Notes under the pieces: generated by a model | Seen by the model: only the letters and a program-made list of their open reading frames with translations | The model's database searches: none | Told to the model about the DNA's origin: nothing | Made by a program: the position numbers and the translations under genes | Origin: a virus | IMG/VR virus record: IMGVR_UViG_3300042453_003346 | Span: 1 to 37,315 of that record | Length of the DNA: 37,315 nucleotides | Reading direction: 5' to 3' (one strand) | Shown: positions 1 to 37,315 of the stretch, piece after piece | Position numbering within the stretch: the first letter of the stretch is position 1 | Layout of the letters: every line of letters starts with the position of its first letter

Positions 1-7
1 CCCCCCT

Positions 8-125
8 CCCCCGCGCTTAAATCCTAGTTGTTTCAAAGGCTTACGCTCTAACTTAGTCAAATCCACCCCCCGCGCTTAAATCCTAGTTGTTGCAGAGGCT
101 TACGCTCTAACTTAGTCAAATCCAC
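8..125. repeat. Imperfect tandem duplication, 59-bp unit, left end
   Basis: Two adjacent 59-bp copies (8-66 and 67-125) differ at only two positions (33/92 and 36/95). The unit begins in a C-rich run, contains cgcgcttaaatcctagttg, and ends with the last codons of the HNH gene (gene stop at 112-114). The inner copy is therefore the real 3' end of the gene and the outer copy is a duplicate of that tail plus its downstream flank. It may be part of a packaging-site region, or an assembly artefact at a contig end. Confidence 0.9.
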
Positions 126-444
126 GCTGGGCCGCCTCCGCCGCTTCCCTACGCGTTTTTTTGGAATGGCATGATGCGCACAACGTCTGCAGGTTTGCCT
201 GGTCGTATGGGGCGCCACCGGCCCGCAGCGGAACAATGTGGTCGATGTGCGCTCCGATGCCGTTGCACATGTTGCAGAGGGGGAACTCGGCGAGCTGCAT
301 CAGCCGAAGCCGTCCCCAGGTTGAGCTCTTATAAATCCGGAGGGCCGCCTGCCTGTGCGGGTCCTTGGCGCGCCTTGCGTCGATGGCTTTGCGCGTGAGC
401 CGGTCTGCTGTGAAGAGTGCCCAGGTCTTTATTTTCGCTGGCAT
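112..444 (-). CDS. HNH endonuclease, packaging-associated type
   Basis: A 110-aa HNH nuclease. The core shows paired cysteines C57/C60 and C89/C92 framing the HIDHIVP motif (residues 66-72), with N84 in the ANLQTLC segment and H93 just after, as in zinc-stabilised HNH proteins. HNH proteins of this kind are encoded beside terminase in many cos phages and assist terminase cleavage of the packaging substrate. Here the gene is the last of the minus-strand order and would abut the small terminase gene if the two window ends were joined. The start at 444 (MPAKIKTW) is chosen because family members begin this way. The longer frame upstream has no ATG, GTG or TTG near a good ribosome-binding site. 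The last three codons lie inside the 59-bp end repeat. Confidence 0.87.
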   Translation of the reverse strand: MPAKIKTWALFTADRLTRKAIDARRAKDPHRQAALRIYKSSTWGRLRLMQLAEFPLCNMCNGIGAHIDHIVPLRAGGAPYDQANLQTLCASCHSKKTRREAAEAAQRGFD

Positions 445-502
445 GAGTCGTTGCCCCCGGATCAGGATAGGCGTCGACCATCCAGCGCAGTGCTGGGTCC
501 AT
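329..502 (-). CDS. Candidate 57-aa small ORF overlapping the HNH start
   Basis: Starting at ATG 500-502 there is a 57-codon frame (MDPALRWMVDAYPD... ending GGPPDL). It is preceded by an excellent Shine-Dalgarno, GGAGGGCGAATC then ATG. It runs out of frame with the HNH gene and overlaps its first 116 bases. The HNH start itself has only a G-rich stretch as ribosome site, so this ORF may be a translated leader that couples RusA and HNH translation. No family is recognised, and composition gives no independent support for selection on this frame. Confidence 0.35.
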   Translation of the reverse strand: MDPALRWMVDAYPDPGATTHASENKDLGTLHSRPAHAQSHRRKARQGPAQAGGPPDL

Positions 503-565
503 GATTCGCCCTCCGTTCCCACCAGTGAATCAGAAAGGCAGCCCCCCACCTATACCCGCCAATTG

Positions 566-1093
566 TCAGCCCGTCACCTCGGTAAACCACTGGCAGAAGG
601 AACGATCAACGTCAGACCAGCGCCGCAGGATTAAGAGCGAATGCTTTATGTCCAGGCCAACGTGCTCCGCCCGGACTACGACCACGTTCAGCCGGGAGTC
701 GTCATTCACCAGCCCGACGCCCCAGCCTCGCAGCCGCTTGGTTGGTGGCTCGCACCAGTCCTTGATTGCCGCCGCGCAGTTGTCCAGGTCAAACCGGACT
801 TTGCGCTTGGGGCACACTAGAACACCCAGCACTTCGGCATCCCCAAAGGCCAGCCCTTTCCTGCGATATGGCTCAGCTCCACGCTGAAAGAGCCCGTCCA
901 TGGCCTTAAGCCGCTGGAGAACGTCAGGGTTGATGAAGTTGCGGCCGGGCAGTTTGCTATTCTTCAGAGATGGGATGCGGGAAAGCTCGCCGTGAAACTC
1001 GATGCGGAGTCTCTTTAGGCCCTGCTTATCGTGGTCGGCATCGACCAGGACATGGCTCTGGTGCATCCACCAAGCGAGCCCCTTTGCCGCCAT
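566..1093 (-). CDS. rusA: RusA-family Holliday junction resolvase
   Basis: A 175-aa protein resembling RusA endonucleases, which cut branched DNA such as Holliday junctions and phage recombination intermediates. The signature acidic motif FDLDN is at residues 101-105, followed by NDDSRL at 130-135; RusA proteins carry equivalent D-x-D-N and (D/E)DD(R/S) residues for metal binding. The chosen ATG at 1091-1093 lies one base after the stop of the upstream gene (TAG then c then ATG), which suggests re-initiation, since no strong Shine-Dalgarno is present. A GTG start at 1126 would add 11 residues overlapping that gene. It is far from the exonuclease/annealing pair and sits next to HNH and the packaging end, so it could debranch DNA before packaging. 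Confidence 0.82.
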   Translation of the reverse strand: MAAKGLAWWMHQSHVLVDADHDKQGLKRLRIEFHGELSRIPSLKNSKLPGRNFINPDVLQRLKAMDGLFQRGAEPYRRKGLAFGDAEVLGVLVCPKRKVRFDLDNCAAAIKDWCEPPTKRLRGWGVGLVNDDSRLNVVVVRAEHVGLDIKHSLLILRRWSDVDRSFCQWFTEVTG

Positions 1094-1094
1094 G

Positions 1095-1319
1095 CTACTG
1101 AGAGACGCCGGGCGCAGCTTCCGCACTCATTTCTGGCTGGGTCACGTCGGCGGGGATCTCCGGGGCTTGTAGTTCAACAGCCTCCTTGATCTTGGCAAGG
1201 ATGCTTTGGATTGCTCCGCAGATGACCGCTGAGTCAGGAGCCGCTGGGTTTACGTTGAGATTTGATAGCACTTGCAGCATCAGCTTTGTTTCGGTGTCCG
1301 TGAGAGTGATCGCGTTCAT
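1095..1319 (-). CDS. Small hypothetical protein downstream of the tail fibre
   Basis: A 74-aa protein starting MNAITLTDTETKLMLQVL with a strong ribosome site (GGAGGACT then ATG). The N-terminal half is predicted helical (LTDTETKLMLQVLSNLNV) and the C-terminal third is Pro/Ala/Glu-rich and probably disordered. Short helical proteins of similar look are frequently encoded just after phage fibre genes, but no defined family is recognised. It lies between the S74 fibre and RusA, with stop-to-start spacing of one base to RusA. Confidence 0.65.
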   Translation of the reverse strand: MNAITLTDTETKLMLQVLSNLNVNPAAPDSAVICGAIQSILAKIKEAVELQAPEIPADVTQPEMSAEAAPGVSQ

Positions 1320-1339
1320 AGTCCTCCGTCTGTTTATTG

Positions 1340-2827
1340 TTATTCACTTTCCAAAGTTGCAACCTTTGCCAACAAAACCTGTAACTGTGCTTCGAGACTC
1401 ACCACACGCTCCCGAAGATCCTGCACAAGAGGGATGAGCAACACCGCCAGCCGGTCATAAGCCACGCCATCGGGCACTAGGTCGGTCGTTGAAACGGCTG
1501 GAATGTTGGCCCACGAGACGAGCATCGGCTCTATTGCCGCTACTTCTTCAGCGATGAGCCCGAAGAATCTCCCCTGCTGAGAATCCTCTGAAGCAAGAGA
1601 TGTGTAGCGAACTGCTCTGAAAGAATCAAAGATTGCCTCGGCCTGCTCGGTGCTTAAGGTCTCCACGTCTGTTTTGTAGCGTATGGATGAAGTCGACTTG
1701 ACCAGACCCCCGTTGCTGCCGAAGACCGCGTTTGCCGAACTGCCTGTGGTGCCGAGGTTGTTAAAAATAACTCGGTCAGCGCTAGAGCCTGGGGTCAAGT
1801 TGATGTCGGTGGTCGAGGTTATAGCGTTAGAGTTGATCACGAACGTGCCGCCGCATGTGATACTGCCGGTCGTGGTGACGGTGCTCGTCGTGGTTATTGC
1901 ACCGGCTGACGACACTGAGAAGACCGTCGAGCCTCCAGAGGTCACCGCTCGAAACAGGTCGCCGGTTCCTGTGCTGGCCTGCTGAGCGTAGACGGCTGGG
2001 GTTGTGCCTGAATTCCACACATGCAGTCTGCCAGAGGTGCCGATCGTATCGCCTACGGTCGCGCCGTCTAGGAACATCTTGCGCCCTCCGAATGTTTGTG
2101 TCCCTGTGCCCACGAAGCCTTTAATGGCGTTCGTGGCGTTTGGGAGGTGCAGAGTATGAACCCCGCTCGCAGATGCCCAGTAAGGAGCGCCGCCACTGTT
2201 GCCGGTGCCGATCGCAAAAGTCTGCGAGGCACTCGTCAGGGTGTTGAGGGTGGTGATGCCTGCGTCAGAGGCGTTCGCCCAGGCCGTTCCATCGTATTTG
2301 AGCACCTGGTTAGTTGCAGGGCTTGAGATGGCCACGTCACCAGTCAGAGCGGCCAGGGTGGACGGTATGGTGGGCTTGTTCGTCAGGTCGGTATAGGAGC
2401 CGCTCGTCGCAACAGTAGCAAGCGAGGGAGTGCCGCTCAGGTCACTGTAAGCGCCAGACGTTGCGACCGTGGCAAACGATGGCTTGTTGGTCAGGTCCGT
2501 ATAGCTCCCGCTGAAGGTGCTGTCGGTGGCATTTGCCCATGTGGTGCCGTTGAATTTGATGACCTGACCGTTGCTCGGAGAGGTGATTGCCACGTCCGAA
2601 AGGTCGTCGAGCGCGGAGGGGATCGAGGGCTTGTTTGTTAAGTCGGGATATGACCCAGAGAAGGAGCTGCCAGCTCCGATCTCAACGATGGTCTCGGTGC
2701 CGTTGTCCCTTTTTAGAAACAGCTTCCCGTCGTATGTCGAGATCGCAAGCTCCCCGAGCTGCAAATCGCTAGTCGTTGGAACTTTCCCCGGAACCGCGCT
2801 GCGTTTGATTTTTATTAAGCTCGCCAT
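1340..2827 (-). CDS. Tail fibre with C-terminal S74 intramolecular chaperone
   Basis: A 495-aa fibre protein. The N-terminus MASLIKIKRSAVPG is a phage-fibre start shared with the upstream fibre (MSNIIRIKRS). The middle holds repeated SGSYTDLTNKP modules, then a beta-rich Gly/Ser/Thr shaft. The C-terminal ~110 residues match the endosialidase-type chaperone domain (Peptidase_S74): SSIRYKTDVETLS, FGLIAEEVAAIEP, VAYDRLAVLLIPLV and a terminal coiled coil RERVVSLEAQLQ. In that family the chaperone trimerises the fibre and then cleaves itself off in front of the conserved Ser. It should be a trimeric host-recognition fibre. A hairpin terminator separates it from the preceding fibre gene. Confidence 0.85.
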   Translation of the reverse strand: MASLIKIKRSAVPGKVPTTSDLQLGELAISTYDGKLFLKRDNGTETIVEIGAGSSFSGSYPDLTNKPSIPSALDDLSDVAITSPSNGQVIKFNGTTWANATDSTFSGSYTDLTNKPSFATVATSGAYSDLSGTPSLATVATSGSYTDLTNKPTIPSTLAALTGDVAISSPATNQVLKYDGTAWANASDAGITTLNTLTSASQTFAIGTGNSGGAPYWASASGVHTLHLPNATNAIKGFVGTGTQTFGGRKMFLDGATVGDTIGTSGRLHVWNSGTTPAVYAQQASTGTGDLFRAVTSGGSTVFSVSSAGAITTTSTVTTTGSITCGGTFVINSNAITSTTDINLTPGSSADRVIFNNLGTTGSSANAVFGSNGGLVKSTSSIRYKTDVETLSTEQAEAIFDSFRAVRYTSLASEDSQQGRFFGLIAEEVAAIEPMLVSWANIPAVSTTDLVPDGVAYDRLAVLLIPLVQDLRERVVSLEAQLQVLLAKVATLESE

Positions 2828-2854
2828 TTTATGTCACCCGCGAAATGGGCGTTT

Positions 2855-2890
2855 AAGAGAGAAAGCCCCCTCCCTATATAGGGAGAGGGC
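2855..2890 (-). terminator. Probable intrinsic terminator between the two fibre genes
   Basis: On the minus strand, gccctctccctatatagggagggggc (given here as its plus-strand span 2865-2890) folds into a near-perfect GC-rich hairpin. It is followed on the transcript by tttctctctt. It lies just after the stop of the large fibre gene (2904) and before the ATG of the S74 fibre (2827). The U-tract is interrupted, so it may act as an attenuator rather than a full stop. Confidence 0.6.
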
Positions 2891-2903
2891 AAATTGACCT
2901 TAG

Positions 2904-5489
2904 TTAGAACGAACCGCCGTCGACCTCAACATTTGAGAGAGTGACTCCGTCGATAGAACCGCCCGAGATGGAGACGGAGCTCGATGCCTGAAGCGCCATT
3001 GAGCCAAGCTCAAGCGAGCTCCTTGCGTCACTGGCACTGGCAGATCCCGAGAGCGTCCGGCCAAAGCTGGTAAGGTCAAACGTCGAAGCTGTGCCGCTGC
3101 CCGTGAAGTACAAGCCTTTGTCACTGGCGCTCACCAATCCGGCGATTGCCGCGAGCTCCGCATCATAGGCTTGAACATCAACACCAGGCTCAAGATTGAG
3201 CAACCCCTGGACCCCAGCCGCATCAACCGCGCCGATCAGGTCGCGTCCGAAAGCTGAAAGGTCTGCAACATCCGCGGTTCCAGTACCCGTAAAGTACGGA
3301 ACTTTGTCAGCCGCGCTGGTAACCGAGGCTAAAGCGGCAAGCTCAGCGTCGTAAGCCTGCACATCGACACCCGGCTCAAGGTCCAAAAGGGTCCTTGTAG
3401 CGGCTGCGTCAGCAGCAGAAAGAACGCTGCGCCCGAATTCCGAACTCTCCACAAATTCGGCGGTGTTGCTCGCGCTGTAGCCAACCAGATTGACGACACC
3501 AGCGGAAAAGGATCCCGACAGGTCGCTGATGGATTGAAGCCGGGCGCTGTACGGTTGAACGTCAACACCTGGTTCAAGGTCCAAGACTGCCTGGGCTTCA
3601 GCAACGGTTGCAGACGCAATTAGGTTGCGCCCGAAACTTGTCAGGTCTGCCACAGCCGCAGTGCCAGCTCCGGTAAAGTATGCCACTTTGTTGGCAGCAG
3701 AAGTCAGCCCCCGAATCGCCTCAAGGTTGGCCCCCGCTTGCTGAGCGTCAAGGTTTGTTCGCGCTCCCGCTGCGGTTGTCGCCCCGGTTCCACCGTATGA
3801 GACAGCGACAGCCGAACCCTGCCACGATCCGACACTCACCGCGCCAGAGGCATTAACGGTGAAAAGCGGGGAAAGGGCAGAATCTCGCACGACAATCGCA
3901 TCAGCGGCTTGACCGGCTGCCATGTTGACATACACGTTTGCGGTGTTTGCTGCATTGGTCGACGAGATCGCCTGCGACTTAGTGGAGACAGTACCGAAGA
4001 GGTCCACCGTGAACAGCTTTGTCTGGCCGTTGTTTTGAACCTCAAAGATGTTACCCGTTTGACCCGACGCCCCTCGCACGATTGCAGCGGGAATCGACGT
4101 GGTTGTGTTCAGCACAAAAAGCTGAGCTGGGAATGACGCAGCATTGACAGACACTCGACCGAGCGTTGAGGTCGCCGACGACGCTCTGATTGCCGAGACC
4201 GAAGTGCCCTCAGGAGACTGAACTGCAAGCGCGGTCCAGTTACTTCCCTGATTGTGCGTGAGCGATGCGCGTTGAGCTGATCCCGATTTGAGGGCCAAAC
4301 CGAAAATCGCTGATGCACCGGCATTTGTGATGTTTACCGAGCTACCCGCCGCATTTGTTGAAACAAAATCGGCTACATCCTGACCAGTGCTGCTGACCGA
4401 GAAAGTGCCAGTCGAGTCAAAGGTTTTGACTCCGGCAAACGTCTGAGCCCCGGTTGTGACCAAACCTCGGTTCGTCGCGCTTGCGCTCGGAATGTTAAAG
4501 GTGTGCTCCGTGCTGCTTGACGAAATGTTAAAATCCGTCCCGGATGATCCGACGGCGAATGTCTGAGTGTCGCCCGTCAGGCCGTTCAGCGAGCTGATGC
4601 CGGTGTCAGCCGGAGCCGCCCATACTGCATCGCTTCCCACCTTCGTCAAAACATGCCCCGCCGAGGCCGAGCTCACGCCCGAAAGGGCATTGATGGCAGC
4701 TTGAGCCGATGTTTCGCCGGTGCCACCGTGAGCGATGGCGATAGTGTCACCTTCCCAAGTACCGGCTGAGATAACGCCGACTTCTTCGAGCGATGAGCTA
4801 ATAATTCCAGCTCCGAGCGCAGAGTCCGAAAGAACCTCTACGCCATCAATCTTAACAACCTTGCCAGAAGCAAGATTGAGGTTCTCAGACGACTTGAAGC
4901 TTGAGCTTGAGTTGTCAAAGAGGAATGACTTGTCGGTGGCACCCTTAACGATGATACCGCCTTGGTCGGCTGTCGTATCAGTCGGTGAGGCAGTTACGGC
5001 AAGCTCGATTGCCTTGTCTGCAATCTCAACAGTTGTGGAATTGATTGTGGTTACTGTTCCCTGAACAGTGAGGTCGCCGTCAACGGTGAGATTTTGAACG
5101 GTGAGATCACCTCCATCAAGGTCAAGATCCTTGCTTGCATCGACAACGAGAGCCTTCGACGCAGATGCCTGTCCTGCTGTGACTCCTGCCAGGTAGTTTA
5201 GCTCAGCAGCGGAAGCGGTGACCGCAACGGAATCAATTTCGAGTGTGCCGGTGAAATCAACAGCACCGGAGAATGTCTTGTCGCCGGAGACGGTCTGCTC
5301 GCCAGTGAGCGAAAGGAAGTATCCTTTACCGCCGATGGCTTCGATCGTGGTTGCTGAGCCGTTTGCCCCACCTGTACCCTTACCGATGAACAAGCCATCA
5401 GAAATTTCCGAGAACGCTAACTCCGCGTTGGCGAGGCTGCCGGGAGCGTTGTTGACTGTGCTGCGTTTGATTCGGATGATGTTGCTCAT
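2904..5489 (-). CDS. Large tail fibre protein with repeat modules
   Basis: An 861-aa fibre. It opens with MSNIIRIKRSTVN, a start used by many aquatic-phage fibres. Next come LTGEQTVSGDKTFSG-type and DLTVQNLTVDGDLTVQGT beta-repeats, then modules marked SYGGTGATTAAGARTNL. Four ~62-residue repeats follow (about residues 582-825), each carrying YFTG.GTA..DL(S/T).FGR and separated by LEPGVDVQ. It lacks an obvious C-terminal chaperone. The shaft architecture indicates a trimeric host-binding or virion-surface fibre. A good ribosome site (AAGGACTAATCC then ATG) supports the start. It is co-oriented with two small tail genes upstream. Confidence 0.83.
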   Translation of the reverse strand: MSNIIRIKRSTVNNAPGSLANAELAFSEISDGLFIGKGTGGANGSATTIEAIGGKGYFLSLTGEQTVSGDKTFSGAVDFTGTLEIDSVAVTASAAELNYLAGVTAGQASASKALVVDASKDLDLDGGDLTVQNLTVDGDLTVQGTVTTINSTTVEIADKAIELAVTASPTDTTADQGGIIVKGATDKSFLFDNSSSSFKSSENLNLASGKVVKIDGVEVLSDSALGAGIISSSLEEVGVISAGTWEGDTIAIAHGGTGETSAQAAINALSGVSSASAGHVLTKVGSDAVWAAPADTGISSLNGLTGDTQTFAVGSSGTDFNISSSSTEHTFNIPSASATNRGLVTTGAQTFAGVKTFDSTGTFSVSSTGQDVADFVSTNAAGSSVNITNAGASAIFGLALKSGSAQRASLTHNQGSNWTALAVQSPEGTSVSAIRASSATSTLGRVSVNAASFPAQLFVLNTTTSIPAAIVRGASGQTGNIFEVQNNGQTKLFTVDLFGTVSTKSQAISSTNAANTANVYVNMAAGQAADAIVVRDSALSPLFTVNASGAVSVGSWQGSAVAVSYGGTGATTAAGARTNLDAQQAGANLEAIRGLTSAANKVAYFTGAGTAAVADLTSFGRNLIASATVAEAQAVLDLEPGVDVQPYSARLQSISDLSGSFSAGVVNLVGYSASNTAEFVESSEFGRSVLSAADAAATRTLLDLEPGVDVQAYDAELAALASVTSAADKVPYFTGTGTADVADLSAFGRDLIGAVDAAGVQGLLNLEPGVDVQAYDAELAAIAGLVSASDKGLYFTGSGTASTFDLTSFGRTLSGSASASDARSSLELGSMALQASSSVSISGGSIDGVTLSNVEVDGGSF
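3017..3746 (-). repeat. Four tandem ~62-codon repeats inside the fibre gene
   Basis: Within the fibre gene, units beginning AQQAGANLE, PYSARLQ, AYDAELAAL and AYDAELAAI are joined by LEPGVDVQ. Three of the four share YFTG.GTA..(D/F)L(T/S).FGR. The second unit is divergent (NLVGYSASNTAEF). The last two units are the most alike, suggesting recent unit duplication or recombination. The DNA is diverged enough that this is protein-level repetition rather than a simple DNA satellite. Confidence 0.8.
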
Positions 5490-5505
5490 GGATTAGTCCT
5501 TTAGG

Positions 5506-5718
5506 TTAAAAATTGCCGCCGTCAGTTAATTCCTGCAGTGCTCTGTTTTTCCACGTCTCCGTTGCCGCGTCGAAACTCAACACGTCACTGTTTAACAGAT
5601 TTGACAGGATCACATTATACCCGCCGAGAAATTCGCCATTGCTGGACCCGGGAGGCCCCTGCACCCCAACCGTCAAGACGGTGACAGAGGATTCGGTGAC
5701 AACGACCGTGTCGCTCAT
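5506..5718 (-). CDS. Small collagen-like tail fibre-associated protein
   Basis: A 70-aa protein: a beta-rich N-terminus (VVVTESSVTVLTVGVQ), a short collagen-like GPPGSS, then LSNLLNSDVLSFDAATETWKN and a short tail. The LSFDAATETW segment resembles the L.WDA....W repeat common in phage fibre and tail-tip proteins. Its start overlaps the end of the upstream gene by four bases, implying translational coupling. It is probably a minor virion component linking fibres to the tail tip; the function is inferred from motif and position only. Confidence 0.65.
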   Translation of the reverse strand: MSDTVVVTESSVTVLTVGVQGPPGSSNGEFLGGYNVILSNLLNSDVLSFDAATETWKNRALQELTDGGNF

Positions 5719-6062
5719 CGTGTGACTCCCGCCGAAATGGTCACGTCGCCCTGAAGAAGCCTGATCGTTGTGGCGATGGGAGAGTAAAGCTCGAGGTCGT
5801 ACACGCCCACGCCCGGCTTGAGGGCGCCGGTTTCCGCAGCTGTCGCTGTGACCGAGACGGTGCCAGCAGCGCCGCCGAGCACGATCGTTTCGGCTTCCGT
5901 GGACCGCTCAAGGATGACTTTCGAAGACCGGGCAAACGGTCTGATCTGCATCTTCGCCGTGTAGCCACTCAAGTCGACGACAGCCCCCTCTCCGTCCTTG
6001 TACGTCAGGGCCAGGGTCCAGGTCGCCCCCTGGTCGATCGTGATGTCGTATTGTCCGGCCAT
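5715..6062 (-). CDS. Putative minor tail/baseplate protein
   Basis: A 115-aa beta-rich protein starting MAGQYDITIDQGATWTL, with DLSGYTAKMQIRP and a C-terminal VYDLEL.SP pattern. This arrangement (ITI.QGA.W.L...D..G..VDLSGY.A.MQIR) is familiar from small proteins encoded beside phage fibres and from N-terminal domains of baseplate proteins. The start at 6060-6062 has AGGAG eight bases upstream. A longer frame reaches 6161 but without a better signal. It is the first gene of the fibre block and ends in a four-base overlap with the next gene. Confidence 0.65.
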   Translation of the reverse strand: MAGQYDITIDQGATWTLALTYKDGEGAVVDLSGYTAKMQIRPFARSSKVILERSTEAETIVLGGAAGTVSVTATAAETGALKPGVGVYDLELYSPIATTIRLLQGDVTISAGVTR

Positions 6063-6123
6063 CGAGAAAACTCCTGCGCCGATCCTATCAGCGAGAAAGA
6101 CAAAACCCGATACCTGTAAGCCG

Positions 6124-6339
6124 CTAGAACCTGAAGGCGCGAAGGTACGGACGAAAATCAATTAGGACGGCATCCGGGCACTTCTGGCCCGTCTCCCCAG
6201 CTTGGCAGCACACGCGCTGGACCAGCGCGGCGACACACCGGATCGCGTCCGCATCTCCCACGCGCAAGCTCATCGCGTCGGCAGCGTCTTCGACTGACAG
6301 GACTGCCACCGTTCGCCCGTTTGCATCACTTATTTCCAT
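6124..6339 (-). CDS. Small hypothetical protein, end of replication block
   Basis: A 71-aa protein (MEISDANGRTVAVLS...) with CVAALVQRVCCQAG and a third Cys further on. It starts inside the last codons of the helicase-loader-like gene (14-base overlap), preceded by AAGGATCTCAA, so it is translationally coupled. No family is recognised. It is the last gene of the replication operon; the 61-base gap after it (6063-6123) holds no clear promoter or terminator. Confidence 0.55.
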   Translation of the reverse strand: MEISDANGRTVAVLSVEDAADAMSLRVGDADAIRCVAALVQRVCCQAGETGQKCPDAVLIDFRPYLRAFRF

Positions 6340-6865
6340 TTGAGATCCTTTTGAGAACTTCCGCCGAAACTACTGCGGAGGGGAACGCCGCTTGCGTCAT
6401 CATGCGGCGGTCGGTTGATTGCCGAAGCCCCGCCAGGATGCGCCAAAAGTGAGCGCGGTTTGCAGCCTCGTCCTCTGAGCGCCAGGAGCATATTTCAGAC
6501 CAGCCCAGCGTCTCAACTGCCCTCTCAACAAGTTTGCTCCGATGCCTGATCTCGTACATTGCCGACGCCTGGTTATACCTCCCGAAACGCCGGATGGCGT
6601 CCAAGACAAGTTTGTAAGCCTCCCCCTCGGAGAGTTCTGCCTCTGCCTGCTCGGTCTGCTTCCTGAGCGCCGTGGCCACCATCCCGATTGTGGGGGGGAA
6701 AGTGCCGGTGTAGCTCACGAGCACCTCGACAGCTGCTTTCTGCACATCCTCAAACGGGTATTGGCCGAGGGCCGCAAACCAAAGCGCCACAAGCGCGTCG
6801 GTGACTTCGATGGCATATTGCTGCATGAGCATTGCGACGACGGTGCCGGTTTCGAACTTGGTCAT
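6326..6865 (-). CDS. Helicase loader/inhibitor-like replication protein
   Basis: A 179-aa helical protein. The N-terminal ~70 residues (an acidic/aromatic helical bundle with ALVALWFAALGQYPFEDV, then TFPPTIGMVATAL) follow the pattern of phage G39P-type helicase loader/inhibitors, where a short region ending in a P-T/S-x-x-x-(I/L) motif precedes a disordered tail. It starts in a four-base overlap (ATGA) with the DUF4373-type initiator gene upstream, the usual pairing for a loader and origin-binding protein. The C-terminal half (residues ~90-179) is not recognised. No replicative helicase gene is present, so a host DnaB would be the likely partner. Confidence 0.5.
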   Translation of the reverse strand: MTKFETGTVVAMLMQQYAIEVTDALVALWFAALGQYPFEDVQKAAVEVLVSYTGTFPPTIGMVATALRKQTEQAEAELSEGEAYKLVLDAIRRFGRYNQASAMYEIRHRSKLVERAVETLGWSEICSWRSEDEAANRAHFWRILAGLRQSTDRRMMTQAAFPSAVVSAEVLKRISNGNK

Positions 6866-7746
6866 CTGTCATCCTCCTGCTGAGCCAACCTGAGCAACGT
6901 CTCGGCAGTCCTCGCCTCACGCGCTGAGAGCCTCCCTGTGCCGTTGCGCGCTCCGCCCGATGGTAGGTGTAGGCCCTGCCATTCGTTTGCGACCGTGGCG
7001 CTTATAGCGCCCAGGAACGCGTCCGGGTGATTTGCCCACCTTGCCAGTTGCGCGTTCTGCGCCTGAATTGTCCGGTAGGGCTTCCGAATGGACTTCCGAT
7101 AAACCAAAAAACGCTCCCACGCTTCCCGGTGCTGCTGTGTGTCCAGCGAGGGGGGGAAGACCACCGCGTCGGTGCCTTTGGTTTTTGTTTCTGTTTCCGT
7201 TTGTGTTTCTGTTTCTGTTTCTGTTTCTGTTTCTGTTTGTACAGCAATCCTCCGCAGATTGTTCGCATCCTGCTTGCGCCTTGCTCGCACCTTGCTCACA
7301 TCTTGCTGACATATTGCTGACATATTGCCTACAGAATCGCCCCCTGAACTCTGCTGAGCTGGCCTGTCTGTCGTCAGATCGTGAGCAGGATCAATCGTTT
7401 TGACTGCGCGGCGGGTCGACGCATATTTCCACCTATCTTGAATGCCCCGTGAAGTGAGGATCGGCTCGCTGCCGGTGGCGAGGTTTCGGTCAAAGAACTC
7501 GTCCTCGATCAGGAGGTCGACGATCGCGTTGATCCGCTCCACCGGCTCGCCAGCCCTACGCGCGAACTTCATGCGGTCGCGCTCAGACCAGGAGAGGAAA
7601 TATCCGGATTTATACACCTCCCCCAGCAGCCGGATCAGTATACCGACCCCGTAGTGCCCATGCTCCGCAAAAAGCATCGTGAGCTTATTGTCCTCGAGCC
7701 AGTCGACTGCGACCGGAAAGAAATCAAGTCCAGTTTTCGTCCTCAT
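6862..7746 (-). CDS. DUF4373 (Lin1244-like) replication initiation protein
   Basis: A 294-aa protein. Residues ~5-95 (GLDFFPVAVDWLEDNKLTML through FLSWSERDRMKFARRAG) match the Lin1244/Lin1753-like N-terminal domain (DUF4373), a winged-helix-type domain of phage replication initiators. A low-complexity linker rich in Thr-Glu pairs (around residues 170-190) separates it from a C-terminal domain with HREAWERFLVYRKSIRKPYRT. The gene is followed immediately by a helicase-loader-like gene (ATGA overlap). It probably binds the phage origin and recruits the loader; origin repeats were not identified. The Thr-Glu linker is encoded by a hexamer microsatellite. Confidence 0.7.
   Translation of the reverse strand: MRTKTGLDFFPVAVDWLEDNKLTMLFAEHGHYGVGILIRLLGEVYKSGYFLSWSERDRMKFARRAGEPVERINAIVDLLIEDEFFDRNLATGSEPILTSRGIQDRWKYASTRRAVKTIDPAHDLTTDRPAQQSSGGDSVGNMSAICQQDVSKVRARRKQDANNLRRIAVQTETETETETETQTETETKTKGTDAVVFPPSLDTQQHREAWERFLVYRKSIRKPYRTIQAQNAQLARWANHPDAFLGAISATVANEWQGLHLPSGGARNGTGRLSAREARTAETLLRLAQQEDDR
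7181..7237. repeat. Hexamer microsatellite (gtttct)n inside the initiator gene
   Basis: A run of gtttct/gtttcc/gtttgt hexamers on the plus strand encodes alternating Thr-Glu (and Gln/Lys-Thr) residues on the minus strand. Five perfect consecutive gtttct units are seen, flanked by variant units. The unit is six bases, so gain or loss of units changes linker length without a frameshift. Confidence 0.9.
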
Positions 7747-8113
7747 AGTCTCCTATTGCGTTGCCTATTCTTGTCAGATTTGTCGCCATCCAGATCAGGT
7801 GCGCCTCAACCTCTTGAAGCCGCGCCCGAAGGTGAATCGCTATTGGAAGCCCGTCGTGCTTGAGAATGTCGCGCTGCAGATAGTGCTCTTTCTCGCGCAG
7901 GTAGGCGAAAAACGCCCGAAGGGGGAAAGACTTGAACCTAGTATATAGAACGACGCTGTCCGGGTAGTATGCCGGCCCGTCAGGAATCTGCCGCACTCCC
8001 TCGCCAACCGAGTCCTCGTCGTCAGGCTTAGCCCTATAGGACCGCCGCCGCCGCCGCCGAGAGTTATTCAGGCGTGACTGTTCGAACATTTCCCTTTGCT
8101 TGTAGCGGCTCAA
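7724..8113 (-). CDS. Hypothetical basic protein in the replication operon
   Basis: A 129-aa protein of no recognised family. It has an Arg-rich stretch near residues 17-27 (NNSRRRRRRSYRAKPDDED), followed by an acidic segment and a helical C-terminal half (LREKEHYLQRDIL, AIHLRARLQEVEAHLIWMATNL). A TTG start at 8113 has GGGAGG at good spacing. The alternative ATG at 8089 would drop the first eight residues. It lies between the annealing protein and the initiator, and its 3' end overlaps the initiator start by 23 bases, so it is probably expressed with replication genes. The basic patch suggests nucleic-acid contact, which is inference. Confidence 0.6.
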   Translation of the reverse strand: MSRYKQREMFEQSRLNNSRRRRRRSYRAKPDDEDSVGEGVRQIPDGPAYYPDSVVLYTRFKSFPLRAFFAYLREKEHYLQRDILKHDGLPIAIHLRARLQEVEAHLIWMATNLTRIGNAIGDYEDENWT

Positions 8114-8125
8114 GTCGTGCCTCCC

Positions 8126-8977
8126 TTAAGGTTTGCTCTCCCCCTCCGGCACCTTCAGGCGGTTCCTCACGCGCTCCAGCGGCGTTTCGGCAGCCCTGCC
8201 AGTGTCAGCTGAGAGCTCGAAATGGTCCTCGCGTTTGGTCATGCCGTCTGCAAGGCTCTTACCGATAGCCTTTAGGTCGGCCACCTCGTCCGCGTTTGCG
8301 TCGGCCAGCGCGTGGCCGAGAAACCCCTCAAGCATTGCCACCGACACGCCCAACACATCAAATCGGCTGGCCAGGTTTTTGACTACATCCTCCCGCGAAG
8401 CCTTCAGTTGCCCAGACGCCACGCCGCGGAGCGTCTTGTCAGCAGTTTGAAGAGCCCCGTCGACTAGATCGGGGGGTAGGAGGGAAAGAATCGCGTTCCT
8501 GACCAGGATCGCACCCCTTCGCCCGATCAGCTCGCGGAGGTCGCGCTCGTCAGGCTCTATCCAGCGCGTTTCTCCGTCTCGCCCTTTCCGCTGCACCAAC
8601 CGTTTGAACTGGTCTTCGTACTCAGTCGAAGCATTTGTCTCTAGGTCGATCGCAAAGCCGCGAATGTGAACGTGGTCCTCCGTCTGGCTCACGATCCTGA
8701 TCCCGTAGCGCATATTTCCCCAGAGGCGCGCAAGCTCCCGCGCGCAATCGACCGAGGGGCCGGTGATTGTCTTGCCCCCTCGCGGAAACTGATAGCGCGC
8801 GCACTCGGCGAGTCCCACCCGCGCGAAGCTCTTGCTGACCTGTAGCGAAGCGGCCACCTCGTTGCGCGGAAAATGCTTCGCGCTGACGATCGCCGACTGG
8901 ATCTCTGTTTGCTCCCGCGCCACCAGCGGCATGTCCCGCCTCTGCTCAACCAAGTCGTGCTCCGTTAGCTTAGCCAT
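8126..8977 (-). CDS. Probable single-strand annealing protein (RecT-like)
   Basis: A 283-aa protein. The central segment SAKHFPRNEVAASLQVSK, FARVGLAECARYQFPRGG, ITGPSVDCARELARLWGN and FAIDLETNASTEYEDQF follows a phage family with A..FPR....A......C.R.GLAE.A.Y.F.RGG..I.GPS...A.....WGN, regarded as RecT-like annealing proteins and encoded with YqaJ exonucleases. It would pair complementary single strands during recombination and replication, using substrate made by the exonuclease at 10027-10962. The chosen start (8975-8977) has GGAGGT at ideal spacing and overlaps the stop of the small gene upstream. An alternative is an uncharacterised DNA-binding protein; the assignment rests on remembered family pattern and context. 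Confidence 0.6.
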   Translation of the reverse strand: MAKLTEHDLVEQRRDMPLVAREQTEIQSAIVSAKHFPRNEVAASLQVSKSFARVGLAECARYQFPRGGKTITGPSVDCARELARLWGNMRYGIRIVSQTEDHVHIRGFAIDLETNASTEYEDQFKRLVQRKGRDGETRWIEPDERDLRELIGRRGAILVRNAILSLLPPDLVDGALQTADKTLRGVASGQLKASREDVVKNLASRFDVLGVSVAMLEGFLGHALADANADEVADLKAIGKSLADGMTKREDHFELSADTGRAAETPLERVRNRLKVPEGESKP

Positions 8978-9173
8978 CGTGCACCTCCGTCGAATCCAGA
9001 CGCGCGAACACCTCGACGGCGGAGTAGAGCTCGGCAACCTGTCGCAAAAGATACCCTTTCACGATCAGAGGCAGCTCCGACTGCTCGACCTGTTCGAAAA
9101 GAAGCCCACAGCTTCGATAGATTTGCCGAAACGCCTCATCGCGTCCGCCCTCCTTGTCATCATCCTTGTGCAT
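8970..9173 (-). CDS. Small hypothetical protein upstream of the annealing protein
   Basis: A 67-aa protein (MHKDDDKEGGRDEAFRQIY...) with a charged N-terminus and helical body (LLFEQVEQSELPLIVKGYLLRQVAELYSAVEVFARL). Start 9171-9173 is chosen for its ribosome site, GGAGGAACG then ATG. An upstream GTG at 9194 would add seven residues. The last codons overlap the annealing protein start by eight bases. It might be a small partner of the recombination pair; no family is recognised. Confidence 0.55.
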   Translation of the reverse strand: MHKDDDKEGGRDEAFRQIYRSCGLLFEQVEQSELPLIVKGYLLRQVAELYSAVEVFARLDSTEVHDG

Positions 9174-9194
9174 CGTTCCTCCGTTGTTTTGCAC

Positions 9195-9485
9195 TCAGTT
9201 AAAATCGCCCATCAGAAACCCAGCGGCTTCAAAAAACTCCCGATCTGTCCGCGCCATCTTCCAGCTCTGAAGCGCAAGCGAGTGCTGCGGGAACGCTATC
9301 GCTAGCCGAAGCATATTTTCCTCGTCCGCGCGCGTCATGAGCTCGAAAAGGTCCGTGAAGAAGTGACGAGCCCCTCGATGCTGCCAGTCGTAGAGATGAA
9401 GCACTGCCCGTTGATACGGGACAGACTCACCGCTAGACGCCTCTACGATCCGCTTTTCCAGCCTGCGCCGATCCCTCAGTCCCAT
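9195..9485 (-). CDS. Hypothetical protein, recombination block
   Basis: A 96-aa protein starting MGLRDRRRLEKRIVEASSGE, predicted mostly helical, with aromatic-rich VLHLYDWQHRGARHFFTDLFELM and a C-terminal REFFEAAGFLMGDFN. The start at 9483-9485 shares a base with the stop of the upstream zinc-ribbon gene (TGATG), so translation is coupled. The longer frame to 9548 lies inside that gene and is not used. No family is recognised. Confidence 0.6.
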   Translation of the reverse strand: MGLRDRRRLEKRIVEASSGESVPYQRAVLHLYDWQHRGARHFFTDLFELMTRADEENMLRLAIAFPQHSLALQSWKMARTDREFFEAAGFLMGDFN

Positions 9486-9811
9486 CACGCCTCTTTCTTT
9501 GCCATTAGCTGAGACATTAGGTAATCGCGCATCGCCTGGTCGCACCATGCCTGAATGTCTTTCGCGTCGGATATTGGGACCATGAAGACGAGCATCCCTT
9601 CAGGCATTTTTGAAGCCTGTCGTCGAGCAACGGTCGGCGTCGCCCTTGAGCTCTGCTTCTGGCGAGCGCGCCTTCTTCGGCGAGTCGTGGCTTGCGCGTA
9701 GCTTTTCTTGCAGGCTATGCAGTAATTTTGAAGCCCGTCCGCGCTCGTTGCGTGTGCGTGGAACTCAGTTGTCGGTTTGGTCGTCGAGCACTTCCTGCAA
9801 TACTTGTCCAT
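9485..9811 (-). CDS. Zinc-ribbon protein (HNH-associated-type knuckle without HNH)
   Basis: A 108-aa protein. The N-terminus MDKYCRKCSTTKPTTEFHAH ... QNYCIACKKSY has two CxxC knuckles (C5/C8 and C31/C34). This zinc-ribbon pattern is usually found at the front of phage HNH endonucleases. Here it is followed by a very basic stretch (TTRRRRRARQKQSSRA) and then an unrelated acidic/helical tail (DAKDIQAWCDQAMRDYLM), with no H-N-H residues. It is probably a nucleic-acid-binding protein. The ribosome site is good (GGAGATAT then ATG). Confidence 0.6.
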   Translation of the reverse strand: MDKYCRKCSTTKPTTEFHAHATSADGLQNYCIACKKSYAQATTRRRRRARQKQSSRATPTVARRQASKMPEGMLVFMVPISDAKDIQAWCDQAMRDYLMSQLMAKKEA

Positions 9812-9826
9812 ATATCTCCGTTTTAG

Positions 9827-10027
9827 TTAGTCCTTTGATTGCTTTCGCTTGGTTTTCGTCTTGAGATGCCGCAACCGCTGAATGGCAACCTCCTGCTGCT
9901 CAATAAATTTCAGCGCGTCGTTTTTGCAGTAAAAGGTCGCGGCCACATGGGGCCCACCTGTGCGACGCACCCGCGCGGTATAGGACACGCGCCCCTTCCT
10001 GCTCTTGCGCGTCATAATGCTTCCCAT
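9827..10027 (-). CDS. Stand-alone AP2/integrase-arm-like DNA-binding protein
   Basis: A 66-aa, highly basic protein. Residues ~9-45 (RKGRVSYTARVRRTGGPHVAATFYCKNDALKFIEQQE) follow the three-strand-plus-helix pattern of the AP2-like arm-binding domain at the N-terminus of many tyrosine integrases (G.W.ARVRR.G......TF..K.DA..W...E). Nothing follows that could be a catalytic domain. The start overlaps the exonuclease stop (TAATG), so it is coupled to that gene. It may be a free DNA-binding factor, for example acting with the phage integrase, which lacks such a domain, or a recombination accessory protein. Confidence 0.55.
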   Translation of the reverse strand: MGSIMTRKSRKGRVSYTARVRRTGGPHVAATFYCKNDALKFIEQQEVAIQRLRHLKTKTKRKQSKD

Positions 10028-10962
10028 TAGTTGCCCCCATTGATGATGTACAAGCGCTCGTACTCGTACGCCGAAGCAAGCCGCTCCGGTACGCTGACCC
10101 GCTTCACCTTGAAGCGCCGACCGTCTGCAAACGCTCCCTCCCCGCTGTCGCCCAGCGCAACGCGCAGCGCGTTCTCGCGGCGTTTGATCTGCGCGTCTAG
10201 CTGCCGCGCCTCGTCATCAAGACCTGACTTTCGTACGCGGAGCTCGACCAGCTCATCGAAAATGGCGCCGAGCCTTTCGGTCTGCTCTGCCGTAAAAAGT
10301 CTAGTGCTTGCGTTCCGCTGCACGAGCTCAAGGATCAGCTTTCCGTCCTTCTCGTTCGGCATGGGAGGCTCGTCGGTTTTGACGCACTGGAGGAACTCGT
10401 CTGCCGCTGTGAGCAGCGCGTTGAAAAGCTCATAGTCCAGCTCGAAAGTCCGGGTGACGAAATTCGCCGGGTCCGCGCCAAGCAGCGCGGCGAGATGCCC
10501 GTTTTGAACGCCGCAGACGCCGAGCTGCCACATCAGTTGAACGACGTAATGGTCCGGCGTCTCGTCGTCGGCCCACTTTGAGAGCTGCCGAACCGTCCCA
10601 GTCTTCGCCTCAAGCAGCTCGTCCCCGCCTACCACGAAATCAGGCGTTGCCACCGCCCAGTCGAGGTCTTTGTGCGCGAAAAGCGCATCGCTCGCCGTCA
10701 CCTCCCGACCAGTCCGCCGCGCGTAGAGGGAGCCAACGTAGGGCTCTAAGAGGCTCCCCAGCTCCGTGTACTCGTTGCCAGCGAACTCGTCCCGCACCTT
10801 GCCGGTCCACTCGGCCCAGAGCTGGTATGCGCTCTTGTAGGGGTTGACCCCGACGATGCTGGTGATGGTGGTGCTGCTGACCTTGCCAGAGCGCAGCGCC
10901 AGCCATTGATTTCTGTTTGAGCTGACCCCATCTAGGATCAGTCGTCCGGTTCCGACCGTCAT
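10027..10962 (-). CDS. YqaJ-family recombination exonuclease
   Basis: A 311-aa protein of the YqaJ/lambda exonuclease fold. Conserved pieces are the N-terminal RNQWLALRSGKVSSTTI and VGVNPYKSAYQLWAEWTG, then the likely metal-binding set E73 (GSLLEPY), D108 (ATPDFVV) and E118-x-K120 (ELLEAKTG). It would degrade 5' strands from double-strand ends to give 3' overhangs for the annealing protein. The start at 10960-10962 has GGAGGAATCAA in front. The longer frame to 11028 overlaps the previous gene and is rejected. The C-terminal ~100 residues form a charged helical extension (AIFDELVELRVRKSGLDDEARQLDAQIKRRE), longer than in minimal family members. Confidence 0.85.
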   Translation of the reverse strand: MTVGTGRLILDGVSSNRNQWLALRSGKVSSTTITSIVGVNPYKSAYQLWAEWTGKVRDEFAGNEYTELGSLLEPYVGSLYARRTGREVTASDALFAHKDLDWAVATPDFVVGGDELLEAKTGTVRQLSKWADDETPDHYVVQLMWQLGVCGVQNGHLAALLGADPANFVTRTFELDYELFNALLTAADEFLQCVKTDEPPMPNEKDGKLILELVQRNASTRLFTAEQTERLGAIFDELVELRVRKSGLDDEARQLDAQIKRRENALRVALGDSGEGAFADGRRFKVKRVSVPERLASAYEYERLYIINGGN

Positions 10963-10999
10963 TTGATTCCTCCGTAGTGCTGCTGCAGACTTTTCACGC

Positions 11000-11323
11000 T
11001 CAGTCCCGCCCGACCTGTCGGAACTCAAAAAAGCTCCGATGCTGGGGATATTTCAGCGCGAAGACCCGCGCCAGATAAGGCGCGTCGGTGTTGTTGACTT
11101 TGAAGTCGCCGCTTTGCTCGACCTGGTGCTCCCAGCGAACGCGGCCAAGGATGTCGATCGCCCCGGCGCGCTTGCGCTCGGAAATGAGCCGGAGCGTCAG
11201 TCGCTCGAACTCCTTCCAAACGTCAGGACAGAGCCGGAACCGCCGAGAAAATGCTTCGATGTCCGAGCGCGGATACCCGCACTCGCAGAGATGCGCCTGG
11301 ACCTGATCCAGAGACAGGCCCAT
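11000..11323 (-). CDS. Conserved phage protein upstream of the exonuclease, unknown
   Basis: A 107-aa protein (MGLSLDQVQAHLCECGYPRS...). The C-terminal half, ILGRVRWEHQVEQSGDFKVNN and PYLARVFALKYPQHRSFFEFR, resembles a conserved phage family with the pattern RVRWE......FK.NN....Y.AR.F...HP....FF..R. That family is frequently encoded near phage recombination genes and has no assigned function. It starts two bases after the stop of the 45-aa membrane protein gene, so the two are coupled. Confidence 0.65.
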   Translation of the reverse strand: MGLSLDQVQAHLCECGYPRSDIEAFSRRFRLCPDVWKEFERLTLRLISERKRAGAIDILGRVRWEHQVEQSGDFKVNNTDAPYLARVFALKYPQHRSFFEFRQVGRD

Positions 11324-11325
11324 CG

Positions 11326-11463
11326 CTAGAACCTCAGTTCAAGGTAAATGAGAACGACGGCCAGGGCCGAGCAAGCCCCGGCGATAAACCATAGAAGCTC
11401 CGGCTCTCGCGCGGGTATGTGAAGGGGTTGATTTTTAGGGGTATGATGGTTGGCGTTGGTCAC
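11326..11463 (-). CDS. 45-aa single-pass membrane protein (GTG start)
   Basis: A short gene using GTG at 11461-11463, with GGAG six bases upstream (cggagtgaaac then GTG). Translation reads MTNANHHTPKNQPLHIPARE, then a hydrophobic helix LLWFIAGACSALAVVLIYL, ending ELRF. The ~20-residue hydrophobic stretch with the short charged flank predicts one transmembrane helix. Its stop at 11326-11328 is followed two bases later by the next gene start. It is preceded by an A-tract hairpin leader (11491-11527). It may belong with the membrane proteins at 11713-12674 (immunity-like and HIRAN). Confidence 0.7.
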   Translation of the reverse strand: MTNANHHTPKNQPLHIPAREPELLWFIAGACSALAVVLIYLELRF

Positions 11464-11490
11464 GTTTCACTCCGTTGGGTGACTGACGCT

Positions 11491-11527
11491 GCCGCATCGG
11501 AGTTCACGCTCCGGTGCGGCTTTTTTT
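11491..11527. promoter_or_regulatory. A-tract/hairpin leader of the 45-aa gene; plus-strand terminator
   Basis: A 12-bp stem (11491-11502 with 11509-11520; one G-U type pair) with a six-base loop, bordered by seven T on the plus strand (11521-11527). Read on the minus strand it is seven A, then the hairpin, then 27 bases to the GTG start. It would function as an intrinsic terminator for plus-strand RNA, but no plus-strand gene precedes it. Two similar leaders occur at 14374-14412 and 15104-15132. Confidence 0.75.
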
Positions 11528-11619
11528 GGCGTTAATCACGCGTTTCGAGTGAAACGGTGCGACTCAGGCTCTCAAAAAAGTGAGAGATCCTTACTTATCG
11601 GGCAAAACTGCCGAGCCCT

Positions 11620-11644
11620 AAAAAAAGGAACCGCGCACCGTTCC
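11620..11644 (-). terminator. Intrinsic terminator after the HIRAN gene
   Basis: On the minus strand, GGAAC (11644-11640 read in reverse) - eight-base loop - GTTCC is followed directly by seven T (11626-11620). It lies about 70 bases after the HIRAN gene stop. The stem is only five base pairs, so efficiency may be partial. The rest of the gap 11464-11712 contains further inverted repeats (for example ctctca/tgagag at 11572-11586 and ggaac/gttcc) and no convincing promoter. Confidence 0.6.
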
Positions 11645-11712
11645 ACGCCCCGACCTTCCCCCATTTTTAGGGTTTTGAAAAGATAAAATGTCACGCCACT
11701 GGCAAGAATTTA

Positions 11713-12303
11713 TCAGCCAGGGTTTGATTCCTTGCTTTTGCCCCGCTTGGATGGCTGGCGCTTTGGCTTCGGGGTCCGCGGGGTTTCATCGAGCCCCTGC
11801 TTGAGACGCTTTTCCTTAAAGAGCATGAAGTCGAGCATGATGCCGAGGCGGGGCTTGTCAAAGGTGCCGCCAATCAGCCGCGCGCGGCAAAAAATCGGCC
11901 TTCCGCTTTCGATGGCTTCGATGTGGGTCTTGAGGAACTCTTTTGCGTCGGCTCTGCACAAATAGCCGACCGTCTGCCCGTCGAAATGGACACGCACCGC
12001 ATTTGGATCGTGCGGGTTGGTTGGCTCAGGCTCTAAGCCTGCCCACAGCTCATCCGATGCTCGACGCATTTCGGCGCTGGCCCTCATTTCGCGCAAAGCG
12101 CCCTGATAGTTTGACTCCCCAACAACCTCGACAAACCCCCCGACCCGGCCCCCGAGTCGGATCGCGTTTTCTGGCAAAACCTGGATTTCTGGGGCCGCCC
12201 ACCTGACGCTTTGCCTCCCACCTCCATACTGTAGCCACAGCGCACCGGCCAGCACGATGCCAAGCACTGCGATAGACCAGGACATTACCGATGAGAAGTC
12301 CAT
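11713..12303 (-). CDS. Membrane-anchored HIRAN-domain protein
   Basis: A 196-aa protein. Residues ~7-26 form a transmembrane helix (MSWSIAVLGIVLAGALWLQY), leaving the rest probably cytoplasmic. A HIRAN-type domain follows: VVGESNYQ at 60-67, GLEPEPTNPHDPNAVRV at 89-105 and TVGYL at 111-115. HIRAN domains bind DNA 3' ends in eukaryotic remodellers and also occur in bacterial nuclease or stand-alone proteins. The tail (residues ~165-196) is Lys/Arg/Pro-rich. The gene overlaps the immunity-like gene by 19 bases and both are in the integrase operon. It is therefore a candidate superinfection or defence accessory; the role is inferred. Confidence 0.7.
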   Translation of the reverse strand: MDFSSVMSWSIAVLGIVLAGALWLQYGGGRQSVRWAAPEIQVLPENAIRLGGRVGGFVEVVGESNYQGALREMRASAEMRRASDELWAGLEPEPTNPHDPNAVRVHFDGQTVGYLCRADAKEFLKTHIEAIESGRPIFCRARLIGGTFDKPRLGIMLDFMLFKEKRLKQGLDETPRTPKPKRQPSKRGKSKESNPG

Positions 12304-12674
12304 TTGCCCCCCTGCAAAACCTTTCGACTTAAATCCGTATTATCTTGAGCAGAAAAACTGACCGCGGAGCCAAACCGACCCCTCCGGCTCCCTACCCGTC
12401 GCTTCGGCAGCGGAGCCGGACGGCGCTCGCCGTCGTCGGGGTCCGGGTCATCCCCCAGCTCGATGACAGCCTCGACAGTCGGAGCGGTTTCCGCTGCACT
12501 CCCAGCCGCGGCCCAGATTAGTGCTCCGAGCCAGCCGAACCAGGTCCAGCCGCATGTTAGGTTCAGCGCAAAAACCCACCCGCTTGCTGCATGACCACGC
12601 GCAGCCGCGACGATTGCCGGGAGGAAATACGCCCCCACCAGCGCAATTCCCAGAACCATGAAACCCATCTCCAT
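12285..12674 (-). CDS. Superinfection immunity family membrane protein
   Basis: A 129-aa protein. The N-terminal ~57 residues carry two hydrophobic helices with the pattern AYFLPAIVAAARGH (15-28) and FALNLTCGWTWFGWLGALIW (35-54). This matches the Imm_superinfect family (YFLP.I.A..R.H....I..LN...GWT..GW...L.WA), named after T4 imm, which blocks entry of superinfecting phage DNA. The C-terminal half is acidic then basic and probably cytoplasmic and disordered. Only two bases separate the integrase stop from this start, so the two are cotranscribed, consistent with expression from a prophage. Family members also occur outside phages, so immunity function is likely but unproven. Confidence 0.75.
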   Translation of the reverse strand: MEMGFMVLGIALVGAYFLPAIVAAARGHAASGWVFALNLTCGWTWFGWLGALIWAAAGSAAETAPTVEAVIELGDDPDPDDGERRPAPLPKRRVGSRRGRFGSAVSFSAQDNTDLSRKVLQGGKWTSHR

Positions 12675-12676
12675 AC

Positions 12677-13633
12677 TTAGCCCCTTTTCTTCTTTTCTTT
12701 GTAGTCGATGCTCAGGCCGCAGTTCGTTTGCGGCGACCGTACCCTCTTATCGTAGGTGGCAACCATTAAGGTGCTTGAATGCCGAAGAAAGGCAGCCACA
12801 TCACGATCCTCAAACCCATTGTCAAGCAATAGAGTGGCGGCGGTTGCCCGAGCCGAGTGCGGTGGGATCGCCCCCAGGCCAGCCGCCAGGGTGTATCGTT
12901 TATAAAGCCGCCGCATTGTCTCGATCGAGAGCCGACCGCGATGCCTCTCATCGACTGAGTAGAACGCGAAAAGCGGATCGTTGTTCCCAGCCCCCTCGCC
13001 TGACCGCTGGGATACAAGGGCAGTAAAGCCCTCCCAGGCCCATGCCGGCAACGACTGGCGCTGCGTCTCGCCGTTTTTCGTGCGCTTGAGCAGGAGGTAA
13101 AGAGTGCCATTCGTGGTAACGCCAACGTCGCCCACGTTCAGCCCGTGGGCTTCTGAGATGCGCAGCCCACCGCCGAACAGAATCGAAAGCAGGCAGTAGT
13201 CGCGCCGCCCCTCCTTTGTCCGTCTGTCCGGCATTTCAAGCATTTCGACAACCTTCAGCGCTGGAATCAGCCGCGTCGGACGCTTCTGCCGCCGCTGTCT
13301 TTTTGGGATCTCGGCCAGCACAGCGTCGAAAATGTTGCGCTTAATTAGGCCCATGCCCACAAAGTAGCGAAAAAGCCGCCTCAATAAGTGAAGCCGCTGC
13401 GAATAGGTCGCATCAGCCAAGACGCCGCCGTCCGGTGCCGGATACCTCCGTAGCCAGATCGCAAACTGCATCGCCTCTGGCCCCTTCATACGCTTGATCC
13501 GCGCGAGAAACGCTTCGGAGATGTTTTCGAAGCCAAGATACTCCGCGAGCTTGAGCAGACTTTGCCGGTAAGCACTTGCGCTTGCCGAGGTCTTCACGCT
13601 GAAAAAATTTTCGAGAATCGTTTTTGCCTTCAT
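12677..13633 (-). CDS. int: Tyrosine site-specific integrase
   Basis: A 318-aa tyrosine recombinase. Residues ~1-100 are a SAM-like core-binding domain. The catalytic domain follows with R158 (GLRIS), K183 or K186 (LLKRTKN), H259-x-x-R262 (PHSAR), H285 (LRHSS) and nucleophile Y294 (ATYDK). It lacks the arm-binding domain that precedes the core-binding domain in lambda-type integrases. The start at 13631-13633 has a strong ribosome site (GGGAGGGGG). A TTG-started extension to 13735 has no signal and covers the repeat-containing upstream region. It would integrate and excise the phage genome. Its operon continues into the immunity-like and HIRAN genes. Confidence 0.92.
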   Translation of the reverse strand: MKAKTILENFFSVKTSASASAYRQSLLKLAEYLGFENISEAFLARIKRMKGPEAMQFAIWLRRYPAPDGGVLADATYSQRLHLLRRLFRYFVGMGLIKRNIFDAVLAEIPKRQRRQKRPTRLIPALKVVEMLEMPDRRTKEGRRDYCLLSILFGGGLRISEAHGLNVGDVGVTTNGTLYLLLKRTKNGETQRQSLPAWAWEGFTALVSQRSGEGAGNNDPLFAFYSVDERHRGRLSIETMRRLYKRYTLAAGLGAIPPHSARATAATLLLDNGFEDRDVAAFLRHSSTLMVATYDKRVRSPQTNCGLSIDYKEKKKRG

Positions 13634-13760
13634 AGCCGATCCCCCTCCCAACTTTTTCGGTTTATGACCTGTTTCATCAGTTGAGACACATATCCCACAT
13701 ATCCGCTGCTCAGTTTTTGCTCCTGTATGGGTCAAACGCCCTATGGGACGCCCAACCCAT
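13634..13760. other. Candidate attachment/regulatory region upstream of integrase
   Basis: This gap holds a perfect tandem 9-bp direct repeat, cacatatcc, at 13687-13695 and 13696-13704. It also holds an imperfect 34-bp dyad (13727-13760) with outer arms atgggt and acccat and inner cgccc/gggcg-like elements. Such pairs of short direct repeats near a dyad are typical of recombinase or excisionase binding sites, so part of attP could lie here. A host attachment core cannot be defined without a bacterial junction. Confidence 0.4.
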
Positions 13761-14011
13761 TATGATAAGCGGCGGAATTGCCGTGTGTTTTTTTTTTGGG
13801 ACCGCTTCCTGGTTGGTTTCCTGGACTCTACGATGACCTCCACCCCGAAAGATTCAGAAAAGAAAGCAGAAAGAAACTCGTCGGACCCGGCTTCGAATCC
13901 AATCCAGCCAAACCGCAGCACGTCCCGCACAAAGATTTCAATCGTGCCTGACCGGTCCATGTCGTCAAACCTCTGTTGCACCAGTTTTTGAATCGCTTCC
14001 TCACGCCGCAT
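13760..14011 (-). CDS. Small hypothetical protein upstream of integrase
   Basis: An 83-aa protein starting MRREEAIQKLVQQRFDDMD. The first half is acidic and helical with IEIFVRDVLRFGWIGFE; the end (SRKPTRKRSQKKNTRQFRRLS) is strongly basic. It has a strong ribosome site (GGAGGACACC then ATG) and overlaps the previous gene by 11 bases. It resembles small partner proteins that phages encode directly after the LGG/RF-type hypothetical gene upstream, but no function is known. Confidence 0.6.
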   Translation of the reverse strand: MRREEAIQKLVQQRFDDMDRSGTIEIFVRDVLRFGWIGFEAGSDEFLSAFFSESFGVEVIVESRKPTRKRSQKKNTRQFRRLS

Positions 14012-14342
14012 GGTGTCCTCCGCGAGTGGATACGCCTGTAACCTCGAAGATCAGGCTTTCCAGTTGTTCCCAGTGAACACTCGGGAAGCATTGTGCTGCG
14101 CGGCCCACCTGCTCAAACGTGAGCCGGTATCGCCGCCCACGGCTGAGCGCAATGAAAACGGTCCAGCGCAGTGAATTGTTTTTATTGCTGGGGAGTGAAA
14201 AAAGAAGCGCCCTCTCAAGGACCGCCAAATCGCGCGCGCCCGAACAAGACAGGAAACGCCAGAAACCGAGCTGATTCAGAATCACCAGCGCAATCTCTCG
14301 ATTGCGATCGTCAGGGTTTCGGGCAAAAGTACGGCAACTCAT
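14001..14342 (-). CDS. Conserved phage hypothetical protein (QLGxxRF type)
   Basis: A 113-aa protein starting MSCRTFARNPDDRNREIA. The segment ILNQLGFWRFLSCSGARDL, then ALLFSLPSNKNNSLRWTVFIAL, follows a widespread phage/plasmid family (I..QLGG.RF..MTGA......L.F.LP.......V...L) of unknown function. The start at 14340-14342 has GGAGGTGTCA in front; an upstream GTG at 14423 would translate through the leader hairpin and is rejected. The gene is preceded by a structured leader of about 140 bases. Confidence 0.65.
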   Translation of the reverse strand: MSCRTFARNPDDRNREIALVILNQLGFWRFLSCSGARDLAVLERALLFSLPSNKNNSLRWTVFIALSRGRRYRLTFEQVGRAAQCFPSVHWEQLESLIFEVTGVSTRGGHHAA

Positions 14343-14373
14343 TGACACCTCCAAACAGGCGTTGATGGGACGT

Positions 14374-14412
14374 GCCTCGATCAGTGTTAGCGCACCGGTC
14401 GGGGCTTTTTTT
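14374..14412. promoter_or_regulatory. A-tract/hairpin leader; also plus-strand terminator
   Basis: Stem 14374-14382 (gcctcgatc) pairs with 14397-14405 (ggtcggggc), with an inner gtg/cac pair, bordered by seven T at 14406-14412 on the plus strand. On the minus strand the order is seven A, hairpin, then 31 bases to the ATG of the QLG-type gene. This matches the leader at 11491-11527. No plus-strand gene lies to its left, so its function is probably in the minus-strand RNA or as an antisense block. Confidence 0.75.
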
Positions 14413-14428
14413 GGGCGATTCACCCAGA

Positions 14429-14479
14429 GATCACCCGCGCAGGGTGATCGGTTGCGGGAATCAACCTAGGTCACCGATC
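14429..14479. repeat. Stacked inverted repeats between two early genes
   Basis: A perfect 8-bp inverted repeat GATCACCC (14429-14436) with GGGTGATC (14442-14449), five-base loop, is followed by GGTTG (14450-14454) with CAACC (14462-14466), and an outer GATCGG (14446-14451) with CCGATC (14474-14479). They overlap, so alternative folds are possible. Neither strand has a T-run directly after the stems, so these look like operators or RNA switches rather than terminators. Confidence 0.65.
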
Positions 14480-14485
14480 TTTTCT

Positions 14486-15067
14486 TTAGTCCTTTTCAAT
14501 AGCCCCTAGTTTGCTAGCCAGCCAGCGATACGATTCAGGCCACCGATTGAGCTCAGGCAAATTCAGGATCTCGGCCAACGGCTCGGCGCTCATAATTGCG
14601 TCAGCTATAGCCTCGTGATCTGATCGAGCGTCAGGCGGGCAGTCTCTCAGCAGCTCACTAGCTATCAGCCACCGATCGAGCTCTGCTGCCGTTGATTCAG
14701 CCAAACGCATCAAATACTCCCAATCGTAGAACTCATACTCCTGCGCCTCCGATAGATCAGAGGGAAGGCATTCAGCCAGGTGCGTGAGCTCAATTATGCA
14801 AACGTGATCCAGGGGATCTTTTAATGAATCGGGCAAGCCGCACCACTCCACAATCTCAAACTCGTTTGTGCCAAAGAGAGCGCAAAAGTAGGCATTGATT
14901 GTTGTGTTGTGTTGAAAAGACAAGCTAGCATCCATGTTATTTCCATACACCGGGAAACTTTGTGCCAGTTTGAGCAGGTCTACCCAGACCGAAGGCTTGC
15001 CACTCACCCCACCAACCAAAGCCCCTATAGTGGGCTTGTCATCGCGTAGGCATCTTTGCATGACCAT
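14486..15067 (-). CDS. Hypothetical protein of lower GC, early region
   Basis: A 193-aa acidic protein with no recognised family. Visible elements are an N-terminal SVWVDLLKLAQSFPVYGNN, a Cys-containing EFEIVEWCGLP and several Asp/Glu-rich helices (LTHLAECLPSDLSEAQEYEFYDWEYLMRL). Five rows of its sequence (14701-15000) contain 144 G+C in 300 bases, against roughly 63% counted across 10441-10620. This suggests later acquisition. Ribosome site GGAGCAAAT then ATG at 15065-15067. It lies second in the early operon, a typical place for accessory phage genes. Confidence 0.6.
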   Translation of the reverse strand: MVMQRCLRDDKPTIGALVGGVSGKPSVWVDLLKLAQSFPVYGNNMDASLSFQHNTTINAYFCALFGTNEFEIVEWCGLPDSLKDPLDHVCIIELTHLAECLPSDLSEAQEYEFYDWEYLMRLAESTAAELDRWLIASELLRDCPPDARSDHEAIADAIMSAEPLAEILNLPELNRWPESYRWLASKLGAIEKD

Positions 15068-15103
15068 ATTTGCTCCATAATTAGCTAGTTAGTTTAGGAG
15101 AAT

Positions 15104-15132
15104 ACCCCTGGTGCCAATCCGGTGCCAGGGGT
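15104..15132. promoter_or_regulatory. Leader hairpin before the low-GC early gene
   Basis: Stem acccctgg (15104-15111) pairs with ccaggggt (15125-15132). On the minus strand it is preceded by gaagaaa and followed by 36 bases to the ATG at 15067. The architecture matches the two A-tract leaders downstream, though the A-tract is weaker. It could also serve as a weak terminator for the gene at 15147-15395. Confidence 0.55.
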
Positions 15133-15146
15133 TTCTTCCGTATGGT

Positions 15147-15395
15147 TTAGGCACTCAGTCGGCTTGCAAACGCCGCCGCATGTTTATAGGTCGGGCAGCG
15201 CGCCAGATAATCCCGGTTGCGAACGACTGCATAAGCGCGCGGCCCTTGCTCGATGATAGCGACCCGATCCTGCGTCGTCGAGCGACCGACCCAAGCGTGA
15301 GTCACCTGCCCCTTTACCCACGCGAACTCGGCCGCTGCATCGACAAGAGAAATCTCCGAGAAGAATGAACCCGCGCTGTTGTTTTTCTTTGCCAT
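15147..15395 (-). CDS. Small early protein, first gene under the early promoter
   Basis: An 82-aa protein starting MAKKNNSAGSFFSEISLVDAAAEF, with beta/helix alternation and Cys-containing RNRDYLARCPTYKHAAAFA. No family is recognised. It has GGAGGACGACGACT before the ATG. It is the first gene transcribed from the strong early promoter at 15432-15461 and is divergent from the repressor, the position occupied by Cro-like or early regulatory proteins in many temperate phages. It does not show a recognisable helix-turn-helix. Confidence 0.6.
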   Translation of the reverse strand: MAKKNNSAGSFFSEISLVDAAAEFAWVKGQVTHAWVGRSTTQDRVAIIEQGPRAYAVVRNRDYLARCPTYKHAAAFASRLSA

Positions 15396-15431
15396 AGTCG
15401 TCGTCCTCCGAACGTTTTGCCCTATTCTCTA

Positions 15432-15461
15432 ATTATAGGCCCGTTGTCCCACATTAGTCAA
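15432..15461 (-). promoter_or_regulatory. Early minus-strand promoter
   Basis: On the minus strand: TTGACT (-35, from 15461-15456), an 18-base spacer, TATAAT (-10, from 15437-15432). Five of six and six of six consensus bases. It lies 37 bases upstream of the first early gene start. The -35 is inside the inverted repeat operator, so repressor binding should block it. Confidence 0.8.
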
Positions 15462-15473
15462 AAGGTTTTGACT
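15456..15473. promoter_or_regulatory. Repressor operator, 18-bp inverted repeat
   Basis: The sequence agtcaaaaggttttgact is two perfect 8-bp inverted half-sites around a GG centre. It contains the -35 boxes of both divergent promoters. A further half-site ttttgacc follows at about 15480. This is where the small HTH protein would bind to switch between lytic and lysogenic transcription. Confidence 0.8.
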
Positions 15474-15496
15474 CTTTTCTTTTGACCCTGTAACAT
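15468..15496 (+). promoter_or_regulatory. Repressor promoter, plus strand
   Basis: TTGACT (15468-15473), a 17-base spacer and TAACAT (15491-15496). The -10 is weak (four of six) and the -35 good. The predicted start site about seven bases after the -10 falls at the ATG at 15504, so the transcript would be leaderless or nearly so. The weak -10 next to a strong divergent early promoter fits an autoregulated repressor promoter. Confidence 0.7.
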
Positions 15497-15503
15497 GTTG
15501 AAT

Positions 15504-15746
15504 ATGGGCATGAAATTTATAGAAATAGTGAAGCAGCGGTCGGGCTGTGCGACGCAGTACGCTTTTGCCAAGAAACTAGGCATCTCCATCCAGTCTGTGC
15601 AGTATATTCTAGGCGTCACAGCGCGCCCCAGAACGCGCAAGAGCATCGACCCGCGCTTGCTCTGCAAGTTGCGAAAAGCCGGTGGGCTGACGTGGGAGCA
15701 GCTCGGCAAGCTTCTCGATCGGGAATTTGGCGACAAGGGCGACTAG
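15504..15746 (+). CDS. Small HTH transcriptional repressor
   Basis: An 80-aa protein, the only plus-strand gene. Residues ~14-45 (ATQYAFAKKLGISIQSVQYILGV) form a helix-turn-helix of the Cro/CI type, with a short C-terminal helix (LTWEQLGKLLDREFGD) and no cleavable RecA-responsive domain. The start is uncertain: ATG 15495, 15504 or 15510. The middle one coincides with the predicted RNA start. No Shine-Dalgarno is visible. It should bind the operator at 15456-15473 and repress the early promoter. Its stop overlaps the methyltransferase stop on the opposite strand (CTAG at 15743-15746). Confidence 0.75.
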   Translation: MGMKFIEIVKQRSGCATQYAFAKKLGISIQSVQYILGVTARPRTRKSIDPRLLCKLRKAGGLTWEQLGKLLDREFGDKGD

Positions 15747-16993
15747 GCGATCAGGTTGTCGGCATCGGCAACGTGATCGGGCTTGCTGATGTACCCCGAC
15801 ACATCATCGCCGTTTAGCCTACACTCGAAGGGCTTGCCGCTTTTCTCGCAGTGCGCTTTATAGCGGTCGACGATTACCTGACAATACTGCGGGCTGATTT
15901 CCATCCCGTAACACCTGCGGCCTAGTTGGTCGGCAGCGATCAGCGTGGTGCCGGAGCCGCAGAATGGGTCGTAGGCAAATTCTTGAGGCGCGGTGGAGTT
16001 GCTCATCAGATAGGCGAACATCTCCACGGGTTTCATCGTGGGGTGTTCCTGGCTTCGTTTTGGACGGTCAAAGCGCAACACAGTGGTCTGCTTTCGGTCG
16101 CTGTACCAGCCGTGGGACGCGCCGTCTTTCCAGCCGTAAAGGCACGGCTCATGCTGCCATTGGTAGTCCTGCCGTCCCATGACAAGGGTGTCCTTTGCCC
16201 ATACAAGGCATTGGCGCACCTTCTGCTGACAGTCGAAGATTGCGCCATGGAAGTTATAACCTTCGCTGGGGGCATGGAATACATAAAACGACCCGCCCGG
16301 CTTCAGGGCGTCAAAGGCAGCGCCAAAGCAAGCCACGAGGAACTTGCGGAAGTCGCCATCAGCCATGCTGTCGTTGGGGACCTTCAGGGCATCCTCTGTC
16401 TTGCCAGTGTAGTCCACATTGTACGGCGGGTCGGTCAGCATAAGGTCGGCGCGTTGCCCATCCATCAGCCGTTCCACGTCCTCTACCTTCGTCGAGTCGC
16501 CGCACATCAGCCTATGCTCGCCAAGCTCCAACACGTCGCCGAGCTTGATGATCGTCTCTTTCACTTCTCTCGGCTCGAAATCATCTTCCTCGATCGTCTT
16601 CTCCTCGGGAAAGAGCTTTGCAAACTCGTCGAGCCCCCACGCCGCGAGGTCGAAGTCGGCATCCTCAAGCGCCGCGAGCTCAAGGTTTAGGCTCTCAGCG
16701 TCCCACGTCGAATCGTTTTGCAGCTTGTTGTCGAGAATCCGGTAAGCCTTCCTCTGCGTCTCGGTTAGTCCGGCTTTCACCAGAACAGGCACCTCAGAAA
16801 GCCCCAGCTTTCTAGCCGCTTCAAGCCTTCCATGGCCGACCAGAACGACCCTACTTTCGTCCACGACGATCGGCTGGTTGAAGCCAAACTCTGAGATCGA
16901 GTTTGCAATTCGGTCGATCTGCTGTGCGCTGTGTACACGGTTGTTGAGCGTGTAGGCGATGAGCGAATCCACCGCCATGAGTTGAACGTCCAT
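15743..16993 (-). CDS. ParB-domain/DNA adenine methyltransferase fusion
   Basis: A 416-aa protein. Residues 1-~75 form a ParB/sulfiredoxin-type domain (IANSISEFGFNQPIVVD, then LVGHGRLEAARKLG, with GHGR at 53-56). The rest is a beta-class N6-adenine/N4-cytosine methyltransferase with catalytic DPPY at 188-191, HPTMKP at 317-322 and the S-adenosylmethionine-binding FCGSGTT at 344-350; motif order DPPY before FxGxG defines the beta class. ParB-methylase fusions are common in phages. No restriction partner is present, so it is an orphan enzyme, likely protecting phage DNA from host restriction or marking it. The ribosome site is GGAGAAAA then ATG. It ends the late gene block. Confidence 0.88.
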   Translation of the reverse strand: MDVQLMAVDSLIAYTLNNRVHSAQQIDRIANSISEFGFNQPIVVDESRVVLVGHGRLEAARKLGLSEVPVLVKAGLTETQRKAYRILDNKLQNDSTWDAESLNLELAALEDADFDLAAWGLDEFAKLFPEEKTIEEDDFEPREVKETIIKLGDVLELGEHRLMCGDSTKVEDVERLMDGQRADLMLTDPPYNVDYTGKTEDALKVPNDSMADGDFRKFLVACFGAAFDALKPGGSFYVFHAPSEGYNFHGAIFDCQQKVRQCLVWAKDTLVMGRQDYQWQHEPCLYGWKDGASHGWYSDRKQTTVLRFDRPKRSQEHPTMKPVEMFAYLMSNSTAPQEFAYDPFCGSGTTLIAADQLGRRCYGMEISPQYCQVIVDRYKAHCEKSGKPFECRLNGDDVSGYISKPDHVADADNLIA

Positions 16994-17011
16994 TTTTCTC
17001 CGTTGGTTTTA

Positions 17012-17380
17012 TTAGTGTGACCCTGTATCTGAAAACGCTTTTTCGACTGACTCCCGCGTCTCAAGGTTAGTGAGAAGAGCTTTTGCGCCCGTGAGCCAGA
17101 CCACGAGAGCAACCATCACCACACATAGGCTTTTGAGCACCCCGTTATAAATGCGCGAAACGGAAACGAGCGCGGAAATGGGGACATGCTCGCTTTTCGT
17201 GGCCGCGGAAACCAGCTCGATTCTCAATCGGGAAAGCTCGCTGAGTATCTGGGGGAGCACCGCGGCCCCTTTTGCGCTTTCATCGAGCAGAAGCTCCGCG
17301 CGCTCGAGACGAGCCGAGAACTGCGCGATTGTATCACGCAGCTTCGGCTGGCTCGCCCCATTGTAGCCTACGTCTACCAT
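17012..17380 (-). CDS. Tail-anchored membrane protein of the lysis cassette
   Basis: A 122-aa protein with a soluble N-terminal ~75 residues, containing a probable helical segment (LRDTIAQFSARLERAELLLDESAKG, ILSELSRLRIEL), and a single hydrophobic helix near residues 85-105 (VLKSLCVVMVALVVWLTGA). A short charged tail follows. It overlaps the holin-like gene by seven bases and precedes the methyltransferase. It may be a holin partner, antiholin or inner-membrane spanin-like protein, but it matches none of these families clearly. Confidence 0.6.
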   Translation of the reverse strand: MVDVGYNGASQPKLRDTIAQFSARLERAELLLDESAKGAAVLPQILSELSRLRIELVSAATKSEHVPISALVSVSRIYNGVLKSLCVVMVALVVWLTGAKALLTNLETRESVEKAFSDTGSH

Positions 17381-17574
17381 TTCAGCTTCGAAACCGCCGT
17401 GACACGTCCCAGGATTGCAACCACACCGCCGATCAGCCCCACGACTGGCCCTGCTGCTCCGATCGGGAGTTTCCCGATGAGCTCGAGGTAGCTGACAACC
17501 GACCCCACGATGCCCAAAAGACCGCCAGCGACGGTCTTGCTCTTGAGCGGCGACTTACTTTTCATCATAGCCAT
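17374..17574 (-). CDS. Putative holin
   Basis: A 66-aa protein with a basic N-terminus (MAMMKSKSPLKSKTV), two hydrophobic helices (AGGLLGIVGSVVSYLELIG and GAAGPVVGLIGGVVAILG) joined by a short turn, and a basic end RVTAVSKLKW. The Ser-Lys-T-V-x-G-G-L start and G-R-V near the C-terminus are typical of small phage holin-like proteins encoded beside endolysins. It should form membrane lesions that release the transglycosylase. The overlaps with both neighbours support one lysis operon. Confidence 0.7.
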   Translation of the reverse strand: MAMMKSKSPLKSKTVAGGLLGIVGSVVSYLELIGKLPIGAAGPVVGLIGGVVAILGRVTAVSKLKW

Positions 17575-18415
17575 GAAGCACCCTTTTTATGACGTTAAAG
17601 TCACCGCCGCAAAACCGCTTGCTCGGTGGCACGAAGCGCGTTTCGCGCGAAAGCCGACAGTTGTCTGCCGGTTCCCATAACAGAGACAAACGGCATCTCC
17701 TGGTTCGCGCCAACCAGTTTCGCATCTCCCCAGGGGAGCACCTAGACCCGTCCAAGTTGGCGATGGTGAGCCCGTCTGAGCTGCACGTCACGTCGAGCCC
17801 GTGGTGCTCGGTGTATGTCGCGCGGGACGGCTTGTTCTGGTGGGTATTGGTTACCGGGTTGAAAACCAGGGGAACCGGGCCTCTGGCGGCCTGAACCCAC
17901 CTTGCGACCCTGTTCCACTCGGCGCGTCTGAGCTGCGTTTCCAGCAGCGGATTCACCATTACTGCGCGGTCTTTTAGGACCGGCCCAAGATACGCAAAAG
18001 CGGCCCTTGTTTCCCGCTTGATAAGCCTTCGAAGGGATGAATCGGCGCGCGCCACCGCCGCTGAGAACGTCGCCGGGGTAAAGCCGTGAAGCGCATCCCC
18101 CTTCTCGCAGACACGATTCCGGACGCAAGTCTCGTTCAGAAGAACGATCTGGACCTCCCGCGCTTTAGTCCTGCGAAAGACAGCACGAAGGTTCCCCCGC
18201 CGCCTTCGCGGAACGTCCCACAGGATTGCAATAGTGTGCCGCCCCCTCGGTGCTGAATCGACATACTGCCCGACCGAGAATCGCGCGGTGAGAAGAAGCA
18301 AAGGGGCGCGGCCCACCCTACCCGTTCCCGGCTCTTGTCCGAACGCTGCTTGAAGGCCAAGGTATATCAGCCACCACAGCGCCAGAGAAAAGCCGATCAG
18401 GGTTGTCAGCCGCAT
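17555..18415 (-). CDS. Secreted Cys-rich protein of unknown function in the lysis cassette
   Basis: A 286-aa protein. The N-terminus MRLTTLIGFSLALWWLIYLG... is a signal peptide or membrane anchor, with a possible cleavage after AFG near residue 26. The rest carries several cysteines (VRNRVC, DVTCSS, SRCSPG, RRCRLS, DNCRLS, RFCGGD), consistent with disulphides in the periplasm. Segments such as VQIVLLNETCVRNRVC, VNPLLET, LVFNPVTNT and LTIANLDGS alternate strands and helices and look like an enzyme fold, possibly a TIM-barrel hydrolase; no catalytic motif is recognised. It overlaps the transglycosylase by 10 bases and the holin by 20, so it is coexpressed with lysis proteins. Confidence 0.65.
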   Translation of the reverse strand: MRLTTLIGFSLALWWLIYLGLQAAFGQEPGTGRVGRAPLLLLTARFSVGQYVDSAPRGRHTIAILWDVPRRRRGNLRAVFRRTKAREVQIVLLNETCVRNRVCEKGDALHGFTPATFSAAVARADSSLRRLIKRETRAAFAYLGPVLKDRAVMVNPLLETQLRRAEWNRVARWVQAARGPVPLVFNPVTNTHQNKPSRATYTEHHGLDVTCSSDGLTIANLDGSRCSPGEMRNWLARTRRCRLSLLWEPADNCRLSRETRFVPPSKRFCGGDFNVIKRVLHGYDEK

Positions 18416-18954
18416 CTCTCGACAAGCTCCTGCGCGGCTGGTCGCCGCTTGGATACTCGATCGGGATAGTCAGCATCGGCCCCGCCGTTATAGGCGAGCA
18501 GTGCTCTCCTTTCAGCCTCCTCAGGCCGAAGTTTAGGCTCGCTGTGGTAGACCCGAGCAAGTTTCGCCGCGTATATTTGCGCGCCGGTGTCGACGTTTGT
18601 GCGCGGATCAAGCAGCTCCCAGCAGTGCCTCCCTTGAAAGCCATGCTCATAGGCCACGACGCCCATGACCTGGCACAAGCCCCAAGAGTATGCGAGGCAG
18701 TGCCGAAACGTCGTGTCCTGGTATGAGTCAAGCTCTCGGATGACGTTCCTAGTGAGCTGCGCGAGGGGTCGGTCCGAGATATAACGAATGTAAAACCGGC
18801 GCTCCCAGCGCGTGGCAAAGGGGTCGCCGCTGCTCTCATTTAGGATCAGGGCCACGAATAGGATCGGATCGACTTTATAGCGGCGAGCCGCCTCGACCGC
18901 CAGAGGCACCCATTCTGGACATTTCGTGTCTCGTCGTTTTAGGAAACCGAGCAT
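18406..18954 (-). CDS. Lytic transglycosylase (SLT-type) endolysin
   Basis: A 182-aa protein with the goose-lysozyme/SLT pattern: catalytic E40 in LILNESSGDP, S90-W-G-L-C-Q-V-M (90-97), and LLAYNGGADADYP (AYNGG at 154-158). It cleaves the glycan strands of peptidoglycan. No signal peptide is evident, so release through the holin is expected. The ribosome site is GGAGGGTCC then ATG, with a small hairpin (18967-18988) just upstream that could hide or expose it. It could also act as a virion-associated lysin, but position beside a holin favours host lysis. Confidence 0.82.
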   Translation of the reverse strand: MLGFLKRRDTKCPEWVPLAVEAARRYKVDPILFVALILNESSGDPFATRWERRFYIRYISDRPLAQLTRNVIRELDSYQDTTFRHCLAYSWGLCQVMGVVAYEHGFQGRHCWELLDPRTNVDTGAQIYAAKLARVYHSEPKLRPEEAERRALLAYNGGADADYPDRVSKRRPAAQELVERCG

Positions 18955-18966
18955 GGACCCTCCGTG

Positions 18967-18988
18967 TGACCCCTTGATTCTGGGGTCA
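18967..18988. promoter_or_regulatory. Hairpin just upstream of the endolysin ribosome site
   Basis: A perfect 7-bp stem TGACCCC (18967-18973) with GGGGTCA (18982-18988), loop of eight bases, five to ten bases before the Shine-Dalgarno of the endolysin. No T-run follows on the minus strand, so it is not a terminator. It may act on translation or mRNA stability. Confidence 0.45.
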
Positions 18989-19017
18989 TTAGAGGAATCC
19001 TCCTATACCCGCGCGGT

Positions 19018-20049
19018 TTAGGTGGTGATGATGTAATTAAGGACAATGTAAGGAGGATCGCCCGCGCCGCTAGTCATCGCGGCGTTTCCGTTTACGCCTC
19101 CGGTGACCAGTCCTATGCTCCCGCTGAAGGTGCTCGAGCCGTGGGCATGGCCGCCGCCTGTGTCTTGAAGGAGTGTCGAAGGAAGATTGCCCACGTTGAT
19201 AGTGTGATTATGCCCCGAGTCGGTAAGGCTCACTTCATGCCGATGGTTGCCATTGCTCAGGGTGATGTTCGTGTCCGTTGACACGGTGGTGCCGTTCGTG
19301 TCGCCGGTCCCCGTAACCGCTGTGGCGCGGGCCTTGGCAAATTTGTTACCTGCGTTTCCAGTGTTTTTTCCGTCGCCCGCGGTTGTCGTTCCATGCCCTT
19401 CAACCGTGTGGGCATGTCCCGGATCGTTTAAGGTGATGTTCGAGTAACCAGTGAAGCCGGTAGAAACTAAGATATTCGCGTTGCTGCTGACCGCGCTGGC
19501 CGTGTGCCCATGGGCAATGTCGATTGTTGTGGTGTGCCCACCACTAGACCCAATGCTCAGATCGGCTCCGGTGCCCATCGAGTGATAATGGGCCGGAAGA
19601 GAGTGAGTGTGTCCGAGCGATCCCCCGGTTGCGCCGAGGTTAGCGGTCGACCCTGCGGCGGTCTTTCCGAGTGGCAACCGCCCGGTCACGTTTGGAAGGT
19701 TGAAGGTTGTAGAGCCGTCGCCTGAGCCATAAGAAATGCCGATTGCTGCGAAAAGGTCTGCATAAGTTGCCCGACTCACAGCTGACCCATCGCATAGGAG
19801 ATGTCCGCGAGGTGCGGCGGTTCCGGCAAAAGGCTTCACAATTCCGGCTTGCTCGACCCTTTGCTCAACCCACGCGCTTCCCGACCACTCTTCGAGCACT
19901 CGGTTCGTCCGGTTAAAGCGAAGAAACCCCGCGCTTAAATTAGTGCTCCCGGTATAGTCCATCTTTGCGATAGCGGCATCGCGGTTCCTGAGTAGCTCAA
20001 GAACGTCCGCGACCAGCGTTGTGTTTATAGGTAAAGAAAAATCACTCAT
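19018..20049 (-). CDS. Tail-tip protein with collar domain and HxH motifs
   Basis: A 343-aa protein. Residues ~70-125 contain the phage tail collar motif: VKPFAGTAAPRGHLLCDGSAVSRAT, YADLFAAIGISYGSGDGSTTFNLPNVTGRLPLG. The C-terminal region is His-rich, with repeated HxH pairs (GHTH, AHYH, AHGH, GHAH, NHRH, GHNH, GHAH). In trimeric phage tips such motifs coordinate metal ions. It ends PYIVLNYIITT, a common collar-protein ending. It starts in a four-base ATGA overlap with the J-like gene and probably forms the receptor-contact tip. Confidence 0.78.
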   Translation of the reverse strand: MSDFSLPINTTLVADVLELLRNRDAAIAKMDYTGSTNLSAGFLRFNRTNRVLEEWSGSAWVEQRVEQAGIVKPFAGTAAPRGHLLCDGSAVSRATYADLFAAIGISYGSGDGSTTFNLPNVTGRLPLGKTAAGSTANLGATGGSLGHTHSLPAHYHSMGTGADLSIGSSGGHTTTIDIAHGHTASAVSSNANILVSTGFTGYSNITLNDPGHAHTVEGHGTTTAGDGKNTGNAGNKFAKARATAVTGTGDTNGTTVSTDTNITLSNGNHRHEVSLTDSGHNHTINVGNLPSTLLQDTGGGHAHGSSTFSGSIGLVTGGVNGNAAMTSGAGDPPYIVLNYIITT

Positions 20050-23000
20050 GCGACATAGCCTCTTACAATGTATGAAAACGGAACGCCTCCCACGACGGAG
20101 CCGGTGTCAGCTCGGTAAGTGTAGACCGTAAAGCCGGTAGGATTCGGCACATCTAAAAAGTCATAAACGGCGACGACACCGAAGCTCGGATTATAACCTG
20201 GCGTGATAGTAATAGAGCGAACGTCGCAGAACTCCCCGGTAATGTCGATTTGCTTCCGGCCGAGGTTTGCACCCGAACTTGCCGTTTCGTCTGCCCCTGA
20301 AACCGTCCCCTCTTTTACTCCCAGCGACGCGGTAACATTTTCGAGCAGTGCTAAGCCCTCGTCGGTTGTCCCCACTGCCTCGAAGAGAATCTTTATCCAG
20401 CGGACGTTTGACGCAAAGACCCGCGTGTTGCCGGGCGTGTAGCTTGTCCATGAAACACCGTCCGCGCTTGTGCTGAGCGTCGGGGTGAGAATCACCGAGC
20501 CGCTCAACGGCGTCTTCTGGTAAGAAACCGTTAGGACTGACGAGGTGACAAGTGCCCCGAAGTCGCGCGTCACCTCGACAGAGCCGGTCGTGTCGGTGGG
20601 GTGAATCAAATACTCGTAGCCGTCGCCGATTTGCTCCTGAAGAGAGTCCCAGCCGTGTGAGGCAAAATGGTCGGACCAGGTTTCGTGCGACGTGGGGAGA
20701 AGGAGGCTTGTGTCGGTTATGATGGCCCCGTCAGTAATCGCGCAGGAGTTACCGCTCGGCCCCACTGAAGCCCCGGCGAAGGCGAAATCATAGCGCCCAA
20801 AGAACTGAAAGTCTGGCGGCTGGTCAACCTTTGCGGTCACACTGGAGGGCGTCGACACGTTTCCAGCCGTATCCACAGCCGCAACCCAATAAGTGAAGGT
20901 GCCACTCTCCAGCTCAAACCGTGGGGAAAAGGTGCTCGAGGTTGTCCCGAGAGGCTCGGCCGAAAGGTACACGTTCCCCCGCCGAACTTCATACTGCGCA
21001 AGGGGAAGGGACGAGAGCGGCGGCGCCGCCCAGCGAAGCATTACGTTGTTGTCGACGACGTCCGCTGCGAAAGCAAGCGGCGCATTTGGGATTTGTATGT
21101 GCGCGACAATCTGCCCCGGTGCCCCGACGTTTCCGGCCACGTCCACGCCTTGCACGAAAAAAGCACGATCTCCGCCCCAATTTGCGCGCTTCGAAAAGTT
21201 AAGCGCCTTGACCTCCGCAACCGTAACGGCAGACTCGAAGCTGGTCCCCGTTTTAAGAATATACGAGTCGATCGGAAATGACCCACTGGCAGCTGTCCAA
21301 GAGAGAATGACGTCGGTACCTAAAATGAAGAATGACGCAATCGGCGCAGATGGGGCGTTGACTGTAAAAGTCGCCGCGGTAGCCACCTGACTGTAATTGC
21401 CGGAGGTATCGATCGCCTTAAGTAAAGCCTTGTAGCTGCCTGCGCTTCGCCTTGCGGTAGAATAAGACGTTGAGCCAATCCGGGCCAGCGGGATAGCACT
21501 GTCCCATGACTCACCGATCCTGACCTCATACTCGCGGACGTCCAGGTCGGTTACCTTTGACCACTGAAACAGGATGCCACCGTCGAACACCGTGGCGCTA
21601 AAGTTTGAAGGGGTCGAAGGCGGCTCCGACTTGCCAAGAACAAGGTGGCCCGTGGCTTCCACGAACTCGCCTGGAACGCGGAGAGTGTTAACCGAGCGAA
21701 TCCTCACATCGTGTAGCTCGCCATCCTGAACGTCGAGGATGTATGCTTCGGACTGGTCCCCATCAACGCTAGAAGCGGAGATGTAGCTCGACGCGCTGCT
21801 CTTTTTGTATTGTATCTCATACGAGCCGCCTTCGGTGACGAACTGGTCCTCCGGCTTGATCCAAGAAACTTTAAGCCTGGAAAAGACCGTCCCGTCATTT
21901 CTCACGTAGAGCTCGGCGGTTCCGCTGGTGAGGGTAAGGTTAGTCGGAGGGAGAACGTCATAGGGACTCGGGAGCTGTGTATCTGGCGCAAGGTCGGTTT
22001 CTGTTTCTTCTGTCGTCCAGGTGTAAATCGCCTCCGCTGTCTCGCGCAGTTTCACCTGGACTTCCAGGCCGCCGTCCACCATGTCGCCGATCTGGATATC
22101 TCTTACCTCAAAAGCCTTTTGCTCCCACCCAAGACGAACATAGGTGAGCTGCAAAGTATCGCAGACAGCGAGCTTCAAGGCCTCTGCGCCCAGGGTGACA
22201 TCGACCTCCATTCCCTGCCTGACACGCTCGAGCTCTATCCGGGCCACTCTGCGCGCTTGAAAGCCGTCAGTGAGGAACGGCTGGGGGATGTCCTCAAAAA
22301 TGACTTGTCCGTCCTGCTCTGCGTAGTAATTGTTAGTAACCGACTTGTAATCCGTTTCGACAAACTTCTTCTCGCGGTCGGCGAATTTGCCGCGCACTGC
22401 GTTGAACCGCTGACGGCGAGGCACTGCGGTGGTAATTTTCGGCTCGCCCCTGAAGTCGGCCTCAGTCAAAGACCAGGTGGGGGCTCGCCACTTTGCGGGA
22501 TAGCAGAACCACTCGCCGCCTTGATAAACTAAGTCCCCGGCCATAGCCTGAAGCATCTCGTCGATAATGTTCTGGACCGAAGCTCCCGTGTCGAAGTACC
22601 CGTTGATCTCGTACCTGGCCCGATTCTCCCCGGCTGGGGTCGTCACTTGCTCGTCGCAGATATTTGCTGCCGCTGTCCAATTTGCTGTGTTTAGATACTC
22701 GCGGGGTATTCCTGGCCCGAACTTTGAGTCGCAAAGGAAGTCGGCCAAAACTAGGGCCGCGTTTGCCGTGAACTTCGTTTGCGAGTCTCGAAAGTCCAAG
22801 CACTTTTTGCCCCGGACGAGGAACTCCACATCGGGAATCCCGTTCGCAAAGAGGCCCGCTGCCCACCGGGTCATAATGTAAGCCCCGGCACAGCCCCGCT
22901 GTCTGTGGTCCTGGCTCCACGCGTCCTCGCCAACGTAGGCCACTAGATCCTGTTGAGCCTCTTGATCTGGCGTTCCGTATTGAACGGCCATGAACACGCG

Positions 23001-23708
23001 CTTTTGAAAAATGCCAAGCGCCCAACGGGGATCGGGAGAAGCGCCAAACGTCACTTCCCGATCGTCAAGGTAGAGCTTGTCAACAGCCGTGATTTCATGA
23101 CCTGCGATCGTGATAAAATGATGAAGCCGAGCGCCGCCTCCTTCCTGTAAAAATTGAGGATCGGCGGGCTCAACGTAAGAATTGCCCTTGCCCTCGCCTT
23201 TGTGGCACGACACAAGCGCATGGGCGGCCTGATTATTCCGCACAGCCGTGATGATGGCGTTTGCTGTGCTGCGGCTTTGCGCGTTTGAAAAGCGCATTAA
23301 AACCTTGATCGCTTTCTCCGTCACCTCAACCGAGGTATGACCCTCCGCCCCAAGCACGAACTCGACGCTGATCTCGTTGCCGCTGGCCCCCTTTTCGCGG
23401 GCAATCCAGACGATTTGACTGTCCTCTTCCCCGGTTCGGAGGAAAGCTCTGCTGCGCTCCCCCGTGTTTAGGTAGGTGTAGACACCCCCTAGCCTGGTTG
23501 TGCCGTAGACACAGACGGCGTCTGCCGCGCTCTGACGAAAAGAAACCTGGCGGCCTTTAACACGGGTTTCCTTTTTCGCCTTGTTGCCCGTCTTGGGGTT
23601 GGAATTGCCGCGGGAGCTTCGAGTGATGTTTTTCGGAGGCACGAGAACGAGATTCCCGCGTCCGTCGCGGTACACCCCTGGGCTCAGTCGACTTAAGCTC
23701 TTAGCCAT
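20046..23708 (-). CDS. Tail tip attachment protein (lambda J-like)
   Basis: A 1220-aa protein, the usual length for host-specificity proteins of lambda-like phages. The central region (about 300-560) carries J-type segments: VEFLVRGKKCLDFRD, PREYLNTANWTAAANICDE, ARYEINGYFDTGASVQNIIDEMLQAMAGDLVYQGGEW, FNAVRGKFADREKKFVETDY. It is followed by four fibronectin-III-like domains marked by (A/G)(I/V)D.(A/S)GN motifs up to residue ~970 and a beta-rich C-terminal tip. An unusual basic linker (ITRSSRGNSNPKTGNKAKKE) lies at residues 28-47. It closes the tail tube and contacts the host receptor. Confidence 0.85.
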   Translation of the reverse strand: MAKSLSRLSPGVYRDGRGNLVLVPPKNITRSSRGNSNPKTGNKAKKETRVKGRQVSFRQSAADAVCVYGTTRLGGVYTYLNTGERSRAFLRTGEEDSQIVWIAREKGASGNEISVEFVLGAEGHTSVEVTEKAIKVLMRFSNAQSRSTANAIITAVRNNQAAHALVSCHKGEGKGNSYVEPADPQFLQEGGGARLHHFITIAGHEITAVDKLYLDDREVTFGASPDPRWALGIFQKRVFMAVQYGTPDQEAQQDLVAYVGEDAWSQDHRQRGCAGAYIMTRWAAGLFANGIPDVEFLVRGKKCLDFRDSQTKFTANAALVLADFLCDSKFGPGIPREYLNTANWTAAANICDEQVTTPAGENRARYEINGYFDTGASVQNIIDEMLQAMAGDLVYQGGEWFCYPAKWRAPTWSLTEADFRGEPKITTAVPRRQRFNAVRGKFADREKKFVETDYKSVTNNYYAEQDGQVIFEDIPQPFLTDGFQARRVARIELERVRQGMEVDVTLGAEALKLAVCDTLQLTYVRLGWEQKAFEVRDIQIGDMVDGGLEVQVKLRETAEAIYTWTTEETETDLAPDTQLPSPYDVLPPTNLTLTSGTAELYVRNDGTVFSRLKVSWIKPEDQFVTEGGSYEIQYKKSSASSYISASSVDGDQSEAYILDVQDGELHDVRIRSVNTLRVPGEFVEATGHLVLGKSEPPSTPSNFSATVFDGGILFQWSKVTDLDVREYEVRIGESWDSAIPLARIGSTSYSTARRSAGSYKALLKAIDTSGNYSQVATAATFTVNAPSAPIASFFILGTDVILSWTAASGSFPIDSYILKTGTSFESAVTVAEVKALNFSKRANWGGDRAFFVQGVDVAGNVGAPGQIVAHIQIPNAPLAFAADVVDNNVMLRWAAPPLSSLPLAQYEVRRGNVYLSAEPLGTTSSTFSPRFELESGTFTYWVAAVDTAGNVSTPSSVTAKVDQPPDFQFFGRYDFAFAGASVGPSGNSCAITDGAIITDTSLLLPTSHETWSDHFASHGWDSLQEQIGDGYEYLIHPTDTTGSVEVTRDFGALVTSSVLTVSYQKTPLSGSVILTPTLSTSADGVSWTSYTPGNTRVFASNVRWIKILFEAVGTTDEGLALLENVTASLGVKEGTVSGADETASSGANLGRKQIDITGEFCDVRSITITPGYNPSFGVVAVYDFLDVPNPTGFTVYTYRADTGSVVGGVPFSYIVRGYVA

Positions 23709-24309
23709 TTTTCTTTGTGCTCGTGTTTCGCTTTAACCATTTCGGACGCTCGGACCGCCCCCAGAAGCCAGACCAGTCCTCTAGCGATTCCACATATTCA
23801 AAGCCCCGATCGTCGGGGTAGTAAACTTTGTGCGACTCGTCGGCGAAGCGATAGTTTTGGCTCGTGTCAAACCGCGACAGGTCGTTCTCCAGCTTGATGC
23901 TTGCGCTGGGGTTTTCCAGCTTGTCCTCTATCTCACACGAGTCAATCAGACCGCGGTAAAGCAGAATCGGATCGCCAATAAGCACACTGGACGCGTTGAA
24001 AAACGCGAGCCATATAGAACCTCGCTCCCCCCGGTCTTGGTTTGCAAGGATCAGCGAAATGAGCGCACCGCTAATTCCACTCAAGGCGAGGTCGAATCCA
24101 TAGTTACCGACGTCGGTGCTCTGCTCGATGCCCTGAATCGGCAGAAGCCAGCCGTTAGCGAGGAACGTCCTCCCATCCCAGACTACGTCCCGCTTCAGGC
24201 TGGTGAGCCGGACCATCTGATCGGACAGCGCCACTTCGACCAGCAGCGCAGGGCAGAGAAACTCGCCTTCGAGGGCTGTCGACGTAGAGGGATTGAGGGG
24301 CCGTGTCAT
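23701..24309 (-). CDS. Tail hub protein (DUF2163-like)
   Basis: A 202-aa protein with the pattern LVEVALSDQMVRLTSLKRDVVWDGRTFLANGWLLPIQGIEQSTDV, ALSGISGALISLIL, WLAFFNASSVLIGDPILLYRGLIDS and YYPDDRGFEYVESL. This fits the DUF2163 tail family found after the tape measure in many alphaproteobacterial phages and in the Rhodobacter GTA, where it forms part of the tail hub. It overlaps its upstream neighbour by four bases (ATGA) and the J-like gene by eight. The NlpC/P60 peptidase gene that follows in the GTA is absent here. Confidence 0.65.
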   Translation of the reverse strand: MTRPLNPSTSTALEGEFLCPALLVEVALSDQMVRLTSLKRDVVWDGRTFLANGWLLPIQGIEQSTDVGNYGFDLALSGISGALISLILANQDRGERGSIWLAFFNASSVLIGDPILLYRGLIDSCEIEDKLENPSASIKLENDLSRFDTSQNYRFADESHKVYYPDDRGFEYVESLEDWSGFWGRSERPKWLKRNTSTKKNG

Positions 24310-24914
24310 GACTCTTCTGCCTCGAAATTGATGTTAAAAAGGCCCGTTTCTGAGCAGTCCAGCACCGGCACCACGTTGCTTGTCAGCCGAAAAATCCCCT
24401 TCGGGTCGCTGAGCACCAAAGCGGTTCCCGCCGCGTGGCTTGCCCGAATTTTCGGAAACGTCTCGATCGTGGCATGACCAGCAGCGTCACTAATCACGTC
24501 GATGAGTGACATGTAGAGCCGATCGTCTAGCTGGAAGAGGTCGCCTGCTTTTAGAACCGTGGAGGACGGAGCCCAGCCTGTGGTCGTTATGGTTCGACGC
24601 GCTTCCGGCGTTCCGGTTAGGATCGGCACCCCCGACCCACTGCCAAGCGGCTCTCGAAAGATGGCTGGCCCGAACATAAACGTCCCGCGACGGCCCCGGA
24701 GCGCGGTTAAAAACGCAATCCACGGCTGAGCCTCTATGCGGGTCAGGGGATTGATGGACACGCGCAGCTGCCAAGCGTCGGTGTCATGATCAAAAACTTG
24801 CGTTGAAAAAGTGTAGGGTGACTGACTGATTCCGATCACCGTGGACGCTATCAGCGAGACAGCCGACTCCCGAGTGGTTGCAGTCAATGGAATTGTCAGC
24901 GGATACGTTATCAT
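24306..24914 (-). CDS. Distal tail-like protein upstream of the hub
   Basis: A 202-aa protein, mostly beta, with SPYTFSTQVFDHDTDAWQLRVSINPLTRIEAQPWIAFLTALRGRRGTFMFGPA and a C-terminal GIFRLTSNVVPVLDCSETGLFNINFEAEES. It follows the tape measure with an ATGA overlap and precedes the hub gene, the slot occupied by DUF2460/distal-tail proteins in the GTA and related phages. The end FEAEES resembles the C-terminal strand of Dit-like proteins. The assignment is from position and fold pattern, not a clear family match. Confidence 0.6.
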   Translation of the reverse strand: MITYPLTIPLTATTRESAVSLIASTVIGISQSPYTFSTQVFDHDTDAWQLRVSINPLTRIEAQPWIAFLTALRGRRGTFMFGPAIFREPLGSGSGVPILTGTPEARRTITTTGWAPSSTVLKAGDLFQLDDRLYMSLIDVISDAAGHATIETFPKIRASHAAGTALVLSDPKGIFRLTSNVVPVLDCSETGLFNINFEAEES

Positions 24915-27900
24915 ATTGCTCCACGCTGCATTTGCTCGGCCAGAATGTTAGCGGTGCGACTGACGATCCTGTTTTCCATAACCGCGAGAGCGGTCGTGAC
25001 GTCGTTATGAACGCCCCTCTGCGCGCCTCGCGCGTCGATGTTTACTACCATCGAGCTTGACTTTGCCCCGCTTTCATTTGAAACGGTGCGGCGGTATCTG
25101 GCACTCTTGCTCGAGGGTGTTTCCATGGGCGAAGACTGAAGTTTCTCGGCTGGGGTGTCGCTGTAGACTCCCTCGTCCATAGCCTTCTGAGTGTTTTCGT
25201 CGAAATTCGTTTTTATATTGATGGTAAGGTCTTTGGTCATCTTCTCGTCGAGCTCATCGAGAGTCTTTTTGAACTCCTTCACTTTGTTGCCCATCTCTTG
25301 CCAGTCCCGAGTCAGCGACTCGCTCGCCGCGTTAGTATCTGCAACGATACCGCCGAGGGTTCGGTCATTAGCGTCCGCGAGCTGTTGCAGCGTCGTTATA
25401 CCGCGCCCTCTGATTGCATTAATCATCGCGTCAACGGCTTCAGGGTTAGCACCGGCCGCAATTAGCCGAGCTCTGAGGTCCTCTAGCGACTTCGCTCCCG
25501 CTTCCATCGCTTCTATTGCGATGTCTTTAAGACCCTTCAAGGCTGCCATACCTCGCCCGCCAGAACCGACGAACTCCTCCCATGCTCCAGATACGTTCCC
25601 AACGGCGACTAAGCCTTCCCCAAACGCAGAATTGACTCCCTGAATTGCGCTCTCGACTTCGAGCCACGTCATCTCCCCGGTGCGCCCGGCGGCAATCAGA
25701 GCGTCGATCATGTCCTCCATGTCAAGACCGAGCTGCTGAACCAGGAGCCTCGCATTGTCGATGTTTCCACCAAGGTTTTCCGATAAAATATAAGCGATCT
25801 GCGCGCCGACGTCCTCTGTCAGCCCCAACACCTCCTCAAACGCCTCTCCTAGTCCTTTGAAAACCGTCACCGCCTCTGACCCGAGCTTGTTAAAATTATC
25901 AGCCCAGTTCGTCCCGCCCGTGTCCCCACCGGCGTTGAAGCGCGTTGAGGAGCCAGTTACGAAATCGAGGTTTTGAGAATTGAACAGCCGCATTTCACCG
26001 GCGGCGTCGAAAAATCCGATTGTCTCAAGTTTCTTAAATCCCTCCTCAACGTAGTCGCTGAAAGCCTTTCGCGCCTTGGTTTCCGGGTTTTGGGCTCCCC
26101 ATTTGAACAAGGAGCCGACAAAGCCGCCGATAGCCGAGCCGATTGAAGCCCCAATCGCTGCGCCCTGCGGACCACCGATAATTCCACCAAAAATTCCGCC
26201 GATACCTCCGCCGACAGCGGCTCCAGTGCCTGAGTTGTCCTGATTCGCCCTGTCCCGGTCCCTAGCAGCCAGAGCATCCCCAAAGACCTGCAATCCGGCT
26301 TGAAAAAAACCGGAGTAGCTCTCGGCACCCGCTCCGCTGTTGAATTGCCCGTCGGCTCCACCCGGTCCCTGTATTCCCGCTTCATGAGCAGCATCTGTTG
26401 AAATGTTACTGCTTCCAGGGTCAAACATTTCACCGCTAGCGGAGGTTGACTGTTCGCTACTAAACTGTCGAGAAATCCAGTTTCCGAACTGATCGAAAAG
26501 ATTTTGATTTGCTCCCTTTGTTGCTCCGCTCAAGTCTGGGTAAGAATTACCCCACCCGGCTCCACTGCCCTGACCTCCTGCACTGCCTAAAGTCCCAAGA
26601 ATCGCTCGACCGATTACCTGCCCGACGCCTTGAAACGTGCTGAGGTCTCCGTTAATCCCTCCGACAAGACCGGCTAGTATTTCAGAGGCGAAGCCCTGCG
26701 CTAATTGCTTCAGAGAGTCTTGCCAAGAATACTGCCCGGGGTTGAATAACTGATCGAGGACACCTGACCACTGCTGAACTGCCTCCTCGTGAGACTGTCG
26801 CATAAGCTCCGCGTGTTGCCGCGTTGCGTCCTGCATCTGCTGGTCGTACTGCTGGACCGTCTTCTGGGCCTCCGCGCGAGCCATTGCGCCGAGTTCCTCT
26901 TGAGTCTTCAGCCCCTCAGTGACCAGCGTCTGATTTGCTTGTATGAAGGCTTCCTCGGTCGATTTGTACAAGGACAGCCGATACTGCTCAAAGGCGGCTG
27001 GATCGATCCGAGAGATCGCGTCCTCAATGGCTAAACGGAACTGATCCGCCTCCTGCGCCAGGTCGCGCATCGTGATCTCTGCTTGGGCTTTCCCCGGCTT
27101 TCCGCCGCTTGGCTGGCCGCCGCGGATCGGCTCTGGGGGCTGGTAGCTGCCATTTTCTGGATCATACCCGTATTTTTTGAAGATTTCCGCGGTCCTCTTT
27201 GCGTAATCCTCTGCGGCTTTCTCCCGCTGCAAAAGGAGGTCTTCGTTCGCTTTCTTTTCGCTCGCGTTGAACTTATCAATTATCTGCTTTTCTTCTGCGA
27301 GGGATTCTTGAATCTGCCGATCCAGGTCTTCAACCCTGAGCCGTTTTACCTTGCCGCCGCTGATGCTGAAATTAAAACCGCTTTCACTTCTAGCGCGCTC
27401 GTCTTGTAGCGCCTTGGTTATGGCCTCTTGATCCCCTAAAGCCTTAAAAAATTCTCCGCGCTTTGTGACTGCGAAAATGTTATCGAGGCCGAGCGCGAAT
27501 TTCTCCAGATACTCGATCGCCGTCGGTAGTGTCTTAACCGCCATTCCGATGAAAACGCCTTCGACGACCGCAAGGCTTTGGCCAAATTGCTGCATCCGTT
27601 CCGGGTCTGCCTGGACGCGGAGCTCTTGAAGTTGCGAGGCCAGCATCGCGCTTGAGTCGACACCGATCCCGATGTTTTTGACCGCTTCGGATAGGCTGTT
27701 TTTGAAGACGGTTACGCTGTCAGCGACGCCTAGAGTGACTGGCGAAAACTGATCCAGCACCGTCTGAAGTTGGCTCAGAGCCGTCGCAGTAACCTCCGTT
27801 TTGCCTTTCACATCTTGCAGGCTGAAGCCGAACTTTTTGAGCGCCTCTGCCTTCCCGCTGGATAGCCCAGCGATAAGCTCGTTTAATGTTTCAAGCGGAT

Positions 27901-28339
27901 CGAGGTCACGCGCCGAGGCGACCCGCGTAGCGAGGTCGGCAAAGTCCGCGAAGTTTTTATTTACGTCTGGAAGACCACGGATCAAAGCCTCGTTTGCGGC
28001 TTTCATCAGGTCGAATTTGTCGATGAGGCCCTGCGTCCGGTTGGAAGCCTCTTCTAGCGCCTTGCTTGAGCCTCCCAGCTTTTCAAATGCCCCCGCAATG
28101 TCCCCGGCCTTGTCTCCGATTTCAGCCAGTTTTAGGACGGTGTCCGAAAACTGTTTTATGCCATAGGCAGCGCCGCCGAGAATAGCCCCGGCAAGAGCGA
28201 CTTTCAGGCTGCGGCTTATCGCCTGTGCGCGGCGCTCAAAAACCTGCAGGATTCCGACCGACTTCGTCATGTCCTGCGACAGACGCGCCGTGTTTGCCTG
28301 AATGTCGATCTTAATTCCCGCGACGCGTCGAGTTGCCAT
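24911..28339 (-). CDS. Tape measure protein
   Basis: A 1142-aa protein, the longest helical gene in the tail block, starting MATRRVAGIKIDIQANTARLSQDMTKS. It contains coiled-coil regions (about 300-520), a Gly/Ala-rich hydrophobic segment (AVGGGIGGIFGGIIGGPQGAAIGASIGSAIGGFVGS in shorter pieces around residues 700-740) and a basic/Ser-rich end. At three bases per residue and about 1.5 angstrom per residue, a tail of roughly 170 nm would be expected. It follows the tail chaperone genes directly and overlaps the distal-tail gene. No peptidase domain was recognised. Confidence 0.85.
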   Translation of the reverse strand: MATRRVAGIKIDIQANTARLSQDMTKSVGILQVFERRAQAISRSLKVALAGAILGGAAYGIKQFSDTVLKLAEIGDKAGDIAGAFEKLGGSSKALEEASNRTQGLIDKFDLMKAANEALIRGLPDVNKNFADFADLATRVASARDLDPLETLNELIAGLSSGKAEALKKFGFSLQDVKGKTEVTATALSQLQTVLDQFSPVTLGVADSVTVFKNSLSEAVKNIGIGVDSSAMLASQLQELRVQADPERMQQFGQSLAVVEGVFIGMAVKTLPTAIEYLEKFALGLDNIFAVTKRGEFFKALGDQEAITKALQDERARSESGFNFSISGGKVKRLRVEDLDRQIQESLAEEKQIIDKFNASEKKANEDLLLQREKAAEDYAKRTAEIFKKYGYDPENGSYQPPEPIRGGQPSGGKPGKAQAEITMRDLAQEADQFRLAIEDAISRIDPAAFEQYRLSLYKSTEEAFIQANQTLVTEGLKTQEELGAMARAEAQKTVQQYDQQMQDATRQHAELMRQSHEEAVQQWSGVLDQLFNPGQYSWQDSLKQLAQGFASEILAGLVGGINGDLSTFQGVGQVIGRAILGTLGSAGGQGSGAGWGNSYPDLSGATKGANQNLFDQFGNWISRQFSSEQSTSASGEMFDPGSSNISTDAAHEAGIQGPGGADGQFNSGAGAESYSGFFQAGLQVFGDALAARDRDRANQDNSGTGAAVGGGIGGIFGGIIGGPQGAAIGASIGSAIGGFVGSLFKWGAQNPETKARKAFSDYVEEGFKKLETIGFFDAAGEMRLFNSQNLDFVTGSSTRFNAGGDTGGTNWADNFNKLGSEAVTVFKGLGEAFEEVLGLTEDVGAQIAYILSENLGGNIDNARLLVQQLGLDMEDMIDALIAAGRTGEMTWLEVESAIQGVNSAFGEGLVAVGNVSGAWEEFVGSGGRGMAALKGLKDIAIEAMEAGAKSLEDLRARLIAAGANPEAVDAMINAIRGRGITTLQQLADANDRTLGGIVADTNAASESLTRDWQEMGNKVKEFKKTLDELDEKMTKDLTINIKTNFDENTQKAMDEGVYSDTPAEKLQSSPMETPSSKSARYRRTVSNESGAKSSSMVVNIDARGAQRGVHNDVTTALAVMENRIVSRTANILAEQMQRGAI

Positions 28340-28380
28340 GCTGAGCAGTGTACGGGAGGCGGCTGTGCGAGCCTATATCC

Positions 28381-29108
28381 TCACGATTGCTTGGATTTGG
28401 CTTTCTGGTTGGCTACTAGGGTCTTGAAATAGCCACCGAGATCAGACTGCTTTTTGATCGCCTGTTTTTTGTACTCTGGAAAATCGTCGAAAACGTCAAC
28501 GTGCTTTGCGCCAAGGGCCGAGCGAATAGTTGCGGTGATTATCCCGGCCCGATAATCCTCGCGCTTGGTGCGTTCTTTCCGCGCCTGGACGACTGCGCTT
28601 ATTTTTGCTGGTGTCATTCGCCAGAATCGGTCTTCAGGGATGCCGCACTCTGCCCACATCCAGGCGAGCAGCGAAAGGATGTCGAACTCATGCGGGTCGC
28701 TGTCGGCGTCGACGACCTGGTCGTCATCTATTTTTTTTTGCTGTTTGCCGGACTGGCAGCGTCAAATGCCTGACGAACCGCCGAACCGATCTCGGTTAAA
28801 CGGTCGAACCTCATCCACTTCTGAATCTGATGGATTGCTGACATGACAGTGTCGTCACCTTTTCCAGGTCGACCAGGCTCTTGAGAAGGCGTGACCTCAC
28901 CGTCGAGCGATGGGTCGCTCGAAATCAGTCCAGCCCAGACCAGAACTGCGAGGTCTTCGGGGTCTTGGACGTCGAGCTCGCCTCTCAGGGCGTTCTTTCC
29001 GCTCAGTCGCTTCATCTGTGCGATGGACCACATTGTGAACTCAAAACGACGCTGAACGCCGCCGAGATCGATGTGGATAGACGAGACAGCTTTTTCGATG
29101 TTTTGCAT
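28381..29108 (-). CDS. Tail assembly chaperone GT fusion by -1 frameshift
   Basis: Reading the 126-aa upstream frame to the A9 run at 28739-28731 and slipping back one base continues into an open frame (IDDDQVVDADSDPHEFDIL...) that runs to 28381, giving a 242-aa fusion. The downstream part carries GIPEDRFWRMTPAKISAVVQARKE, typical of the T half of gpGT-type chaperones. The G and GT proteins load the tape measure and tail tube during tail assembly. A separate ATG at 28657-28659 could start a 92-aa product but has no good ribosome site, so the shifted product is preferred. Confidence 0.78.
28728..29108 (-). CDS. Tail assembly chaperone G-type (unshifted product)
   Basis: A 126-aa protein (MQNIEKAVSSIHIDLGGVQRRFEFTMWSIAQMKRL...) ending ANSKKK at the A9 run before TAG. 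The N-terminal beta/helix half and acidic middle (VQDPEDLAVLVWAGLIS) match siphophage gpG-like chaperones, between the tail tube gene and the tape measure. It has GGAGCGGTTACC before its ATG. Most ribosomes should stop here; a minority shift to make the GT fusion. Confidence 0.75.
   Translation of the reverse strand: MQNIEKAVSSIHIDLGGVQRRFEFTMWSIAQMKRLSGKNALRGELDVQDPEDLAVLVWAGLISSDPSLDGEVTPSQEPGRPGKGDDTVMSAIHQIQKWMRFDRLTEIGSAVRQAFDAASPANSKKK
28731..28739 (-). other. Slippery A9 run for -1 frameshift
   Basis: Nine consecutive A on the minus strand directly before the TAG stop (28730-28728). It contains A AAA AAA, an efficient -1 slippery heptamer. The -1 frame stays open across 28731-28384 with no stop codon. 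A stimulatory downstream structure was not resolved. Confidence 0.78.
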
Positions 29109-29142
29109 GGTAACCGCTCCGTTTCGGTTTTTAATTTACTTC

Positions 29143-29559
29143 TTAGCTTTGAGTAATCGCGCCGTCGACTGCGAGTGTGACCGACACGGTCTGGAACCCG
29201 TCAACCGGGGACTCAAACGAGACGCTCACATAAGCGCCGAAGGAGAAAGTCTCGGCTCCGTCGTCCGTGAGAACGTATTTGAAATTCAGCTTTTCGCCGT
29301 CCTTCGCAGCCGAAACCAGCGCAGAGTGCTGAACGTCGGTGCTGTCATAGTACGCGCGGAAGTTGATCGCTGGCTTGTCTACGATGGACACTCGGCGAAC
29401 GATGTCAGGTGAACCATGATGCCGGCCCTCTATGAACTGAGGCGCGAACCCGCCGCCTGTCGGTCCCTCAAAGATGCAGCCGATTGCGGTGAACACTTCC
29501 GGGCTGGAACCGTCGCCAATTTTAAGCTCTGTGCCGTGTGCTGCTGCTGGATTCGACAT
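29143..29559 (-). CDS. Major tail tube protein
   Basis: A 138-aa protein starting MSNPAAAHGTELKIGDGSSPEVFTAIGCI. Beta-rich with AINFRAYYDSTDVQHSAL, LNFKYVLTDDGAETFSFGAYVS and an ending VSVTLAVDGAITQS, as in small phage tail tube proteins that stack as hexamers. It lies between the tail terminator and the tail chaperone genes, the conserved place for the tube gene. The ribosome-site region is short because only three bases separate it from the upstream stop. Confidence 0.78.
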   Translation of the reverse strand: MSNPAAAHGTELKIGDGSSPEVFTAIGCIFEGPTGGGFAPQFIEGRHHGSPDIVRRVSIVDKPAINFRAYYDSTDVQHSALVSAAKDGEKLNFKYVLTDDGAETFSFGAYVSVSFESPVDGFQTVSVTLAVDGAITQS

Positions 29560-29562
29560 AAT

Positions 29563-29955
29563 TTAGCCCTCGTCGTGCATTAAAAAAACTTGAACCGGTA
29601 TCGTGTAAAGCCCACTTTCAAAGTCGTAGTCGTCAAATTCGTTGTCCACAGCAGCGCGATGAACCTTCACTCCGGCAACCGTCCCGCTAAATCCGCTGAA
29701 CGCTTTTCGGACAGCCATCGCTAGGCTCTTCGCAACGGATACCTCTCGCGCGTAGCTTTCGACCTCAAACTCGCTTGTGAGCTTCCCGCTGGTGCCAGAG
29801 TGACTTAAATCTGCGCCGGTAGTCGATACCCGTCGAAACACTATTGCGGGGAGGATAGACTTTTCAGGCAGGAAGACAGGAAAGATGCGGTCCCCTACGA
29901 TGCTCGAAACCTCAGGAAAGCCGGTCAACCTTGCAAAGATAGCCTGCTCAATCAT
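29563..29955 (-). CDS. Tail terminator/completion protein (DUF3168-like)
   Basis: A 130-aa protein beginning MIEQAIFARLTGFPEVSSIVGDRIFPVFLP, with LPAIVFRRVSTTG and DYDFESGLYTIPVQVFL. This is the DUF3168 pattern (a short helix, then G.RIYP...P......P...Y). Family members cap the tail tube at the neck. It overlaps the gp10-like gene by eight bases and precedes the tube gene. Confidence 0.75.
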   Translation of the reverse strand: MIEQAIFARLTGFPEVSSIVGDRIFPVFLPEKSILPAIVFRRVSTTGADLSHSGTSGKLTSEFEVESYAREVSVAKSLAMAVRKAFSGFSGTVAGVKVHRAAVDNEFDDYDFESGLYTIPVQVFLMHDEG

Positions 29956-30505
29956 TTGACGCCCCCAGCTCCTTCTGCACCTCGTCTGTGGACTCCTTGA
30001 GATCGCGGTAAAAGGCGGAGACGCTGCCGTCTGCGTGACGCTCTAGGGCCTTCCGAAATATGTATCGCCCTTCCACGCGCCTGAGAACCTTCGGATGCCC
30101 GAAAGGGCCGCGCTTTTTACCGGCCCTATGCCCGGTAAGGTTCCAGCCTTGGTCGACCCAGTGCGCATAAAAGGTGTCGGCATATTTGTGAGAGACTGTG
30201 CCGGTGATCGTCCCGTATTTCTTGCTTATTCCCACCCTCTTAGTGACTGAATCTCTTAACTGCCCACTGTCAACCGGGACCGAGCTGCGAACATCTTGGA
30301 AAATTGGCTCGATCACTGCCTTCATCGTCTTTCTTTGAATCCTGCGGCTTACGTTCCCCGGCAGCGATTTGAGCGCGTCGATGACTGCCTGCGTTCCTTG
30401 AACGTCAAGGCGCACAAACTGCGCAACCCCGCTTGAGGTGTCAAAGGCGCCCCTGATGGTTGAGTCATAGCCCCAGAGCGCGGCTGTAAGTTTAGGCCCT
30501 AACAC
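29948..30505 (-). CDS. HK97 gp10-like tail/head-tail joining protein
   Basis: A 185-aa protein starting at GTG 30503-30505. Residues ~35-150 (VQGTQAVIDALKSLPGNVSRRIQRKTMKAVIEPIFQDVRSSVPVDSGQLRDSVTKRV, then HPKVLRRVEGRYIFRKALE) follow the HK97 gp10-type family (VP..TG.L..S), components of the head-tail connection or tail completion. It overlaps the head closure gene by 14 bases. The N-terminal ~30 residues have no family match. Confidence 0.75.
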   Translation of the reverse strand: MLGPKLTAALWGYDSTIRGAFDTSSGVAQFVRLDVQGTQAVIDALKSLPGNVSRRIQRKTMKAVIEPIFQDVRSSVPVDSGQLRDSVTKRVGISKKYGTITGTVSHKYADTFYAHWVDQGWNLTGHRAGKKRGPFGHPKVLRRVEGRYIFRKALERHADGSVSAFYRDLKESTDEVQKELGASND

Positions 30506-30824
30506 GATGCACCCCTTTGATTTCCATTGCGTCGTTGTACCGCGTGAGCGAGAGAACCTTCATGCCGTCGATGCTGTAAGTCTTGGAGCCGTGGACAATG
30601 CGGTCCGCGCTCGAGATGTCGGTGCGGTAACGGATCAGGAAGGTGACCGGTTGTTCGTACTCGCCCTCGAAATTGCGCTTTGGCGATTCGCCGCCCATTT
30701 CTGCAACGATCTGCGCAAAGACCTGGGCCCGTTTAGTCCACGAGACGATCTGCTCTCCAAGCGCCCCCCTAGCGGTGACCTTCTTCTCAATAGTGATCGA
30801 CTCTCTAAGCCTCCCGCTTTTCAT
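30492..30824 (-). CDS. Head closure/head-tail adaptor protein
   Basis: A 110-aa protein MKSGRLRESITIEKKVTARGALGEQIVSW..., with FAQIVAEMGGE and FLIRYRTDISSADRIVHGSKTYSIDGMKVL. This is the classic pattern of the head-tail joining (SPP1 gp16-like) family: G.LR..I.I......D..G....W......A.....SG.E....F.IRY...I.....I...G..Y.I. It seals the portal after packaging. It starts a few bases after the connector gene. Confidence 0.82.
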   Translation of the reverse strand: MKSGRLRESITIEKKVTARGALGEQIVSWTKRAQVFAQIVAEMGGESPKRNFEGEYEQPVTFLIRYRTDISSADRIVHGSKTYSIDGMKVLSLTRYNDAMEIKGVHRVRA

Positions 30825-30830
30825 AGGCCG

Positions 30831-31424
30831 TCAAAAAAACGTGATCACCCGGTACGGTGAGAGCAGATAGTCGCAGCTCATAGGGATAGTGAAGAGCTGC
30901 CCCGCTGAAACTATGTCGGGATTCTCGTAGAGATGCGCCACCACGAGCTTGATTGCGTGGCGAACAGGCGCCGGGACATCCGCGGGATCGTCGCCGTACC
31001 CAGCAAAATAGGTGATTTCAACGGCATTCGGCCGTCCTTGCTCGACGTCTGGGAAGGTTTCTCCCTCCTTTAGCATCAGCCTTGCCGGTGCGGAGAGGTC
31101 GTCTAGCCAGTATTTGTCCGGGTCTAAGGCCTGGAGGTTGCCCTCTTGATCGTAATACTCAACCGCTGTGACCTCCCGAACTGGCGTGTGGGGGAGCTTT
31201 ATGACTCTCCCAGCTGGGAACGCGTCGAGGGAGAGCCGCCACTGCTGGGTAATCAGGCTCCGCCTGGTGATTGTCTCGACGGTCACTCGCGCAGCGGTGA
31301 TCAGAGCGTTCAGGAGCTCGTCTTCCTCATTATGAGTGACTCTCAGGTGAGCCCTGACGTCATACAGGTCGATCGGCTCGATTTCAGGCGGAGAAACGAG
31401 CGTGGTCCTCGTGAAGTCGTGCAT
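30831..31424 (-). CDS. Head-tail connector (gp6-like adaptor)
   Basis: A 197-aa protein starting MHDFTRTTLVSPPEIEPIDLYDVRAHLRV. The N-terminal helices (NEEDELLNALITAARVTVETITRRSLITQQWRL) and the C-terminal PVRHAIKLVVAHLYENPD match gp6-like connector proteins, which form a ring below the portal. The start at 31422-31424 has a G-rich site upstream and lies after a capsid terminator (31440-31481). A longer frame to 31478 would run through that terminator hairpin and is rejected. Confidence 0.78.
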   Translation of the reverse strand: MHDFTRTTLVSPPEIEPIDLYDVRAHLRVTHNEEDELLNALITAARVTVETITRRSLITQQWRLSLDAFPAGRVIKLPHTPVREVTAVEYYDQEGNLQALDPDKYWLDDLSAPARLMLKEGETFPDVEQGRPNAVEITYFAGYGDDPADVPAPVRHAIKLVVAHLYENPDIVSAGQLFTIPMSCDYLLSPYRVITFF

Positions 31425-31439
31425 CTGCCCCCGTGTGCG

Positions 31440-31481
31440 AAAAAAATTCGGATGCCGAGCCGAAACAGCACTCGGCATCCG
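31440..31481 (-). terminator. Intrinsic terminator downstream of the major capsid gene
   Basis: On the minus strand a perfect 11-bp stem (cggatgccgag, then ctcggcatccg after an 11-base loop; 31471-31481 with 31449-31459) is followed by aattttttt. It lies 17 bases after the capsid stop codon and 16 bases before the connector start. It should end part of the transcripts after the capsid gene, raising capsid output relative to the connector genes. Confidence 0.85.
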
Positions 31482-31497
31482 AGACTAGCGTCAGGAA

Positions 31498-32811
31498 TTA
31501 AGCCCTGGTCGCCAGTGCTACATAAGCCGACAAGGTGTCCGTGCCATAAGCCGGTGTGAGGTCATCAGACCAGATCGGCTTGCCGTCGACACGCAGAGTC
31601 CACCGGAAGGCAAGCTCGTCGTAAAGGAACCGCACATGGATGCTGGTTTCTCCCTTGATGCCACCCTTCTCGATTAGAAGGTACTCGCCAAAGTCCGCGA
31701 GGACAATGTCGCCTGCCGTTCCGAGCTGCTTGCACTGCTCAGCAGCGATGACCGGACGACCGAACAGCTGGTCGAACGGCTGGTTGGCAAATGTTCCCTG
31801 CGGGAAATATGCACCATTGTCGCCGAGCGTCAGGCCGTATAGCTGTGGCTCTACTGACTGATTGACGAGCCACACCGCATTCGACCGAGCACCAGCCCAG
31901 AGGCGAGCGCGCATGTTGAACAGGTTGGCCTTTGTCACCGTAGCAGCGGCCTGTCCGACGTCCTTGGCCACCGTAACCAGCCCACCGCCATTCAAGATGC
32001 CCGAAGGCTTCCCGTCGCCGTCACCGTTCAGGATGGCGTCGTCTAGCTTGTACGCCAGCTCGCGCACCACGCTGTCCGCGACCACGCTCTGAAGCGCAGT
32101 CGTGTCAGATAGGAGCTCGTCTGTAACGTAGCAAAGCGCCATTAGCTTCTTGAGGCTGAGCTCAATCTGCCGGAACTTTGGCTTGGACGCTGTAGCGGCT
32201 GCGGCCTCGGCTGCCCAATACGCTTGAACGCCACCGAAACGGCTTCCGTCTGCGCGGCTGCTCTCGTCGATCGCGTTGATTTTCAGGCCGTTTGACTGGC
32301 CCGAAATCTGAACGCGACGGCAGCGGCTTGCAAGTGCGGCTGAGGTGTAAACCTTCTGAAGTAGCTCCTGGCTGAAGTCCTTATCAACCAAGAATCCACC
32401 GTCCGCGTTTACGCCTTCGCTCAGACCGGCTGCCCGGGACTCAAGCAGTCGAGGGTCTACACGATGACCTGGCGAGCCAGCGTGTACTACTGCACGAAGA
32501 AACTCGCCAAGGTTGCCCCATTTATTCGAAGCCGAAGATGTCTCGGTCTGCGCCTTTTGTGCGCTTCTCTCGTCATCTGCTGGCTCGTAAACGGCTGCAG
32601 TGTGACGGGTCGACTCGCCAGCGTAGGCCGCGAGGATTTCCTCTTTGGCGATACGACCGGAAAGTGACTTAACTTCTGCGTCTTGCTCGTTCCACTGTCT
32701 CTCTTCGTCCGGCGAAAAGTAACGGTTCTCAGCGTCTGCCTTGTCGGTCAGTGCCTGCATCTGTCCTATGAAAGCCGCCCTTTTCTTTAGCAGCTCTTGC
32801 ACCTTGCTCAT
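31498..32811 (-). CDS. HK97-fold major capsid protein
   Basis: A 437-aa protein. Residues ~1-75 are a charged, helical delta-domain (KVQELLKKRAAFIGQMQALTDKADAENRYFSPDEERQWNEQDAEVKSLSGRIAKEE), removed or retained by the protease after assembly. The mature fold begins around residue 110, with GFLVDKDFSQELLQKVYTSAAL, AEAAAATASKPKFRQIELSLKKLMALCYVTDELL and ending RVDGKPIWSDDLTPAYGTDTLSAYVALATRA. This is the standard HK97 capsid pattern. The gap 32812-32924 before it holds two hairpins (one AGGAA/TTCCT, one GAGCCTC/GAGGTTC) and an AGAGGAT ribosome site. Confidence 0.92.
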   Translation of the reverse strand: MSKVQELLKKRAAFIGQMQALTDKADAENRYFSPDEERQWNEQDAEVKSLSGRIAKEEILAAYAGESTRHTAAVYEPADDERSAQKAQTETSSASNKWGNLGEFLRAVVHAGSPGHRVDPRLLESRAAGLSEGVNADGGFLVDKDFSQELLQKVYTSAALASRCRRVQISGQSNGLKINAIDESSRADGSRFGGVQAYWAAEAAAATASKPKFRQIELSLKKLMALCYVTDELLSDTTALQSVVADSVVRELAYKLDDAILNGDGDGKPSGILNGGGLVTVAKDVGQAAATVTKANLFNMRARLWAGARSNAVWLVNQSVEPQLYGLTLGDNGAYFPQGTFANQPFDQLFGRPVIAAEQCKQLGTAGDIVLADFGEYLLIEKGGIKGETSIHVRFLYDELAFRWTLRVDGKPIWSDDLTPAYGTDTLSAYVALATRA

Positions 32812-32924
32812 TTTCTTATCCTCTCTAAAGTTAACACCGTCGATCTCTGGGGACCGCCCGAACCTCGACTAGAGAGGCTCTTGGAGGATTGTTCTAGGAA
32901 TTTGGTTTCCTGGCGATACCCGCC

Positions 32925-33533
32925 CTAAAATGCAGTGAGAAGCGCAAGCCGCCGCCGATAGGAAGCCATCTTCCGCTGTTCCTGGTGCTGCTTCTGCTCC
33001 TTCTCGCGCCAGATAGCCTCTGCGGAAACAAGGTGCTCGGCGCGAACCGATGCCGAAGTGCCAGGGTAAGCAGGAAACGCCACCAAAGAAACCTCAAACA
33101 GATTCACGTCGAGAAGCTCTCTGTATGCCCGCCCCTCCTTTGTTCCCCACTTGTCTGCGACAGTCTCAAAGCCGAAGGAAAAGCCGTCTACGACGCCGCT
33201 TCTCACCCACGCAAGGGCGGTCCTTCCGTCTTCGGTGTCGATCGGGTGTAAGGTTACCCTCAAGCCTTGCTCGTCTTCTTGCAGAGTGAGATTACCAGCC
33301 TTTGTTCGCCCTATGATCTTCCCCGTGTTGTGGTCGAGCAAAGCCCTGACGTCCTGGCCGTCCTTGACTGCGCGCGAGAAGGCACCTGGTCGGATCACCT
33401 CAGTGAAAAAACCGAGATCGACGCTGTCTGAATTATAAACCGCGGCGTAGCCGGTGATCACGTCGCCCTGCTCGGCGCGCGTCTCGACACATAAGCCAGT
33501 CGCGCTCCCACGAAACTCCTTACTGCTGCTCAT
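32925..33533 (-). CDS. HK97-type prohead protease
   Basis: A 202-aa protein of the S78 protease family: ITGYAAVYNSDSVDLGFFTEVIRPGAFSRAV, catalytic H68 (LLDHNTGKIIGRT), S119 (VDGFSFGF), then LLDVNLFEVSLVAFPAYPGTSASVRA. It cleaves the capsid delta-domain. The start at 33531-33533 lies 12 bases inside the portal gene and has GGAGG nine bases upstream; the longer frame to 33569 is not used. The last ~45 residues (EQKQHQEQRKMASYRRRLALLTAF) are an added basic helix. Confidence 0.88.
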   Translation of the reverse strand: MSSSKEFRGSATGLCVETRAEQGDVITGYAAVYNSDSVDLGFFTEVIRPGAFSRAVKDGQDVRALLDHNTGKIIGRTKAGNLTLQEDEQGLRVTLHPIDTEDGRTALAWVRSGVVDGFSFGFETVADKWGTKEGRAYRELLDVNLFEVSLVAFPAYPGTSASVRAEHLVSAEAIWREKEQKQHQEQRKMASYRRRLALLTAF

Positions 33534-35043
33534 CTTCTGAATCCTCCACTGTTCTAAGTATCTCAACAAACGATGTCGTTCTGGTGTTTACTGCGTCGTC
33601 TGGGTTTGCGTCCCAATAGTCAACAAACCGAACGACTGCTGCTGCGGTCGAGTCAGCGTCATGGCGCTTGCCGCTGGCCTGTAAGAAGGCCGTCGCCACC
33701 GGAACCAGCCCTTCAATGATGACTTTTTCGTGACTGCGGAAAGGCTTTTTACTCTTTGCAACCCTGTCGGAATACTTTTCGACCTGTTGCCGAACGACTG
33801 GAAAAAGGAATTGAGGCTCGGTGTGCCTAACAGCCGTGGGCTCCTGGGCAGGGTCAGCCGCCGCGTCGAGCATGTTCAGAGGTACCAGGTATTTTTCTCC
33901 GGCTCCGCTTGGGAGTGGCTCCATGTTTTCCATGCGCCGAACGTCGTCAGCACTGAGCCATCCCCATTGTCGCCCGACAGCATAAGCCGAATAGCGGCTT
34001 TGAATGTCCCCGCGCAGGAGTCCCTCCACGAGGAACTCTGTATAGTGCGTCTGGTTTTCTTCGTCCGATAGCAGGCGCGCCGATATTGCCTGCTCCCACC
34101 GCCGAAGCCAGGGGAGGATGGTGTGCTGCACGAAGTCGAGCGCCTGGTGCTCGATATTTGAAAACGTCGCGTGGTCCAGGTGGCCGATAAGGTGGGGAGG
34201 TACCCGGAAAATTCGGGCAATTTCCTCGATCTGAAACTTCCGCGACTCAATAAACTGGCTGTCTTGGGATGACACGCCGATCCGGGTCCACTTCATGCCT
34301 TCCTCAAGGATGGCCACCTTGTGCGCGTTCTGGACCCCAGCGTGTGCAGATTGCCAGGAGTTTTTTAGTCGGAGATGGGCTTCGTCGCTCAATTTGCCGG
34401 GGTGTTCAAGTATGCCACCCGGTTTTGCGTCATTTTTGAAAAGCCTCGCGCCGTATTCCTCAGTCGCAAGGGCCAGCCCGACACTTTCCCGCGCGTAGGT
34501 TATGGGCGAAACGCCCACGATTCCGTCGGTGGCGAGCCCCTTAATGTGGAAAATCTGCTCTCCGCCGAGCTCTATTGTCTGAAAGTCGAGGGTCTTTACC
34601 TTAAAGCGCACCTCTCCAGTCGGCAGCAGCACCGGTTCCACGCGTGTCGGGTTCAGCGGGACAAGCTCGACTAAGACGCCCCGACCGTCAAAAACCTTCT
34701 GGGCATACCCGTTCCCGCGCAGGAGACAGTGCGCCATCATCATTTCGCGGAACTCAAAGGCGGTTTGGTAGCGGTTTGGCCGAGAGCTCAGGAGCTTGAA
34801 CACCGGCAACGACGGATCGCGCTCCCTCCCGGTGGAGGTGCGCCGATAGGTTATAAAGGGGAGGCCAGCCACCGTCTCAGAGAGAACTCGGACGCAGGAG
34901 AGCACCGCCGCACACCGCATCGCGCCGTCTGGCGTCACACGGACTCCGGTGGCAGACGAGGCCGACTCTAGCACTGTCGCCCAGTCGTCCGCCGCACCAA
35001 CGTGCCGCGCTTCGCTTTTCAACCAACGGTTCAGGAATCCCAT
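33520..35043 (-). CDS. HK97-type portal protein
   Basis: A 507-aa protein. The middle contains VRVTPDGAMRCAAVLSCVRVLSETVAGLPFITYRR, REMMMAHCLLRGNGYAQKVFD, IFHIKGLATDGIVGVSPITYARE, GVSSQDSQFIESRKFQIEEIARIFRVPPHLIG and STFSNIEHQALDFVQHTILPWLRRWEQAI in recognisable pieces of the HK97 portal pattern. It forms the dodecameric ring through which DNA enters. The C-terminal ~100 residues are longer than in many relatives and are less conserved. GAGG lies seven bases before the ATG. The 63-base gap to TerL (35044-35106) shows no clear promoter. Confidence 0.9.
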   Translation of the reverse strand: MGFLNRWLKSEARHVGAADDWATVLESASSATGVRVTPDGAMRCAAVLSCVRVLSETVAGLPFITYRRTSTGRERDPSLPVFKLLSSRPNRYQTAFEFREMMMAHCLLRGNGYAQKVFDGRGVLVELVPLNPTRVEPVLLPTGEVRFKVKTLDFQTIELGGEQIFHIKGLATDGIVGVSPITYARESVGLALATEEYGARLFKNDAKPGGILEHPGKLSDEAHLRLKNSWQSAHAGVQNAHKVAILEEGMKWTRIGVSSQDSQFIESRKFQIEEIARIFRVPPHLIGHLDHATFSNIEHQALDFVQHTILPWLRRWEQAISARLLSDEENQTHYTEFLVEGLLRGDIQSRYSAYAVGRQWGWLSADDVRRMENMEPLPSGAGEKYLVPLNMLDAAADPAQEPTAVRHTEPQFLFPVVRQQVEKYSDRVAKSKKPFRSHEKVIIEGLVPVATAFLQASGKRHDADSTAAAVVRFVDYWDANPDDAVNTRTTSFVEILRTVEDSEDEQQ

Positions 35044-35106
35044 CTTTCAGCCTCGACCATTTCCCGAACTATAGAGTCCCAAGAGTTTTAGACCTATATC
35101 CCTCCA

Positions 35107-36684
35107 CTAGAGGGTCAGAAGCCCTCGCTCCGAGTAGACCGATCGAGGGTCGGCGGTCTTCGTTATAGCGACTCCCAGGGCGTTGACCAGCGCGACAACA
35201 CCGTCGATTTTCTCTTTCGACCGCTTCTTGCTTGGTTTGATGTTTCCCGCTGCGTCCTGCTCAACCGCTACGTTTGAAACCATCCACCGCAGGACCGGAT
35301 CGGCGTCGTGGTGTATCCGCTGGCTTAGGATCAGTCCGTTGAGCTCTTTCATGGGAGCGCTCATCGAGACGTAGCCCTGGCCAAAAAAAGCGACTTCAAA
35401 GTCGTCCCCCTGAAGCTGCGTAGCGAGCTGCGTAGCGTTCCAGCGGTCGATGACAATTTGCTCGATCTTGAACTGCTTACCCCACTTCCTGAATGACTCT
35501 CGGATAAAATCGTAATCGCACACAGCCCCCGGCGTGACCATGATCCGCCCCTCACGAGCCCACTGATCGTAGGGTATCCGATCTCGCTTAGTCCTTATTT
35601 TTACGGCTTCTTCAGGCACGAAGAATTTGAGCTTCGTTCTGTAGCTGCCATCTTCCTGCGGGAAGAGCAAACAGATCGCAGTCACGTCGGTGGTTGTTGC
35701 CAAGTCGACCCCAACAAAACAGCGCCGACCATAAAGGTCTTCGTCCGAAAACACCCGCGCGCAGGAGTCCCACTTCTCGATCGGAAGCCAGCGGGAGTCC
35801 TGCTCTGTCCAGACATTAAGGTGCAGGCGCTTGAAAGTGTTTTCATAAGCGGTAACCTCTGCCGCCTTGTTCGCCTGCTCACGCAAGTAAGTCGGCTGAA
35901 CCGTGACGCCCCAATTCGGATTGGCTTTTCGCCAGGTCGACTCCTGTTGCCAGTCATCCCCTTCGTCAGCAGCAAAGATGACGCCAAGAAAAGAGGGGTC
36001 TTTGACTATCCCCTTTCTCACCCGCTGCGCGTAGTCGTGCATTTCCCAGCAGACCGAGTTCTTGTCGTAACCAGCCGTCGTCAGAAAGACGGTGAGGGGC
36101 TGCAGCCGATATGCCTGGGACGTTGTCAGAACGTCCGTGAGCTGGCGGTCCGGCTGCGCGTGAAGCTCGTCGATGATAACGCCGGAAAGGTTGGCTCCGT
36201 GTTTCGTGGACGCCTCCGCGCTGATCACTTTATACGTCGAGGCGCTTGAGTGAACGACAAGCGACCGCTTGAACATCGCGATCCTGCCGCTTAGCTTTTG
36301 ATTCGCCAGGACCATCTGCTTAGCGGTTTCGAAAACGATGGCGGCCTGCTCCCGGTCAGCTGCAGCCGATACCACCTCGGCTCCGGCCTCCCCGTCGGCG
36401 TCGAGAAGGTACAGAGCAAGCCCACTGCCAAAGGCGCTCTTTCCGTTCTTGCGCGGGATTTCTAGGTAAAGGGTCTTGTATTTCCGGAGCCCCGTCTCTC
36501 GGTGCTTCCAGCCGAAAAGCCTGCGAAGAATTTTCTTCTGCCACGGCTGAAGAAGGAACGGCTGACCGGCAGCTTCCCCCTTGATGTGGACCAGCTCTCG
36601 CTCGAAAAAGCGAACTACGCGAGCCGCCGCCTTCCGATCGAAATAGTAATCGACGTGTTCCTGTTTGCGCTCGCTAATCTGCAT
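35107..36684 (-). CDS. terL: Terminase large subunit
   Basis: A 525-aa ATPase-nuclease. The Walker-A-like motif IPRKNGKS is at residues 76-83, Walker B VIIDELH at 169-175, and the nuclease acidic residues are D327 (GVDLATTTD), D413 (VIDRWNATQL) and D494 (KIDGVVALV). This is a Terminase_1-type large subunit, as used by P27/HK97-like phages. It translocates DNA into the prohead and cuts it. It overlaps the small subunit gene by 11 bases. Together with the P27-type small subunit it suggests cos-type packaging. Confidence 0.92.
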   Translation of the reverse strand: MQISERKQEHVDYYFDRKAAARVVRFFERELVHIKGEAAGQPFLLQPWQKKILRRLFGWKHRETGLRKYKTLYLEIPRKNGKSAFGSGLALYLLDADGEAGAEVVSAAADREQAAIVFETAKQMVLANQKLSGRIAMFKRSLVVHSSASTYKVISAEASTKHGANLSGVIIDELHAQPDRQLTDVLTTSQAYRLQPLTVFLTTAGYDKNSVCWEMHDYAQRVRKGIVKDPSFLGVIFAADEGDDWQQESTWRKANPNWGVTVQPTYLREQANKAAEVTAYENTFKRLHLNVWTEQDSRWLPIEKWDSCARVFSDEDLYGRRCFVGVDLATTTDVTAICLLFPQEDGSYRTKLKFFVPEEAVKIRTKRDRIPYDQWAREGRIMVTPGAVCDYDFIRESFRKWGKQFKIEQIVIDRWNATQLATQLQGDDFEVAFFGQGYVSMSAPMKELNGLILSQRIHHDADPVLRWMVSNVAVEQDAAGNIKPSKKRSKEKIDGVVALVNALGVAITKTADPRSVYSERGLLTL

Positions 36685-37159
36685 CGTCGTAAGGGTCTAG
36701 GATTTGGCTAGGGGTTGAGGTGTTGAGCAAAGCCACCATGCGCACCCGGCTGGCCGGAGTCATTCCGAACTCGCGCTCCAACCTGAGCAGCCGGTCCATG
36801 GCTCGGTCGCGCACCCCCACCCAGGGATTCGGCACGAAATAGGCGAACTGGCCGAGCTTGTCCCTCATCGGAATGAAGAACTTGCCTTTGATCTCCTTGT
36901 CCGCGTTCCGGTACTCAAGCAGAAGCCTGACGTACCTTCCGAACGGCTCTAGGTCGACCGCGGACATGAGCCCGCAGTTGATCAGCTCTTGACTTAGTGC
37001 GCTGAAGACCAGCCGCCCTTCTTCCGGCAAGTCGCTCGGTGGCTCGACTGTTGTCGCTGGTCGCGGCTTCGGCTCGTTGGGGTTTATCCTCACCCGGCCT
37101 GGGTTGCCCTCGAGCAACCGGAGCGCGGTGGGCTTTGGCGGTGGACCTCGTAAACCCAT
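36674..37159 (-). CDS. terS: Terminase small subunit, P27 family
   Basis: A 161-aa protein with the family start MGLRGPPPKPTALRLLEGNPGR, then LPEEGRLVFSALSQELINCGLMSAVDLEPFGRYVRLLLEYRNADKEI and a C-terminal NPWVGVRDRAMDRLLRLEREFGMTPASRVRM, as in P27-like small subunits. It recognises the packaging site and recruits TerL. The start lies inside a tandemly repeated 75-bp unit that carries a second, decoy start encoding MGLRGPPP further upstream. The ATG is about 13 bases from a weak GAGG-like site. Confidence 0.9.
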   Translation of the reverse strand: MGLRGPPPKPTALRLLEGNPGRVRINPNEPKPRPATTVEPPSDLPEEGRLVFSALSQELINCGLMSAVDLEPFGRYVRLLLEYRNADKEIKGKFFIPMRDKLGQFAYFVPNPWVGVRDRAMDRLLRLEREFGMTPASRVRMVALLNTSTPSQILDPYDDAD

Positions 37160-37286
37160 GATTTAACTAGCCTCAGCACGATTCAAGGGGTTACCCTCTA
37201 AAACCCTCGACGGCGGTGGACCTCGTAACCCCATGATTTAACTAGCCTTACCACGATTCAAGGGGTTACCCTCTAAAACCCTCGAC
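37137..37286. repeat. Imperfect tandem duplication, 75-bp unit, right end
   Basis: Two adjacent copies (37137-37211 and 37212-37286) differ at three positions. The inner copy holds the first eight codons of the small terminase gene. The outer copy contains a second ATG (37232-37234) that would encode MGLRGPPP, then a short SRVLEGNP-containing peptide ending at a stop (tta) three bases before the real start. The unit is 25 codons long, so it keeps frame. It may be a packaging-site repeat or an assembly artefact. Confidence 0.9.
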
Positions 37287-37307
37287 GGCGCGCAAAAAGG
37301 GCGCGCC
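37287..37307. other. Terminal hairpin near the right end; candidate packaging site
   Basis: A perfect 7-bp stem ggcgcgc (37287-37293) with gcgcgcc (37301-37307), loop aaaaagg, lies eight bases from the right end. It is followed by ggtggtcc, and the left end begins with cccccctcccc. GC-rich dyads next to terminase are typical of cos sites. Joining the ends would put this between the HNH and small terminase genes. Confidence 0.45.
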
Positions 37308-37315
37308 GGTGGTCC

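Follow-up and report, generated by a model that had tools for sequence, protein, structure and literature searches.

We analyzed a window of 37,315 bp, which corresponds to the whole IMG/VR record IMGVR_UViG_3300042453_003346. The window represents a temperate, siphovirus-like phage, and nearly all of its genes, among them those for terminase, portal, HK97-type capsid, tail, replication, and a RecE-like protein, lie on the minus strand. On this strand, a tyrosine integrase gene (12677-13735; PF00589 at 68.8 bits, with matches to the integrase families phrog_1 and phrog_216) is the first gene of a tight cluster. It is followed, after a gap of 2 nt, by the gene of a 129–amino acid Imm_superinfect protein (12285-12674), which in turn overlaps by 19 nt with a gene encoding a 196–amino acid membrane-anchored HIRAN protein (11713-12303). 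This confirmed the arrangement given in the preliminary description, in which an Imm-type gene directly follows the integrase and runs into an overlapping transmembrane (TM) HIRAN gene. Both the Imm and the HIRAN gene start with an ATG preceded by a G-rich stretch, and their GC content at third codon positions is like that of the other genes of the phage. The cluster is co-oriented with the structural genes, and the sole candidate repressor of the phage (15495-15746, phrog_35 at 0.0024) is encoded on the plus strand, opposite to the integrase cluster. Thus, expression of the cluster from the prophage is not evident. The RecE-like gene (10027-11028) is located further downstream on the strand of the HIRAN gene, as are the replication genes. 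The relatives of the capsid protein were found in Pseudomonadota genomes (33-41% identity), while the terminase was nearest to that of Firmicutes phages (46-47%), so that the assignment of a host from these matches is not decisive. An Rfam scan of the window returned no match. Elsewhere in the window, positions 15743-16993 encode a ParB-like domain fused to a DNA methyltransferase.

A 45–amino acid TM protein (11326-11463, minus strand) had also been counted as a part of the module. Its open reading frame (ORF), which has a GTG start preceded by GGAG, a single C-terminal TM helix, and no family match, looks real. It lies 249 nt past the HIRAN stop codon, beyond a weak intrinsic terminator–like hairpin with a T run (11644-11627, minus strand), and its end is separated from the next gene (phrog_13625) by 2 nt. 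Because of this tight coupling, the ORF is more likely to be part of the downstream unit, and we therefore place it probably outside the Imm/HIRAN pair. The terminator-like sites in the region numbered nine in total as compared to 4.7 +/- 2.4 expected from shuffled sequences, which is not clearly above expectation. A strong terminator-like hairpin (13 pairs, 7 T) at 11491-11520 reads on the plus strand, where no gene was recognized.

The Imm-type protein matched PF14373 at 49.9 bits (cut-off 27.9), with the domain spanning residues 16-55 (12510-12629, minus strand), and was assigned to phrog_1039, annotated as "immunity to superinfection," at 5.2e-16. The sequence of T4 Imm, taken from the T4 record, matched the same Pfam family at 58.2 bits and fell into the same PHROG. 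When T4 Imm was aligned by hhalign to an Imm profile of 12 sequences led by the window protein, the match reached a probability of 98% over 62 columns with 29% identity and spanned both helices. The modeled structure is a two-helix hairpin formed by helices 2-26 (kinked) and 31-58; as is typical of the family, both sequence and model place a short positively charged loop between the two membrane helices. Judged by sequence, the assignment of the window protein to the Imm family is thus sound. The two proteins have the Pfam family, the PHROG, and the two-helix membrane region in common. They differ in that T4 is strictly lytic, with no HIRAN neighbor in the stretch of its genome that was read, and in that the window protein carries a long charged C-terminal tail. 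According to the T4 record, Imm leaves the DNA of the superinfecting phage in the periplasm, and the protein stops genome translocation while adsorption is not blocked (PMC6832632). By analogy, the window protein may act in the same way.

Other Imm-type genes encountered in the fetched loci showed further variations. One phage carries a tandem pair of them (L121:4260-5210 and L137:5001-5465), the second gene in L121 having a 150–amino acid N-terminal extension. In Pseudomonas phage YMC11/02/R656 (L005:4977-5564) and its relative (L096:4953-5564), a gene located among the tail genes encodes an Imm domain, a zinc ribbon–like CPYCAE motif, and a C-terminal domain.

The match of the second protein to the HIRAN family (PF08797) was marginal, with 26.8 bits against a cut-off of 24.7 and 35 residues covered. 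However, its AlphaFold model (mean pLDDT of 82.6, with most of the core above 90) consists of a membrane-length helix at residues 3-26 (12226-12297, minus strand) followed by a complete HIRAN domain at about residues 57-160 (11824-12135, minus strand), which contains the core motif EPTNPHDPNAVRV with VGYL. The best PDB matches of this model identified by Foldseek were all HIRAN domains with a probability of 0.99-1.00, namely, the HLTF structures 4s0n (with DNA), 6kcs (with duplex DNA), and 4xzf/4xzg, with the bacterial lp_0118 (3k2y) close behind. Because the positive charge is carried by the residues after the helix, the positive-inside rule predicts that the HIRAN domain is cytoplasmic. The protein matched family phrog_4721 weakly (0.0038) and had no close relatives among plasmids. 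Close relatives of either the Imm or the HIRAN protein were absent from the viral contigs, and phages yielded distant ones only. Together, these data bore out both family assignments of the preliminary description, a two-helix Imm_superinfect protein and a HIRAN domain with an N-terminal TM helix.

The HIRAN domains of HLTF and Rad5 have the same fold as the window domain, although they belong to nuclear helicases without a membrane anchor. In HLTF, the single-stranded DNA (ssDNA) site is bordered or formed by N90, N91, and the stacking pair Y72/Y93 (PMC4666394). A sequence alignment revealed that N91 is kept in the window protein (N96), while T95 stands in for N90, and N65 and H98 take the places of the stacking residues Y72 and Y93. 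Histidine at the position of Y93 is common (60 of 101 aligned HIRAN proteins). The equivalents of N91 and D94, conserved in the window domain, are kept in practically all 101 proteins, which is partly an effect of the search pattern. The HIRAN domain of yeast Rad5 binds ssDNA without the need of a 3'-OH (PMC7804152). Thus, DNA binding by the window HIRAN domain is plausible by analogy with these proteins. The sensing of incoming DNA ends suggested in the preliminary description, directed at the 3' end as in HLTF, would be a hypothetical property of this domain.

We searched for further Imm/HIRAN pairs with our own profiles in loci fetched from viral contigs (78 Imm and about 90 HIRAN). A single adjacent pair was found outside the window, in locus L139 (IMG/VR 3300050021_000719), where an Imm gene (1781-2035) is followed after 75 bp by a TM-HIRAN gene (2110-2736) and by a third TM gene (2765-3307). 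These genes are set among tail genes and not by an integrase. The contig is unrelated to the window phage, and its HIRAN belongs to a different sequence group. Among viral contigs, this HIRAN had no relative other than itself, and none was found in 199 Acidobacteriota genomes in a search run without a positive control. The third gene encodes a 180–amino acid protein with an N-terminal membrane helix and no family match. Its equivalence to the 45–amino acid ORF found no support, since no homolog of either was found among the fetched loci.

According to whole-record Pfam searches, HIRAN was present in 3 of 50 Imm-bearing viral records (adjacent in L139, about 3 kb off in L096, and about 15 kb off in G507). 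Conversely, Imm was present in 1 of 50 HIRAN records, at a distance of tens of kb, and adjacent in none. Likewise, 61 Imm loci from bacteria had no HIRAN at distances of up to 3 kb, and among 289 alphaproteobacterial genomes, 12 carried HIRAN, 20 carried Imm, and none carried both. Thus, the pair is a rare association, which extends beyond this genome by one locus. Two other candidates were discarded: the phage HIRANs of the PaMx74/Mallos group are soluble and located in metabolism regions with no Imm annotated nearby, and the "immunity" gene of phage R656 had no HIRAN within the 10 kb fetched.

The preliminary description had proposed that Imm and TM-HIRAN constitute one system. The L139 pair speaks for this proposal, but the zero counts for adjacency in HIRAN records, for bacterial Imm loci, and for joint presence in genomes speak against it. 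With the 19-nt overlap and one other pair, a joint Imm/HIRAN machine is possible, and the evidence points weakly to a two-component system. Alternatively, the two genes could be chance neighbors, that is, separate cargo inserted beside an integrase as a common insertion place and sharing a transcript but no common job. Imm and HIRAN are almost always apart, and each alone adjoins integrases: HIRAN does so in many loci, and Imm genes lie 3-16 bp from an integrase in L113 (an unrelated phage) as well as in L181 and L210 (Gastranaerophilales contigs). However, chance does not readily account for the 19-nt gene overlap or for the recurrence in L139 of the same Imm–then–TM-HIRAN order involving a HIRAN from another sequence group. 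Moreover, HIRAN is rare, being found in 6 of 199 Acidobacteriota genomes in addition to the 12 alphaproteobacterial ones. For the three HIRAN genes in the 50 Imm-bearing records, we estimate odds of roughly 1 in 10 that one of them would come to lie beside Imm by coincidence, which is improbable but possible. Taken together, we consider chance neighborhood somewhat unlikely, yet the most serious of the alternatives.

A more general pattern emerged for the membrane-anchored HIRAN proteins. A helix N- or C-terminal to the HIRAN domain was predicted in 45 of the 100 HIRAN proteins in the set, and the type of the anchor varied, including an N-terminal single or double helix, a C-terminal helix, and a TM2 domain. 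For 24 N-anchored single-helix proteins, topology prediction placed the C terminus inside in 21 cases and outside in 2 (both TM2 fusions), with 1 tie. We then grouped the proteins at 50% identity and identified tyrosine integrases by HMM. An integrase was found within 5 kb of 13 of 26 membrane-HIRAN clusters, as compared to 2 of 21 Imm clusters (P = 0.004) and 5 of 24 soluble-HIRAN clusters (P = 0.04). Within 500 bp, the respective counts were 8 of 26, 2 of 21, and 3 of 24, and the differences were not significant (P = 0.15 for membrane-HIRAN versus Imm). Thus, the integrase linkage seen at the window locus is found again for membrane HIRAN genes far outside this genome. The usual order is an HTH/CI-type repressor, membrane HIRAN, and integrase on one strand, as in L084, L235, L236, L082, L050, L035, and L048, and the pneumococcal phage 23782 has a phage repressor, TM-HIRAN, and integrase in the same order. 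HIRAN proteins without a predicted helix occupy the slot between repressor and integrase in Streptococcus pyogenes Javan509 and Staphylococcus aureus JS01, which indicates that some of these proteins can do without the membrane anchor.

A TM-HIRAN protein encoded in the lysogeny module of a pneumococcal prophage was named thaL in 2025 (PMC12637031), in the sole paper found with the term "transmembrane HIRAN"; no function is reported for it in the available portion of that text. The protein of phage 23782 presumably corresponds to the published thaL. Thus, the earlier statement that the combination has not been described holds for the pairing, as we found no paper joining "superinfection immunity protein" with HIRAN, but not for the TM-HIRAN protein. 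Like the window protein, ThaL combines a membrane helix and a subsequent HIRAN domain in one protein, and its gene is located in the integrase/lysogeny region. However, genes of the ThaL type lie on the lysogeny strand with the repressor on one side and the integrase on the other, giving the order repressor-HIRAN-integrase in phage 23782, whereas the window gene lies downstream of the integrase in the order integrase-Imm-HIRAN and is co-oriented with the structural genes. In addition, the window protein lacks the basic N-terminal domain (phrog_10934/3374 type) that the protein of phage 23782 carries as an extra part, and no Imm partner was seen in the stretch of that phage that was read.

The slot between repressor and integrase could also indicate that TM-HIRAN is a lysogeny sensor, which detects at the membrane the ssDNA ends arising from DNA damage, competence, or conjugation and tunes the repressor or induction, as other genes of lysogeny modules do. 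According to the available text of PMC12637031, the slot in pneumococcal prophages holds thaL, szaL, or spaL, and both szaL and spaL alter the response of the prophage to competence. Nevertheless, thaL itself is without a reported function in that portion of the article, no enzymatic or signaling domain was seen in the window protein, and the window gene is not beside a repressor, which together make a sensor role improbable. Even less probable is an aid to replication or recombination, with HIRAN tethering DNA ends at the membrane for the neighboring RecE-like exonuclease: although the RecE-like and replication genes follow on the same strand and soluble phage HIRAN genes are found near nucleotide and DNA metabolism genes, other membrane HIRAN genes are part of lysogeny modules or, in the case of L139, are surrounded by tail genes, and in the window HIRAN and RecE are kept apart by the 45–amino acid ORF, the phrog_13625 gene, and an intergenic gap.

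Two further systems provided points of comparison. Ltp of Streptococcus thermophilus phage TP-J34 is a superinfection exclusion lipoprotein encoded beside the integrase and a proven blocker of DNA injection (PMC3952083). Like the window genes, ltp encodes a membrane-held protein beside an integrase, in this case within the lysogeny module; in contrast to the window proteins, Ltp is an unrelated lipoprotein that lies outside the membrane and has neither a HIRAN nor an Imm domain. HIRAN domains also occur in a toxin-antitoxin or defense setting, in the HipL/HipN proteins and the PADLOC candidate PDC-M03B (PMC8262856), but these are accompanied by a kinase or HipS-like partner, and none was present at the window locus.

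We favor the interpretation, with a probability of about 0.42, that the integrase cluster of the window carries two separate membrane guard genes, one T4 Imm–like and one ThaL-like, which would act on incoming DNA mostly independently. It builds on the observed homology of each part, the membrane anchor, the coupling of the genes, and the recurrent integrase linkage of membrane HIRAN genes, and it supposes that the window genes would be expressed in the lysogen or early in infection, would bind DNA, and would exclude other phages. Both proteins would act at the inner membrane against entering DNA. Imm, as in T4, would alter the membrane and thereby keep the DNA of a second phage from reaching the cytoplasm, while the HIRAN domain, positioned on the cytoplasmic side of the membrane, would bind ends of entering DNA that are single-stranded or frayed and prevent their use. 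As either family is mostly found without its counterpart, the two proteins would probably act in parallel, with no obligate complex between them. In favor of two such guards we counted the homology to T4 Imm, the integrase linkage, the repressor-HIRAN-integrase order, the slot of ltp, the C-in topology, the varied anchors, and L139. Against them we counted the strand of the cluster, the location of L139 among tail genes, the lack of significance at 500 bp, the replacement of Y72/Y93, the soluble HIRANs in the slot, and the many Imm-family genes of unknown function in bacterial contigs.

The membrane-anchored HIRAN proteins encoded near the integrase in many unrelated phages are probably prophage gatekeepers. 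Transforming ssDNA enters the cell with its 3' end first. It is conceivable, albeit a long way from likely, that membrane-tethered HIRANs are a widespread and repeatedly reinvented prophage device that catches free DNA ends, of phage or transforming ssDNA, at their cytoplasmic entry and thereby blocks superinfection or transformation-driven loss of the prophage, with the Imm pairing as an occasional reinforcement. If membrane HIRANs do capture DNA ends, this would represent a general means by which prophages protect their cell from entering DNA, and bacterial HIRAN domains, few of which have an assigned function, would gain a role open to testing. The survey yields several independent membrane-HIRAN families with different anchors for tests of end capture, and the Imm-HIRAN pair lends itself to testing whether blocking entry at the membrane and binding DNA ends have additive effects.

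Some of the HIRAN proteins had unusual architectures. In one phage protein (L054:4608-5255 and L056:4608-5255), a TM2 domain is fused to HIRAN, which represents another independent route to the membrane. The helix-less HIRAN protein of Staphylococcus phage JS01 (L289:1904-2761), encoded downstream of the repressor, has a long N-terminal region that appears PH-like by eye. Last, a stand-alone version (66-69 amino acids) of the basic N-terminal domain found in the pneumococcal TM-HIRAN protein is encoded in the lysogeny modules of Streptococcus and Lactococcus phages (loci for this domain are L285:2525-3439, L286:2028-2237, and L287:2504-2704), and the domain had additional matches in phages of Paenibacillus and Lactobacillus.
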